DNA of 49,672 bases from a virus. Of the stretch, positions 1 to 49,672 are shown in pieces (position 1 is the first letter of the stretch; the number at the start of each line of letters is the position of its first letter). The position numbers were made by a program, and so were the translations under genes. The notes under the pieces are model-generated. The model was not told where the DNA came from. It did not search any database and saw only the letters and a program-made list of their open reading frames with translations. The stretch is from positions 1 to 49,672 of the IMG/VR virus record IMGVR_UViG_3300009788_000133; one strand, written 5' to 3'.

Positions 1-1
1 G

Positions 2-52
2 GGCTTTGAACGATTGTTGATTATGTTAAAAGATTTTGGGAGAATAAAATAA
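2..52 (+). CDS. C-terminal end of tail-tube protein (variant copy, partial)
   Basis: Sixteen codons and a TAA encode GFERLLIMLKDFGRIK. This matches the C-terminus of the 525-residue tail protein at 47760-49337 (GFEQLLIVLKDFGRIK). The stop overlaps the next ATG as TAATG, exactly as at the other end of the window. It is therefore the truncated 3' end of a second allele of that gene rather than an independent gene. Confidence 0.75.
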   Translation, partial: GFERLLIMLKDFGRIK

Positions 53-315
53 TGCCTAAAAAAATTGTTAAGCCAACGCCGAAGGAAAAAGCAGAAATCG
101 ACAGGCGTATGCTAAAGAAGTACGGACCCAAACGCATTTATAAGGAAAAAGGGAGCTGGGTTACTAAACTTAAAAGCGATGTAAAGGCTTACTTCAAGAA
201 GGAGAAGAAGAAAAAGAAGAAGAAACACGATACTGCCAGGACGAGTGCTGTTGAAGCCCGACTAAGACAGAGTGGCATGACAGAACAAGAAATTAAACGC
301 TTGAGAGGAAAGTAA
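52..315 (+). CDS. Small lysine-rich virion-operon protein (copy 1)
   Basis: 87 residues, extremely basic, with an uninterrupted lysine run near residue 50-58. It is an allele of the protein at 49337-49600; the N-terminal half varies and the C-terminal half is conserved. A shorter protein at 38756-38953 shares its core (SW..KLK..VK.YF..E) and its ending (G[ML][ST][ED].[ED]IKR[LM]), so this is a small paralogous family inside the phage. Start and stop overlap both neighbours (TAATG), implying translational coupling within the tail operon. The charge suggests nucleic-acid contact inside the head or tail, but this is inference; no known domain was recognised. Confidence 0.75.
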   Translation: MPKKIVKPTPKEKAEIDRRMLKKYGPKRIYKEKGSWVTKLKSDVKAYFKKEKKKKKKKHDTARTSAVEARLRQSGMTEQEIKRLRGK

Positions 316-1010
316 TGGTTACAAGTTATTATGAACGTGGTGCTACTGGTGTCGGTGGAACTACTCAACAGATTGCCGCAGTCAACAGAGCAAATCTGAG
401 ATACGCTGCTTCGCGTAAGTATGCTGCTCCGTCAGCCAAAGCAGGCCCGTCTATGCCAGCAGAAGCACGTGCGGCCTGGGAACAGGCTATCGCACACTAC
501 GCACCCGGTGGTGGTTATGGCAAAGGTGTGGAAGCTGGGCTAGAGCGTGGAAGAACAAAAGCACTTGCTAGTGGTACACAGAGTCTGGTTAGTGCTGGGC
601 TTTATGGCACCACTACGACTGCTGGTCTTGGCAAGAAGTATGAGGAAGAAGTGGCTATGCCAGCACGTGCTAGAGTGGAAAGCACAAGGGCACAGGCCAT
701 AGCTAATCTCAAAGCTGGGTACGCCGGTGCGATGCAAAGTGGCTATGAGTCAGCGGCAGACAGGTCATTGAGAATGAATTTGGCAAGTATGCAGGATGTT
801 GGACAGGGCTTTGACCAGATGACGACTAGTGAACGCACAGGCCCAGATCAATTGGCTATGCAGGAGACTATGAACAGAATGCGTACTCACCAGGGTCAGG
901 TTCCAAGTCCATTTGGGAGAGGTCGCAGAGGTGGTTACAGTCCACCGATAAAAGGATGGGGCGGTGGAATAACATCTCCACAACCAGGAACTGCTAGTAG
1001 TTATTATTAA
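315..1010 (+). CDS. Ala/Gly-rich probable virion protein
   Basis: 231 residues, rich in Ala, Gly, Tyr and Arg, with an alpha-helical middle (about residues 45-150) and a Gly/Pro-rich low-complexity C-terminus containing GRGRRGG. It starts with an ATG that overlaps the preceding stop. It lies between the tail-tube/small basic pair and the tail fibre, a position typical of adaptor or internal virion proteins in podovirus-like genomes. No family recognised. The first 24 codons recur at the right end of the window with identical sequence. Confidence 0.65.
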   Translation: MVTSYYERGATGVGGTTQQIAAVNRANLRYAASRKYAAPSAKAGPSMPAEARAAWEQAIAHYAPGGGYGKGVEAGLERGRTKALASGTQSLVSAGLYGTTTTAGLGKKYEEEVAMPARARVESTRAQAIANLKAGYAGAMQSGYESAADRSLRMNLASMQDVGQGFDQMTTSERTGPDQLAMQETMNRMRTHQGQVPSPFGRGRRGGYSPPIKGWGGGITSPQPGTASSYY

Positions 1011-1018
1011 GGTTTAAA

Positions 1019-3466
1019 ATGGCACTAATAGCCAGTCCAAAAGATGGCGACTGGACCAGTCTGAGGTCGGCCCTACGTAAGTTGGCTTCTCTCAAACTTG
1101 GCACTGACAGTACGCCTACGTTTGCTGGATTGACACTTTTAGGCACACTAACTCTGCCCTACATAACCGAGGGTTCTGTTTTATTTGCTGGTCCAGATGG
1201 TTTAATTTCTCAGAACAATGCAAATTTTTCTTGGAATGATGCTACTGATGTTCTGACCGTAGCAGGTCTGTTAGACCTCAACCCCGCGATAACATCTGGT
1301 CTGCCAAATAGAATAATCGACATAGAGAACTCTACGGCACTAACTGCTGAAACCCATTGGACAGGCATAAGAATATCCGGTGATAATCTGGACCCATCTG
1401 GCGTAGATACTCTAATTAGGGGTGTGGCCGTTAATATGTCAGGCGTTGACACTACAAACACGCCCGAATCTGTTGATGGCATTAGAATTTCTATGCCAAT
1501 AGGAAACGGAACCATCCACGCCCTGCACACCTTAGAAGGTAAGATAAGACAGGATTTTACAATAGGTTCGGATGCCTATGCTCACTATACAAGCCACGAT
1601 GTTATTTTAGATGCTGCAAATCTAAATGCTAATTCAGCCGTTCACGCTATTGATATAGCTACGTCGGGCGGTATTCCTGCCGGTGAAGTTGTGGGGCTTG
1701 GATGTCATTCTTACGTAGCTCCTATTCACCAACATATAGGGACTTATACAAGTCCATCCCAGACCGAATACGCGGGTCGCAAGACAGGCGGGGGTTCGAC
1801 CTGGGCCGATGGCGTTGATACTGAGGAATGTTTTGTTCAGAACTCCGACGAGGTTTATATTGGTTCGACTGCTAAGTTTACTGAAGCAGAAGTAATAATG
1901 GGTACGCCCGGAACTAAGACGGCATCGCCTACTTTCTGGTTCAACACCGCCCCGGACACTTGGACACAGTTTTTCCCGTCTGACGACACACTTGGTTTCA
2001 CACAATCAGGTTTGATAAGATGGGACTCCGCCGACCTTACGACATGGACGAATGACGGCGACCCTGGTGGGGCCAATTCATCCGCTGGCTATTGGATTAA
2101 GATTATAAGAACCGCAGGTCCAGACCCCGGAACACCCACACCTACTGCAATAAAGACTGGCACAACAACTCTTAACTATTGGGACAAGGACGGGAACATC
2201 TTAACCACTGGCACACTTGGTGCTGGGGCAACTACTTTATCCGGCAGCCTTGATATGGATGGCAACGCCATTACCGATATAAACTCACTGGCTTTTGACC
2301 TTGCAAAAGATTATCAGTTTGCCGGAAGTGCCTTGAATCATTTAGGCTTGACTACGACAGGGGCTGGTCAGGGTATGGCATTTCAGCTTTTTAGTGCTGA
2401 CGGCGATGGGAAAGCCGTTGCAGCTCATATTTTTGGTTATGGTACTATTGATGGTCTTGCAGACAGACATAGGCTGATAGTTGGATGGAGCAACGCAACC
2501 ACGCAATATGAAATAAGAACTCTTTGGACCGACTCTGGTATAGTAGAAAGAGAACAAAATTTAGTTCTGTCAACTATGGACTCCAACGGTAATGATAATA
2601 CCGACCAGCTTAAACTTACTACAGATGGCAATGTTTCGATGTCAGGCAACCTCTTAATGTCTGGACATATAGCTTTTTCTCAGGTCGATGAGAACGAGAG
2701 GATTGATTCTGAACTCGATGGGTATATGGACTACAGGGCTACTATAGGGCAAGGGTTTTATATCGGTGGGACCGAGCAAGTCCGGCTCGTAGATGGTATC
2801 TTTGGGCCTGTGACTGACAGCGATGTGGATTTGGGCCTTAATGTTGCAAGATGGAAGGATTTATATGTTGATAGCATTATAGTAACGGATAATATAACCG
2901 TTGGCGGCACTGTGGATGGAATTGATATAGCGACCGATGTTGCGGCCAATACGACACACGCCGCAGACAGTACACAGGCCCACTCGGATTATCTTATAAA
3001 CGATGGCAACGACTCTACGAGCGGGACGCTAACAGCGGCGGGATTTATCACCGCTGGCAATATCGGGGATGGAACATATACTAACACTGTGGCCCAGCTT
3101 GCGACAGCCTCGATAAACTTTGTGATAGACGGTGGTGGGGCCGAGATAGCAGATGGACAGACAGGACACCTCAGAGTACCATTCGCCTGTACAATTATAT
3201 CGTGTACTATGTTAGCCGACCAATCTGGGAGCATTGTGGTTGATATTTGGAAAGACACCTATGCTAACTTTCCACCAGACAATACCGACAGTATAACCGA
3301 CGCGGGCACAAGTCCGACCATAAGCGGAGCTACAAAATCAGAACCGTCTATTGCAAGCTGGACAGTTACTATCGCCGCCGGAGATGTTTTGGCCTATAAC
3401 GTGGACTCTTGCACAGATATAGAAAGATGTACCATAGAGTTGAAAGTTATAAAGGATAACGCGTGA
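1019..3466 (+). CDS. Tail fibre / receptor-binding protein
   Basis: 815 residues, dominated by short beta-rich repeats (T/S/G/D/N-rich), as in trimeric phage fibres. The N-terminus (about residues 1-100) has the attachment-like pattern often seen in phage fibres: STPTFAGLTLLG, then a beta-helix start. Around residues 290-380 there is a W/D-rich module (LIRWDSADLTTWTN, AGYWIKIIRTA) common in phage structural proteins. The last ~110 residues form a compact beta domain probably used for receptor or glycan binding. The short spacer and weak SD after the preceding stop fit polycistronic expression. The exact receptor cannot be inferred. Confidence 0.75.
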   Translation: MALIASPKDGDWTSLRSALRKLASLKLGTDSTPTFAGLTLLGTLTLPYITEGSVLFAGPDGLISQNNANFSWNDATDVLTVAGLLDLNPAITSGLPNRIIDIENSTALTAETHWTGIRISGDNLDPSGVDTLIRGVAVNMSGVDTTNTPESVDGIRISMPIGNGTIHALHTLEGKIRQDFTIGSDAYAHYTSHDVILDAANLNANSAVHAIDIATSGGIPAGEVVGLGCHSYVAPIHQHIGTYTSPSQTEYAGRKTGGGSTWADGVDTEECFVQNSDEVYIGSTAKFTEAEVIMGTPGTKTASPTFWFNTAPDTWTQFFPSDDTLGFTQSGLIRWDSADLTTWTNDGDPGGANSSAGYWIKIIRTAGPDPGTPTPTAIKTGTTTLNYWDKDGNILTTGTLGAGATTLSGSLDMDGNAITDINSLAFDLAKDYQFAGSALNHLGLTTTGAGQGMAFQLFSADGDGKAVAAHIFGYGTIDGLADRHRLIVGWSNATTQYEIRTLWTDSGIVEREQNLVLSTMDSNGNDNTDQLKLTTDGNVSMSGNLLMSGHIAFSQVDENERIDSELDGYMDYRATIGQGFYIGGTEQVRLVDGIFGPVTDSDVDLGLNVARWKDLYVDSIIVTDNITVGGTVDGIDIATDVAANTTHAADSTQAHSDYLINDGNDSTSGTLTAAGFITAGNIGDGTYTNTVAQLATASINFVIDGGGAEIADGQTGHLRVPFACTIISCTMLADQSGSIVVDIWKDTYANFPPDNTDSITDAGTSPTISGATKSEPSIASWTVTIAAGDVLAYNVDSCTDIERCTIELKVIKDNA

Positions 3467-3669
3467 CCTGTTTAAGACAAAAAGACAAGCCGAAGATTTG
3501 CGAGGACTTTCCCAAGACGGCGGCCCACATAAAGAACTTTGATAAATGCACCTATGTATTTAAGGACGGGAATCGCTCCGGCTATTGCTGTGATTGTGAA
3601 CAGTGTTGTGTAAATATGCGATGGGGTAAAGTTAAAGATAAGGTTTGCAGATGGCTCAAGAAATCCTAA
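3463..3669 (+). CDS. Small Cys-rich protein
   Basis: 68 residues with eight cysteines, including a CCDCEQCC cluster near residues 42-49. It starts with GTG overlapping the end of the fibre gene. The cysteine pattern suggests metal binding or disulphides. It is sandwiched between the fibre gene and a beta-rich structural gene, with overlaps at both ends, so it is probably part of the tail-tip gene set. No family recognised. Confidence 0.55.
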   Translation: MTCLRQKDKPKICEDFPKTAAHIKNFDKCTYVFKDGNRSGYCCDCEQCCVNMRWGKVKDKVCRWLKKS

Positions 3670-4187
3670 ATGCTGGCAGCGTTGATCAGACCAATGCGGT
3701 ATGGACGGACTCTGCCAATATAATCGGGCAATATAATGCAACAAAAAACCCGGCCTATGTTGAGCAGGATGGTTCTGGTGATTATTATGGCGACATGCTT
3801 CTTGAAAATACGGCTAATACCCCAACGGCGATAAACCACTTCAAGATTATTTATTGGGACTCTGCCGCGGCCCAAAATAATGATGACTTTTTATTGCGAT
3901 TTTATAACAACCCCACCGGCTGGGTATCTTTTATAAACGCACCATTAGAAGTAGCTGAAACCGAATATATAGACGATATAACCGAAAACTTTCTCACCGC
4001 CATTCAAACCCAGTTTGCAGCAGCGGAAGATAAGGCGGCATGGGTTAATGCTTTTGCTGTTCGGTATCATATCGACGTAGTAAAAGGAGCCGATGGTATT
4101 ATAATTTCCACTTTCGGTATGGAGATGGAAATCGAATACACACCAGCAGCAGGCTTTATCCGCTCACACGGTTACATTATAGGATAA
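3651..4187 (+). CDS. Probable tail accessory / structural protein
   Basis: About 178 residues; the start chosen is the ATG of MAQEILNAGS, which overlaps the 3' end of the Cys-rich gene. An in-frame ATG two codons upstream is also possible. Composition is beta-rich and acidic (YWDS, FYNNP, EMEIEYTP) without signal or membrane segments. Position directly downstream of the fibre suggests a tail-associated protein. Function unknown. Confidence 0.55.
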   Translation: MAQEILNAGSVDQTNAVWTDSANIIGQYNATKNPAYVEQDGSGDYYGDMLLENTANTPTAINHFKIIYWDSAAAQNNDDFLLRFYNNPTGWVSFINAPLEVAETEYIDDITENFLTAIQTQFAAAEDKAAWVNAFAVRYHIDVVKGADGIIISTFGMEMEIEYTPAAGFIRSHGYIIG

Positions 4188-4191
4188 CATT

Positions 4192-4446
4192 ATGGCTATA
4201 TTAAACTTAACACTTGAAATACCAGAAGCAAACATAGCGGCTGCAAAGGCAGGATTTTTTGAAGTGTATCACAACAGTGCTACGATACCAGACCCTAACG
4301 ACCCTGAAAAAACCATACCGGCATACACTGACAAGGAATGGTTTGAGAAAAAGATGCAGGTGTGGGTAAACAAAATATGCAGACGTGGGTGGGATAGAAT
4401 AAGAGACCGTGAAGCGATTATAGTGGAAGACATATTTACAGAGTAG
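4192..4446 (+). CDS. Hypothetical small protein
   Basis: 84 residues. The N-terminal half is strand-forming, and the C-terminal half is helical and basic (WVNKICRRGWDRIRDRE). Located in the tail operon, five bases after the preceding stop. I do not recognise the family; similar small proteins in this position occur in phage tail regions, but the role is unknown. Confidence 0.5.
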   Translation: MAILNLTLEIPEANIAAAKAGFFEVYHNSATIPDPNDPEKTIPAYTDKEWFEKKMQVWVNKICRRGWDRIRDREAIIVEDIFTE

Positions 4447-4464
4447 ACAGGAGACAAGCAAATT

Positions 4465-5373
4465 ATGGCTGGACTACCCTATCAAAAATTACCTGCTCAA
4501 CAGCGTAACCCTTCAATCACACTCAAGAATAGGCAGGATCAAGAATACGAGTATCTGCAATCTCAATATACCAGTGAGGCCAGAGCACTTGAGCAAGCTA
4601 CAATGTCTGATAGAGACTTTGGGCAACGTGTAAACCAGCTTAACACCAAATACACTCAGCTTGTCAATAAATTTAAATTCCAGGCACAGCAAGAAGCACA
4701 GCAGCTTCAACAGATAGATATGCTGGTTCAGCAGGGCCAGATAGACGAAGCTGCTGGTAGGGAGGCGTCATGGCGTCTTGTGCTGCCACCGGAGACTGAA
4801 CGAGCTATGTTCCCGTCACAGGGAGCACAGGCAACGCCATACTCTATGTCGCAGATGAGGGGTGCCATATCAGCATCGATAGATGAGTTCGCACAGGGTG
4901 CCACAGACACGCCGGGATTAGAGTGGGGAGATCCAAAGAAAGAAGTAGGCAGTTTAATTAACCAGTACATGCAGTGGAGAAACATGACAGGCTATGACAA
5001 CTTGAACCCGGTACGACAGAATCAGCTTGACATACAGTGGGACGCGAAAATGCGTGATGAAGACAAGTTTGAGAAGTGGTTCACAGATGACAAAAAACGT
5101 AAGCCACTCGCACAAGTATCGGCCCTGCGTCCGACTGGCCGCATAGGTGACGCCATGAAGAAAAGGGTGCTTGGTTCTTTGTCCACTACCATCAGTCCGA
5201 TAGGTGCGTCCATTAAGAAAGAGAAAGAGAAATTAGATTTTAGATTTAGTAAGCCGACCGCCTACGATATTCCGAAGCCAAAACCAAAAGAACAGCCGTC
5301 ACCAGACCAACTTAAACGTGCAGGAACTGAAGCAGCATATAACGCAGGGGTAAAATTAGGATATTGGGAATGA
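4465..5373 (+). CDS. Probable internal virion protein, Gln-rich coiled coil
   Basis: 302 residues preceded by an SD (ACAGGAGA). The first ~100 residues are Gln/Glu-rich, helical and probably coiled-coil (QQEAQQLQQIDMLVQQGQ). The C-terminal part is basic and Pro/Lys-rich (KPKPKEQPSP). It immediately precedes the giant internal virion protein, as smaller ejection/core proteins do in T7-like gene orders. The ejection role is inferred from order and composition, not from a recognised domain. Confidence 0.55.
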   Translation: MAGLPYQKLPAQQRNPSITLKNRQDQEYEYLQSQYTSEARALEQATMSDRDFGQRVNQLNTKYTQLVNKFKFQAQQEAQQLQQIDMLVQQGQIDEAAGREASWRLVLPPETERAMFPSQGAQATPYSMSQMRGAISASIDEFAQGATDTPGLEWGDPKKEVGSLINQYMQWRNMTGYDNLNPVRQNQLDIQWDAKMRDEDKFEKWFTDDKKRKPLAQVSALRPTGRIGDAMKKRVLGSLSTTISPIGASIKKEKEKLDFRFSKPTAYDIPKPKPKEQPSPDQLKRAGTEAAYNAGVKLGYWE

Positions 5374-5376
5374 TAA

Positions 5377-8300
5377 ATGAGTTTTGAATCTTGGAAAAGA
5401 GAAAACGAGGCACAGGGCGTCGTAGCAGAGTCATCCGGCTTTGATAAGTGGAAGCAGGAAAACGCCAAAGCTGGCATTATACCTACAGGTGGCAACTATG
5501 CTCAACAGCTTGTTGGTGCCCTGACTAAAGGTGGCATGAGTGTAGGACGTGCCATTACGGAGGTACCAAGGCATCTAGGCAAAACCATTAGTATGCTCGA
5601 ACCTGGAAGTGAAGCTGACTACTTCAAGCAGCAAGAAAAAGACATAGCAGCAGAAGAAGCTAAAATAACTGCTGATCCCAAGTATAAACCTCCACTTTGG
5701 TATAAGCTGAGTAAGAGTGGCGAAAAAGCAGGTGCGACTTATTCAGGATTGTCCAAAGAACACAAGCTAGGAATGGCAGTCATTTTAGATTCTCACCCTG
5801 AATGGGAGTCAGAACCACCTGAGAATTTCCTTGATCTGTTAACTAGTCCTAGAAAGTTATCCCTGGCTGTAACTGAAGCAATACCACTCTTGTTAGCTGC
5901 TGGTGTAACCACTGCTGCTGGTGCACCGCAGGTTGCACTTGGTATGATGTACGCCACAGAAGGGCAAGGGATGTATGACCAGGCAATTGCCGATGGAGCA
6001 TCGCCAGAACAGGCTGAGGTAGCCTATCATCTATACGGCAGTGTAGCCGCCATCCTTGAGAATCTACAGTTGAGTCACATAATGAAGGGTTCCAAAGGTC
6101 TTTACGGTGCTGTGCTTGGTAGAACTGCACAGAAGTTAGCTGGAAAATCAATCACTGTAGAGATAGTTAAAATAGCTGCACAGGAAGCCTTAGAAGAAAT
6201 ATCACAGGGAACCTGGCAAGAAGCTACTGCTAAAATAGTGTATGGTAAAGACCCTGAAGGTGGACTGACTGGATTTATAGATAGACGAGCACAGGAAGGA
6301 CTCATTGGGTTCACTATGGGTCTTGGTGCTGGAGGCGGTGGTGCCGTTGCCGGTAAGATAGCACAACGTAAAGTACCACCTGTTAAAGAAGAACCAGCAA
6401 GAAAGAAAGAAGAAAGAGAACTTTTGGCAGGCACTCCTTATGGGGAGGCAAACATTCCTGGGTTAACTGCAAAAATTTTCACTGTTTCAAACATTGCTGA
6501 TACTCTGACTGCTAAAACTAAAGTTCCAGTAAAGGGAAGAAAGCAGAAGATGCAGACGCTGTCTGATGAGCACGCTGCAATCATAGCGGGTTATGAAAAA
6601 GTTTCTGATGTTATAGATAAGAACCCAGATGCTCTCAGCGAATTAGTTGCCATCAAGAACTTGCTTCCAGCATATACAGAAGCTGTAGAGAGCTTCAAGA
6701 AAAATCCAACTAGAGAAACCCGCAACACGGTCCAGGAAATTACTGATAAGATTGGTGAACTCCGTGGGGCTTACGCTGACAAACTTGCGGGAATCAAAGA
6801 CGTTGCTAGGATAGCTAAGGGAGTAGAGACAGTGGAGGTCAAACGAGAAAAACAGATTGTCGATAAATACCTTGCAGAACACGATGCATCTAAAGGTACA
6901 GTTCCGGCAAGAAAACCATATTTGTCATCACGAGACGAGCAATTTGCTGCAAAAGTAGCGGAAGGTAAGGAACCTGGACGGCCATCAGCTATTTTGCCAG
7001 ATGAGATGGAACATGCCGAAGATGCTATTCGCATTGGCAAAAAACTCGGATACCATCCAGACGACATTGCGGCATATTTACAGGAAAACTATATCACCAA
7101 GCCGCAAGCAGCAGAGGTTGCACTTGAAACTCCTGACCAAGCAATTGGAAAACAATATGGACTTGAACCAACTGAAACACAGACACGTCTCGACGATGCT
7201 GAAGTACGCTATCGTGAGCTGAAGAACAAGCCCACGAAGAAACGCTCGAAGGCAGAGAACAAGGAACTAGCTTTCCTCAGACGTAATCGCACCAACATTG
7301 AAGCCATCCTTGAGCGTGAGACTTCACCCATAGAGAACAAGATGCCGAGGAAAAAGATATTTGAACTTGGACACAGGATTCCTGAGCTTCTAGGTATGAC
7401 TGAATTACAACGTCGTGATTTCAACCGTGAGATAACTGGACAGATTTCTATGAAGGACATGACACCTGCTCAACGTCAACAGGTTGTGACAGCACTTGGT
7501 AAAGAAGCCAAGGAACGTGGCATAGATATGAAAACGGAGTTAAAGACTTCCCCGGTTGGAGAACTGGTTGTCAAACTGGAAGAAAGAAAACAGAAGCCTA
7601 TGTTAACACGCAGAGATAAACGCAATCTGACAAAGCTTCGTAGGGTGATGTACTCCCTGAAGTCAGGAACTGGTTTCTATTTCCTGCACATGTCGAGACT
7701 CAAACGTGTCTGTCGTGCTCTTGATAACTATGAAGACGATGGACCATTCACCAAATATATTCACCGGCCCACGAAGACTGGTGACACTCAGGCCAATGTA
7801 AACTTTTCAAACGTGATGCGGATAGCCATTGAGTCATTCAATGAAGCTGACATTGATGTGTCCACCATGATGACCGAGGTCAAAGACATTGGCATCAAGA
7901 CCAAATTGACAACGGCTGAACGCATAGGTGTCTTTGCACTTGCTCAGAACGAGAATACCATGAATCACCTCTTGTCTGAATTTGACAAAGATGAGGTTGC
8001 GAAGATAGCTAAGTCAGTCAAGGAATCAAAAGATGAAATGTACGTCGCTGATAGCATCAAGGCATACTTTGAACATGGCTGGCCAATGTTCCAACAGATA
8101 GCAAAAGCCAGCGGCGTAGCAAGTGGCTTGGTCAAAGAAAAGAATTACATCACAGCTTTTGTAACTGACAAGAACGACTTAAATCAAACTGATTTCTTAG
8201 AAGGCCTGACACAGCCGTTTGCGGAGGGCAAGAAAGTTCCCGGCCAGGAGCTCACCATCAAGCGTAAGCGTGGTGCCAGACGTAACATAGAGCTAAACAT

Positions 8301-9546
8301 CTTCACCATCCATGCACGTGCAGCAAGGTCTATAGAACGCTTCAAGGTCATGGCACCATTAGCTAAAAAAGTTGGTGGTATTATGAACAACAGAAAGTTC
8401 AAGCAAGCAATGAACAACGCTACCTATGGTCACGGTGTTGGGGCAGTTAACATGTGGCTGCGTGACAGCATACGCGGCAGTGCGGCTTACGACACTTCAG
8501 TAATTTCCAAGAGTCTGAGATGTCTGCGTACCATGGGAATCTATTATGTGCTTGGCTACAAGATCTTAACAGCAGGTAAGCAAGGTATATCGCTCCTGAC
8601 TGCTGCTTCTATACACCCTGGCATGGTGCCCTTGCTTGTGGCGAACATGACCAACAACGCCATGCCTGGACGGTTCAGCGAGATGATTAACTTCGTGGAA
8701 TCAAAATCAGATCTAGTGAAGACTAGAGATTGGAACCGTGATCTGAGAACTGCCTGGGACACCAAGGCTGTCAAGAAACTATACGCTGGCAAAAAACTTT
8801 CACCTATATCTATGCGTATGGCGTCAGCGGTGGACCACTTCACAGTGGTCACAGTTTGGAAGTCAGCCTATCAGTTGGCCCAGATGCAAAACATGAATGA
8901 AGAAGAATCTGTTCAATTCGCAGATGGAGTAATAGAAAGAACCCAGCCAATGGGTAAGGCTGTCGATTTACCTAACTTCTTTAGGGGCAACGAGTTAGAG
9001 AGGAACCTGACCATATTCCAGAACCAAGTTAACCAGAATGGTAACATGCTTTGGTATGACATCTTCGGTGAGTGGAAGGCCAAGAAGATCAGCACACCCA
9101 TGATGAGCTATAGGCTTCTGGCATCGCAGATTTTACCTGCACTGCTACTCGGAATGATCTCACGTGGTCGCCCACCGGAAGATATTAAAGAAGTAGCCAA
9201 GGACATGTTCATGTATCTCGTATCGCCATTCACGTTCTTAGGCCCATGGATCTACAACATAGCAGTTGGTGAATACGGTCCGAGACGCATGATAGCAGAG
9301 ACTGCTCTGGTTGAGACAGCGAAGCTGGGTGCTGCTGTAAGATCAGGAGATCCAGAGAAGATAATCAAACGTGGAGCACGTGCTGTTGGTGCTTGGTCTG
9401 GTGGTAAGATTCCACTGCAAGCCATCACCACTGCTGAAGGTGCGTGGAGACTTGCAAATGGCGAGACAAAAGACTTCCGTGAATTAGTGTGGAGTCAATA
9501 TGCTTTGAAATCAAAGAAGAAAAAGACAGGAGGGTTTACCTACTAA
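5377..9546 (+). CDS. Giant internal virion (ejection-type) protein
   Basis: 1389 residues, the largest gene. The N-terminus holds two copies of a short F..WK.EN....G motif (residues ~3-15 and ~22-34). A hydrophobic segment near residues 165-200 is followed by helices of the kind seen in large polyvalent phage proteins (MMYATEGQGMYDQAIADGAS). The rest is mainly helical with long charged coiled-coil stretches and a hydrophobic segment near residues 1240-1300. Size, helical character, membrane-compatible segments and position at the end of the tail operon match proteins ejected into the cell with the DNA (T7 gp16-like role). I see no clear transglycosylase or polymerase motif. Confidence 0.65.
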   Translation: MSFESWKRENEAQGVVAESSGFDKWKQENAKAGIIPTGGNYAQQLVGALTKGGMSVGRAITEVPRHLGKTISMLEPGSEADYFKQQEKDIAAEEAKITADPKYKPPLWYKLSKSGEKAGATYSGLSKEHKLGMAVILDSHPEWESEPPENFLDLLTSPRKLSLAVTEAIPLLLAAGVTTAAGAPQVALGMMYATEGQGMYDQAIADGASPEQAEVAYHLYGSVAAILENLQLSHIMKGSKGLYGAVLGRTAQKLAGKSITVEIVKIAAQEALEEISQGTWQEATAKIVYGKDPEGGLTGFIDRRAQEGLIGFTMGLGAGGGGAVAGKIAQRKVPPVKEEPARKKEERELLAGTPYGEANIPGLTAKIFTVSNIADTLTAKTKVPVKGRKQKMQTLSDEHAAIIAGYEKVSDVIDKNPDALSELVAIKNLLPAYTEAVESFKKNPTRETRNTVQEITDKIGELRGAYADKLAGIKDVARIAKGVETVEVKREKQIVDKYLAEHDASKGTVPARKPYLSSRDEQFAAKVAEGKEPGRPSAILPDEMEHAEDAIRIGKKLGYHPDDIAAYLQENYITKPQAAEVALETPDQAIGKQYGLEPTETQTRLDDAEVRYRELKNKPTKKRSKAENKELAFLRRNRTNIEAILERETSPIENKMPRKKIFELGHRIPELLGMTELQRRDFNREITGQISMKDMTPAQRQQVVTALGKEAKERGIDMKTELKTSPVGELVVKLEERKQKPMLTRRDKRNLTKLRRVMYSLKSGTGFYFLHMSRLKRVCRALDNYEDDGPFTKYIHRPTKTGDTQANVNFSNVMRIAIESFNEADIDVSTMMTEVKDIGIKTKLTTAERIGVFALAQNENTMNHLLSEFDKDEVAKIAKSVKESKDEMYVADSIKAYFEHGWPMFQQIAKASGVASGLVKEKNYITAFVTDKNDLNQTDFLEGLTQPFAEGKKVPGQELTIKRKRGARRNIELNIFTIHARAARSIERFKVMAPLAKKVGGIMNNRKFKQAMNNATYGHGVGAVNMWLRDSIRGSAAYDTSVISKSLRCLRTMGIYYVLGYKILTAGKQGISLLTAASIHPGMVPLLVANMTNNAMPGRFSEMINFVESKSDLVKTRDWNRDLRTAWDTKAVKKLYAGKKLSPISMRMASAVDHFTVVTVWKSAYQLAQMQNMNEEESVQFADGVIERTQPMGKAVDLPNFFRGNELERNLTIFQNQVNQNGNMLWYDIFGEWKAKKISTPMMSYRLLASQILPALLLGMISRGRPPEDIKEVAKDMFMYLVSPFTFLGPWIYNIAVGEYGPRRMIAETALVETAKLGAAVRSGDPEKIIKRGARAVGAWSGGKIPLQAITTAEGAWRLANGETKDFRELVWSQYALKSKKKKTGGFTY

Positions 9547-9713
9547 TGGATAGTAAAGACCACGACTTATTGATTGAGGTTAATGAACGTACCAAAACCG
9601 TTAAGACCATACTCTGCAACCACCTCAAGCATCACTTCGCGTTCAACATGGTGCTGTTGGCTTCCATGTTCACACTTGCGGCGTCTGTGCTGCTACTGAT
9701 CCTTGGGAAATAA
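9546..9713 (+). CDS. Single-TM small protein, candidate holin
   Basis: 55 residues. The start is the ATG overlapping the preceding stop (TAATG), with AGGAGG about 12 bases upstream; a longer in-frame version from 9489 would lie inside the virion gene and is not favoured. N-terminal amphipathic part (residues 1-30), then one transmembrane segment (about 33-53, VLLASMFTLAASVLLLILG) and a C-terminal lysine. This layout resembles short XhlA-type or single-TM holins. No endolysin is adjacent, so the lysis role is tentative. Last gene of the late operon. Confidence 0.5.
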   Translation: MDSKDHDLLIEVNERTKTVKTILCNHLKHHFAFNMVLLASMFTLAASVLLLILGK

Positions 9714-9715
9714 AC

Positions 9716-10114
9716 TTATTCAACTCCCCACTCTAGTCGCTGCAAAACCCACAGATCATTGAACTGATGACTGTCATCTGCGAGGCTCCATAACGCGTCC
9801 ACAAATCTGACCTTTACAAGATTGTCCAACCTTTTTCTATCTCCAGCATAACGACCAAATTCAAAGTCACCTATACCAAAATGAGTGCCTCCGAATTTTA
9901 TGTGTGCCCAGATTATACAAGAATGCCATTTGGGGACTGGCCAAAAATTGTCCTGCTCACTGAAGTCGTACCACTGAGCATCGAGTTCGATTGTAGCCGA
10001 CATGTCCTTTTCCTGGCCATCATTCAAGAGTCTATCTACCTCATCCCGCACTGATTCCATGAACTCTTTGAAGTTTCCATCAATGTGTAGCCTGTCTGCA
10101 TCTATCTGTTTCAT
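9716..10114 (-). CDS. Hypothetical early protein
   Basis: 132 residues from MKQIDADRLH. I chose this start because it overlaps the upstream stop (ATGA) and follows GGGGAGAAG; an in-frame start 17 codons upstream would overlap the previous gene more deeply. Mixed alpha/beta, Trp-rich C-terminal half. It is the last gene of the minus-strand operon, and its stop lies two bases from the stop of the convergent late operon. No family recognised. Confidence 0.6.
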   Translation of the reverse strand: MKQIDADRLHIDGNFKEFMESVRDEVDRLLNDGQEKDMSATIELDAQWYDFSEQDNFWPVPKWHSCIIWAHIKFGGTHFGIGDFEFGRYAGDRKRLDNLVKVRFVDALWSLADDSHQFNDLWVLQRLEWGVE

Positions 10115-10395
10115 TTCTTCTCCCCGAATAAAAGCTTCGCTATCTTTGGCATCATAATCTCGCACTCGTCCCAGTAGAACTTTCCAACATCTTTTTTCCT
10201 GTCAAGCACCGGAAGTTTCTTCTGGTCCAGCAAGTTGGTTATGGTGTTGGCAATTTTTTCTTTTGAGATCACGCCCCACAGTCCATCGTTAAACCACACT
10301 AACGGTTTGGCACCTCTTGCTAAGTCAGCCGTAGTTAGCGACAGCACTTTTTTGCTAGAGCACACGTGGTAGAACTGTCTTCCTATTACAACCAT
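10111..10395 (-). CDS. Hypothetical early protein
   Basis: 94 residues, basic, no recognised domain. The ATG overlaps the stop of the DNA-binding gene upstream (TAATG) and its own stop overlaps the next start (ATGA), so it is translationally coupled on both sides. N-terminal IGRQFYHVCSSKKVLSLTTAD is strand-like and the C-terminal third is helical (IMMPKIAKLLFGEKK). Confidence 0.6.
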   Translation of the reverse strand: MVVIGRQFYHVCSSKKVLSLTTADLARGAKPLVWFNDGLWGVISKEKIANTITNLLDQKKLPVLDRKKDVGKFYWDECEIMMPKIAKLLFGEKK

Positions 10396-10619
10396 TATCC
10401 GATCCTTTCAATAAACTCTTTCACCCATGCTTCAGTCGTGAAGAACACGCCCAGTCGTCTTGCAGACTTGAGCTTCACATTCTCACCAGTGTAGCCTTTT
10501 CTTCCGTTTCGCACATAGTTGTAGATGGTTGCTCTGCACCTTCTGACTCCAGTCAGCTTCAGTATCAAAGCCTGGACATCTTCAAGCCTGATTAGGTCTT
10601 CGTTCTTTGGTCTTGGCAT
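10395..10619 (-). CDS. DUF1580-like helix-turn-helix DNA-binding protein
   Basis: 74 residues. RLEDVQALILKLTG.RRCRATIYNYVRNG.KG resembles the winged-helix/excisionase-like proteins in which a recognition helix is followed by a basic wing (VKLKSARRLGVFFTT) and a final helix (EAWVKEFIERI). The order of these elements is close to DUF1580, a family I associate mostly with Planctomycetes. That would hint at the host, but the match is by eye only. Probably a small regulator or DNA architectural protein. SD AAAGGAACC precedes the ATG. Confidence 0.55.
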   Translation of the reverse strand: MPRPKNEDLIRLEDVQALILKLTGVRRCRATIYNYVRNGRKGYTGENVKLKSARRLGVFFTTEAWVKEFIERIG

Positions 10620-10637
10620 AATTTGGTTCCTTTCTGA

Positions 10638-11234
10638 TTACCCCCATTGTTCTGCCATTGCATTGGCTATGCCCTGAAAAGTAACACTCGATTGTTTCTG
10701 ATTTGCGTGGCCAAAACTATATTTTTGTCCTCTTTTCTTGCCCCCAGTATTGGATGGCAAAAACGGGACAAAATTCTTTTTTACAACCGTGGGTTTTAGC
10801 AGCGGCAAATTTTTGAGCCACAGAAGCGTCCTCTTTGAAAACTCGTGGCCATATTCGTATGGCTGTATGGCCTGTGTGTGCTTTGGAAGTTCAAAAATTT
10901 TAAGTGGGGTTGGATTTTCTACCATTATTTGCTCTATTGACGCTGTTAACAATGACATGAAGAAATTTTTAGCATCCATTCCCTTACCGTATCTATCTGG
11001 ATTCACCACCCCACCGCCAAACATCCACCTTGCTCCAGCCCTTGACAGATAAGTACATGGCGGATGTGCCATCATCAAATCCCACCCATCGTCCAGTATC
11101 TCTAGTACGTCACCCTGTATGTGCGGACCTGGTCTCTCAGTCGGTAACAGGTCACAGCTTATCGCATTGTGCCCCTTGGCTATAAATGCGTCCCGCACTA
11201 TCCCGCTAAATTCACAAGCTACGAGCACTTTCAT
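10638..11234 (-). CDS. Phage cytosine-C5-methyltransferase-like protein
   Basis: 198 residues. Residues 5-11 (VACEFSG) resemble the SAM-binding motif I of C5 methyltransferases, and residues 57-64 (HPPCTYLS) resemble catalytic motif IV with Cys60. It is shorter than typical C5 enzymes (over 300 residues) and lacks an obvious full target-recognition domain, as in a compact phage family usually annotated DNA cytosine methyltransferase. No partner restriction enzyme is present, so it likely modifies phage DNA or is a diverged methylase. ATG with SD GGAG. Confidence 0.65.
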   Translation of the reverse strand: MKVLVACEFSGIVRDAFIAKGHNAISCDLLPTERPGPHIQGDVLEILDDGWDLMMAHPPCTYLSRAGARWMFGGGVVNPDRYGKGMDAKNFFMSLLTASIEQIMVENPTPLKIFELPKHTQAIQPYEYGHEFSKRTLLWLKNLPLLKPTVVKKNFVPFLPSNTGGKKRGQKYSFGHANQKQSSVTFQGIANAMAEQWG

Positions 11235-11580
11235 TTTTCAGTCTCCTATATTTTTCTGGATTATCACCTTTGTATACTGTGTTGTGCTGTTTGTCTAACG
11301 GATTTAAAATATCGCCCATCCAATGTTCCCACGGCACTCTACTGACTAAATGACATCGGTAGCCGTGTGTTAATGTGTTTGGCTTGACGGCCACATGCCA
11401 CACTACATCATGCTTGGTTGTAACTTCTACTATCCACCCCATGGTTCTGCAAGGAGACACATGTCTAAACACACCAAGTAGTTCGGTCTTGCCCTCTTGC
11501 ATGGCACGTGCTATACCGGGACGTGGTGCGTTGTCTTCGAGCCACGCCATGATTTCATTACGAGTTCTTAGGTGGGTCAT
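11212..11580 (-). CDS. Hypothetical early protein
   Basis: 122 residues; its 3' end overlaps the start of the methyltransferase-like gene by 23 bases, indicating tight coupling. Central beta-rich part with WIVEVTTKHDVVWHVAVK, and a basic C-terminus. The SD lies within the end of the preceding gene. No family recognised. Confidence 0.55.
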   Translation of the reverse strand: MTHLRTRNEIMAWLEDNAPRPGIARAMQEGKTELLGVFRHVSPCRTMGWIVEVTTKHDVVWHVAVKPNTLTHGYRCHLVSRVPWEHWMGDILNPLDKQHNTVYKGDNPEKYRRLKNESARSL

Positions 11581-11890
11581 TGGGTTCCTCCTTTACGAGT
11601 TCTTGAGCTATCTTTGTTGCAACACAGGCTTTACAGGTGCCAAGGCATTCAGCATTGCACATTGGCTTCCGATTATTCACATAAGGCAGCACGCCCTCCA
11701 ACGCCGCCTTGAGGTCTTTGTTCTCGGCGGTGAGTTCGTCGATTCGCTTTGCAGCACCTTCACTCACGAAGCCCATATCTGCCATGCCTTTCTCGGCTTT
11801 CAAGTTGTCAACCTCATCGGTGAGGGTTTCAACTCTGACACACTTCTCCACACCGGGGCATGGGCCTTTCCACGTGTATTCTTTGCTCAT
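11558..11890 (-). CDS. Coiled-coil protein with Cys-rich tail
   Basis: 110 residues. An N-terminal C-P-G-V-E-K-C pair is followed by heptad-like helices (residues ~20-70: LTDEVDNLKAEKG and IDELTAENKDLKAALEG) and a C-terminal cysteine cluster (CNAECLGTCKAC), probably metal-binding. ATG follows the recurring early-gene start sequence GAAAGAATTAAATA. Small zinc-type adaptor or regulator is a guess; no family recognised. Confidence 0.55.
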   Translation of the reverse strand: MSKEYTWKGPCPGVEKCVRVETLTDEVDNLKAEKGMADMGFVSEGAAKRIDELTAENKDLKAALEGVLPYVNNRKPMCNAECLGTCKACVATKIAQELVKEEPNDPPKNS

Positions 11891-11891
11891 A

Positions 11892-12134
11892 TTATTTAAT
11901 TCTTTCCACGTCTAACTTAGACTTACAAACAGGACAGTACGCCTTGGTTCCTCGGAACGCCCACCCCTGCGTTTTCATAAGTTCTCTATAATCCTTCTTT
12001 GTGGTAAATTGACTGTCTCCACTGGACGCTTCTGCAAACCCGTGTTCTTCACGCTCTCCGTGACTATCGAAAGTTTGACAGTCACAGCCCTGAAAATTTC
12101 CATCACAGTAAAGGTAAACGCTTACAACAAACAT
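11892..12134 (-). CDS. Small zinc-ribbon-like protein
   Basis: 80 residues with two cysteine pairs: C9 with C17/C19, and CPVC near residue 68-71. The C-terminus VERIK is encoded by the sequence that also serves as the Shine-Dalgarno region of the next gene (GTGGAAAGAATTAAATA). Its own ATG follows TTGAAAGGATTAAATA. Function unknown. Confidence 0.55.
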   Translation of the reverse strand: MFVVSVYLYCDGNFQGCDCQTFDSHGEREEHGFAEASSGDSQFTTKKDYRELMKTQGWAFRGTKAYCPVCKSKLDVERIK

Positions 12135-12146
12135 TATTTAATCCTT

Positions 12147-12401
12147 TCAACGCCTAGTTAAGTCTTTAATTTTTGAGTCAGACATCTTAACGCCGTGCTT
12201 ATAGTTTGAAACTATGTAAGGCCAGTTGCGAATGTTGAAAAATTTTAACACTACTCTATTCAAGTCAACATCACATTTTTCACAGATACCAAGGTGCATC
12301 TTGTTCAATGAGCATATCTGCCATTGTTGAGTGGACGGCTGACCGCAACCAGCACACGGAACTCTCTTTATCCCTTCTTTGGAGTATTGCTTACTTCTCA
12401 T
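12147..12401 (-). CDS. Small zinc-finger protein
   Basis: 84 residues with two CxxC-type knuckles (CAGC near 16-19, C-E-K-C near 40-43) and a basic C-terminus. The start lies at the TAATG overlap with the primase-helicase gene, with GAAAGGATTAAATA in front. Likely a phage zinc protein acting on nucleic acid or protein partners; exact role unknown. Confidence 0.55.
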   Translation of the reverse strand: MRSKQYSKEGIKRVPCAGCGQPSTQQWQICSLNKMHLGICEKCDVDLNRVVLKFFNIRNWPYIVSNYKHGVKMSDSKIKDLTRR

Positions 12402-14695
12402 TATTTAATCCTTTCTACGTTAAGATATTCTGTATAAACCCAGTCTGCAAGCTGGACGCCTTCATATATCCTGTGTCGTTTGTTTCCAAGTCTGACTCTG
12501 GTGGTAGTGGCTGACGGACACGCTGCTGTAAACCACCTGCCGAACTGCTGCTTGACACTGGGATGACGGCCACTGTTCTTGCACCACACTACCCACGCCT
12601 CATAGAGTTGGTCAACAATAACATAGTATTTATCGCCCGGAGGTGGCAACTCACAGCAATCAGCGATGAACGCAGACACTGGTGTAGTCAACTCTCTGAG
12701 TTGCTTAATCAGTGGCCTTGCTGTGGCTGGCATCACAAACTTCTTGGCAAGTCTGAGGTCTTTCAGCCCTGCCAGAGCAAAGTTAATCAGCTTCCCAGCT
12801 TCAGCCTCTTTCCGTAACCTGAGTTTCAATCCAAGGTCTTCCCTGCCAACATAGCTGTTGCCAAAATACAGCACGTTGAGCCGTGGTTCCAGAGCGTTGG
12901 CCTGATCAGGAACATTTGGCAAGTCGTTCATTGCAACAGTGAACCTGCATGTGAGAAAAACTTGGGGGAGATAGGGTAAATACATTCGTCTGACCCCAAC
13001 GGGGTCGTTCCCAACAACTTGAAGTATCTTCTCCAATGCCGCAGCAGCTTGCTTCTCGCGGGGCACCTTCGCATCGCCGAGCATAACAGAGAGTTTCCCG
13101 ATGAGTGGATGGTAGCCGAATTCTGTACACAATGTCTGAAACGATGTTGACACACATTGTTTACTACCAAGCATAGCGGCAAGCGTGTTAAGGACCGTAC
13201 CTTTGCCGGATCTGGGGCGTCCCGTACATAGCAGCATTTTTTCAAAGGACATGTCAGGCACGCAATTGTAGCCGAACCACTGTCTAAGTAACTTGATTCT
13301 GTCGTTTTCTTTTCCATCGAAAATCTCTGCAATAAAGTCATCCCAAACTTGTGAATGGGCATCTTCATCAAAATCATAAGGTAATATATTATAGCTAAAG
13401 AGTGCTGGCGTAGGATCGTGGAACTTAATCCTGCCTCGCACATATTCGTTGATGTCCAGTATGCCGTTCCTGAAAGCCACAAGGTCTCTTGGTTCAGGAC
13501 AGCCTTTGTCTTTCAGCCACACTGGTGGTTCTACGCTGATGGTACACCAGTCACTGAGAGCATCAATGATGTCACTGACCTTTGCACGCGTCGGTTCATA
13601 AGGTACTATCTTGACGTCACCCTTTGCAGTTTCTTTCGGGAAAGTTTTCCCATTAAGGAAATTATAAACCTGTCCTCTAAATTCTTCTCTATCACAAATA
13701 TCGTAGTGACCGTCTGTGTATTGTAACCATTGTCCGTGATAGCACCTCACTGTCGGCAATCCGTCACTAGTCTTCTCCCTCTCAAGCCAGGTCTTAGCAA
13801 TGTCATAGGCTACGTGACTGGGAAGAACACTGGGATCAGCAGACGAATCACCGTACTCACCCACCCATTCGAGGAAAGCTTGCTGTGTTAGGCCAACCTG
13901 ATTCTTCCATTGACGTAAGTCTTTGAACTGCTTCGGTGGCAGTACCTTGGTAACTCTTGGACAGACTGGTGACAATGCCAAGTGTGCAGATTCCATGCCA
14001 GTGACGCCAACACCGGCATCATTGTCGCCTACTACTATTACTCCTCGTCCTCGAAGCAGGAACGGTAGACCTGACATACCACCTTCGGCTGACGGCCTAC
14101 CAACCGCGACAAAACCCAGGTCCATAGCCGCCGCAGTATCCGTCGCCCCCTCGACAACAATGATAGGGAGGTGGCTTTCCGGCAGGGTGTTTTGAGGCAT
14201 GTTGCCGACATTTCCTTCTGGTCTAAGAATATGGAGATGTCCCAAGAGTAGTGGCTTGACAGATCCCTCGGATATATGCACACACACAGCGGCTGCTGGG
14301 TTGGAGGGATCTCTAGCAGCAACGAGACATCCATCCTGCTTTCCACAAACTGGACAGGCCAAACCCGTCTCGACTCCGACCCTGTCCCAATTATGTTTTC
14401 CTGATTCATACTGTTCTCCCTTACCGTTCGAGCACACCTCATGTATTAGACCACGCTTTGAACCTTTGATCATCAGCTTACCATCAAGGTGCCGGACACT
14501 TATGCCTGTAACTTCACCATTCTCACGTTCTGGGAAAGTGAAAGCACGAGCCGCGTATGTGGGGTGATAGCCGATGCCCAATCTGATCAAGGAATCTGTA
14601 GAGACTCCAAGATCATTCGCTAGGACATCGACCATCGCCTTAGTAACATTCGATGAAAGGATTTTAGCTAACTCAGTGAAGTTTTGCTTTGCCAA
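12401..14695 (-). CDS. DNA primase-helicase (Toprim + SF3/D5-type)
   Basis: 764 residues. A zinc-binding part lies near residues 114-138 (C114, C117, C123, C138). Next comes a Toprim-like domain (IIVVEGATDTAAAM, 178-191, and VVGDNDAG, 221-228), a D5-N-like linker, and an SF3-type ATPase with Walker A at 492-500 (GRPRSGKGT) and a sensor-like FTVAMNDLP near 585-593. This is the phage/plasmid primase-helicase plan: it would prime and unwind DNA at the replication fork together with the family A polymerase. The C-terminal tail VERIK doubles as the Shine-Dalgarno region of the next gene. ATG start directly after the 45-residue gene upstream. Confidence 0.85.
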   Translation of the reverse strand: MAKQNFTELAKILSSNVTKAMVDVLANDLGVSTDSLIRLGIGYHPTYAARAFTFPERENGEVTGISVRHLDGKLMIKGSKRGLIHEVCSNGKGEQYESGKHNWDRVGVETGLACPVCGKQDGCLVAARDPSNPAAAVCVHISEGSVKPLLLGHLHILRPEGNVGNMPQNTLPESHLPIIVVEGATDTAAAMDLGFVAVGRPSAEGGMSGLPFLLRGRGVIVVGDNDAGVGVTGMESAHLALSPVCPRVTKVLPPKQFKDLRQWKNQVGLTQQAFLEWVGEYGDSSADPSVLPSHVAYDIAKTWLEREKTSDGLPTVRCYHGQWLQYTDGHYDICDREEFRGQVYNFLNGKTFPKETAKGDVKIVPYEPTRAKVSDIIDALSDWCTISVEPPVWLKDKGCPEPRDLVAFRNGILDINEYVRGRIKFHDPTPALFSYNILPYDFDEDAHSQVWDDFIAEIFDGKENDRIKLLRQWFGYNCVPDMSFEKMLLCTGRPRSGKGTVLNTLAAMLGSKQCVSTSFQTLCTEFGYHPLIGKLSVMLGDAKVPREKQAAAALEKILQVVGNDPVGVRRMYLPYLPQVFLTCRFTVAMNDLPNVPDQANALEPRLNVLYFGNSYVGREDLGLKLRLRKEAEAGKLINFALAGLKDLRLAKKFVMPATARPLIKQLRELTTPVSAFIADCCELPPPGDKYYVIVDQLYEAWVVWCKNSGRHPSVKQQFGRWFTAACPSATTTRVRLGNKRHRIYEGVQLADWVYTEYLNVERIK

Positions 14696-14697
14696 GT

Positions 14698-14835
14698 TTA
14701 CTCTCCTAGAAATTCTTCAATTGCAGCACCGAGTTCTTGTGCAGACTCTACCAATTCAGTGCCCTCTGCACGTTGAGCAAAATTCAAGGCCCACTGCAAA
14801 AGTTCTTCAGCTTTTTCAAGCTTGCTTGCAAACAT
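14698..14835 (-). CDS. Small acidic helical protein
   Basis: 45 residues, start at MFASKLEKAEELL, with SD GGAAAGGAAGA placed 6-8 bases upstream and preceded by TTTTTAACA. A longer in-frame version starting at 14916 would overlap the tRNA and is rejected. Amphipathic helices, no cysteines, acidic. It lies between the tRNA and the primase-helicase, two bases upstream of the latter. Function unknown. Confidence 0.6.
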   Translation of the reverse strand: MFASKLEKAEELLQWALNFAQRAEGTELVESAQELGAAIEEFLGE

Positions 14836-14859
14836 ATTGTCTTCCTTTCCTGTTAAAAA

Positions 14860-14931
14860 GGTGACTGATGGAACTCGAATCCATACTCCCAGCATCACAG
14901 CCTGGTGTGCTACCAATTACACCACAGTCAC
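14860..14931 (-). tRNA. tRNA-His (GTG)
   Basis: 72-base cloverleaf on the minus strand. The acceptor stem GTGACTG/CAGTCAC has seven perfect pairs. The D stem GTGT/GCAC encloses AATTGGTA. The anticodon stem CCAGG/GCTGG has a G-G mismatch at 31-39 and loop CTGTGAT, giving anticodon GTG. The T arm ATGGA-TTCGAGT-TCCAT is perfect. Discriminator C73 is the hallmark of tRNA-His, but the encoded -1 base is T rather than G. It lies between two early genes and probably supplements His decoding. Confidence 0.85.
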
Positions 14932-14932
14932 A

Positions 14933-14966
14933 GGGCGTAAGTCGGGAATCGAACCCACATTACGCC
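14933..14966 (-). ncRNA. tRNA-like minihelix: acceptor stem plus T arm only
   Basis: Directly upstream of tRNA-His on the same strand. GGCGTAA pairs with TTACGCC (7 bp). Inside it lies a T arm with stem GGG/CCC extended by one wobble pair and the canonical T loop TTCGATT. D arm, anticodon arm and variable loop (positions 8-48 of a tRNA) are absent. Read in tRNA numbering, the outer G-C pair equals G-1:C73, the tRNA-His identity pair. Only one base separates it from tRNA-His. It could be a degenerate tRNA, or a processing signal: acceptor plus T arm is the minimal RNase P substrate. Confidence 0.65.
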
Positions 14967-14981
14967 AATTTAAGCCTTTAA

Positions 14982-15833
14982 TTAAATTTTGGACTGTACC
15001 TCTTCTAGCACAATCACTTCAACCTGATACCACTGTTCTTCCGTGAGAACATCAGGTTCATTCTGACCGCTTACCTCTACGATAGCTGCTAACCATGCAT
15101 CAGCTTGCATCTTCTCAGACACGTGTGGCAGTCTAACTTCGTTGACATTTTCCCATGCAGCTTTCTTGGAGCGTTTGCCTTCCCTGAGATCCGGTAGAAC
15201 ACCCTCAGCCTCTGGCATTGCTGGTGCCTCTGGAGCAGCAGGAGCAGCAGGAGCAGCAGGTCTGTCAACCTTCTTAACTGGACCCTTCTTCTGGGTAGAC
15301 TTCTTGCCCTTTGCAGTTACCTTGCCAGGAGATGTGGGTTTCGTGGTTGGCTTTCCTGGTGCTGTAGCAGGTGCAGTTTTTGTCATCTGTGATTTGAATC
15401 TGGCATCAAGAGCCTTCATCTCATCAGCATCCAGTGTCCTAATAGCACTCCCCGGCGTGGCATCGTACTCGTCTACCCACTCTACTTGCAGCGTGTCTTT
15501 TCCATCGTAGGTGTTCCATGCCACGCGGAACTGGATACCAGTTTCAGATAGGTCCATCTCATTTAGACTCGCAAACGACAAACCTTCCCACCCTGTAATT
15601 TTCTTGACCTGTGTGCAAGTAAGGGTCTCACCCTTACCACCGAACAGGCACAGGTAGGCTATGATGCCATTCAATTCTACGTCAGTCCAGTCTACCCACA
15701 CTTTTTCTTCCTCATCCCAGATTTCAGTACCCCTTAATTCGGCTACCCACTGAGGGAAGTCATTCTTTGACAAACTAACCGCGTGACTAACGATACTGCC
15801 GCGGAAAGTTGCCGGTCTGTCGATTGCATTCAT
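14982..15833 (-). CDS. Replication/recombination-associated protein with Ala/Pro/Lys linker
   Basis: 283 residues. A folded N-terminal domain (about 1-125, with Trp-rich segments such as WVDWTDVELNG) is followed by a Lys/Pro/Ala low-complexity linker (about 150-210, APAAPAAPEAPAMPEAEG) and a conserved-looking C-terminal segment (about 220-283) that ends acidic. The plan of folded domain, disordered linker and acidic tail, and its place beside the Sak4-like ATPase and primase, would suit a single-stranded-DNA-binding or partner protein. No family recognised. SD CAGGAG preceded by the TTTAA-type box. Confidence 0.55.
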   Translation of the reverse strand: MNAIDRPATFRGSIVSHAVSLSKNDFPQWVAELRGTEIWDEEEKVWVDWTDVELNGIIAYLCLFGGKGETLTCTQVKKITGWEGLSFASLNEMDLSETGIQFRVAWNTYDGKDTLQVEWVDEYDATPGSAIRTLDADEMKALDARFKSQMTKTAPATAPGKPTTKPTSPGKVTAKGKKSTQKKGPVKKVDRPAAPAAPAAPEAPAMPEAEGVLPDLREGKRSKKAAWENVNEVRLPHVSEKMQADAWLAAIVEVSGQNEPDVLTEEQWYQVEVIVLEEVQSKI

Positions 15834-16075
15834 CTGTTTTCTCCTGATTTAATTTCGGTTTCGATTTCGGTTTCGGTTTCGGTTTTTGTTAATTTGACGA
15901 CCTTCAGCGTCATTGGACTGCCGCAATGTGTGCAGATGTATGTGACGTCAGTATAAATTGCAACGGCCCCATGCTTAACACTGTGAGGGGTGAGGTCTTC
16001 AGCACACACATAATTGTCACAACCTTTACCCTGACACGTCATCCTAACTTCGATTTTAACTACTGAATCTATCAT
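15830..16075 (-). CDS. Zinc-ribbon protein with Thr-Glu repeat tail
   Basis: 81 residues. C-x4-C-x3-C (residues 14-23) and CTHC near 49-52 form a probable zinc ribbon. The tail, TKTETETEIETEIKSGE, is encoded by the hexamer repeat at 15850-15888. The stop overlaps the next ATG (ATGA). The tail length would change with repeat number. Function unknown. Confidence 0.55.
   Translation of the reverse strand: MIDSVVKIEVRMTCQGKGCDNYVCAEDLTPHSVKHGAVAIYTDVTYICTHCGSPMTLKVVKLTKTETETEIETEIKSGENR
15850..15888. repeat. Hexanucleotide tandem repeat (TTTCGG)n inside a gene
   Basis: Plus-strand reading shows about six copies of TTTCGG with one TTTCGA variant, ending in TTTTTG. It is in frame with the zinc-ribbon gene on the minus strand and encodes alternating Thr/Glu. 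Six-base units keep the frame, so copy-number change would only lengthen or shorten the tail. Confidence 0.8.
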
Positions 16076-16077
16076 AC

Positions 16078-16350
16078 TTACCTCACTTTCTTTACGTCAC
16101 TACGCCAGTGACAATTCTTAAATTTCTTGCCACTACCACAGCGGCAGGGCCAGTTACGTTGCTTGTTTAAGCGATGAGACACTAGCTGCTTCTTTGTCTC
16201 CTTTGGTATGCACAGCATCGCCAACGCTCTAAAAATTTTGCTTGGTACAATCAAGACATTGTATATGAGCTTCGGCAAGAAACCCAGCAGTGCGGAGATG
16301 AAAAGCAAGAGCCTCATCAGCCTGTAGCGTATGTGTTCTTCAATGGTCAT
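16078..16350 (-). CDS. Membrane-associated SEC-C motif protein
   Basis: 90 residues. The N-terminal half carries one or two hydrophobic segments (about 11-33 LLLFISALLGFLPKLIYNVLIV interrupted by K, and about 40-48). The C-terminus has a canonical SEC-C zinc motif (PCRCGSGKKFKNCH, about 68-81). SEC-C motifs usually sit at the end of SecA and other proteins and bind zinc and partners; here one appears tethered to the membrane. Start ATG overlaps the preceding stop (ATGA). Confidence 0.65.
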   Translation of the reverse strand: MTIEEHIRYRLMRLLLFISALLGFLPKLIYNVLIVPSKIFRALAMLCIPKETKKQLVSHRLNKQRNWPCRCGSGKKFKNCHWRSDVKKVR

Positions 16351-16538
16351 TCGTCAAACTCCTTTCGTATGTTGAGCATGATACTGTTCTCACAAATCCA
16401 CAACAATCCTCGCACTTTCGTCAGAGCATCAATCAAAACTGGAGCTACAGTCGATGTTCTTTCTGTGTTAGCAAGAACTCTTGACAGACTGTCCTCAGCT
16501 TTTTTCAGGAACTCCGTTTCATTTTGGAACCACTCAAT
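16347..16538 (-). CDS. Small protein with unclear start
   Basis: A 63-codon open frame encodes a plausible alpha-helical protein (FLKKAEDSLSRVLANTE ... LNIRKEFDE) whose TGA overlaps the next ATG, as elsewhere in this operon. No in-frame ATG/GTG/TTG exists near the 5' end. The well-placed ATG (16546-16544, after AAAGGGGATTAA) is in another frame and stops after 13 codons. Either a one-base indel separates start and body, or an ATT/other weak codon is used. Coordinates given are for the ATT at 16538. Confidence 0.45.
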   Translation of the reverse strand: MEWFQNETEFLKKAEDSLSRVLANTERTSTVAPVLIDALTKVRGLLWICENSIMLNIRKEFDE

Positions 16539-16546
16539 CCAGTCAT

Positions 16547-16954
16547 TTAATCCCCTTTCTTAACTAAGACACCGTCAATCATGAGTGTTGTCATGCCCTT
16601 GCGTACCATCCTACCTCTGGTGGCTCTTAGCGTAATCTCAAGATCCGTTATACGTCTCTCATGGCAATTGCATGTTAAATTGTGAATACCCGCCAAATCT
16701 TGGTACTCTTTAAAGAGGTCTGCTAGTTCAATTTCAAGCTGTGCTATCTGACCCTTACGGCACAAGTTGCAAACCTGTGGAGGTCTCTCGTAATGATGAC
16801 ACTTACTACAGAAAGATGTCACTGGCTCTTTTTCCTTCACACGCCTCCATTCTTCCTTCAGCACTTCAGAAAGGTAGGAAGATCTACTCTCGCAGAGTTC
16901 CATGTACATTTCCTCATAGAGATCTTCCCTGTAACGCTCTGCTAGGTTACTCAT
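16547..16954 (-). CDS. Coiled-coil zinc protein
   Basis: 135 residues. An N-terminal acidic helix is followed by a CSKC ... CNLC zinc knuckle pair (about 49-67), then a leucine-rich helix (IAQLEIELADLFKEYQDL) and C-x-C. Overlaps the Sak4-like gene start (ATGA). Reminiscent of small zinc coiled-coil accessory proteins next to phage recombination genes, but no family recognised. Confidence 0.5.
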   Translation of the reverse strand: MSNLAERYREDLYEEMYMELCESRSSYLSEVLKEEWRRVKEKEPVTSFCSKCHHYERPPQVCNLCRKGQIAQLEIELADLFKEYQDLAGIHNLTCNCHERRITDLEITLRATRGRMVRKGMTTLMIDGVLVKKGD

Positions 16955-17838
16955 TCGCCACCTCCGAAGATATACTGCCAGATACTGTCATCCTTGTCAT
17001 CAGCAAACGCCACCACCGGTTCATGCACTGTCCGTGACTTGGCACGGAAGTGTGGTTCCGCATCAGTAAAGATAGCTCTGGTATTTGTGCCAAGGACTTT
17101 CTTATCCTTGCCAACCGTGTTGTCAAAGTAAGCTATCCGAAGTATGTGGTCTGCCCACTCACAATACAACGCTTCTATGCTCCAAGCCTTATCAGTGTGA
17201 AGCCTAGGCCCATGACGTAAGAAATCTTGACCACCTGGATTTGGAACATTGTTGTTGATTCCCTGACAGACTATGATAACATTCTTGCCTGTTCTCACCA
17301 GTGCATCACAGTCTTGGAGTATTAGCTTCATGGTGTTGTACAAATGCTTGTAACCTTTGTTATACCCGTAGCTCAAAATGTTCTTAGCAACTGCACCCCC
17401 CTCAGTTTTTATTGTTCTAACCACGAAGTCTTCTGCCCAGTCTTCTAAGATGGTGGCAGTGTCTATCACGGCGGTATCAAAATCTGCGTAGAGGTCATGC
17501 TGCTGCAAGGCTGAACGGACGTCCTCGAAAGTTTCTACACCCGGCACCCTTTTCAAGTGAGAGCCGTCAGGATTTAGAATCTTATTTCCACCATCATCGC
17601 ACCCTATGAATACTGGTCGAGGTGCTAGCCGTGCCAGTGAGGTTTTACCTGCACCGGTATCAGCGTATATCACTATCTGCTCTCCACGCTCGTCATCCCA
17701 CGTTTCCACCGTGAACTTTTTCTTGGGTGCAGCTTTCTCAGCCACTGGTGGCGGTGGCATCTTAGTGGTTGCTGGTTTCTTTGGTCCACCAGGCATTGCT
17801 GGCATGTTACTTTTTTTAGTCGGTTTCCTTATCGCCAT
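16951..17838 (-). CDS. Sak4-like RecA-fold ATPase (AAA_24)
   Basis: 295 residues. After a Pro/Lys-rich N-terminal extension (1-40), Walker A is at 59-67 (ADTGAGKTS) and Walker B-like FDTAVIDTATI lies near 119-129. The QGINNN segment suits the switch/sensor region. Short RecA-fold ATPases of this type in phages are Sak4-like single-strand annealing or recombination-mediator proteins; they usually neighbour an SSB and an exonuclease, and a RecB/Cas4-like nuclease is two genes upstream. Start ATG with SD CAGGAG and the GTTTAATC box. Confidence 0.75.
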   Translation of the reverse strand: MAIRKPTKKSNMPAMPGGPKKPATTKMPPPPVAEKAAPKKKFTVETWDDERGEQIVIYADTGAGKTSLARLAPRPVFIGCDDGGNKILNPDGSHLKRVPGVETFEDVRSALQQHDLYADFDTAVIDTATILEDWAEDFVVRTIKTEGGAVAKNILSYGYNKGYKHLYNTMKLILQDCDALVRTGKNVIIVCQGINNNVPNPGGQDFLRHGPRLHTDKAWSIEALYCEWADHILRIAYFDNTVGKDKKVLGTNTRAIFTDAEPHFRAKSRTVHEPVVAFADDKDDSIWQYIFGGGE

Positions 17839-17863
17839 AACTTATCTCCTGATTAAACTTTGT

Positions 17864-18010
17864 CTAATTAAAGTCCGTCCTAATTCTACTGCTTAAATAT
17901 GCAATCAGTTTTTCCAGTGACCAAAAGCTGTCTATGAACCAGTCGTCTATCGTAAGACTATAGCCACATGAATGACGTTCAATCTTAACAATGCTCTCTT
18001 GCGTCACCAT
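17864..18010 (-). CDS. Small hypothetical protein (48 aa)
   Basis: MVTQESIVKIERHSCGYSLT then IDDWFIDSFWSLEK and a basic helix, ending SRIRTDFN. The ATG at 18010 has SD CAGGAG at good spacing, and the frame is open to TAG at 17864. Its 5' end overlaps the end of the nuclease gene by 26 bases. It fills the otherwise empty gap before the Sak4-like gene. Function unknown. Confidence 0.6.
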   Translation of the reverse strand: MVTQESIVKIERHSCGYSLTIDDWFIDSFWSLEKLIAYLSSRIRTDFN

Positions 18011-19217
18011 TTTTGTTCTCCTGTAATTCCTGTGCCCACTTGGTTAATTTGAACCCGTCAAGTAAGTTTGAAGGGTCTGGTTCTATATTGTTGTAGCAAT
18101 AAGGAATCATATGGCAGCGGAACGTGGCCTCACACTGACTTTCATTATGCCAAAACGCACCCATGCTGTCGATGAACCTGAGTGATTTGTAAATTCCATA
18201 TAGTTCTTTCTCGAACCTCTGGAAATCTTTCTCAGTCCGTGCAAGTTCCTTACGAGCAAAGTAGAAATCAGGACGTTCCGCGATGTCTGCCAACAGCCGG
18301 GCACCGAACATCTCAGGTGTTTCCTTGATGGCGAAGGTGCCTTCTTTCTTACCGTGTTCGCACACTGCTGGCACACCGTTTGCACTATAGCCACCTGAAT
18401 CATAGTCTATCTCAAACAACTCACCCATATACAGACCGTCTTCCACGAACTGCTTACTCTCAGCCTGAGTAAGTTTCTTGGGCCTGATACCTGGCTTGTG
18501 CCACACGTCGTACCTCACACCAGTAATCAGTGGATTAGTAGCTTTGATGCCATACTCCTCTAACTTGCCCTCCAGTTGGAGCGTACGAGCCGCAAAGGGA
18601 TATAGAGTGGTCTGGGTGTCAAGATTCAGATGACTCCAGAGTGTAGAATCACTGTCAAGTGAACTGCCGGTAGATTTATGCTCATCAATGTAGTACAGCC
18701 CTTCAGGACTTCGCACAATCTTGTCGATCTTACCAACCAGCTTGACATCGGGAAGTGCCCTGCCAGTTTCCGGGTTACGTACTGGTAACTCAAATGGTAT
18801 TTCCTCTGCTACTACTGTGTAGTCATCAGCACTATACCTCCAGTTGTACCCGGCGATACTGTAAAGCAAGATGGCACGCTCCACCAGCCATTCTTCCCGT
18901 GTCTTATAGACGGGTACGTGTTCGTAGGCTTGGTTGAGGTGCAGCCCAATGGCTTCCATCAAATCGTTATGCACCACGCCTGTACCACAGCATATTGGAC
19001 AGTCAGGGGTGTCAGACTGAGGGAGACATTCCGGGCACGCACCCCCTGGTTCCATTCCCAGGATTTCAAGGCACCGATGCCAACCGCTACCCACCCTGAG
19101 TGCATCACTGTCTTTGTCCTGGATGATGCCAAGCACATACTTAGCATAGCACCTGAAGGCACAAGCCTTGAAACAACTTATCAGACTAGCTGACATTCTC
19201 CATGTTTTCTTAGCCAT
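17985..19217 (-). CDS. Cas4/RecB-like PD-(D/E)XK exonuclease with predicted Fe-S cysteines
   Basis: 410 residues from MAKKTWRMSA (SD GGAAGG; an upstream in-frame ATG lacks an SD). Cys15, 19 and 23, H47 in GSGWHR, the catalytic KIDK ... DEHKS (D and ExK), a QxxxY motif (QTTLYPF) and three C-terminal cysteines (C-x6-C-x5-C) together match Cas4/AddB-type nucleases, where one N-terminal and three C-terminal cysteines hold a 4Fe-4S cluster. A CPEC ... CPICC zinc knuckle (61-77) is inserted after the first helices. Likely processes DNA ends for recombination with the Sak4-like ATPase. Confidence 0.75.
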   Translation of the reverse strand: MAKKTWRMSASLISCFKACAFRCYAKYVLGIIQDKDSDALRVGSGWHRCLEILGMEPGGACPECLPQSDTPDCPICCGTGVVHNDLMEAIGLHLNQAYEHVPVYKTREEWLVERAILLYSIAGYNWRYSADDYTVVAEEIPFELPVRNPETGRALPDVKLVGKIDKIVRSPEGLYYIDEHKSTGSSLDSDSTLWSHLNLDTQTTLYPFAARTLQLEGKLEEYGIKATNPLITGVRYDVWHKPGIRPKKLTQAESKQFVEDGLYMGELFEIDYDSGGYSANGVPAVCEHGKKEGTFAIKETPEMFGARLLADIAERPDFYFARKELARTEKDFQRFEKELYGIYKSLRFIDSMGAFWHNESQCEATFRCHMIPYCYNNIEPDPSNLLDGFKLTKWAQELQENKNGDAREHC

Positions 19218-19239
19218 AATTTTTTCCTTCCGAATTAAC

Positions 19240-19446
19240 TTACTCCTGTTCTGTGGGGTGTCTTCTAAATTCTTCTGGATAGCCGTCAGGATATTCACCC
19301 CACATTTTACCAGAACCGAGTTTTGAGTTTGTCCAGTTTTTTGCATTGGCGTGTTGCATTAACCCACACTCGCAGCACCAGCGGCGTATGTAGTCTCCCG
19401 CATAAACCGCATGTTCATAATTCCAGTTATGCTCACACTTGCTCAT
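19240..19446 (-). CDS. Small His/Cys-rich protein
   Basis: 68 residues starting MSKCEHNWNYEH, with C4, H6 and a CCECG knuckle near 24-28, plus several Trp and Tyr residues; probably a small zinc-bound protein. The ATG overlaps the preceding nuclease stop. The 3' end is 22 bases before the Cas4-like start. Function unknown. Confidence 0.55.
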   Translation of the reverse strand: MSKCEHNWNYEHAVYAGDYIRRWCCECGLMQHANAKNWTNSKLGSGKMWGEYPDGYPEEFRRHPTEQE

Positions 19447-19904
19447 ATCAAATCCTCCATATAGAATTCAAGCTCCGAAGTTCCGTGCACCACGTAGTAT
19501 ACACCACCAGCGTCTCTGACTTTAGCCATGCGTTTCTGCTGACCCTCAGATAGTCTGCCACCGTTGCTTTTTTTGCACTCGACTTCAAGATGCTTACCAC
19601 TTGGCAGGATGCCGATAATATCACCAGCATCGACGATACCATACCTGTACGACTTACCAGTTCCTGCGATGTCTCCAAAGCCTGTGTTGTTTCTATCAGC
19701 TATTACTCCGCGTGCTCTTAGCCATTCGATGCAGCCCTTGAGAACTGCCGACTCAAGCAGACCTTGCGTAACTGCAACAACCGGATGAGTTGGAATGCTG
19801 CCGTCTTTAGCAATTGATCTTTTCACAGTTCTCCCTTCTGTAATGCACTTGTAGGCGTCAAAGAGGTCTTGCTTTTGTTGAGCTACTGTTCGTTTCTTAG
19901 CCAT
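19443..19904 (-). CDS. VRR-NUC domain nuclease
   Basis: 153 residues from the second Met of an MMAKK start. A helical N-terminus leads to a VRR-NUC core: DAGDIIGILPSGKHLEVECK has the catalytic D and ExK arrangement, then GRLSEGQQKRMAKVRDAGGVYYVV completes the fold. VRR-NUC proteins in phages are structure-specific nucleases that can act on Holliday-junction-like DNA, fitting replication/recombination neighbours (Cas4-like nuclease, polymerase). The stop overlaps the next start. Confidence 0.8.
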   Translation of the reverse strand: MAKKRTVAQQKQDLFDAYKCITEGRTVKRSIAKDGSIPTHPVVAVTQGLLESAVLKGCIEWLRARGVIADRNNTGFGDIAGTGKSYRYGIVDAGDIIGILPSGKHLEVECKKSNGGRLSEGQQKRMAKVRDAGGVYYVVHGTSELEFYMEDLI

Positions 19905-20113
19905 CACTCATCTCCTGGTTTATTGTGCCCCGATGCTGCTATCTTACCACAGAGTTTACATTCGTATGTTGCCCCGTACTTGTGCTTCTTGTCATCCCAC
20001 CAGCATCCCACCAACATCAACCTACCATAGCACTGGTTGGTCATTATGTGAGCAAGCGAGGCGTTTCCAAGCATTCTAACAAATGGTTTTAGATTCATCT
20101 TGTGTCTCATCAT
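19904..20113 (-). CDS. Small zinc-knuckle protein
   Basis: 69 residues, two candidate starts in tandem (MMRHK). C-terminal C-x2-C (CKLCGK) with a further Cys in the centre. It overlaps both neighbours (TGATG-type junctions). Function unknown. Confidence 0.5.
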   Translation of the reverse strand: MMRHKMNLKPFVRMLGNASLAHIMTNQCYGRLMLVGCWWDDKKHKYGATYECKLCGKIAASGHNKPGDE

Positions 20114-20343
20114 GCGTCCAGTTCCTCAAAGAGAACCTTGTCTCCAAGGTCTTCCCATCTTTTTGACGTCGTGGTGTATGTAAGGTAGAAACACAAAAAG
20201 TGAATGTTCACTTCAAAGTAATCTTTATCAAATGATTCAAGCATCACAGCCAGTGGTAAAGCCCAGCTATGTCTTGCAATAGTAGACAAATCAAAGTAGT
20301 GACTACGGTTCTTGACAGTTAATTTGAGATCAAATATGTTCAT
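20110..20343 (-). CDS. Hypothetical early protein
   Basis: 77 residues. The centre is rich in aromatic and hydrophobic residues (FEVNIHFLCFYLTYTT) but too short and broken for a confident membrane segment; the ends are charged. Stop overlaps the next gene's start. SD GGAGAA precedes the ATG. No family recognised. Confidence 0.5.
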   Translation of the reverse strand: MNIFDLKLTVKNRSHYFDLSTIARHSWALPLAVMLESFDKDYFEVNIHFLCFYLTYTTTSKRWEDLGDKVLFEELDA

Positions 20344-20352
20344 TTGTTTCTC

Positions 20353-22434
20353 CTATTTCTTATAAACACTACTAACACAACCTTCTACAGCTAACGGCAA
20401 TCCCTCAGCCCAGTCTGGTTTGCTACACATGATGTCACCCACCATGGTAAGACCTAGCTGGGCATCATCTTCGTGTATCAGGTTAACAATCTCATCAAAG
20501 CAGTGGAACACCACTGGTATCCCTTTAGCTTCACACTCCTTAATCCAGAATACTAAAAGATCCCTGGCGATGGCTTGTATCACGTTCTCTGTGATGGACC
20601 CACCCCACAGTTTACCATGGTGCCAAGTGATAGTGCCTCGTGAACCAAGTTTACAGTGACGGTAGTACAAGATTCTGCCGGACGGAAGTCGAAGGTTCAC
20701 AGTGCCGCCAGTGTTCCAGAAATCCAAGAGTGTTATGTTGGTTCCTGGCAGCTTGTAAACAGTTCCTTCTTGTGGATATTTAACCACCCACCTGAAAGCT
20801 TTTTCTACTGCTCTCCAGAACTGTGGAATGTGGAAATACTTAGTACGATATGTTTTGATTAGCTTCTCAATGAACGCAAAATTGTACTCGCCTGATTCAA
20901 ACATCGGCCTAAGACTCTCGTTAGCCATGCATCTTTGAAAAAACTTTGCAGCACCCATACCATAACCACAACCGAGGATAGCGTCTTTCCCAAACCCACG
21001 CTTGATTGTAAGTATCGCCGCGTCAGCTTTGGAATCATTTTCTTTTGGTTTGCGAACCTCACATTGAAAAAGCACAGACGCAAATGCCGAATATATATCT
21101 TCTTCATTTTTGAATCCATCTGTCAAATCCTCCTGTCCTGCTATCCAGGCTAAAATTCGGGCCTCCACTTGTGCTGAATCACTGATCAACATGACTTCAC
21201 CTTCAGGAGCTTCTATCAGCCCACGAACCTTACCGATTAGTGGATGATTCCCCTTACCAGCACGACCACGACCACCAAGATTCTTGAGGTTGATATTCTC
21301 ACCGCCTGAGTCTCTCCCGGTGTGGGAACCGTAGTAGTGAAAGGGCACCCTGAGAAGTCCATCAGAGCATTTTGACTGCTTTATAAGACTCCTAATACGC
21401 TTAATGTGATTCGGCCACGACTTGACTGCTTCACGTGCTTTACACAAGTTCCTGACTTCGTCTTTGGGATGTGCCTGTAAATCCTGAAACCCGACGTCAT
21501 CCCTTGCGAAAGCTGGCACTGATACTGCTGCCGGTTGTGGAAGCCAAGGCCCAAATATCCGATTGTCCAGTTCCAGCAGAGCTACCATGTTTTTGGTCGG
21601 CTTACCAACCTTGGTAGGTATATGCTCACCTTCCGGCAGAGCTTTCATCAGCAACTTTGCAAAGCTGATGGTGCCACCTATCTCTTTTTTAGTCTTGCTA
21701 GTAGGCTCAATGATGTCAGCCAGAATTTCACTCATGTTCATGTCAAGTTCTATAGCTTTGAAGCAATTGAGCACAAGTCTTGGCTTCAGGTATAAGTTTA
21801 AATTATGACGTGCCAGTGGTAATTCTATTTCAGGAGTGGACATCAGCGGTAGAAGTTTCTTAAATAGGATTGCTTCAAGCTCTACGTCCGTGCTGCAATA
21901 CTGTTCAAGAGCAAATTTCTGTTCGGGTGACATGCCACACCAATGGAGACCCTTGAACTGCATAGTGTCACCCTTTGGATCAAGCCCAAATAACTTGGCC
22001 AAGTCCTTCAAGCGGTGACTAATCCTGCTGTCATAGTGTCTGGCCAAGTCATCTACATCAATTATAAAAGGAGGGTTGATAGAAAATCGCTCAGTTAAAA
22101 CAGTAACATCAAACTTAGCATTTTTCACTACAAGTGTGGCACCTTCTAGATTTTTACCATAAACTTTTTGCAATGCCTTCACCATTACTGCTGGAAAGGG
22201 TACAAAACTAGGACAAAAAGCAGGACCGCTCGCAGTGCCCACGCCAGTGAATTCAAACCTGTCATCTGTTATGTATTCAATCGTTGAAAGTTTGGTTAGA
22301 CTAAAGTCAGAGTCAAAATAGGTTTCAAAATCTAAAATGACCACATCTGTAGGCCATCCAACAGATTTTAAGATTTCCTGATAAGGTTCGATTATTTCTT
22401 CTCCAAGTAATGAATGGCGTTTTGTAGATAACAA
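20353..22434 (-). CDS. Family A DNA polymerase with 3'-5' exonuclease
   Basis: Up to 693 residues. Exonuclease motifs: DFE (D35, E37), NAKFD (105-109), Y179...D183. Polymerase motif A DSAQVEARILAW (D419), motif B KRGFGKDAILGCGYG (about 478-492) and motif C HCFDEIV (644-650), where the usual His just before the DE is Phe. No in-frame ATG exists near the front. TTG at 22434 lacks an SD, whereas an AUC at 22392 lies eight bases after GGAG at a TAATC junction with the endonuclease VII stop. The true start is uncertain. It replicates the phage genome with the primase-helicase. Confidence 0.85.
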   Translation of the reverse strand: MLSTKRHSLLGEEIIEPYQEILKSVGWPTDVVILDFETYFDSDFSLTKLSTIEYITDDRFEFTGVGTASGPAFCPSFVPFPAVMVKALQKVYGKNLEGATLVVKNAKFDVTVLTERFSINPPFIIDVDDLARHYDSRISHRLKDLAKLFGLDPKGDTMQFKGLHWCGMSPEQKFALEQYCSTDVELEAILFKKLLPLMSTPEIELPLARHNLNLYLKPRLVLNCFKAIELDMNMSEILADIIEPTSKTKKEIGGTISFAKLLMKALPEGEHIPTKVGKPTKNMVALLELDNRIFGPWLPQPAAVSVPAFARDDVGFQDLQAHPKDEVRNLCKAREAVKSWPNHIKRIRSLIKQSKCSDGLLRVPFHYYGSHTGRDSGGENINLKNLGGRGRAGKGNHPLIGKVRGLIEAPEGEVMLISDSAQVEARILAWIAGQEDLTDGFKNEEDIYSAFASVLFQCEVRKPKENDSKADAAILTIKRGFGKDAILGCGYGMGAAKFFQRCMANESLRPMFESGEYNFAFIEKLIKTYRTKYFHIPQFWRAVEKAFRWVVKYPQEGTVYKLPGTNITLLDFWNTGGTVNLRLPSGRILYYRHCKLGSRGTITWHHGKLWGGSITENVIQAIARDLLVFWIKECEAKGIPVVFHCFDEIVNLIHEDDAQLGLTMVGDIMCSKPDWAEGLPLAVEGCVSSVYKK

Positions 22435-22895
22435 TTGTCGTGCCTGAAGTTTCCCAGGCCCAAATTACACTGACTGCACAACAGACCCCTTATTCTTTTA
22501 GTCCCGTGGTCGTGGTCAACGTGGAGACGCTGTTTGAAAACTGACTGGTGCCTACCGCAAATGGCACAACAACCCTCCTGTTGCTGGAAAAGTTTGTTGT
22601 ACCCCTCAAGGGTCAGGTCGTAAAGTTGTTTAAGTGAAGCACGTCTGTTTGACAGTCTCCCTTTTTCTGTTTGTCTAGACTCTTTAAGGCGTTTTTTGGC
22701 CTCTGGTCTTTGTCTATATTCTTTCTGGTACTCTTTTTGGTGTGTTCTATACTTTGCTGATTGGTTACGCTGCTTTGCATAAGCCACGCAGCATTTTTTG
22801 CACCGGCTAGCCACTCCATGTTTACCACTCTTATGCTGGTAGAACTCACTAATAGGTTTTTCAACATTGCATTTTGTGCATGTCTTACAGTTCAT
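22392..22895 (-). CDS. Recombination endonuclease VII with N-terminal zinc module
   Basis: 167 residues. An N-terminal zinc module (TCTKC...PISEFYQHKSGKHG...RCKKC, residues 5-36) is joined by a Lys/Arg-rich helix to a C-terminal endonuclease VII (treble-clef/His-Me finger) domain: CCAICG, LHVDHDHG, LLCSQCN. Endo VII cleaves branched DNA such as Holliday junctions and helps packaging and recombination. The zinc module is shared with three other loci in this window, suggesting mobile, shuffled HNH-type genes. Its 3' end overlaps the polymerase frame. Confidence 0.8.
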   Translation of the reverse strand: MNCKTCTKCNVEKPISEFYQHKSGKHGVASRCKKCCVAYAKQRNQSAKYRTHQKEYQKEYRQRPEAKKRLKESRQTEKGRLSNRRASLKQLYDLTLEGYNKLFQQQEGCCAICGRHQSVFKQRLHVDHDHGTKRIRGLLCSQCNLGLGNFRHDNCYLQNAIHYLEKK

Positions 22896-23175
22896 CGTGG
22901 TACTCCTGATCTAGATCACTTATGTGGCCATTCTCTTTCATCTTTTTCTTCTCGTATGGTATCACCACGGTTTCAATTAAGCTTGCCTTCGCACATTCGA
23001 GCACGCCGATCATTTCATTGAGGTCTCGGTAGCAAGGAGTCGGGGGCAAGCTCATGTGGATCAACCTGGTAATGATATAGTTAAGAGGGCCAACGCCTTC
23101 TCCCTTGGACCATTGCACAAGATGTTCTATCAGTTCATCATAACGCTGTCTGTCATTTGGTTTTATGTATGGCAT
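22885..23175 (-). CDS. DUF6899-type conserved protein
   Basis: 96 residues. MPYIKPNDRQRYDELIEHL, LNYIITRLIH, LNEMIGVLECAKASL, VIPYEKKKMKENGHI closely follow a widespread small bacterial and phage family (MPYIKP-type, DUF6899) of unknown function. Full family length. SD GGAAAGGAAGG in front of ATG. The 3' end overlaps the endonuclease VII start. Confidence 0.75.
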   Translation of the reverse strand: MPYIKPNDRQRYDELIEHLVQWSKGEGVGPLNYIITRLIHMSLPPTPCYRDLNEMIGVLECAKASLIETVVIPYEKKKMKENGHISDLDQEYHDEL

Positions 23176-23582
23176 TAGTCCTTCCTTTCCAAATAGTAAC
23201 CGTCAAACTTCTCTCCCTGAATACGATAGGGGTCGAACCCGTCTTTGGCCAGAGCTTCAATGAAAATCAGCCCCTTGATTACGGCCTTCAATGGGCCGTT
23301 CTTACGCTCATACTTCCAGAAGTCCATGACAAACCTTGCGACAAGATAGACGACGCACTGGTGCTTCTCTGGTGTAAGTGACCGTCCACTGTCACGGGAC
23401 ACTGGCAGCTTACCCATGTCATGCGTAGAATCCTGCAAGGCATCACGGAACTTCTGAATAGCTTCTTTATAGAAGCCGTTCTGATGGAGTTTTTTCAAGC
23501 TGGGAACCACAGCGTTAAACCGTTCTATAATCGCTCTGCGTTCCTGATAGAATTTTGTGTTGCCAAAGCCTGATTGAACGAT
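23175..23582 (-). CDS. Hypothetical protein, probable AUC (non-ATG) start
   Basis: 135 residues if begun at the ATC at 23582, which lies seven bases after an AAGGAG Shine-Dalgarno; the frame from there (VQSGFGNTKFYQERR, then AIIERFNAVV) reads as coding. The first conventional start is a GTG at 23510 without a good SD, giving 111 residues. Helical, mostly charged protein (FRDALQDSTHDMG). The sequence KNGPLKAVIKGLIFIEALAKDGFDPYRI suggests a dNTP or nucleic acid-related alpha fold, but no family recognised. Confidence 0.6.
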   Translation of the reverse strand: MVQSGFGNTKFYQERRAIIERFNAVVPSLKKLHQNGFYKEAIQKFRDALQDSTHDMGKLPVSRDSGRSLTPEKHQCVVYLVARFVMDFWKYERKNGPLKAVIKGLIFIEALAKDGFDPYRIQGEKFDGYYLERKD

Positions 23583-23583
23583 T

Positions 23584-23727
23584 TTAGTTCTCCTTGTCCC
23601 TAATCTTCTTTAGTTTCGATTCAAACTCTTTGAGAGTCATGGTAGTGCTGTAAGCGTACACCCATCTAAGAGCTTCCTCGGCTTTGCTCACTGCACAAGC
23701 ACGCCTCCATTGGCCTTTAATCGACAT
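23584..23727 (-). CDS. Small basic helical protein (47 aa)
   Basis: MSIKGQWRRACAVSKAEEAL then RWVYAYSTTM and a Lys/Glu-rich helix ending KKIRDKEN. The ATG at 23727 overlaps the 3' end of the membrane protein gene; stop TAA at 23584. It fills the gap between two clear genes, and its end supplies the Shine-Dalgarno of the next gene (AAGGAGAAC). Function unknown. Confidence 0.55.
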   Translation of the reverse strand: MSIKGQWRRACAVSKAEEALRWVYAYSTTMTLKEFESKLKKIRDKEN

Positions 23728-23932
23728 TGTCAGCCTTATACTTCTCTATGTTGTACCTAACAAGTGGCCAAAGAAACAAATCGGACGCTGCCTGACCAAC
23801 ATGTATGGGTTTGCATCCATTCATCTCGTTCCTAGTGGGTATTTCTGGGTAGAGCACACCAAGACCAATGAACATCCACACTGTGACTAACAAAAGAATG
23901 ACACCTGCTTTGTCTAAATTATCTATTTTCAT
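23717..23932 (-). CDS. Small membrane protein
   Basis: 71 residues with one transmembrane segment near residues 9-27 (GVILLLVTVWMFIGLGVLY), an N-terminal charged segment and an acidic/charged C-terminus. N-in or N-out cannot be decided. Overlaps the metallophosphoesterase stop. Could act on host membrane functions, for example superinfection exclusion, but this is guesswork. Confidence 0.55.
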   Translation of the reverse strand: MKIDNLDKAGVILLLVTVWMFIGLGVLYPEIPTRNEMNGCKPIHVGQAASDLFLWPLVRYNIEKYKADNVD

Positions 23933-24639
23933 CTCTTATCCCTCTTTTTGAATTTGTCCTTGTGATATTTCTCTCCCCTACCGCACTGCATAATAAAATG
24001 TTGCGGCACACCATCCAGTACCACAGCGGCAGACAGCATTGGCCTTTTTCTTTCGTTTTTACCATAGGCAAAGTTCCAAGCGTCTATGTCTATTAGACAG
24101 CCTGTATCCATTCCAAACGTTCTGCGTAGAGGATTTGAGATCCATTTAATTCCTGCTGCTGAGTGACAATGGCCTATTACAGTAGACATCAGCATGTCTT
24201 TCATAACATTAAAAGCTGGGTTAATACCAGAGCGTCCAGTGCCGTGCCAATAGTAGACATCGTCAACTATAAAATCATTTGCCCATACCCAGTCAGGCGT
24301 ATTCCACACATCAGCATAATTTCTTAGGTATTGTGGTGGGATGTTTACTGACTCAGCCAATCTTAAAACTCTAATGTCGTGGTTCCCCAAACACACTTTC
24401 ATTTTTGGAAAAGCCCGACGCCATTTTTGAATAGCCCGTTTTGCTAAGTGATATTCATCCAACACTCCGGGACATTGTGGGTTGTTCGCGTGAAAAGAAA
24501 TGGCCTGCATGTCAACAATGTCACCAATAGACACCACCTCGTCGCATTTGTACTTCCTGCGTAAGTCTCGACAAAAAGCCAAAGCTCCGGGGTGTGCTAC
24601 TGGATTGTGCAAATCTGGAATTACTAATACTTTACTCAT
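23929..24639 (-). CDS. Calcineurin-like metallophosphoesterase
   Basis: 236 residues. The metal-ligand series of the family is in order: D-x-H (VIPDLHNP, about 8-11), GD (SIGDIVDMQ, about 39-40), GNHD (CLGNHDIRV), a central His and GHCHS near the C-terminus. Such phage enzymes act on nucleotides or nucleic-acid phosphates (ligase-associated or 2',3'-cyclic type); the exact substrate is not readable. SD GGAGATAA. Confidence 0.75.
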   Translation of the reverse strand: MSKVLVIPDLHNPVAHPGALAFCRDLRRKYKCDEVVSIGDIVDMQAISFHANNPQCPGVLDEYHLAKRAIQKWRRAFPKMKVCLGNHDIRVLRLAESVNIPPQYLRNYADVWNTPDWVWANDFIVDDVYYWHGTGRSGINPAFNVMKDMLMSTVIGHCHSAAGIKWISNPLRRTFGMDTGCLIDIDAWNFAYGKNERKRPMLSAAVVLDGVPQHFIMQCGRGEKYHKDKFKKRDKR

Positions 24640-24674
24640 TTTTTATCTCCAAATTCGTGGACGGGTTATGTTAC

Positions 24675-24755
24675 TCATTTCTTACCTCCGTTCAACAACA
24701 GATAAAGCATCACCATCAGTGCAATGTAAACAACATCCGTGATGAGGTCATCCAT
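24675..24755 (-). CDS. 26-residue transmembrane micropeptide
   Basis: MDDLITDVVYIALMVMLYLL followed by LNGGKK. ATG with an AGGATAA Shine-Dalgarno, TGA overlapping a further ATG that opens an 11-residue frame (24643-24678) ending just before the metallophosphoesterase. Acidic N-terminus, one hydrophobic helix, two C-terminal lysines. It resembles two other micro-membrane peptides in this early region. Too short for family assignment. Confidence 0.5.
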   Translation of the reverse strand: MDDLITDVVYIALMVMLYLLLNGGKK

Positions 24756-24757
24756 TT

Positions 24758-25159
24758 TTATCCTGTCATAATCAGATGCACTAACCACTTGACTATATTG
24801 TCAACCTCATTCTCGTTGAAGCAAATAACTGGCTTGTCCGTGTCTACAGCGTGCTTAAACTCTACTAAGCGGCCTCCTTGAAGCTGATCGTCAGTGGGCA
24901 CATAGACTATGACCGCTTCACAATTGTCTATGATGGTGCAGTCAACATCCAGAATCTCATCTATAGTCATGTAGCTCTTTCTGTAAGCTATTGCAACAAA
25001 TTCCTCATTGGCACCGGGAATGTAAAGTTCAAGCGATGGAATCTCAGCAGAGATGCGTTCACCCAGTGCAATTGCGGCATCACAGCACGCCTTTTGCTCG
25101 GTCTGCGTGGCTGCATTACCCTTAGAACCCCGAATAGAGTGTGATAAATAGACTTTCAT
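24758..25159 (-). CDS. Nucleoside 2-deoxyribosyltransferase-like protein
   Basis: 133 residues. YLSHSIRG at the N-terminus, a central MTIDEILDVDCTIIDNCEAV, and QLQGGRLVEFKHA follow the nucleoside 2-deoxyribosyltransferase/DUF4406 pattern: N-terminal S-x-R substrate segment, D-x-I-D segment, and E of the QGG..EF motif. These enzymes exchange or hydrolyse bases on deoxynucleotides, so it may feed phage DNA synthesis or modified-base metabolism. Function assigned by pattern only. Confidence 0.65.
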   Translation of the reverse strand: MKVYLSHSIRGSKGNAATQTEQKACCDAAIALGERISAEIPSLELYIPGANEEFVAIAYRKSYMTIDEILDVDCTIIDNCEAVIVYVPTDDQLQGGRLVEFKHAVDTDKPVICFNENEVDNIVKWLVHLIMTG

Positions 25160-25161
25160 GG

Positions 25162-25788
25162 TTACACCTTTCCTCTGCCTTCACAACTACGGCAGATAGT
25201 TCCTTCCTGACCAGCATATAAACCGCTGCCTCTGCATACTATACAGTCGGTCAATGTTCCTATGCCCTTACAATTTGGGCACTCGTCATTAAACGTACAA
25301 CTCGGTAGTTTGCCACTTCCACCACACCGGCCACAAGTAGTTATCACCGTGCCTTTGGGTAAGCAACCATTCTCCAAAAAAGGTTTGGCACACTCCGGGT
25401 ACTTCTCAATCAAACCCGCTGCTATCTCATTCAGCTTGTCCATGCCGAGTCCGTTTGCATATCTAAGTGGGCGGTCGTCCTCACAGTTTCCCATAGTCAT
25501 AGAATCTCGAAGCACAAACAAGCAAGCGATTGCCTTCACAACGTGATGCACGCCACTGTCAGGGTCAATGTCTTCACCCTCCCACCAAGCTATCAGGTGA
25601 CGGAAAACTGCATTGTAATAAGTTGACATCCTAACACCCATGTCACGGTAATTGTGTGTGCCATATTTTCTCCCACCTTCCATCATGGCTAATCCAACTT
25701 CAAGCAGTGGAGCAGAAGGTACACAATGCAGCGGAACTTTTTTGACCCCAAGAGCGTCCTTCGGGTTAGTCGGTTTTGTATCTGGCAT
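25162..25788 (-). CDS. dATP/dGTP diphosphohydrolase-type protein fused to zinc-finger tail
   Basis: 208 residues from MPDTKPTNPK, chosen for its SD GGAGAAC; an ATG 14 codons upstream has no SD. The N-terminal ~105 residues match the phage dNTP-diphosphohydrolase N-domain pattern (NPKDALG, EVGLAMMEGGRKYG..N, RHLIAWWEGED.D, DSGVHH). The C-terminal ~60 residues carry four CxxCxGxG-like repeats (CGRCGGSG, CPNCKGIG, CIVCRGSG, CRSCEGRG), a DnaJ-type zinc finger. The family would clean the dNTP pool; the role of the zinc domain is unknown. Confidence 0.65.
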   Translation of the reverse strand: MPDTKPTNPKDALGVKKVPLHCVPSAPLLEVGLAMMEGGRKYGTHNYRDMGVRMSTYYNAVFRHLIAWWEGEDIDPDSGVHHVVKAIACLFVLRDSMTMGNCEDDRPLRYANGLGMDKLNEIAAGLIEKYPECAKPFLENGCLPKGTVITTCGRCGGSGKLPSCTFNDECPNCKGIGTLTDCIVCRGSGLYAGQEGTICRSCEGRGKV

Positions 25789-25873
25789 TTTCAGTTCTCC
25801 ATTTTCCCAAGTAAAGATGGGGCGGGTCATCAGGCCGATTCTTTACGAGGTTCATTGAGTTTTAATCGCGATA

Positions 25874-26395
25874 TTAACCCGCCCGTCTGTTGTTGCAATT
25901 TTCTTTCGCTGTCACAAACCGGATGTTGCCCTTCTCATAGTTTCCATCATTGTCGATTCTGTCTATCTGTAAGCCCTTAATCTTATCATAAGTATCACAG
26001 CCCAGTACATTCATCACGTAATCAATGAAGATTTCCACTGACTCGAACAGCATTTTGATTCCTCTGCCACCATAACGATTATAGTTGTTCGCTTTGGGGT
26101 TTGTGCAGCGTTGTTTCATGCCACTAAACTTGCGACGGAGACACCCGTTTACGGTTTACTGGTATACCTTCATTCTGTCCGGGTGTGTCCGGGAATATCG
26201 CCGATCAGCAGCACGACATTGTTCTCTGCCTTCTGCTGTTGCTCTACGTTTCTGCATAATTGCTCTACCGTCCACTTTTCTACAAACCCTGCACCACGAG
26301 CTAAATCCATCCTTGGAGTCATGCTTGCGGGGTGGAAAAAATTCTAAGGTCGCTGGGTGATCAACGCCGCATTTTGTGCAGGTTTTAGTAGACAT
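25874..26395 (-). pseudogene. HNH endonuclease gene split by one in-frame TAA
   Basis: The 5' part (26395-26156) is a zinc module like those elsewhere in the window: KTCTKC...PATLEFF...CRVC. The 3' part (26119-25874) is the HNH part, RYGGRG ... LQIDRIDNDGNYEKGNIRF. Both are in the same frame with one TAA between. The intact homologue at 31022-31510 has Gln (CAA) at the matching position, and the linker (LRRKF) aligns through. So the gene is an HNH homing-type endonuclease interrupted by a CAA-to-TAA change. The 3' part has its own ATG at 26119 and might be made separately. Confidence 0.7.
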
Positions 26396-26762
26396 TTTTT
26401 ACCTCACCATCCATCCAAGGTTTATACGGCACAGACTTTACGGGCGAACTAAAACTGACGCCTTTTTTCCTTAGCTGTCCAACCACACGCTCAATCGTCC
26501 TAATAGATGTACCCATCATAACCGCTATCTCCTTGTGCGTTTTCCCGTGCTTCACTATCTGCTTGTAGACATACTTCTGCCGTGCGTTGAGAATTGGAAA
26601 CAACGACGGATGTTCTTTTTCTATTTTCTTCAGTATGCGTGAGACTTGGCTCTGAGACAGACCGGCACATTCCGCGGCTTCAATTTGAGACAGTCCTGCG
26701 AAGTCATGCGACACGAGCCGGTACACTGCTTCTTCTTGAATTGTCATTAGCCGCTTAGTCAT
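26385..26762 (-). CDS. Sigma-like helix-turn-helix transcription factor
   Basis: 125 residues from MTKRLMTIQ, overlapping the upstream stop. Two helix-turn-helix units are visible: residues ~20-45 (QIEAAECAGLSQSQVSRILK) and ~60-100 (LNARQKYVYKQIVKHG then KEIAVMMGTSIRTIERVVGQL), the second like the region-4 fold of sigma factors/LuxR-type HTH. Likely a phage transcription regulator. Given the absence of a phage RNA polymerase, it is a candidate early-to-late switch. Start could also be MTIQEEA, five codons later. Confidence 0.65.
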   Translation of the reverse strand: MTKRLMTIQEEAVYRLVSHDFAGLSQIEAAECAGLSQSQVSRILKKIEKEHPSLFPILNARQKYVYKQIVKHGKTHKEIAVMMGTSIRTIERVVGQLRKKGVSFSSPVKSVPYKPWMDGEVKNVY

Positions 26763-27111
26763 CCCTGTGATAGCTCCCGTCGTCATTCAACAGGAACATG
26801 TTCTGGTCTACTCTCTCCCAGTTTATATACTTCCTGCCTTCTGTGACCAGCCATGCTTCACCGGGTTTGGGCACACTGCTGTAGCGTTCTTCACACTCAG
26901 CTAAGCTGATAGACTCCATATTGGTTAAGGAAAAACGATTGTAACTGTCGGAAGGACCAGGTTTACTTGCAGATACAAAATGCACACATCCTGCCAGTTT
27001 CATTATTCCCACATTAGCAGGAACTACCACCACAGGCCCAACAGGTAACAGGCTGAACAGGCCGTAGGCCATCGTTTCACTGTCTCTACATACATATACG
27101 GGTTGAAGCAT
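26755..27111 (-). CDS. Hypothetical early protein
   Basis: 118 residues, beta-rich N-terminal half (VVVVPANVGIMKLAGCVHF), Trp-containing C-terminal half. ATG follows an AAGGGG Shine-Dalgarno in the recurring early start cassette (TTTGATTAAGGGG). It is the first gene after a gene-free 166-base leader. No family recognised. Confidence 0.55.
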   Translation of the reverse strand: MLQPVYVCRDSETMAYGLFSLLPVGPVVVVPANVGIMKLAGCVHFVSASKPGPSDSYNRFSLTNMESISLAECEERYSSVPKPGEAWLVTEGRKYINWERVDQNMFLLNDDGSYHRDD

Positions 27112-27277
27112 AATTTTTCCCCTTAATCAAACCTTAAAAATAACCCTCTTCCTATATTCTTACGGCACTACACTACCTGTACCCGCTTAAATTCCATAGT
27201 TCTTCTAATTTTTCCAACTATTCTATGTGAGTTACAGCAACCCTAACAATTGCAACGACTGTAACGGTTGTAACCAC
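27112..27277. other. Gene-free leader between early genes
   Basis: About 166 bases with no convincing coding frame on either strand. It contains a degenerate nine-base periodic tract near 27238-27275 (units ending in AAC on the plus strand) and an A/T-rich stretch before the 27111 start. No clear promoter found. It overlaps the 3' flank of the small gene at 27278-27481 and may be a leader for the gene at 26755-27111. Confidence 0.45.
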
Positions 27278-27481
27278 TCACTGCAAGTCACGAAAGGTGC
27301 GACCAATTGTCGGGTGTCTTTTTACTGACCCTCGTATGGATAGCATGATCTTATGGTGCAGGTCGTCCAGCACCTGTCCACTCACCCGGCTGCAATTCCA
27401 GCCTGGACGCAACAGCTTCGCTTGCTCCAGAATGTAAGCCTTGCAGTGAGCACGGTTTATCAAACAATTGTTCTTAGCCAT
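27278..27481 (-). CDS. Small conserved phage protein
   Basis: 67 residues from MAKNNCLINR (SD GAAAGGGAA; a longer frame upstream overlaps the radical SAM gene and lacks an SD). Basic and helical: ...AHCKAYILEQAKLLRPG then VLDDLHHKIMLSIRG and KRHPTIGRTF. Short proteins with the ..R..RHPTIGKT.. ending occur widely in phages (unknown function). DNA- or chromatin-binding would fit its basic character but is unproven. Confidence 0.55.
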   Translation of the reverse strand: MAKNNCLINRAHCKAYILEQAKLLRPGWNCSRVSGQVLDDLHHKIMLSIRGSVKRHPTIGRTFRDLQ

Positions 27482-27482
27482 T

Positions 27483-27998
27483 CTATTCCCTTTCATTTTT
27501 AACTCGTTTAAACACTTCACCTTCCGGTAGTGGACAATCTGTGATCCACTCAATATCTTTTCTGACCTGCCAAAACCGTTCAAACGAAAATCCAGAATAC
27601 CCAGCTTGTTCAAACACATTCAGTCTCAACAGTTTGTTAAAACGCTGATCCATACTCATATAACTGTTGAATGTTAAGAACGGCCACCAATCAGCTCCCT
27701 TGTGAATTGTCACGGTCAAGCCGTCAAGGTAATTAAGAACGGCTCTCAACAATCCAGGCAGATCAGTCTTAGCCGTGTACATCACGATCAGAGCAGTGGG
27801 ATTTTGCTTTCTAATACTTTTCACCGTCTCTATGATACGTAAGGGGCGTAACATCGGTTCGCCGCCTGTCAGTATTATCTCACTGTACCCAGTGAAGTCA
27901 GTCTCTACCGGCAGTGCAACTAAGTCGTATTGGTTATTGCAGCAACCTTTGCAATTGCGGTCGCATTTTTCTGTTAGCAGTAGTCTTAGCTTTTTCAT
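27483..27998 (-). CDS. Short radical SAM protein
   Basis: 171 residues from MKKLRLLLTE (SD GAGAGAG). C12-x3-C16-x2-C19 (CDRNCKGC) is the radical SAM iron-sulphur signature, followed by the SAM-binding LTGGEPM motif and strands with GLTVTIHKG. At about 170 residues it lacks much of the usual second half of the barrel, so it may act with a partner, as some phage QueE-, NrdG- or maturase-like proteins do. Substrate not identifiable. Overlaps the upstream gene. Confidence 0.7.
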   Translation of the reverse strand: MKKLRLLLTEKCDRNCKGCCNNQYDLVALPVETDFTGYSEIILTGGEPMLRPLRIIETVKSIRKQNPTALIVMYTAKTDLPGLLRAVLNYLDGLTVTIHKGADWWPFLTFNSYMSMDQRFNKLLRLNVFEQAGYSGFSFERFWQVRKDIEWITDCPLPEGEVFKRVKNERE

Positions 27999-28000
27999 TT

Positions 28001-28183
28001 TTACTCTCTCAATAATTCCTGTTGATATTCCCACAATAGCTTAGCGTGCTTGGCTGATAAGGCACGGCCCACACTGTGGGGGTATTCGTGTTTCTTGCGA
28101 TAAGACAGAGAACTTGCAAGTCGGAAATGACCCTTGCCGTCTGTTCTATAGTGTTCTCCAAGCCCAAAAGCTGGTGTTTTCAT
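28001..28183 (-). CDS. Small basic protein
   Basis: 60 residues, rich in Arg, His and Lys (RTDGKGHFRLASSLSYRKKH). ATG preceded by the GATTAAACAGGAAGGG cassette, a strong SD. The stop overlaps the radical SAM start region. Function unknown. Confidence 0.55.
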   Translation of the reverse strand: MKTPAFGLGEHYRTDGKGHFRLASSLSYRKKHEYPHSVGRALSAKHAKLLWEYQQELLRE

Positions 28184-28200
28184 TCTATGTCCCTTCCTGT

Positions 28201-28335
28201 TTAATCAATAAAGGCAAACTCAACCCATTTTTCGTACATGGTCTGCCATTCAGGTGTACCCCTGTCGGGGATAACATTACCCTGCTCCGCAAACCACAGT
28301 TCAGCATGATCAGCTAAGGTAAGTTCGTTGTTCAT
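28201..28335 (-). CDS. Small hypothetical protein (44 aa)
   Basis: MNNELTLADHAELWFAEQGN followed by VIPDRGTPEWQTMYEKWVEF and AFID. ATG follows TTAAACTGAAGGG at good distance, and the frame is uninterrupted to TAA at 28201. Acidic and Trp-rich, a profile of small phage regulators or host-interaction proteins. No family recognised. Confidence 0.6.
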   Translation of the reverse strand: MNNELTLADHAELWFAEQGNVIPDRGTPEWQTMYEKWVEFAFID

Positions 28336-28361
28336 CTTTTACCCTTCAGTTTAACAATAAT

Positions 28362-28408
28362 ACTGGCAGTGCTTTTGCAGCCTACAGCCTTCCTATGCTG
28401 CTGCCAGT
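28362..28408. other. Inverted repeat between early genes
   Basis: ACTGGCAG at 28362-28369 pairs with CTGCCAGT at 28401-28408; inside it GCAGC (28377-28381) pairs with GCTGC (28397-28401 region), so a nested hairpin is possible on either strand. No U-tract follows, so it is not a classic intrinsic terminator. It may be a processing or regulatory element in the 81-base gap. Confidence 0.5.
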
Positions 28409-28416
28409 GAAGACGC

Positions 28417-28806
28417 TCACCAATTCTGCACCAAAGTTTTGTGCTTTTCAATCGTGTACTGGTTGCGAAACTGCTGGTCGAGGGACAAGTCATATCCACC
28501 TTCCCAGCTTATAGCTTCTCCGTTTTCGTCTTCCGTAAAACAGAACATGTACTTTGTACCATGGGTGTACTGCATAGTCCTTCTGATTTTAGCCAGTACT
28601 CTCTTTTCTGATTTTGATAGCTTGGGCATTCTATAGCTCTCTTCGTTTAAACTCTGATTAGTCCTATTTTCTGACAATACTCGTTCATAGACATCAACAG
28701 GCACGAAGCACGAAGACTCATCGCTGTAGCGTACGCCTTCCTTCTCCATAAACTCTTGACTTTCCGGCCACTCTACCAATACATACAGTTCGCTTTTATC
28801 TAACAT
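28417..28806 (-). CDS. Hypothetical early protein, possible gene fusion
   Basis: 129 residues from MLDKSELYVL (SD GGAAGGA inside the TTAAAC cassette). The first ~58 residues are acidic, the last 70 (MPKLSKSEKRVLAKIRR ...) basic then mixed. Another complete start cassette (GTTTAAACGAAGAGAG) sits inside the gene in front of the in-frame ATG at 28629, so the second half might also be made as a separate 70-residue protein, or the gene may be a fusion of two. No family recognised. Confidence 0.55.
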   Translation of the reverse strand: MLDKSELYVLVEWPESQEFMEKEGVRYSDESSCFVPVDVYERVLSENRTNQSLNEESYRMPKLSKSEKRVLAKIRRTMQYTHGTKYMFCFTEDENGEAISWEGGYDLSLDQQFRNQYTIEKHKTLVQNW

Positions 28807-28823
28807 CTCAAAATCCTTCCAGT

Positions 28824-28889
28824 TTAACATAACGCTAAATACATCCAGACTACCATCCAAATCGTTTGCTCTAATGTTAGCCCGTACAT
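28824..28889 (-). CDS. 21-residue transmembrane micropeptide
   Basis: MYGLTLEQTIWMVVWMYLAL C. ATG has an excellent GGAAGGGA Shine-Dalgarno with the GTTTAATC box in front. It resembles the 28-residue peptide at 29882-29968 in the TIW..VW core. Short single hydrophobic helix. Function unknown, but the repeated pattern and strong start argue that it is expressed. Confidence 0.45.
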   Translation of the reverse strand: MYGLTLEQTIWMVVWMYLALC

Positions 28890-28921
28890 GATTTATCCCT
28901 TCCGATTAAACTCAGTAAAGA

Positions 28922-29230
28922 CTACTCTGCGGCGGCAATGGCAGCTTTGGCTTCATTGGTTAACTGGTGCAGGTCGCTCCACAATTCGGCACAAACGCGT
29001 ACTCCGGCGTGTTGAGCGGAATTTATCGCACTTGTAACCCTGCTTAGCCTTCTGCAAACTTCCAGTAATTCAGGTGCTGCTGCAATAAGTCGGGCGTTGG
29101 CTTCGGCTTCTTCTCTGCAAGGAGTTCTCGTGCTGGTGATAGGACAAGAAGCAATATCCTGCTCCGTCTTTTCAGAGTAAACATGCAACCCATCATTTGT
29201 TACTCTCCATATTCCTTGTGTGATACTCAT
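28922..29230 (-). CDS. Common phage small protein (NARLIAAAPELL type)
   Basis: 102 residues from MSITQGIWRV (SD AGAAGGGAGA; a longer in-frame start 15 codons upstream lies inside the promoter leader). The central NARLIAAAPELLEVCRRLSR matches a very widespread phage family of unknown function with the NA.LIAAAPELLEA signature. It is the first gene downstream of the promoter at 29287-29315. Confidence 0.65.
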   Translation of the reverse strand: MSITQGIWRVTNDGLHVYSEKTEQDIASCPITSTRTPCREEAEANARLIAAAPELLEVCRRLSRVTSAINSAQHAGVRVCAELWSDLHQLTNEAKAAIAAAE

Positions 29231-29286
29231 AATCTTATCTCCCTTCTGATTAAACTGTTTTACATTACCATTCATTCACTGATAAC

Positions 29287-29315
29287 ATTATACCAAACCA
29301 CTGATACCATGTCAA
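29287..29315 (-). promoter_or_regulatory. Sigma-70 consensus promoter, early operon (minus strand)
   Basis: Reading the minus strand: TTGACA, exactly 17 bases, TATAAT, a perfect consensus. The TGA stop of the zinc-module gene at 29312 is part of the -35 box. Two direct copies of CACTGATA (29277-29284 and 29299-29306) flank the -10 at 22-base spacing, about two helical turns, suggesting a repressor operator. It should drive genes from 29230 leftward. Confidence 0.8.
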
Positions 29316-29869
29316 GATAATTCTTTGAGAATATGTAAATTGAGTAGTCTGCGTCTCTTGCACGTCTGTCTATACTTCTCTGTTTGCCTGTACTTACTGT
29401 CGGCTCTGCGTTGTGTGACACGCCCTTTTTTCGACTGGTCGTATTTTTTATGGCTTGCTATGACGCTTGCTGTCTGTCGGTGTTCTCTGTGCCATTGACG
29501 CTCACATTCTCTGCACTGAGACTTCAGACCGCTCTTACTACACTTATCAGGTCCGAAGTGCTCCAATGTTGCTGGTTTGGTCTGCTCACACTTGCTGCAC
29601 ACCTTATCCGTGCTGTTGACAGTCTCATCTATCTTGCTCACTGGCCCAGGTGGTTGTAAGTGTGTCCTGTCATCCCTGCTGGCCTCAGTTAAGTAGTAGA
29701 GGTCGTCATGGACAGATTTGTACGCTTCCTGCCCATGCTCTGCCAGATAGTCCCTACAGCAGTTCTTGCACCATGCCAGTAGTTTATCCTCAGCATATTT
29801 GCAGGGCTGGTAGTATTCAGTGGTTGCTGGTAATTTAGTCTTGCACTTATCGCATGTCTTATAGTCCAT
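29312..29869 (-). CDS. Double zinc-module protein
   Basis: 185 residues. Two copies of the zinc module are in tandem: residues ~5-37 (KTCDKC...PATTEYY...WCKNCC) and ~91-122 (KVCSKC...PATLEHF...QCRECE), followed by a basic tail (KRRRLLNLHILKELS). The module also starts the HNH genes at 26395 and 31022 and the endonuclease VII gene. No nuclease domain remains here, so it may be a stripped HNH relative or a DNA-binding regulator. SD AAGGAG. Confidence 0.65.
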   Translation of the reverse strand: MDYKTCDKCKTKLPATTEYYQPCKYAEDKLLAWCKNCCRDYLAEHGQEAYKSVHDDLYYLTEASRDDRTHLQPPGPVSKIDETVNSTDKVCSKCEQTKPATLEHFGPDKCSKSGLKSQCRECERQWHREHRQTASVIASHKKYDQSKKGRVTQRRADSKYRQTEKYRQTCKRRRLLNLHILKELS

Positions 29870-29881
29870 CTTATATCTCCT

Positions 29882-29968
29882 TTATCTATCCCAATGTCCA
29901 TAATACCCAAACAGCACACAGGCTACGCTGCCCATGATCCATACTGTTGTCCAAATTGTTTCACTCAT
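29882..29968 (-). CDS. 28-residue transmembrane micropeptide
   Basis: MSETIWTTVWIMGSVACVLF followed by GYYGHWDR. ATG at 29968 has SD GAAGGGA at good spacing and is the first start codon downstream of the promoter at 29998-30026. One hydrophobic helix. It shares TIW..VW.. with the 21-residue peptide at 28824-28889. Function unknown, early expression likely. Confidence 0.5.
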   Translation of the reverse strand: MSETIWTTVWIMGSVACVLFGYYGHWDR

Positions 29969-29997
29969 GTTATTATCCCTTCGATTTAACTATAGAT

Positions 29998-30026
29998 AGT
30001 ATACACTACAGACAGTAGTTTGTCAA
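29998..30026 (-). promoter_or_regulatory. Near-consensus sigma-70 promoter, early operon
   Basis: Minus strand: TTGACA, 17 bases, TATACT (one mismatch to TATAAT). The spacer contains a perfect inverted repeat (ACTAC-AGACA-GTAGT, 30006-30020), a likely operator. TACAGACAGT is repeated at 30065-30074. This is expected to start the minus-strand early transcript that begins with the 28-residue membrane peptide. Confidence 0.8.
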
Positions 30027-30089
30027 GTACTATTTTCAATTAAATGCATAATTGAGTAGTTTGCTACAGACAGTGGTCCATTGTCGATG

Positions 30090-30209
30090 TGGACAGGTCC
30101 ACTATTTATAATTCCTTGTACTGTAAGTGTTTATAATCGTCCGTGGTTGATTGGCTGTTTATTGTCCATGGCAGGATATTAGTGCACTGGACAGGTCTTG
30201 TATTTATAA
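30090..30209. repeat. Direct repeats in the control region
   Basis: TGGACAGGTC then three bases then TATTTATAA occurs at 30090-30111 and again at 30188-30209, 98 bases apart. Related elements are GGACAGTGTCC (30245-30255, a palindrome) and TTTATAAT (30130). The spacing and A/T-rich ends resemble operator or iteron clusters rather than coding repeats. Confidence 0.6.
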
Positions 30210-30663
30210 GTGCTGTATTGACAGTGTGTTATAACTGTTGGTATGGACAGTGTCCCATTAACCATAGCATTGTATAACTTCTTTATATAGATAATTATAT
30301 TTACCATTATAGTAGTGAGTGTGTGAGTGTGTGTGTAAGTATTTATTTATTTTATTACTATAAGAGGTGGTCGTACACTTGCTGGGCCAGAGGCCACTAT
30401 CCATAGTGTGTTATCGTAACACCTTGTATGCCCAGCACTTATGGCTGGCTATTACATACCTGTCCATAGTACTGCGGAGGCTTGTTGCTGTGCCCACTAT
30501 CCATCGTGTTATTCTATAAGTATGGTATTACGCTGATCTTATGACTATGCCCATATTCAGGACACCCCAGCCAGACACGCCCTTATGATAGCGTAAGCAC
30601 ACCTGCTGGACACAGCTATTGTGTGCCTGATATGTCCTCTATTGTGCATGATCATAGGTGCAT

Positions 30664-30672
30664 TGATATAAT
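30664..30672 (+). promoter_or_regulatory. Extended -10 promoter element, plus strand
   Basis: TGATATAAT is a full TGn-TATAAT extended -10. A weak -35 (TTGTGC) lies 19 bases upstream. It points toward the plus-strand genes, with a leader of about 340 bases to the HNH start at 31022. Late or middle transcription from here would fit the genome plan, but no other evidence supports it. Confidence 0.45.
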
Positions 30673-30831
30673 GCCTTGTTTGACATCGAATTATGTTCGA
30701 CCCCACCCGTACTACCCTTTGTTATCGGACGTCGGAAGGAGGGAATCACCTCTTTTGGACCCCGGAATTATAATAAAATCTCCTACTTAGACAATCTGGA
30801 CAACTTAGATGCCGGCCAGGCAGTCATCGCC

Positions 30832-30860
30832 TCTTAGGAAGTATATATACTGTCCTAAGA
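30832..30860. repeat. 29-base near-perfect palindrome
   Basis: TCTTAGGA (30832) pairs with TCCTAAGA (30853-30860), and between them AGTATATATACT (30840-30851) is itself palindromic; a single extra G at 30852 breaks perfect symmetry. Nested dyad symmetry of this size in a control region suggests binding of a dimeric protein or an origin hairpin. Confidence 0.7.
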
Positions 30861-30907
30861 CCACGATCCGGATCCTACCTCCGAGATAGCGATCATGCAG
30901 AAAAAAT

Positions 30908-30930
30908 ATAAAAATAAAAATTATTTTTAT
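30908..30930. repeat. A/T-only hairpin (10 bp arms)
   Basis: ATAAAAATAA (30908-30917), loop AAA, then TTATTTTTAT (30921-30930). Composed entirely of A and T, so it would melt easily; could be a DNA-unwinding element, or an AT-rich transcription element before the HNH gene. Confidence 0.55.
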
Positions 30931-31021
30931 CGGCAGAATACGCATAAAAGGCATGTACCAGTGTATACTAGTGGAAGGACACTTTTTTACACAGTCAATA
31001 CGCGTTTATGGAGTCAAAACG

Positions 31022-31510
31022 ATGATAACGGAAATTGAGATTGTGGACAAGACCTGCACCAAGTGTAAAAAAGACTATCCAGCTACAGCAGAGCACTTCC
31101 CACCTGACAGCCACCGCAAAGACGGCTATCATTCGTGGTGTAGAGTTTGCCACAGACTGATTAACGCAGCATATCAGAAAACTACAAAGGGGAAAAAGGC
31201 TCATAAAAGGCACAGGCAAACAATTAGTGCTCATCTTCGACGAGTTTTCAACAATGCGAAACGCCGGTGTAACAACCCTGAATGCAGAGACTATCGCAAT
31301 TACGGTGGCAGGGGCATCGAAGTGAGGTTCAAGTCTTTTGATGGGTTCATTAAACATGTCAATAGCTTGGGCTACGACACTTATAACAAGATTAAAGACC
31401 TGCAAATAGACCGTATTGATAATGACGGACACTACGAACCGGGCAATATCAGATTTACGACGCGCAGAGACAATCTCAACAACAGAAGGCAGTACAAAAA
31501 GCGAAAATAG
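31022..31510 (+). CDS. HNH homing-type endonuclease (intact)
   Basis: 162 residues from MITEIEIVDK (SD GGAG eight bases upstream; an in-frame start at 30953 lacks an SD). Zinc module (KTCTKC...PATAEHF...CRVC) at residues ~10-42, then a basic linker and HNH-type domain with YRNYGGRGIEV, GYDTYNKIKDLQIDRIDNDG and EPGNIRFTTRRDN. This is the same two-domain plan as the interrupted gene at 25874-26395. Probably a free-standing phage endonuclease of homing type. First gene on the plus-strand side. Confidence 0.75.
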   Translation: MITEIEIVDKTCTKCKKDYPATAEHFPPDSHRKDGYHSWCRVCHRLINAAYQKTTKGKKAHKRHRQTISAHLRRVFNNAKRRCNNPECRDYRNYGGRGIEVRFKSFDGFIKHVNSLGYDTYNKIKDLQIDRIDNDGHYEPGNIRFTTRRDNLNNRRQYKKRK

Positions 31511-31531
31511 TTCTTTTTTGACAAGTTAATA

Positions 31532-31552
31532 CTGCACGGACGAACCGTGTAG
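31532..31552 (+). other. Hairpin after the HNH gene
   Basis: CTGCACGG (31532-31539), loop ACGAA, CCGTGTAG (31545-31552), eight pairs including one G-U. No U tract follows, so it is a weak terminator candidate at best; it could be an mRNA processing or stability element. Confidence 0.45.
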
Positions 31553-31575
31553 ACAGATAGAAAGGTAGGCAGATT

Positions 31576-31806
31576 ATGATAGTGAAAATAGAGAACGGTA
31601 GAAGTGACAGAAGGACACATTGTGTAAGTGCTTCTGTGGTCCCTGATGTAGATGGACCGGATGACAACGAAAAAGATAAGTTCTTGATAATCTACAGCTT
31701 CGGCGAGGGTGCATGTGCGACCTACTCTTTGGTACCAGGAGACAAAATCTGGTACTTAAACGACAATGGCCACACCATCGACAAAGATTTTCGTATGTGT
31801 GGTTGA
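31576..31806 (+). CDS. Hypothetical protein
   Basis: 76 residues, acidic, beta-rich (CVSASVVPDVDGPDD, FLIIYSFGEGACATYSLVPG). ATG preceded by GAAAGGTAGG. Located just after the HNH gene. No family recognised. Confidence 0.5.
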   Translation: MIVKIENGRSDRRTHCVSASVVPDVDGPDDNEKDKFLIIYSFGEGACATYSLVPGDKIWYLNDNGHTIDKDFRMCG

Positions 31807-31825
31807 GCGTATCAAGTAATGAGAT

Positions 31826-31909
31826 GGGCCGAAACGCCTCACAGAGCAAGTAGTAATGGGCGAAATTGCTGCTCCAACATGCGTGCTTCGCCTGAGCCAA
31901 AGTAGGCCC
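31826..31909 (+). ncRNA. Possible structured RNA in the leader of the next gene
   Basis: GGGCC (31826-31830) can pair with GGCCC (31905-31909), enclosing a second stem GGGCGAA (31858-31864) with TTCGCCT (31887-31893). The intervening ~95 bases have no better coding frame than a 28-codon ORF. A U-rich stretch (TTCTTTATT) follows. It could be a leader regulating the gene at 31932 or a terminator; nothing proves expression. Confidence 0.4.
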
Positions 31910-31931
31910 GTTCTTTATTAAAGGGGATGAC

Positions 31932-32210
31932 ATGGAAGACAAAATGAAAGTAAGTGAAACGTCAGACGAGTTAGAGAAAGTTCTGAACAAGGTGTTTGGT
32001 GATGATGACGCAACGATTACATACGACGAGGCAACTGAGGAACTTAGTGCGTTCATGGGGTATGACATGAAGATAGATTTCCACGTGAACGACATAAGAG
32101 AGAAACTAGCTGATGGCACGCTCGAAGTGTGGACGAAGGGTGAAGTTGGCAGAGCACTGTTGGCACTGGCCGAAATGATCTTGGAGAAAGTGAAGGAACT
32201 CGATGGGTAA
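31932..32210 (+). CDS. Acidic hypothetical protein
   Basis: 92 residues, strongly acidic (VFGDDDATITYDEATEEL). SD AAGGGGA precedes the ATG. Last bases overlap the next gene start. No family recognised; small acidic phage proteins near DNA-metabolism genes often mimic DNA, but that is a guess. Confidence 0.5.
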   Translation: MEDKMKVSETSDELEKVLNKVFGDDDATITYDEATEELSAFMGYDMKIDFHVNDIREKLADGTLEVWTKGEVGRALLALAEMILEKVKELDG

Positions 32211-32472
32211 GAAAGTACGCACTCATACATTTCATGGGCGTAGATACAAAATTGTTGTGTGTCAAGAAGACGGTAACACTGATACTTATACTCTTAATGA
32301 ACGGTTTCTTTCTATCTACGCAGACATGGCAACGCGGAACGGACTCATAACGGCTATACATGAATCACTACACGCCGAAAATTGGGCAGCCTCTGAGAAA
32401 GTGGTAGAACGAGTGTCAACTGAGATAGGCAGATTTCTGTGGAGACTGGGATACAGAATAACTAAAAATTAA
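32203..32472 (+). CDS. Mini HExxH protein (zinc metallopeptidase-like)
   Basis: 89 residues. AIHESLHAENW contains HExxH (H53-E54-x-x-H57), the zinc-binding/catalytic motif of gluzincin/SprT-like peptidases, in a protein too small for a complete peptidase; LWRLGYRIT follows. Similar short HE..H proteins occur in many phages. Zinc binding is likely and catalysis unproven. Confidence 0.55.
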   Translation: MGKKVRTHTFHGRRYKIVVCQEDGNTDTYTLNERFLSIYADMATRNGLITAIHESLHAENWAASEKVVERVSTEIGRFLWRLGYRITKN

Positions 32473-32517
32473 GGGGGATAGAAAAATGAAGAAAGAAAAA
32501 GAATAAGGGGATAAATT

Positions 32518-32802
32518 ATGCCAGCAAATACAGTACGTATAAATGATTCAGCAAAATTAGCGTGGGTGGTGCCTGACAGTAAAATGGATAAACTGATAGA
32601 AAAATTGAATGAGGTGGGTTCCAAGGAAATGAAAAATCCAATTGAAGCAATAGTGGGGGAAAAAGTTGCAAACACCAAGTATACACACGCTAAAGGTGAA
32701 CTCACTGGCAATTTGGTGTTGACATTTGAGTCTGGTAAGGAATTGTTCATAGCACCGATTGCATCTGAGTTGTTCTTCAGTCCAGTAGATGAGAATAAAT
32801 AA
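32518..32802 (+). CDS. Hypothetical protein
   Basis: 94 residues, lysine/glutamate-rich N-terminal half and a beta-rich C-terminal part ending LFFSPVDENK. Strong SD TAAGGGGATAA. The preceding bases contain a six-codon ORF MKKEKE (32486-) with its own SD. No family recognised. Confidence 0.5.
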   Translation: MPANTVRINDSAKLAWVVPDSKMDKLIEKLNEVGSKEMKNPIEAIVGEKVANTKYTHAKGELTGNLVLTFESGKELFIAPIASELFFSPVDENK

Positions 32803-32814
32803 GGGGATAAAAAA

Positions 32815-32994
32815 ATGACTGTACACGCTAAGTGTTACACATGTGGTTTTGAAGTTACGTATGAGCTAAAGCTCAATGAGCATGGGCTCTACGAAGTGCC
32901 AGACGGTCATTGTCCGAATGACTTTTTTGTGCTTGACCAGGTTATTATGCAGGATACATGGACAGATAGAACCATTAAGCTGGAGGATAAATAA
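32815..32994 (+). CDS. Small zinc-knuckle protein (59 aa)
   Basis: MTVHAKCYTCGFEVTYELKL with C7-x2-C10, a further Cys near 33, and acidic end WTDRTIKLEDK. Strong SD AAGGGGATAA. Overlaps the next ATG (TAATG). Function unknown. Confidence 0.55.
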   Translation: MTVHAKCYTCGFEVTYELKLNEHGLYEVPDGHCPNDFFVLDQVIMQDTWTDRTIKLEDK

Positions 32995-33194
32995 TGGGAC
33001 GTCCAAAAACCAGAGAGGACTATGTCCGCAGGCTTAGACGATTATATGACAATTTCGCGGTTAAAGATCTCACGTGGGAACAATTCAGAAATGAAATGTT
33101 GGAGTTGTAAGATCCGAAAGCAGTTGCCCGTATGAGAGACAAACAGCGAAGTTCAAGTAGCATCATAACGCCTGGTAGAAGAATTATAAGATAA
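32994..33194 (+). pseudogene. Small basic protein interrupted by in-frame TAA
   Basis: MGRPKTREDYVRRLRRLYDN ... EMLEL, then TAA at 33108, then the same frame continues as DPKAVARMRDKQRSSSS ... GRRIIR to 33194. The two parts read as one Arg-rich, helical protein with Tyr (TAT/TAC) the likely original at the stop position. The first part alone is a 38-residue CDS (32994-33110). Could be a small terminase-type or DNA-binding protein. Confidence 0.5.
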
Positions 33195-33213
33195 ATTAAA
33201 TTGGAGAATTGAA

Positions 33214-33552
33214 ATGAGTGAAGTTTACCTTTCAGACAACATAGGGAATCGTGTTGCACCAGACCCAGGCTCTGCTGTTCCAATAGCTGCATCTGGTCAG
33301 TTGGCTACTGTAACAACTGGTGGCGAAGACGATACGTTTACCGTCACGGCAGGGAGATTTTATCGCATGACTGGCATAGGCTGTGCCATATTAGTTAGCA
33401 TCACGGGGGTTACGTCTACCGATGCAAATATAGAGTGGACTTCACCCGCCAACACGCCAATACTGGTTTGGGTTCCAGAGGGTATCACCACTATTTACTG
33501 CGAGGGCGATACTAGTTCTACAAAAATTCATTTGGTTGAAATAGCTGCATAG
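33214..33552 (+). CDS. Probable structural (decoration-type) protein
   Basis: 112 residues, beta-rich and Thr/Gly/Ala-rich (ATVTTGGEDDTFTVTAGRF, IEWTSPANTPILVWVPEG). SD TTGGAGA. Resembles small head-decoration or fibre-accessory proteins by composition; no family recognised. Located before the protease gene. Confidence 0.45.
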   Translation: MSEVYLSDNIGNRVAPDPGSAVPIAASGQLATVTTGGEDDTFTVTAGRFYRMTGIGCAILVSITGVTSTDANIEWTSPANTPILVWVPEGITTIYCEGDTSSTKIHLVEIAA

Positions 33553-33565
33553 ACTGGAGGTACTT

Positions 33566-34204
33566 GTGAGTAAGAGAGCGGTTTTAGTTTTGCTCTTGGT
33601 GCTTGTGTTGCCAGGAGCATGTACGACTATCAGCTTGGTTAGCACCATTGATTGTGCGTATCCTTCTGCGGTACAGATAATGGTTGTCGGAAATGACTCC
33701 TACGGATGGTTTGGAAGTGGTGTCGTTCTTGAAGGCAATCTTGTTGTTACCGCTGCACATGTTTTGGAAGATCCTAACTTAGTCATTGTAATTACGCCTA
33801 CTTGGGGAGAGTGTGAAGCAGAAATTGTATATGTAAGTGACAGCATTGACTGTGGCATCTTGAGGGTGTGTACTGTCGAAAAGTTGCCATTTACTGTTCT
33901 TGGCAATTCTGATGACCTGAAATTAGGCGAACGAGTATTTGTAATAAGTTCACCGCTTGGTTCTTTCAACTTGGTTACAACAGGGATAGTGTCCGAGTTT
34001 GAAAGAATCATAGAAGTTCTAGGGACTGTGCCCTTAATCCAGACTAACACTGCTGTAGCTCCGGGTAGTTCTGGTGGCCCACTGTTTAACGCAAACGGTG
34101 AAGTGGTTGGGATGGTGATAGGGGGTAGTCTCTATGATGGGAACCTTGCTTTTTGCTTACCAGTTGATGCTATCAAAGAAGTATTAACGGAGGCGTTGAA
34201 ATAA
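33566..34204 (+). CDS. Trypsin-like serine protease with N-terminal signal
   Basis: 212 residues. GTG start after SD TGGAGG. Hydrophobic N-terminus (residues 5-18, VLVLLLVLVLPGAC) suggests a signal peptide, possibly lipoprotein-like. Catalytic triad pattern: H65 in VTAAHVL, D95 in DSIDCGILR, S169 in APGSSGGPLF. This is a DegP-type single protease domain without PDZ. Phages rarely carry it; it could work in the host periplasm (cleaving a receptor, excluding other phages) or process virion proteins. No prohead-protease features. Confidence 0.75.
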   Translation: MSKRAVLVLLLVLVLPGACTTISLVSTIDCAYPSAVQIMVVGNDSYGWFGSGVVLEGNLVVTAAHVLEDPNLVIVITPTWGECEAEIVYVSDSIDCGILRVCTVEKLPFTVLGNSDDLKLGERVFVISSPLGSFNLVTTGIVSEFERIIEVLGTVPLIQTNTAVAPGSSGGPLFNANGEVVGMVIGGSLYDGNLAFCLPVDAIKEVLTEALK

Positions 34205-34212
34205 CTACTAAG

Positions 34213-34389
34213 ATGAAAGAAAAAGAAGTGTGGAAAGAGGTTTCTGAGCTAATAAACAAGCTTGACCCCATACCTCTGAGTGCCAGTCATGGCAGCTTAA
34301 AAGAATTGCTTGCGTTTCTTAGAGTTAAAATAGTCTATACCGTTTTCGACCTCGAAGCCACACGGCGTGAACTCAGAGGGAGGCAGTAA
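34213..34389 (+). CDS. Small helical protein (58 aa)
   Basis: MKEKEVWKEVSELINKLDPI ... LKELLAFLRVKIVYTVFDLE ... RRELRGRQ. Charged helical protein with a clean ATG and TAA, weak SD. Fills the gap before the terminase genes. It may be a small terminase-associated protein; no family recognised. Confidence 0.5.
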   Translation: MKEKEVWKEVSELINKLDPIPLSASHGSLKELLAFLRVKIVYTVFDLEATRRELRGRQ

Positions 34390-34392
34390 GTA

Positions 34393-34758
34393 ATGGCGGC
34401 TAAAACTGGAAAAACCAAGGCTGGTAAAATTCTAACCAGATACCTAGAATTGATTGCCGAGGAAAAAACTGAAACAGTAAAGGATCCCATGACTGGCGAA
34501 GACAGAATGGCTACTAAAGCTGAAGCACTTGCCAGGTTGATATTTAAGCGTGCCCTGGGGTACACGGAATTAGACGTAAAGTCTGGTGCGGACATTGTTC
34601 ATCAGCCTGAGCAGAGTAAAATCGGTATTATATTTGACCGTATAGAAGGCAAGGCACCTATGGCTGGCGAGGATACGCAGGGTAAGATTACCGCTGCTGA
34701 ACGAGTTTCGGAAGTAGGAAAGAAAAGAATTGCTGACGCTGGAGGCAAGAAAGATTGA
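34393..34758 (+). CDS. Candidate small terminase subunit
   Basis: 121 residues, helical and charged. KAEALARLIFKRALGYTELD and IIFDRIEGKAPM resemble DUF5681-like/packaging-helper proteins. Its TGA overlaps the large terminase start, the usual terS-terL spacing. No clear HTH motif; assignment is by position. Confidence 0.5.
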   Translation: MAAKTGKTKAGKILTRYLELIAEEKTETVKDPMTGEDRMATKAEALARLIFKRALGYTELDVKSGADIVHQPEQSKIGIIFDRIEGKAPMAGEDTQGKITAAERVSEVGKKRIADAGGKKD

Positions 34759-36680
34759 CCACGGCACTAGTTGAAAGCTTGAAGCCAACTTTGAAGACGC
34801 CGTTCCCAAGTGAGCGACGTTACTGGACTTGTCCAAAGACAGGTTTGAGAGTTCCGAAATATGTGGATGAGAACATAGAGTGGCGTGGAAACCTTCTGAG
34901 GAACGCCGAGAACGATCCTATACTTCAGCGTGATTTGATGTCTGCGTGTAGCCAATCTCAGTTGTTCTGGATAAATGCTTTCGCATGGACAACTCACCAA
35001 TTTGACACCGATCCAGAAACTGGTGAGCGTAAGGACGCTGAGAGACCACATAGTCCTTTTATAACTTGGGAAATTCAAGATGACTTGTGTGATGACTTTG
35101 AACTCCACCTAAAGAAGAGTAAGGACATACTCGTAGACAAATCGCGTAATATGGGGGCAAGTTGGCTGTGCGTTAATTTTATGCACTGGCTGTGGCTGTT
35201 TAACAACGCTAATGCCCAACTGTTGGAAATGTCGCGTACCGAAGATTATGTAGATAAGGCTGGGAACATGAAGGCGTTGTTCCAGAAGCACGACTACGTA
35301 AATGGTTGGCTGCCTGAATGGATGCTCCCACCTGACGTACTTTGTGGCCAAAAAAACAGGACAAAGATGCACATGCAGAATGTTATCAACGGTAACTGCA
35401 TAGACGGTGAATCCACTACACAACACGCTGGTTCTGGTGATAGGCGGAAAGTAGTCTTGCTCGACGAGTTTGCCAAGGTTGAGAAAGGTTCTCTAATGCG
35501 GTCAGCAACAAGAGATGTTGCACGGATGAGGATAATCAATTCAACTCCTGCTGGACCTGGCACTGAGTACAGCCGATGGAAACAGGGCGGTCAAATTAAA
35601 GTTTTTGTACTGCCGTTTTACGAGCATCCTGAACAGGGTAGTGGCAGGTATGTGCATAAGACAGAAACTGGCGGCTACCAGATAAGATCCCCATATCTGG
35701 ATTATGAATCTACTGTTAGAACTGTGAAAGAACTGGCCAGAGAAATTTTGAGGCAGGATGTAGAATCTGGTGACTCGTTTTTCACTATTGAGAACATTGA
35801 CACACACAAACGTCTGTTTGCACGCGAACCTAGGGAACGCTATCATGTTCACTTCGTACCGCATACTCCGAATGATCTTATAAATAATTTTATACGAAAC
35901 AGAGACCTCACCAAGGTTTCCATCAAGAAGGGTAAGAAGGGGCCGCTTAGAGTTTGGACCACGCTGATGATGGGGCGGCTAGACCAGTCGAAGACTTACA
36001 TATTTGGTATTGATATTGGAAAGGGACAAGGTGCTTCAAATTCTGTCATCTCAATCAAGTGTAAAGAAACAGGTGAGAAAATCGCTGAGTGGCGTGATGC
36101 CAATACTCCCCCCTACGACATGGCACGTATTTGTGTCGCACTTGCAATATGGTGTGGAGGCAGAAAGCCAAGGAACCTGCCTTTCCTTAAATGGGAAAAG
36201 AATGGGCCCGGCTTAGAGTTTGGCAAGTTAATTGTTAGGGAATTTAGGTATCCTTACTTTTACACCAACGTAACGCCAGGGAAAACAGTTGACAAGAAAG
36301 AGAAAAAATATGGTTGGCACTCCAGTCGTGACAGTAAATATGAATTATTATCAGCACTCGACCGAGCGTTGGCCCATGGTGGTTACATCAACCATTCTGA
36401 GTTTGGGTTGGAAGAAATGAAAATGTATGTTCATTATGCTGATGGTGGTATTGGCCCAGCGTACCTTATAGAAGAAAATGCTTCAGCAAAGAAAACACAT
36501 GGTGATATAGTTATAGCGGATGCACTCACCATTGACGATAAAGAAACTGGTAGAGTGAAGCATGAAGGACCAAAAGCTCCACCCGGTTCCTGTGGTTATC
36601 GCAAGGATAAAGTTTTGAAAGCGAAAAAAGCAGCCAAGGCAGATAAGAATTGGCGGCAACCGTTTGATAATAGGAGATAA
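34755..36680 (+). CDS. terL: Terminase large subunit (packaging ATPase/nuclease)
   Basis: 641 residues, TTG start with GGAGG about 11 bases upstream. The ATPase domain has a Walker A-like DKSRNMGAS (128-136) and Walker B VVLLDEF (233-239). The nuclease domain has D420 in FGIDIGKGQG and a C-terminal GDIVIADAL acidic motif. These motor and nuclease elements identify the protein that docks on the portal and packages DNA. Divergent relative to well-known families. Confidence 0.85.
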   Translation: MTTALVESLKPTLKTPFPSERRYWTCPKTGLRVPKYVDENIEWRGNLLRNAENDPILQRDLMSACSQSQLFWINAFAWTTHQFDTDPETGERKDAERPHSPFITWEIQDDLCDDFELHLKKSKDILVDKSRNMGASWLCVNFMHWLWLFNNANAQLLEMSRTEDYVDKAGNMKALFQKHDYVNGWLPEWMLPPDVLCGQKNRTKMHMQNVINGNCIDGESTTQHAGSGDRRKVVLLDEFAKVEKGSLMRSATRDVARMRIINSTPAGPGTEYSRWKQGGQIKVFVLPFYEHPEQGSGRYVHKTETGGYQIRSPYLDYESTVRTVKELAREILRQDVESGDSFFTIENIDTHKRLFAREPRERYHVHFVPHTPNDLINNFIRNRDLTKVSIKKGKKGPLRVWTTLMMGRLDQSKTYIFGIDIGKGQGASNSVISIKCKETGEKIAEWRDANTPPYDMARICVALAIWCGGRKPRNLPFLKWEKNGPGLEFGKLIVREFRYPYFYTNVTPGKTVDKKEKKYGWHSSRDSKYELLSALDRALAHGGYINHSEFGLEEMKMYVHYADGGIGPAYLIEENASAKKTHGDIVIADALTIDDKETGRVKHEGPKAPPGSCGYRKDKVLKAKKAAKADKNWRQPFDNRR

Positions 36681-36682
36681 GT

Positions 36683-38479
36683 GTGCCAGAAAACATATCA
36701 CCAGATAAAATTCAGATTACAGTGAAACGTGGGTTCGAGCGTATCAAACGCTACCGTATAGCACGTGCAATGTTTTTAAAAGAATACGTAGGTCAGTATT
36801 ACAGGACCACAAAAGGGCTTACCGGTGATGAACCCATTAATCTTATTTTTCAGACCATAAGAAGCTGGGTTCCGAATCTTGTTATGCAGAACCCGATCAA
36901 TAAGGTAAGCACGAGATATACTTCACAAGCGTTTTATGCAGAACTACTTAGTCTCGCATTGAATCAGGTGAACCAGGACATAAAGTTGAAACAGGTTTTG
37001 CGTGGTTGGGTGGTTGGGGCATTATTTGGCCTCGGAATAATTAAAGTAGGACTTGCTGCAAGTGGTGAGATGATACAATTTGGCGACAAAAAGATTGATC
37101 CTGGTCAGCTATACGCAGAGTTGGTGGACCTCGATGACTTTGTGTTTGACCCAGCTTGTACTTCACTTGATAAGTCTTCGTTCCTTGGCAGCAGGATTCG
37201 TACTCCGAGACAGTTGCTGTTAGATACTGATGGCTATGACCACGACTTGGTTTTGAAGCTTCCAACGTCCAGGATGGGCACCAGTTCCAGTGTTGAGAAC
37301 ATGACCAAAAAGAACACAGCAGTGATGGAGATGTACACACTTCAAGATTTTGTTGACGTGGTGGAGCTTCACGTTCCGGGTGCAGACGCGTTAGTCACCA
37401 TCTCTGATCCAGACCAGATCATACTACCGAATTATTTACGTCTTACTGACTACAATGGTCCAAATGAGGGACCGTATAATTTCCTATCATTCACACCGCC
37501 AGTGCCAAATAATCCGTTGCCTGTAGCACCTGTAAGCATATGGTACGACCTGCACAAAATGGCAAACAGGATGTTCCAGAAAACAATGAATCAGGCTGAT
37601 AGACAGAAAGATGTTCTGCTTTATAGTCCGGCAGAAGCAGACGGGGCCGACGACATAGTAGAAGCCAAGGACGGGGATGCAATAAAATCAAATGATCCCG
37701 CATCCGCACAGGTAGTTTCTTACGGTGGGCAGAATAGAAGTAATGAGGTGATGTTGGGTTCACTTCAGGTGTGGTACAACTACATGGCTGGCAACCCTGA
37801 TCAGATGGCTGGCAACATGACTGCTGGTACGAAGGGTACAAAAGAGACAGCAACACGTTCATCTATTATGCAAGCAAACGCCAATGTATCTATAGAAGAT
37901 GCACGTGACATTCTTTATGATGCCACGGCAGGTGTGAATAGAAGCCTTGCATGGCATTTACACACTGACCCATTGATTAACATACCGTTGACCAAACGCA
38001 AGACAGGTGGTGAACAGCAGCAACTGTTCCTTACTCCTGAACAAAGAAGCGGTGACTTCCTCAAGTTTGCCTTTAGAATAGTGTCGAGATCTATGTCGAA
38101 GCTTGATCCAACTATTAGATCAAAGCGTTTGGTGGAGTTTGCCACTAATATACTTCCTGGAGTTATGAACTCAGCTATGGTGGCCATGAACATGGGCCAG
38201 CCTTTCAATGTACAGAGAGCGTTGACTGATACGGCTACCGAACTTGGCATTATAGAAGACGTTATGGATTGGTTTGACGATCCCGGATTTCAACAGAAGT
38301 TGAAAATCATTGCTGCGATGGGTCCACAAAATGCTGGGAAAGCACAGGGACCAGGAACTGGAAAACAGGATCAGCCAAATCCACTTGCACGGCCAATAGC
38401 ATCGCCACAACAAGAATTTAATCAGAACGCCCAGGGGGGTTCTGCTGAAAGTCAGTCAGCTAATCAAGGAGCTTGGTAA
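36683..38479 (+). CDS. Portal protein
   Basis: 598 residues, GTG start with SD GGAGAT. Directly downstream of terminase; Asn/Gln-rich region with long helices typical of podovirus portals (for example ETATRSSIMQANANVSIED and YNYMAGNPDQMAGNM). A Gly/Gln/Asn-rich C-terminal tail ends in Trp (QSANQGAW). Portal forms the ring for DNA entry and tail attachment. Called by size, position and composition. Confidence 0.75.
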   Translation: MPENISPDKIQITVKRGFERIKRYRIARAMFLKEYVGQYYRTTKGLTGDEPINLIFQTIRSWVPNLVMQNPINKVSTRYTSQAFYAELLSLALNQVNQDIKLKQVLRGWVVGALFGLGIIKVGLAASGEMIQFGDKKIDPGQLYAELVDLDDFVFDPACTSLDKSSFLGSRIRTPRQLLLDTDGYDHDLVLKLPTSRMGTSSSVENMTKKNTAVMEMYTLQDFVDVVELHVPGADALVTISDPDQIILPNYLRLTDYNGPNEGPYNFLSFTPPVPNNPLPVAPVSIWYDLHKMANRMFQKTMNQADRQKDVLLYSPAEADGADDIVEAKDGDAIKSNDPASAQVVSYGGQNRSNEVMLGSLQVWYNYMAGNPDQMAGNMTAGTKGTKETATRSSIMQANANVSIEDARDILYDATAGVNRSLAWHLHTDPLINIPLTKRKTGGEQQQLFLTPEQRSGDFLKFAFRIVSRSMSKLDPTIRSKRLVEFATNILPGVMNSAMVAMNMGQPFNVQRALTDTATELGIIEDVMDWFDDPGFQQKLKIIAAMGPQNAGKAQGPGTGKQDQPNPLARPIASPQQEFNQNAQGGSAESQSANQGAW

Positions 38480-38507
38480 TAAAATGTGTCAACCGGAGGT
38501 TTGTATT

Positions 38508-38756
38508 ATGGGTAATTTTGAATGTTATTGTGGTGATAAATGCAAGAAAGTGTTTGGACACTGCAAGTCTATGGTAAGTAGTGCCTCTCGGACTCTTACT
38601 GATCTGAAAGAACTTGAGAAAAAGCCAAAGTTGGTAGAGGCTGCACGTAAGTATTTGATACAGGAAGCCAAAGAAAAAGAAGCCGCTGCCAAAGAAGCTA
38701 GCATACTGACTAAAACTGAAGCCGCACTAAAGAAAACTTTTGGGAAGAAAAAATAA
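38508..38756 (+). CDS. Small Cys-rich helical protein
   Basis: 82 residues from MGNFECYCGDK (SD CCGGAGG); an upstream in-frame ATG lacks an SD. C-x-C-x3-C (residues ~6-12) and a Lys/Glu/Ala-rich helical C-terminus (EAKEKEAAAKEASILTKTEA). Overlaps the next ATG (TAATG). Head-region accessory protein of unknown function. Confidence 0.5.
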   Translation: MGNFECYCGDKCKKVFGHCKSMVSSASRTLTDLKELEKKPKLVEAARKYLIQEAKEKEAAAKEASILTKTEAALKKTFGKKK

Positions 38757-38953
38757 TGGCAAAGAAAAAGAAAAAAGAAAGTTGGGTTGATAAGCTAAAG
38801 AAAAAAGTAAAGGAGTACTTTGAGAAAGAACGCCAAGAAAACCAGGATCGAAGGGATCGTTCCACTGGACGTCGACTGAAGAAAGGTGGCCTGTCAGATG
38901 AAGACATAAAAAGGATGGGCTATGCACCAAAGAAGAAGGAGAAGAAAAACTAG
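38756..38953 (+). CDS. Small lysine-rich protein, paralogue of the 52-315 protein
   Basis: 65 residues. SWVDKLKKKVKEYFEKE aligns with SWVTKLKSDVKAYFKKE of the protein at 52-315, and GLSDEDIKRMG with GMTEQEIKRLRG. So the phage carries this module twice, once in the head region and once in the tail region. Very basic; DNA or portal/tail contact is plausible. Starts within a TAATG overlap. Confidence 0.55.
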   Translation: MAKKKKKESWVDKLKKKVKEYFEKERQENQDRRDRSTGRRLKKGGLSDEDIKRMGYAPKKKEKKN

Positions 38954-39288
38954 TGCCAATTCACGATTTTAAGTGTGACGAATGCAAGGTGCTGGTTCAA
39001 GACACAACCACGATGGGCACACACTATTGTCCTGAATGTGGCAGTGCAATGTATTGGGACTGCCATGTGTCTTTCGCTGGGAATTACGAGCGTCCGATTC
39101 ATTCTGATTCCCTTGCGATTACTCCTGATTTGGTAGAAGAACACAAGCGTGAGTTTCCGAACATACGATTGGATGGGGAACTGAGACCAATCTTTGATAA
39201 TTATGGTGATCATGAAGCCTATCTGAAGAAGACAGGTTTTGTGAAGCACTCACAGAAGATACGCAAAAAAGGAAAAAGGATAGCATAG
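38953..39288 (+). CDS. FmdB-type zinc-ribbon protein
   Basis: 111 residues, GTG start overlapping the previous TAG. N-terminal PIHDFKCDECKVL and YCPECGSAM give a CxxC ... CxxC zinc ribbon (residues 8-31) of FmdB type. The C-terminal part is basic (FVKHSQKIRKKGKRI). Probably a head or regulatory protein with an unusual zinc N-terminus. Confidence 0.65.
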   Translation: MPIHDFKCDECKVLVQDTTTMGTHYCPECGSAMYWDCHVSFAGNYERPIHSDSLAITPDLVEEHKREFPNIRLDGELRPIFDNYGDHEAYLKKTGFVKHSQKIRKKGKRIA

Positions 39289-39305
39289 AAAAAAAGGGAT
39301 ACAGA

Positions 39306-39902
39306 ATGAAGTTACGCAGCGTATATCACACGGGTGAGGGTGAAAAATTATTAAGTGTAGGCCGCTGGATAATCGGCTGGACTTGGATACTTGCTGCGTT
39401 CTATAATTGGAAAGCCTTCAAGTATAACTTTAGCCATGAGGAATTGTGGGAGCCACGCCAGGATTTCAAGATTTCTAAAGGTGAATGCGACTCAATCTTT
39501 TATGATTATGATGATTTACTCAAGCAAACAGTTCCAGTTGGCCAATGTTTCAGTTCCACTACTCGTGGAGATGCTAATGGCGTAAGGTACGCTCCAGCTT
39601 CAGAAGTACTCAAACACCCTGAGCGTTGGCGATACATTGAATTTGAAGTGGATAATGAGATGTGGGCTGTGGTAAAGAAGGACATGAATAAAAAAGTTGG
39701 CAACAAATATGATTTTGTGGCAGTAACAACTGGATTCATAACACCTATTATGATAGACCCAGAGGACAAGAACTACTGTTCTGAGATATGCTGCTGGGTA
39801 AAGTTTTTGCTCTATGTTTTAAACAGGTGGTGGAAACGAGTTAGCCCTCGCCGGTCAGCTATGTTGCTGGTGCCGCACTGGGGTGAACCAAAGACAATAT
39901 AA
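39306..39902 (+). CDS. Permuted papain-like (NlpC/P60-superfamily) protein
   Basis: 198 residues. A hydrophobic helix (residues ~17-35, VGRWIIGWTWILAAF) precedes FSHEELWEP, then VGNKYDFVAVTTGF and NYCSEICCWV. Order His then Cys with the YDF and YCSE motifs suits YiiX-like permuted papain folds (candidate catalytic Cys in CSE). Could be an amidase/peptidase active on the cell wall, or a virion-associated lysin; no other endolysin was found in the window. Confidence 0.55.
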   Translation: MKLRSVYHTGEGEKLLSVGRWIIGWTWILAAFYNWKAFKYNFSHEELWEPRQDFKISKGECDSIFYDYDDLLKQTVPVGQCFSSTTRGDANGVRYAPASEVLKHPERWRYIEFEVDNEMWAVVKKDMNKKVGNKYDFVAVTTGFITPIMIDPEDKNYCSEICCWVKFLLYVLNRWWKRVSPRRSAMLLVPHWGEPKTI

Positions 39903-39921
39903 TTTAAAGGGGATAACTAAA

Positions 39922-41160
39922 ATGGCAGAAGAAAAAACAAAAGAACAAATTGCTGCTGAAGCTGAGGCTACAGCGGCCACTGAATTAGCAGACGCAGCAG
40001 TAGAAGCGGAAGCGTCGCTAGAAGAAATTACTGAAAAAAGATTAGAACAGACTTTCGAGACTCACGAACCGCTTGAAAAGTCGGCAGAGCCAAAATCAGA
40101 AACAGACGAACCTACCCCGAAAGAAGAAGAAAAATCGGCAGAGTCGTCTGATGATGATGATGAACCTACCCCGGCAGAAAAAGCGGAGGAAGATAAGATA
40201 GAGGCTGAACTAAAAGCCGCTAAGGAAGCTGAAGAAGATACTTCGGTCACGGACGAAGAAGGTAAAGCCACGGATGAGGAAGCAGGTAAGGCTGAGACTA
40301 AAGGTGAGGAAAAAGTTCCCGAACTTTCTGAAGCCTATTACCGTGCGGCTATCCACATGGGTTGGACAGACGAGGACATAAAAGCGTCTCTCGCAACCAA
40401 TCCTAAACTAGCAACCAAGACTTTTGCCAACATTTACGAATCTGTCAACAGGTCATCTGAAGAATTTGCTAAGTTTGGCCAAGCTAAAAGAGAAGCAGAT
40501 GCCAAACTTGCTGAGAAACCTGAGCCTAGCAAGCAAGAAACTAGCGAATACAAGAGTGCTGTAGACATTGAGCAACTTCGTAAGGACAATCCGGGAGACC
40601 CAATGGTTGACCTGATTGAAGCACAAGACGCTCAGAATAAGTTGATGTTTGATAAAATCAATGCTATGGAAACTGCTGAACCAGTGGACATAGACACACG
40701 AACTGGTACTACAACAGCAACAGAGCAGCGTGCCTTAAATCAGGAGTCAGCGGCGATACAGCAACAGATCGAAGGATTTTTCAACGGTGATGTAGTTAAA
40801 CCATACGCTGAGTTCTATGGCGTAATACCGAAAGACGGTAACTGGGATAGTTTGACACCAGGTGAGAAAGCCAATAGATGGGCTGTAATTGAAATGATGG
40901 ATCAGATGATCGTAGGTGCTGAAAGTTTTGGGAAAGTGATGGAGATAGACGAGGCGATACGTAGAGCACATTTGAGCGTATCTGAACCTCTAAGAGAAAA
41001 AGTAATCCGCGAAGGTATTATGGGTAAGGTAGTAAAACGCAGTGGCGGGATAACGCTTAAACCATCCAGCACTGCTAAACCTGCAAACACTGCTCCGCAG
41101 ACGCAAGGCGAACTGTTGAGTGTTACGGAGGAAAGGTTGAAAAAAATTCGTAATACCTAA
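39922..41160 (+). CDS. Scaffolding protein
   Basis: 412 residues from MAEEKTKEQ (SD AAAGGGGATAA). Strongly acidic, Glu/Ala/Lys-rich low-complexity N-terminal ~130 residues, then helices; upstream of the probable major capsid gene. Charge, helicity and position are those of scaffolds that guide procapsid assembly. No sequence family recognised. Confidence 0.7.
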   Translation: MAEEKTKEQIAAEAEATAATELADAAVEAEASLEEITEKRLEQTFETHEPLEKSAEPKSETDEPTPKEEEKSAESSDDDDEPTPAEKAEEDKIEAELKAAKEAEEDTSVTDEEGKATDEEAGKAETKGEEKVPELSEAYYRAAIHMGWTDEDIKASLATNPKLATKTFANIYESVNRSSEEFAKFGQAKREADAKLAEKPEPSKQETSEYKSAVDIEQLRKDNPGDPMVDLIEAQDAQNKLMFDKINAMETAEPVDIDTRTGTTTATEQRALNQESAAIQQQIEGFFNGDVVKPYAEFYGVIPKDGNWDSLTPGEKANRWAVIEMMDQMIVGAESFGKVMEIDEAIRRAHLSVSEPLREKVIREGIMGKVVKRSGGITLKPSSTAKPANTAPQTQGELLSVTEERLKKIRNT

Positions 41161-41186
41161 GCATTGATAGAGAGGGAAACTAAATT

Positions 41187-42275
41187 ATGAGTGTAAAGAA
41201 TGCTGATTTAGCTGACATGATTGCGATAACTTTGAATGACTTACCAAGTCAAGAATTTGAAGTTGCGTGGGATAATCAGGACTATGAGTTCTGTAGAATT
41301 TATCAGAACGAGCGTATGATAGTAGATGGTGGTCCAGAAATTGAGCGTAAGGTCATGCTCAACAACACTGGTAATGCTCGGTATCGTAGACTGTTTGATA
41401 CTGATGAGCCAGCCGTTGGCGACGTGATGCACACCATTAAAGTACCGTGGTGCCAGGTTGGAACTAATTATTCCTGGGATCGTTTGGAAATCTTGCGTAA
41501 TAAGAACTCGGCAAAAGGATTCATTGACCTTATGAAAGTTCGTAGGATTGATGGTCTCTGGTCTCTGGCCGACTTGATAGAAGACAGAGCCTGGAAGACC
41601 CCTGATACCTCATCGGACGATCTGTACCCGTATGGCGTTCCGTATTACCTTACGTATTACACAGACGCTAGTGGTACAGTCAACACGAGTGCTGGTTTTA
41701 GCGGTGTAGCTGCCAGGTTTCAGGATGGTACCTATACCGGTACTATTGCTGGCATAAATGCTACCAATGAAGCAAAGTGGCGTAACTATTGTGCATTGTA
41801 TACCAATGTCAATAATGCTATGTTGAAGGCTTTCCGTACTGCGTTTGTTGCCACAAGGTTCAAACCACCGTTGTTCATCAATGATCCGGCTTCAAAGCGT
41901 ACTGCACAGAAACGTGTGTATGCTAATCTTGATACTGTAACTGATCTTATGGATCTTGCGGATCAGAAGGATGACCGCCATAGTGGTAAAGATGTACTGT
42001 CAAACCTGAAGGTAGACGACGGCGGTCTCTGTTATGTCAACAGGCTTCCTGTCATCTATATTCCACAGCTTGACGGAGCAGACTACAGCCCGATTTACTG
42101 CATTGATTTTTCCAAGTTTATTCCTTATGTTCAGGATGACAACTGGATGCACGAAGACGACCCTCAGACCGATAGAGGTCAGCATACGACCTTTACCGTG
42201 TTCCTTGATGGTTCGCATAATAACCTGTGTTTAAACAGGCGTACATGTGGCTTCGTATTACACAAAGCTGCGTAA
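41187..42275 (+). CDS. Major capsid protein (probable)
   Basis: 362 residues, well-folded mixed composition, directly after the scaffold. Cys-containing C-terminal region (NNLCLNRRTCGF), no signal. MADLAD-type helical N-terminus (MSVKNADLADMIAITL). An HK97-like fold is likely but not demonstrable by eye. The twin hairpins lie immediately downstream. Confidence 0.65.
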   Translation: MSVKNADLADMIAITLNDLPSQEFEVAWDNQDYEFCRIYQNERMIVDGGPEIERKVMLNNTGNARYRRLFDTDEPAVGDVMHTIKVPWCQVGTNYSWDRLEILRNKNSAKGFIDLMKVRRIDGLWSLADLIEDRAWKTPDTSSDDLYPYGVPYYLTYYTDASGTVNTSAGFSGVAARFQDGTYTGTIAGINATNEAKWRNYCALYTNVNNAMLKAFRTAFVATRFKPPLFINDPASKRTAQKRVYANLDTVTDLMDLADQKDDRHSGKDVLSNLKVDDGGLCYVNRLPVIYIPQLDGADYSPIYCIDFSKFIPYVQDDNWMHEDDPQTDRGQHTTFTVFLDGSHNNLCLNRRTCGFVLHKAA

Positions 42276-42280
42276 TAAAC

Positions 42281-42325
42281 TAGTCTGGAATTGGACTAAC
42301 GTAACGCCGTTTGGAATTGAACGGC
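42281..42325 (+). other. Twin hairpins with identical loops
   Basis: TAGTC-[TGGAATTG]-GACTA (42281-42298) and GCCGTT-[TGGAATTG]-AACGGC (42306-42325), 5- and 6-base-pair stems with the same eight-base loop, between the major capsid and decoration genes. Stems differ while loops are identical, so a loop-binding factor or a regulated mRNA element is suggested. Confidence 0.65.
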
Positions 42326-42352
42326 ATAAATTAAAAGAAAGGTAAGAGAAAA

Positions 42353-43507
42353 ATGAGTAAAATTTCATTTATGGGCGTTGGTGGATTTGATCCTATTGCC
42401 CAAACAAAACGAGTAGTATGGCGACCCGTTTCTACTGGCACCGCATTGAAGATAGGCGATCCAGTATGTTATTGTAAGGACGCTCAGGATTACAAGGAAC
42501 GTACTACTAATCCGATAACTGGCGGGACGACTTATGCTGAGGGTGCTCAGACATACAACGGTCGTTTATTTGTTGTTGAGGAACCATTGATTGATAACAT
42601 TGACCAGTTTGCTGGAATCGTTAAGAACCTTGGTTCTAAAGACGGTGCAGATGGTGATTTCATTGAAATCTACACGGCAAATTCTGGTGCAATAGTTCCG
42701 GCTAATGTAGTTCTAACAGCTACTACAGTGGGTAGAACTTTGTTGTCAGTTATGGTAGGGACCAGGACACTCGGTAGTCCGACCAGTGACATACCTGCTT
42801 ATGGTGTAACTGCTGGTTCCACTGATTCTAAAGTAATCGGAATTGCAATGGAGACACTTACTGCCGCTGGCCTATGTTGGGTCAAACTTGATGAGAATAA
42901 TTTTATCCATCAGGGTGGCAACATTGGTAATGAGTTTGTAGTAGCGGCGGTTGCTGATGATGTAACTGTAAATCAGATGAATGTTTCATTTGCTAATACG
43001 CAAGACCATTGCCAACTTTTGCATTATCGTGCAAAACTAACCGGCATTGGAGATGTTCATGCGTCAAGAGGTATATTCCGCTTTGACGCGATCTTAGACC
43101 ATACAGGTGGTGAGTCCCATATTTATGGAATAGATGTGTTAATGGACATCGGTGACGGTGTCACCACACCGTACCTTGCCCCGCTTAAAGCAACTTTGCG
43201 TACACGAAGTGAGGATCCTGATTTGTCAGGTGCACATGGTGTGGCTTGTCTTATGCTTGAGTACATTATGACAAAAACCACGACAAGTGTACTCACTAAT
43301 CCACCCCCGTATGGTGCTTTGATTCATGTAAATTCTGATGATGTTGGAACTACACCGAAGTATCTTTTCTTCTCTGATAAAGATTTATCATTGGCTGTAA
43401 CGAGTGATGATATTGCTGCTGCTGATACTGCGGCGAAATCTATTTTGATTAGGTCCGGTGGTGTAGAATACCACATACCGATTTATACGGATGCGGAAAT
43501 TGCGTAA
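42353..43507 (+). CDS. Probable capsid decoration or head-stabilising protein
   Basis: 384 residues, beta-rich, Thr/Gly-rich, following the capsid. The N-terminal ~150 residues look like a fibre/decoration-type domain; residues ~195-300 (ILDHTGGESHIYGIDVLMDIG) form another. The 3' end (VEYHIPIYTDAEIA) is a common phage structural ending. Assigned by position and composition only. Confidence 0.55.
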   Translation: MSKISFMGVGGFDPIAQTKRVVWRPVSTGTALKIGDPVCYCKDAQDYKERTTNPITGGTTYAEGAQTYNGRLFVVEEPLIDNIDQFAGIVKNLGSKDGADGDFIEIYTANSGAIVPANVVLTATTVGRTLLSVMVGTRTLGSPTSDIPAYGVTAGSTDSKVIGIAMETLTAAGLCWVKLDENNFIHQGGNIGNEFVVAAVADDVTVNQMNVSFANTQDHCQLLHYRAKLTGIGDVHASRGIFRFDAILDHTGGESHIYGIDVLMDIGDGVTTPYLAPLKATLRTRSEDPDLSGAHGVACLMLEYIMTKTTTSVLTNPPPYGALIHVNSDDVGTTPKYLFFSDKDLSLAVTSDDIAAADTAAKSILIRSGGVEYHIPIYTDAEIA

Positions 43508-43513
43508 CTAACT

Positions 43514-43557
43514 GACTCAAACCCGGTGCTCCTTAATGTGGGGCATCGGGTTGGGTC
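43514..43557 (+). terminator. Long stem-loop after the decoration gene
   Basis: GACTCAA, one bulged A, CCCGGTGCTCC, loop TTAATGT, GGGGCATCGGG, TTGGGTC: about 18 pairs with one bulge, including three G-U. No U tract follows, so it may be a leaky terminator or an RNase processing site in the late mRNA. Confidence 0.5.
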
Positions 43558-43592
43558 TTAACTTAACCACGTTTTTTGAAGGGGATAAGAAA

Positions 43593-43958
43593 ATGAAGAA
43601 ATTTGAATTAGACTTGAGTGTGTATGAAGTAACAGTACAAGTACCTGTTACCAAAGACGGCCAGCATGTGTTTGAAGACAAAAATGAAGTGTACCCGCTG
43701 CAGGCAAATATCAACGCATGGCTTCGTGGCATTGGCATCTTCAAGAGTGGTGAGGACATCGCTGAGGCAGTTAGTGTTGCCAAGCAGATACGTGATTACG
43801 AGGGTAATTTAATCATTCTGGATGAGCGTGAAGCTGGTGTGCTGAAATACGCTGTAAATCGTTTAGTCGAATTAACAGCAGAGGGCAAAGCTAATCTCGG
43901 TGGCGAGGTACATGAAGAAGCCATCGTTAGAGTCATAAAGATGAAAGAAGTAGATTAA
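43593..43958 (+). CDS. Hypothetical head-region protein
   Basis: 121 residues from MKKFELDLSVYE (SD GAAGGGGATAA). Beta-rich N-terminal 40 residues, helical C-terminus ending in basic/acidic alternation. Follows the decoration gene; may be a head-tail connector component, but no family recognised. Confidence 0.55.
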   Translation: MKKFELDLSVYEVTVQVPVTKDGQHVFEDKNEVYPLQANINAWLRGIGIFKSGEDIAEAVSVAKQIRDYEGNLIILDEREAGVLKYAVNRLVELTAEGKANLGGEVHEEAIVRVIKMKEVD

Positions 43959-44049
43959 AACTAATATCTAAGCCTGACTCTGGCCCTCTGGTTAAAGACA
44001 TGGGGGGTCAGATAGGGCTTTAACCCCGTGTCTTGGGAAGGAGACGATT
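43959..44049 (+). other. Structured leader with alternative stems
   Basis: Two mutually exclusive stems: GGTTAAAG (43990-43997) with CTTTAACC (44018-44025), and AGACATGGGG (43996-44005) with CCCCGTGTCT (44024-44033). Further GCCCT/AGGGC (43983/44014) and CTGAC/GTCAG (43974/44007) pairs allow crossing. The arrangement is compatible with a switch or attenuator before the small gene at 44050. Its expression is not proven. Confidence 0.55.
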
Positions 44050-44205
44050 ATGACAGTACAAGAAGCAATACAGAACATTGAGAATGTGGTTTCTAGTTCC
44101 TTGATGAATTGTAAAGACCACGCAGCGTTGCAACAGAGTGTTGCACTCGTTGCACAGCAGTGTAAACTGGCAGAAGAATTAGCAAAGGAAAAGACGCATG
44201 AGTGA
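44050..44205 (+). CDS. Small helical protein (51 aa)
   Basis: MTVQEAIQNIENVVSSSLMN ... KLAEELAKEKTHE, SD AAGGAGA. Fully helical, one Cys in NCKDH. Overlaps the next ATG. It follows the alternative-stem leader. Function unknown. Confidence 0.55.
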   Translation: MTVQEAIQNIENVVSSSLMNCKDHAALQQSVALVAQQCKLAEELAKEKTHE

Positions 44206-45529
44206 ACCTACCGGGGCGTTAACATTTGAAAGTCTGGTTAGACGCGTAGCTGAAGAAGCAGGAATTTCTTATCACGGTTCTACTGGACAGGAACGGCCTA
44301 ATGTTCCTATAGACGCACACGACCTGTTTAAGTGCAAACAAGTTGTCAATGATGGCATCAGGATGTTCATAGCTGATGCACCAGCAAATGGCTGGCGGTG
44401 GATGCGAAGGATAGCTTCTGTAACTATGACGGCCACGCGTATCACAGGCACAGTTGACAGCGTAAGTGGGACGGCACCTGGAACCTACACGCTAGTGGAT
44501 GCTACGTTAACTGCTTCTTATGATACTGACGACGACCTTTTAAATTATTACATCTACATCCTGACTGGAACTGGTATAGGGTGTTATGCTAAAATAACAG
44601 GTTACACTGCAATATCTGGCACCATTACTGTGGCTGATTGGCTGGACTCCAATGGAAATGCAATTGCTCATACTGGTGGTGCAGTTCCGGTAGCTACGGA
44701 TACATTTGCTATTACACCTGTTGAAACAGTTGGTGGAGACATAGCCAGGTACCCATTGCCGGAGAACTTTGGCGGCGATCCCGCTGGCAGGATAGAGTAC
44801 GCTAGTAGCACGAATCATGCCAGTATAATAGACTGGTGTGACGAGTCATACATCAGAGCCAGGCGTTCAGTTTCAGTGATCACTGGCTACCCAAGGCACG
44901 CTGCAATTAGGCCATTGGAACCAGTAACGAGTTCTGCCAGTGCCAAGCGAAGGTTTGAGATTATTTTTGACCCCCAGCCGGTAGCTGCTGACACGGTAGA
45001 ATTTCCATACACACTGCACTTTGATGACCTGCAACTTGAAGCCGGTGATGCCAGTTCGGTCAGTGGAACTACTGGTCTACTGGATACTGCTCTTAATGCT
45101 CTTTATCCAGATGACTATTTCAATGGATGGAAGATTAAAATAGTCAGTGGGACTGGTAAGAATAGCTATGCTAATGTTGATGACTATACAGGTGGCACAG
45201 CACAATTCGATGTGGTTGATTGGCTGTTTATCAGTGGTGCCGTTGGAGGCACAGACCCAGCAGCCAGTAGTGTTTATGTAGTTGAGCCTGTGAATAATCT
45301 GCATCCAGCGGGTTACAGATTTGATGAAATCATTTTGGCGGCTTGCATGGCTAAAGCTGAGATGGAGTTTGAGGACATAGCTGGCAACTATGTAGAGCAA
45401 TATCACAAGAAATCTCTGACTGAAGCTTTTAGAATAGACGCCAGAAGTGCTCCCAGGCAACTGGGTTCAATGAATTTAGGAGAACGTCACGCACGCGAAC
45501 GTACGTGGACTGATGTCGAATATAATTAA
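44198..45529 (+). CDS. Head-tail adaptor / tail protein with duplicated inserted domain
   Basis: 443 residues. Helical ends (ESLVRRVAEEAG at the front, MAKAEMEFEDIAGNYVEQYH near the end) flank a middle with two similar beta segments (about residues 85-175 and 290-370) that share features such as GTG...YA and DWL. This suggests an inserted duplication within a phage head-completion or tail adaptor. SD and overlap with the upstream gene give coupling. Confidence 0.55.
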   Translation: MSEPTGALTFESLVRRVAEEAGISYHGSTGQERPNVPIDAHDLFKCKQVVNDGIRMFIADAPANGWRWMRRIASVTMTATRITGTVDSVSGTAPGTYTLVDATLTASYDTDDDLLNYYIYILTGTGIGCYAKITGYTAISGTITVADWLDSNGNAIAHTGGAVPVATDTFAITPVETVGGDIARYPLPENFGGDPAGRIEYASSTNHASIIDWCDESYIRARRSVSVITGYPRHAAIRPLEPVTSSASAKRRFEIIFDPQPVAADTVEFPYTLHFDDLQLEAGDASSVSGTTGLLDTALNALYPDDYFNGWKIKIVSGTGKNSYANVDDYTGGTAQFDVVDWLFISGAVGGTDPAASSVYVVEPVNNLHPAGYRFDEIILAACMAKAEMEFEDIAGNYVEQYHKKSLTEAFRIDARSAPRQLGSMNLGERHARERTWTDVEYN

Positions 45530-45552
45530 AAAATAGAAACGGAGAAACGAAA

Positions 45553-46026
45553 ATGGCAGACCAGGAACCAAGAAGATGGCAAAGAGATGAATGGAAGGGC
45601 GAACTGCCCATCCTGTACAAAAAGTTGACAATAACAGATGCGGAACTCAAGTTATTGGTGGGCACGCCAAAAGAACTAGTACCAGCACCTGGAGCAGGTA
45701 AGTATGTCGAGATGGTAAGTCTTGACATTATCCTGCGTGCCGGTACAGAAGTCTTGACCGAGAGTACTGATAACCTGGTGGTTGGTTATAATGATGGTAC
45801 TGTAGCAATAGGTGAAACTATTGAGACTACTACTTTTATAACCTCAGTAACAGACGCCATCACTCATTGGTTTGGCAAGAAAGATGATTTGATTGCTGAT
45901 ATATCGACTATAGTCAATCAGAACGTCGCCCTCTTAAACAACAGTGGTGATTTCGCCGGTTGTGCGAGTGGAGACTCTGCGTTGCTGGTTACGTTTGCTT
46001 ACAGAATACAAGAGACGGGTCTTTAA
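45553..46026 (+). CDS. Phage structural protein
   Basis: 157 residues, SD CGGAGA. Contains AELKLLVGTPKELVPAPGAG then VEMVSLDIILRAGTEVLTES, a pattern common in small phage virion proteins, and ends SALLVTFAYRIQETGL. Probably a tail or head decoration component in the same operon. Confidence 0.55.
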   Translation: MADQEPRRWQRDEWKGELPILYKKLTITDAELKLLVGTPKELVPAPGAGKYVEMVSLDIILRAGTEVLTESTDNLVVGYNDGTVAIGETIETTTFITSVTDAITHWFGKKDDLIADISTIVNQNVALLNNSGDFAGCASGDSALLVTFAYRIQETGL

Positions 46027-46056
46027 GATTATCCCCGCGTGCGTGTTTTTGCATAG

Positions 46057-46088
46057 CTGTAACCGGGGGCTACAACCCTCGGTTACAG
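46057..46088 (+). terminator. Stem-loop after 45553-46026
   Basis: CTGTAACCGGGGG pairs with CCCTCGGTTACAG (13 pairs, one G-U) around a six-base loop, followed by T-rich TATTATATCTT. Best intrinsic terminator candidate in the late region. The next gene begins 29 bases later, so it may be partial (attenuating). Confidence 0.65.
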
Positions 46089-46116
46089 TATTATATCTTG
46101 ATTGAGAGGAATTATA

Positions 46117-46341
46117 ATGAAATTACCATTTCCATTTTTGGGTTTGGATAAAGGCCGTGCTGCACACCAGCAACCGCCCATAACTTCTCCAGACATGAGC
46201 AACGTGCGTCTCTATGACACGTTAGACAATAGAGCACGTGGTGGTCAGAGACCAGGGCTGGATAAGTGGGGTGCTGGGACGCGAATAGGTGGTGCAGAAC
46301 AGCCTGTGGTAGCAATAATTTCAGTATCGAGTGTCGCGTAA
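46117..46341 (+). CDS. N-terminal fragment of a split tail tubular protein
   Basis: 74 residues from MKLPFPFLGLDKG (SD GAGAGGAAT). PITSPDMSNVRLYDTLDNR and GGQRPGLDKWGAG look like the N-terminal piece of phage tail tubular proteins, which normally continue into several hundred residues. Here it stops after IISVSSVA. The continuing domain is encoded at 47760-49337. The intervening genes 46343-47760 are inserted modules. Confidence 0.6.
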   Translation: MKLPFPFLGLDKGRAAHQQPPITSPDMSNVRLYDTLDNRARGGQRPGLDKWGAGTRIGGAEQPVVAIISVSSVA

Positions 46342-46342
46342 T

Positions 46343-47218
46343 ATGGCTTTACAAATCTCACAACATGTTGATGATGCTGCTCCTAGTATTGCTGGTTGGC
46401 GATGTGGACAGGGCTTTACTCCTGCAAGTGATTTTTCAGTATCTTCTGTGAAGTTAAAATTTGCAGTATATCCGACATTTACAGGTGGAGTCTCCGATTT
46501 ACAGGTTAAGCTGGAAGTGTGGAACGGTTCCGGCTGGGACAGCCACAGTGATACAATTCAACTTACAGGTGCTGGTTTGGTAGGGGATCACGCAGTACCA
46601 AATTCACCCAGCTACATTGAAAATGAGTTTGTATTTCCAACACCTATTCCAGTTGCCAATAGCGTGTTGCACAGAATAAGAGTGGTCTACATGCACGACA
46701 CTGGGACAGTTCCAACTGGGTATTGTTGGTGTGCATCAACGGCCACGAATCCTTACGCAGGGGGTGTGGCGTATGACAACAACTTAAACACACAGGCGGC
46801 TTATGACTTATGGTTTGAAGTTCACGGGGATGTAAAACCTAACAAGCCTACCAGCCCCACGCCGTCGCATACTGATACTGGCATAGCACTTAATACGTCA
46901 GAATTGAGTTGGACAGCGGGAGCAAATACTGATACGTTTGACGTTTATTTCGGAGAGTCTGGGAGTGAGGTGCTCGTAGCAGAAGGTCAAGATGTCTCTG
47001 ACGAAAACTGGGCCATATTATTTGGCTCGTTGGGTTATGGAACCACTTATGGGTGGAGAGTAGATGCGAGTAATTTTTATGGCACGACTACTGGAGATAC
47101 ATGGACGTTTACGACACTAACTTTCGACCCGCCTGTTCCATCAGGTCAAAACGGTATGTTGGTAGTTAAAAGGCTAGTGGCAGCAGCGAATAATAAATTT
47201 TGGTATGAGGACATCTAG
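46343..47218 (+). CDS. Inserted tail cassette: jelly-roll + Fn3-like domain
   Basis: 291 residues from MALQISQHV. N-terminal beta-rich jelly-roll-like part (about 1-160), then a fibronectin-III/PKD-like domain (about 185-275, SELSWTAGANTDTFDVYFG and TTYGWRVDASNF). The C-terminus VVKRLVAAANNKFWYEDI is homologous to the end of the next gene. Located between the two parts of the split tail tubular gene. Probably tail-tip display or carbohydrate-binding. Confidence 0.6.
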   Translation: MALQISQHVDDAAPSIAGWRCGQGFTPASDFSVSSVKLKFAVYPTFTGGVSDLQVKLEVWNGSGWDSHSDTIQLTGAGLVGDHAVPNSPSYIENEFVFPTPIPVANSVLHRIRVVYMHDTGTVPTGYCWCASTATNPYAGGVAYDNNLNTQAAYDLWFEVHGDVKPNKPTSPTPSHTDTGIALNTSELSWTAGANTDTFDVYFGESGSEVLVAEGQDVSDENWAILFGSLGYGTTYGWRVDASNFYGTTTGDTWTFTTLTFDPPVPSGQNGMLVVKRLVAAANNKFWYEDI

Positions 47219-47760
47219 TGGCAGCAGGAAAAATAGATGAACACACGCATAACACAGGGTCTACCAGCTTTAGTGGTGCTGACTGGGTTGCAATGAATTT
47301 TACAGCGTCTGAGTCTTACACAATAACAAGTGTGAAGTTGAATTTATTTAAAACAGGAACTCCAGGGACTCTAACAGTTTCGATAAGAAACACGACTGCT
47401 GATGTACCATCTGGTGGAGACTTGGCATCTGGTACATTCAATGCCAACGATTTGCTTGCGTCACCTGGGCAGTATGAAGAAATTACACTTGGAGCAGGAT
47501 ATTCTTTGGTTAGTGGTACTAAGTATGCTATAGTGTGCAGGTGTGTCGCAGCTTCTGTCTATTGGGGCCGTGGTCTTACTTATCCAGGTGGAGGTAGGTG
47601 TACATCTGCAAATGCAGGTGTAAACTGGGGGGCAGAAAGTGTTGTTAAGATGAACTTTGAAACTTGGGGAACGCCATCAAGTTCTATACCAAGTGACCAA
47701 GTGGTCGTTCGCAGGTTGGTCGCGGCTGGGAATAACAAATTTTATTATGAGGACTTATAA
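47218..47760 (+). CDS. Second inserted tail cassette: jelly-roll-like protein
   Basis: 180 residues, GTG start overlapping the previous TAG. Beta-rich (AMNFTASESYTITSVKLNLF and GTLTVSIRNTTADVPSGGD), a jelly-roll/choice-of-anchor-like single domain. It ends VVVRRLVAAGNNKFYYEDL, the same hinge as the previous gene's end. The stop overlaps the next ATG (TAATG). Confidence 0.6.
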   Translation: MAAGKIDEHTHNTGSTSFSGADWVAMNFTASESYTITSVKLNLFKTGTPGTLTVSIRNTTADVPSGGDLASGTFNANDLLASPGQYEEITLGAGYSLVSGTKYAIVCRCVAASVYWGRGLTYPGGGRCTSANAGVNWGAESVVKMNFETWGTPSSSIPSDQVVVRRLVAAGNNKFYYEDL

Positions 47761-49337
47761 TGGCAGCGGGAACGATGAAAGAATTAGCAGCGGCTGATGG
47801 TGATATAGATACTTCTGATCAACTTAATATGTTTGAAGCATTTCAGAAGGTGTTTGTGGTCAATGGAGCTAATTTAAAAATAGCAGACTTCGTCAATCAC
47901 AAACTGTCTACGGCTGATATAAGGCCAAATGACACTACCAACATTGCTCCACTAAAGGGAACCATTCTAACTGGAGGCACCAGCAATGCAACCATGGTTG
48001 TAGATTACTGCAACGCTACCAATGGTGCAGCGTTGGTGTATGGCTATGTTACCAGTGGAACATTCGATGAAGCCGCTGAAGTAGTAACTGGCACAAATGC
48101 ATCTGGCACTATAACAGCGGTTAGCTTCACACTTGACGCCGTACCAGTTGCAAAACCACATTGGTACGACTGGACAGTTATGAACAATGATACCTCTACT
48201 TACGGCACCATGCCCAACAAGGCCTACCTTGGCTGCTTATATCGTGGTCGTTGTGTTCTAAGTGGAAATCCAGAATACCCATATCAATGGTACATGACAA
48301 GACAGGCTAATCCGTTTGACATTGCTTATGCTGCCAATGACGCACAGAGTCCAGTTGCCGGTGGTAATTCAGATGCTGGTGAGATAGGAGACATCATACG
48401 TGCTGTCATCCCCTACAAAGACGACTACCTGATTTTTGGTTGTGCCACTTCTATGTGGTATATTGCTGGTGATCCAGCAGAAGGTGGTTCGTTGAATGAA
48501 CTTGATTTAACAGTTGGCATGTTTGGAGCTAACAGTTGGTGCTTTGATGGTGCTGGAACCATGTATTTCTGGGGCACCAATGGCATCTACTCTACTACGA
48601 TTCCAGGAACACCAAAGTGCATTTCACAGTTCAGCTTACCAGCTATAGTCGGCGATGAGGGTGCTGACCCTTCAACGCACCGTATCACCATGGCATACGA
48701 TAGGTCACGGGCTGGACTCTTGATAAGCATAACCCTATTGGCAGATGGCTCCAATTCAAATTATTTTTATGATTTACGCACGGTTGACAAAACTGGTGTT
48801 GGTGGATTTTTTCCAGAAGTTTATCCTGAAGAATGTGGACCTTATTCTCTATTTTACTACGCAGCCAATGATACCGCTTATAGAGACTTGCTGGTAGGGT
48901 GCAGAGACGGATACATCAGGAAGTTTTCTAACAGTTCAAAAGATGATGACATTGGTGACACGAATGAGACTATTAGTAGCCATGTAGTATTTGGTCCGAT
49001 TCCTGCTGGAAGTGACCCATTTAAAAAAGGCAAGTTAACTAAGTTGGAGTGCGTTACCGCAGGTGGCAGGTCAAATGGCAGTCAATTAGACACAGATGCT
49101 GCGTCTTACAAGGTTTTTGCTGATGACTCAGCAGAAGGCGTTCTAGAAAAAATATATGCTGACATTCCAAGTATTGCAGGGACCTTGAAAACTCCGGGTA
49201 GGCAACGAGGCGGGAGTATACGTAAGAAAGTTTCAGCCGCCTTTCTAGGTATCAAGTTATTCAACAGCACTGCTACGCAAACATGGGGTTTTGAACAATT
49301 GCTGATTGTGTTAAAAGATTTTGGGAGGATAAAGTAA
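47760..49337 (+). CDS. C-terminal fragment of split tail tubular protein
   Basis: 525 residues. The front MAAGTMKELAAADGDIDTSD, FEAFQKVFVVNGANLKIADF and the many beta repeats match the body of phage tail tubular proteins. The preceding hinge (NNKFYYEDL) belongs to the same protein in unsplit relatives. The gene ends GFEQLLIVLKDFGRIK and overlaps the next ATG. It probably builds the tail tube/nozzle. Confidence 0.65.
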   Translation: MAAGTMKELAAADGDIDTSDQLNMFEAFQKVFVVNGANLKIADFVNHKLSTADIRPNDTTNIAPLKGTILTGGTSNATMVVDYCNATNGAALVYGYVTSGTFDEAAEVVTGTNASGTITAVSFTLDAVPVAKPHWYDWTVMNNDTSTYGTMPNKAYLGCLYRGRCVLSGNPEYPYQWYMTRQANPFDIAYAANDAQSPVAGGNSDAGEIGDIIRAVIPYKDDYLIFGCATSMWYIAGDPAEGGSLNELDLTVGMFGANSWCFDGAGTMYFWGTNGIYSTTIPGTPKCISQFSLPAIVGDEGADPSTHRITMAYDRSRAGLLISITLLADGSNSNYFYDLRTVDKTGVGGFFPEVYPEECGPYSLFYYAANDTAYRDLLVGCRDGYIRKFSNSSKDDDIGDTNETISSHVVFGPIPAGSDPFKKGKLTKLECVTAGGRSNGSQLDTDAASYKVFADDSAEGVLEKIYADIPSIAGTLKTPGRQRGGSIRKKVSAAFLGIKLFNSTATQTWGFEQLLIVLKDFGRIK

Positions 49338-49600
49338 TGTCTAGAAAAGTTGTTAAGCCAACACCGAGTGAAAAAGCAGAAATTGATAGGCGTATGTTAA
49401 AGCAGTATGGACCCAAACGCATTTATAAGAAAAAAGGGACTTGGGCTGACAAGTTAAAAAGCAACGTAAAGGCTTACTTTAAGGAGGAGAAGAAGAAAAA
49501 GAAGAAGAAACACGATACTGCTAGGACAAGTGCTGTTGAAGCTCAACTAAGACAGAGTGGTATGACAGAACAAGAAATTAAACGCTTGAGAGGAAAGTAA
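49337..49600 (+). CDS. Small lysine-rich protein (copy 2)
   Basis: 87 residues, an allele of the protein at 52-315 (for example MSRKVVKPTPSEKAEIDRRM against MPKKIVKPTPKEKAEIDRRM). Differences cluster in the first two-thirds; the C-terminal part is identical apart from R/Q. It has the same TAATG coupling on both sides. Function unknown, likely virion-related. Confidence 0.75.
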   Translation: MSRKVVKPTPSEKAEIDRRMLKQYGPKRIYKKKGTWADKLKSNVKAYFKEEKKKKKKKHDTARTSAVEAQLRQSGMTEQEIKRLRGK

Positions 49601-49672
49601 TGGTTACAAGTTATTATGAACGTGGTGCTACTGGTGTCGGTGGAACTACTCAACAGATTGCCGCAGTCAACA
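49600..49672 (+). CDS. Start of the Ala/Gly-rich virion protein (partial)
   Basis: The first 24 codons (MVTSYYERGATGVGGTTQQI and on) are identical to the start of the gene at 315-1010. The gene runs off the window end and continues at the left end in the circular genome. Confidence 0.8.
   Translation, partial: MVTSYYERGATGVGGTTQQIAAVN

Follow-up and report, generated by a model that had tools for sequence, protein, structure and literature searches.

The element described here lies in a 49.7-kb virus contig, which was analyzed over its whole length of 49,672 nucleotides and is called the window below. The features of the locus are given with tRNA numbering for the parts of the element.

14982..15833, minus strand: upstream gene, 283 aa, no PHROG or Pfam match; its stop codon is 15 nt ahead of the minihelix, and it neighbors the primase in relatives too
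14934..14966, minus strand: tRNA-like minihelix, G-1 to C73, nt 8-48 absent (sequence, fold, strict scan, and match to tRNA-His parents)
14959..14966, minus strand: acceptor 5' strand GGCGTAAT (G-1, 1-7), read directly; identical to G-1..U7 of tRNA-His in L034-L041
14942..14958, minus strand: T arm GTGGG-TTCGATT-CCCGA (49-65), read directly; invariant T loop TTCRANY
14934..14941, minus strand: acceptor 3' strand CTTACGC (66-72) and discriminator C73, read directly
14932..14933, minus strand: CU linker from minihelix C73 to tRNA-His G1, the same as in seven other tRNA-X–CU–tRNA-His tandems
14860..14931, minus strand: intact tRNA-His(GUG) with U at -1 and C73, no CCA encoded (ARAGORN; Rfam RF00005, 58.3 bits)
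14698..14835, minus strand: 45-aa ORF lying between tRNA-His and the primase, without a family match
12401..14695, minus strand: DNA primase/helicase, located downstream and oriented alike (PHROG 6088, E 3e-51)

Genomic context

DNA and protein searches of the collections found no close relatives of the contig, and the minihelix pattern with the exact acceptor had no match in IMG/VR. In the nearest relatives, whose polymerase and primase are 41-49% identical, the order of the 283-aa gene and the primase is kept. These relatives carry neither a tRNA nor a minihelix, and other sequence or nothing stands between the two genes. Other strongly folded RNAs were observed at the intergenic position upstream of the primase in L006 (13518-13613, z = -2.6), L008 (17570-17695, z = -2.6), and L007 (16653-16705, z = -6.4). 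A T run follows these RNAs, ahead of either the primase or an inserted gene. The folds in L006 and L008 beat their shuffles, yet neither RNA has any tRNA feature.

Sequence and fold of the minihelix

Direct reading of the 34 nt from 14966 to 14933 on the minus strand gives GGCGTAATGTGGGTTCGATTCCCGACTTACGCCC, followed by T at 14932. The minihelix itself comprises 33 nt (14966 to 14934) and reads GGCGTAAT-GTGGG-TTCGATT-CCCGA-CTTACGC-C; the D arm, anticodon arm, and variable region are all absent between the acceptor 5' strand and the T arm. The initial annotation had described a 7-bp stem (GGCGTAA/TTACGCC) and a TTCGATT loop at this place, and both are exact in the sequence, with a clear fold.

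The acceptor stem stacked on the T arm has a minimum free energy (MFE) of -15.3 kcal/mol (z = -3.6), which none of 200 shuffles equaled. Within the acceptor, U7·C66 is mismatched and the other seven pairs, including G-1:C73, are Watson-Crick; the T stem contains a G49·A65 mismatch and a U50·G64 wobble. In the MFE fold, a bulged U and a bulged G replace the U7·C66 and G49·A65 mismatches at the junction. The outer seven and inner three pairs are firm in both versions and are separated by two bulges or by two mismatched layers. A perfect His minihelix would reach -24.0 kcal/mol, so that the helix as found is 8.7 kcal/mol weaker, and the junction mismatches mildly suggest relaxed constraint and hence a relic. 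CCA is encoded by neither the minihelix nor the intact tRNA-His; the 3' end of the minihelix as encoded is C73-C-U rather than RCC(A), and CCA would need to be added.

Chance origin and model scans

We scanned the window with a strict minihelix pattern, consisting of a 7-bp acceptor, a T stem, and a T-loop consensus with G53 and C61. The minihelix was the single site found, and 300 Markov-simulated windows gave no match. Under a looser T-loop rule, 25 matches at any position were obtained in 1200 simulated windows (about 0.02 per window), and the location within 2 nt of the window's only tRNA on the same strand multiplies this chance rate by roughly 1e-4. The probability that the minihelix at 14934-14966 arose by chance is negligible. 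A chance hairpin or an intrinsic terminator, for which nothing speaks beyond the element being a hairpin, has next to no probability in view of these simulations and of its place beside the only tRNA in the window. The terminator reading was rejected directly, since no T run follows the hairpin and the terminator scan was negative.

The Rfam tRNA covariance model RF00005, run on the window with E up to 10, scored only the neighboring tRNA-His and left the minihelix unscored. We also built a minihelix covariance model (R1) from 30 phage tRNAs whose middle part had been cut out, leaving the window's minihelix aside, and its best match in the window was the minihelix (19.6 bits, E 0.011). A general minihelix covariance model failed to distinguish minihelices from ordinary tRNA T arms.

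Parentage of the minihelix

Two registers fit the minihelix, namely, a 7-bp acceptor followed by a discriminator C, or an eight-layer acceptor with G-1:C73. We looked for a parent in 84,980 genomes of bacteria and archaea, using the pattern GGCGTAAT-N35-65-GTTCGANTC-N3-6-TTACGCC, which allows both registers and non-His spacing. Only eight loci were found (L034-L041, in metagenome-assembled genomes of Bacilli, Tenericutes, and Clostridia), and all are intact tRNA-His genes with G-1:C73 and CCA, which supports the His-type reading of the minihelix. When nt 8-48 are removed from these eight tRNAs (G-1..U7 plus 49..73), 30 of 33 positions are identical to the minihelix, the differences being ACA→GAC at 64-66. 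Two independent tests by sequence comparison, these tRNA-His parents and the N73-CU-G1 linker described below, support the G-1:C73 register; the 7-bp G1:C72 reading is possible.

In the tRNA-His register, two earlier claims hold: the parent match and the CU linker agree with the loss of nt 8-48 as one block, and the eight parent loci together with the N73-CU-G1 linker agree with the outermost pair being G-1:C73 of tRNA-His. The initial annotation had also placed the element one base from the tRNA-His 5' end. The adjacency stands, and the gap from C73 (14934) to G1 (14931) is two bases, CU, instead of one. Its further suggestion of a relic of tRNA-His duplication survives as far as the tRNA-His identity is concerned, on the evidence of the parents and the slot. 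By eye, only 2/7 acceptor and 3/5 T-stem positions are identical to the neighboring tRNA-His, and with such a strong difference the minihelix is no recent copy of its neighbor.

No intact tRNA with the acceptor of the minihelix was found in IMG/VR viral contigs. Besides, no direct repeat is present at the deletion breakpoints when a Bacilli tRNA-His serves as a stand-in parent. In the phage tRNAs that carry it, none of them His, the 20-mer GTAATGTGGGTTCGATTCCC naturally forms part of the variable loop and T arm. A 5-nt direct repeat could thus have caused the loss of nt 9-48 if the variable loop of the parent was GTAAT. This route is a possibility only, because the tRNAs with GTAATGTGGGTTCGATTCCC are not His and the Bacilli tRNA-His lacks the repeat.

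We observed tRNA-like genes of the form GTTGCTAATATTGG…CTTATAA…GTAATGTGGGTTCGATTCCC…CCA in L013, L015, L016, L018, L022, L025, L026, and L031, as well as in L011 (7930-8022). They resemble tRNA-Ile(UAU) with a long variable arm and are mostly missed by ARAGORN. In addition, phage tRNA arrays contain 3'-half tRNA relics, with a T arm lacking a paired 5' acceptor strand (L010, 7990-8030; L029 and L030, beside tRNA-Ala).

The core of an attP site usually consists of the T arm and the 3' acceptor strand of a tRNA gene, and in this respect the minihelix might be an attP that took its sequence from a host tRNA gene's 3' end. However, the minihelix also keeps the 5' acceptor strand, and no tyrosine integrase is encoded in the window. 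Nor does GGTTCGANTCCCGACTTACGCC occur in any of the 84,980 genomes, so that no identity to the 3' end of a host tRNA was seen; an attP is extremely improbable and was rejected.

Tandem slot upstream of tRNA-His

Among the loci fetched, phage tRNA-His genes form two classes, one with G at -1 and the other with, almost always, U at -1. Encoded G-1 is normally required by bacterial HisRS. Many phage tRNA-His genes lack an encoded G-1 and have U-1 and C73, as at 14932-14931 of the window and in L062, L075, L090, L099, L100, L010, L108-L110, L113, and L115-L118.

Seven other phages or viral contigs carry a tRNA-X–CU–tRNA-His unit of the U-1 type, with exactly CU between N73 and G1: Streptomyces phages Sham, Patelgo, and Stanimal, Mycobacterium phage Cosmo, and contigs L062, L075, and L100. 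X is in each case a complete tRNA (Tyr, Pro, Ser, and one without assignment). Loci of such tandems are L113, L116, L118, L075, L100, L010 (10660-10759), and L062 (6530-6588). In our table of 76 close tandem pairs, every 2-nt CU linker stands before a tRNA-His (5/5), a count that is biased because some loci were fetched by a query containing the junction; L062, L075, L100, and Stanimal were fetched otherwise. Two additional CU-linker tandems, in Stanimal and L062, were recognized by eye.

The window has all parts of this unit, that is, an upstream acceptor and T arm, N73, CU, and a U-1 tRNA-His, with the minihelix as X instead of a complete tRNA. The His register puts C73-CU-G1 at the junction, and thus the minihelix fills the place of the upstream tRNA in the tandem.

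A separate family of stand-alone minihelices

A recurrent minihelix, GGGGAGC-C-GGTGGG-TTCGAGT-CCCACT-GCTCCCC, was observed at the following sites in six viral contigs.

L069, 3112-3145, minus strand: minihelix with two compensatory stem pairs
L073, 4926-4959, minus strand: minihelix
L076, 6300-6333, minus strand: minihelix
L079, 3760-3793, plus strand: minihelix
L092, 6273-6306, plus strand: minihelix
L094, 257-290, plus strand: minihelix

A variable domain with ACGAGG and CCTCGT at its ends precedes it, and the downstream genes differ. No tRNA was found nearby, and there was no Rfam match and no match in the phages collection. It may represent a phage RNA family not described so far. Although distinct from the window's element, it shows that an acceptor/T-arm helix can be conserved without being part of a tRNA. 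The overall architecture is alike, with an acceptor of about 7 bp, an unpaired pyrimidine, and a T arm. It is nevertheless very improbable that the window's minihelix belongs to such a class: its stem sequences are unrelated, a tRNA abuts it, and no ACGAGG…CCTCGT domain lies upstream of 14966, whereas the six-contig family has that domain and no neighboring tRNA.

Origin and possible function of the minihelix

We propose that the minihelix is probably a His-type tRNA gene in the X slot that underwent one internal deletion, and that it is now a hairpin left by tRNA-His maturation. The ancestral gene would have encoded a tRNA whose acceptor was of the His type (G-1:C73) and would have stood first in a tandem tRNA-X–CU–tRNA-His. 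A single internal deletion would have removed nt 8-48 (the D arm, anticodon arm, and variable region), leaving the acceptor stem and T arm and abolishing the ability to decode. The 283-aa gene, the minihelix, tRNA-His, the small ORF, and the primase are presumably cotranscribed, and RNase P would cut at U-1/G1 and mature tRNA-His. The upstream mRNA would then end in the minihelix as its 3'-terminal hairpin, or the minihelix would be released at G-1 as a by-product of about 33-35 nt.

The origin as a relic is favored by the predicted weakening of the helix from -24.0 to -15.3 kcal/mol. By analogy, other tRNA debris in phage arrays, such as the 3' half in Stanimal, also speaks for it, and the sequence comparisons, in which the element was conserved in no relative examined, point the same way. 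Against it, the T loop is complete and only one of the eight acceptor pairs has been lost. The acceptor stem and T arm are the part recognized by RNase P, RNase Z, the CCA-adding enzyme, and HisRS, and a deletion with random endpoints would rarely spare exactly this part. The missing breakpoint repeat with the Bacilli stand-in and the missing intact parent in viral contigs also seem to disfavor a relic, as do the six contigs with a conserved stand-alone minihelix, which imply that minihelix elements can be kept by selection.

Since the spared part is bound by RNase P and can be charged by HisRS when G-1:C73 is present, it is possible that a function was kept. We consider it doubtful, though conceivable, that a His minihelix (G-1:C73) is under selection here, either as a processing module for tRNA-His or as a chargeable or decoy RNA engaging HisRS or an acceptor-stem-reading defense enzyme.

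As a selected processing element, the minihelix would substitute for a tRNA in the upstream slot: it would direct RNase P and 3' processing enzymes to the proper cut in the polycistronic transcript, at the 5' end of tRNA-His, and/or leave a stable 3' hairpin on the mRNA of the 283-aa gene. RNase P binds the acceptor and T stem, and minihelices are cleaved in vitro (PMC11221534). Moreover, the N73-CU-G1 junction is common to the seven tandems, and tRNA-His has U at -1, a base with which residue A248 of RNase P RNA is able to pair (PMC11221534). We regard this role as unlikely, however, because the junction mismatches would disturb coaxial stacking, an effect known to lower RNase P cleavage (PMC11221534), and because U-1 phage tRNA-His genes occur without an abutting tRNA in Aeh1, CHI14, KIT03, and BRock, implying that an upstream element is not generally required.

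Alternatively, the released RNA might gain CCA and be charged by HisRS, or it might occupy a reader of acceptor stems, such as HisRS, the CCA-adding enzyme, or a toxSAS-type defense toxin. HisRS charges 13-bp minihelices and 8-bp microhelices with G-1:C73 (PMC9976931), and the toxSAS FaRel2 recognizes a tRNA minihelix (PMC11559606); furthermore, G-1:C73 is present in the minihelix and missing from the neighboring tRNA-His. The helix is weakened and CCA is not encoded, however, and a functional His minihelix or decoy is, in our view, quite improbable. Taken together, the element is real, of the tRNA-His type, and located in a tandem tRNA slot; it is probably a relic and possibly kept for processing.

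Comparison with known systems

Minihelices are laboratory substrates, in vitro constructs, and models of ancestral tRNA. Our literature search, which was not exhaustive, found no report of a minihelix encoded beside a tRNA in a phage. Nor was a second well-paired minihelix abutting a tRNA seen in viral and phage loci totaling 0.9 Mb, in which 472 tRNAs were called and many of which had been picked for matching T arms; this survey also brought up the six contigs with the stand-alone minihelix. The window hairpin may be one of few natural copies of the in vitro minihelix.

The 13-bp tRNA-His minihelices and 8-bp microhelices carrying G-1:C73 that serve as HisRS substrates (PMC9976931) share with the phage element an acceptor on a T arm, 13 base-pair layers from G-1:C73, and a T loop. 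Unlike these synthetic RNAs, the phage minihelix is genome encoded, has two mismatched layers, and lacks CCA. RNase P binding requires neither the D arm nor the anticodon arm, and minihelix substrates are cleaved (PMC11221534). They have the same stacked acceptor and T stems and T loop, whereas the phage minihelix ends in C73-CU rather than RCCA and contains internal mismatches. The Bacillus cereus pseudo-tRNA "tRNA-Other" (PMC3399842) is likewise a tRNA-like gene not working in translation; it differs from the 33-nt phage minihelix in being a chromosomal gene with a reported phenotype.

The relics in phage tRNA arrays, such as the 3' half in Stanimal, are also recognizable non-decoding tRNA segments beside intact tRNAs, but the window minihelix keeps both acceptor strands and the T arm, folded as a unit. 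If it is expressed, this 33-nt element would allow recognition of a bare acceptor/T-arm helix by RNase P, the CCA-adding enzyme, and HisRS to be tested in vivo, and even as a relic it would illustrate the decay of tandem phage tRNA units. The recurrent tRNA-X–CU–tRNA-His unit came to light through its study, as did a second family of conserved stand-alone minihelices in other viruses. With the tandems of Sham, Patelgo, Cosmo, Stanimal, L062, L075, and L100, the window shares the slot, the CU linker, and the U-1 tRNA-His; X is a full tRNA there and a minihelix with a His-type acceptor here.
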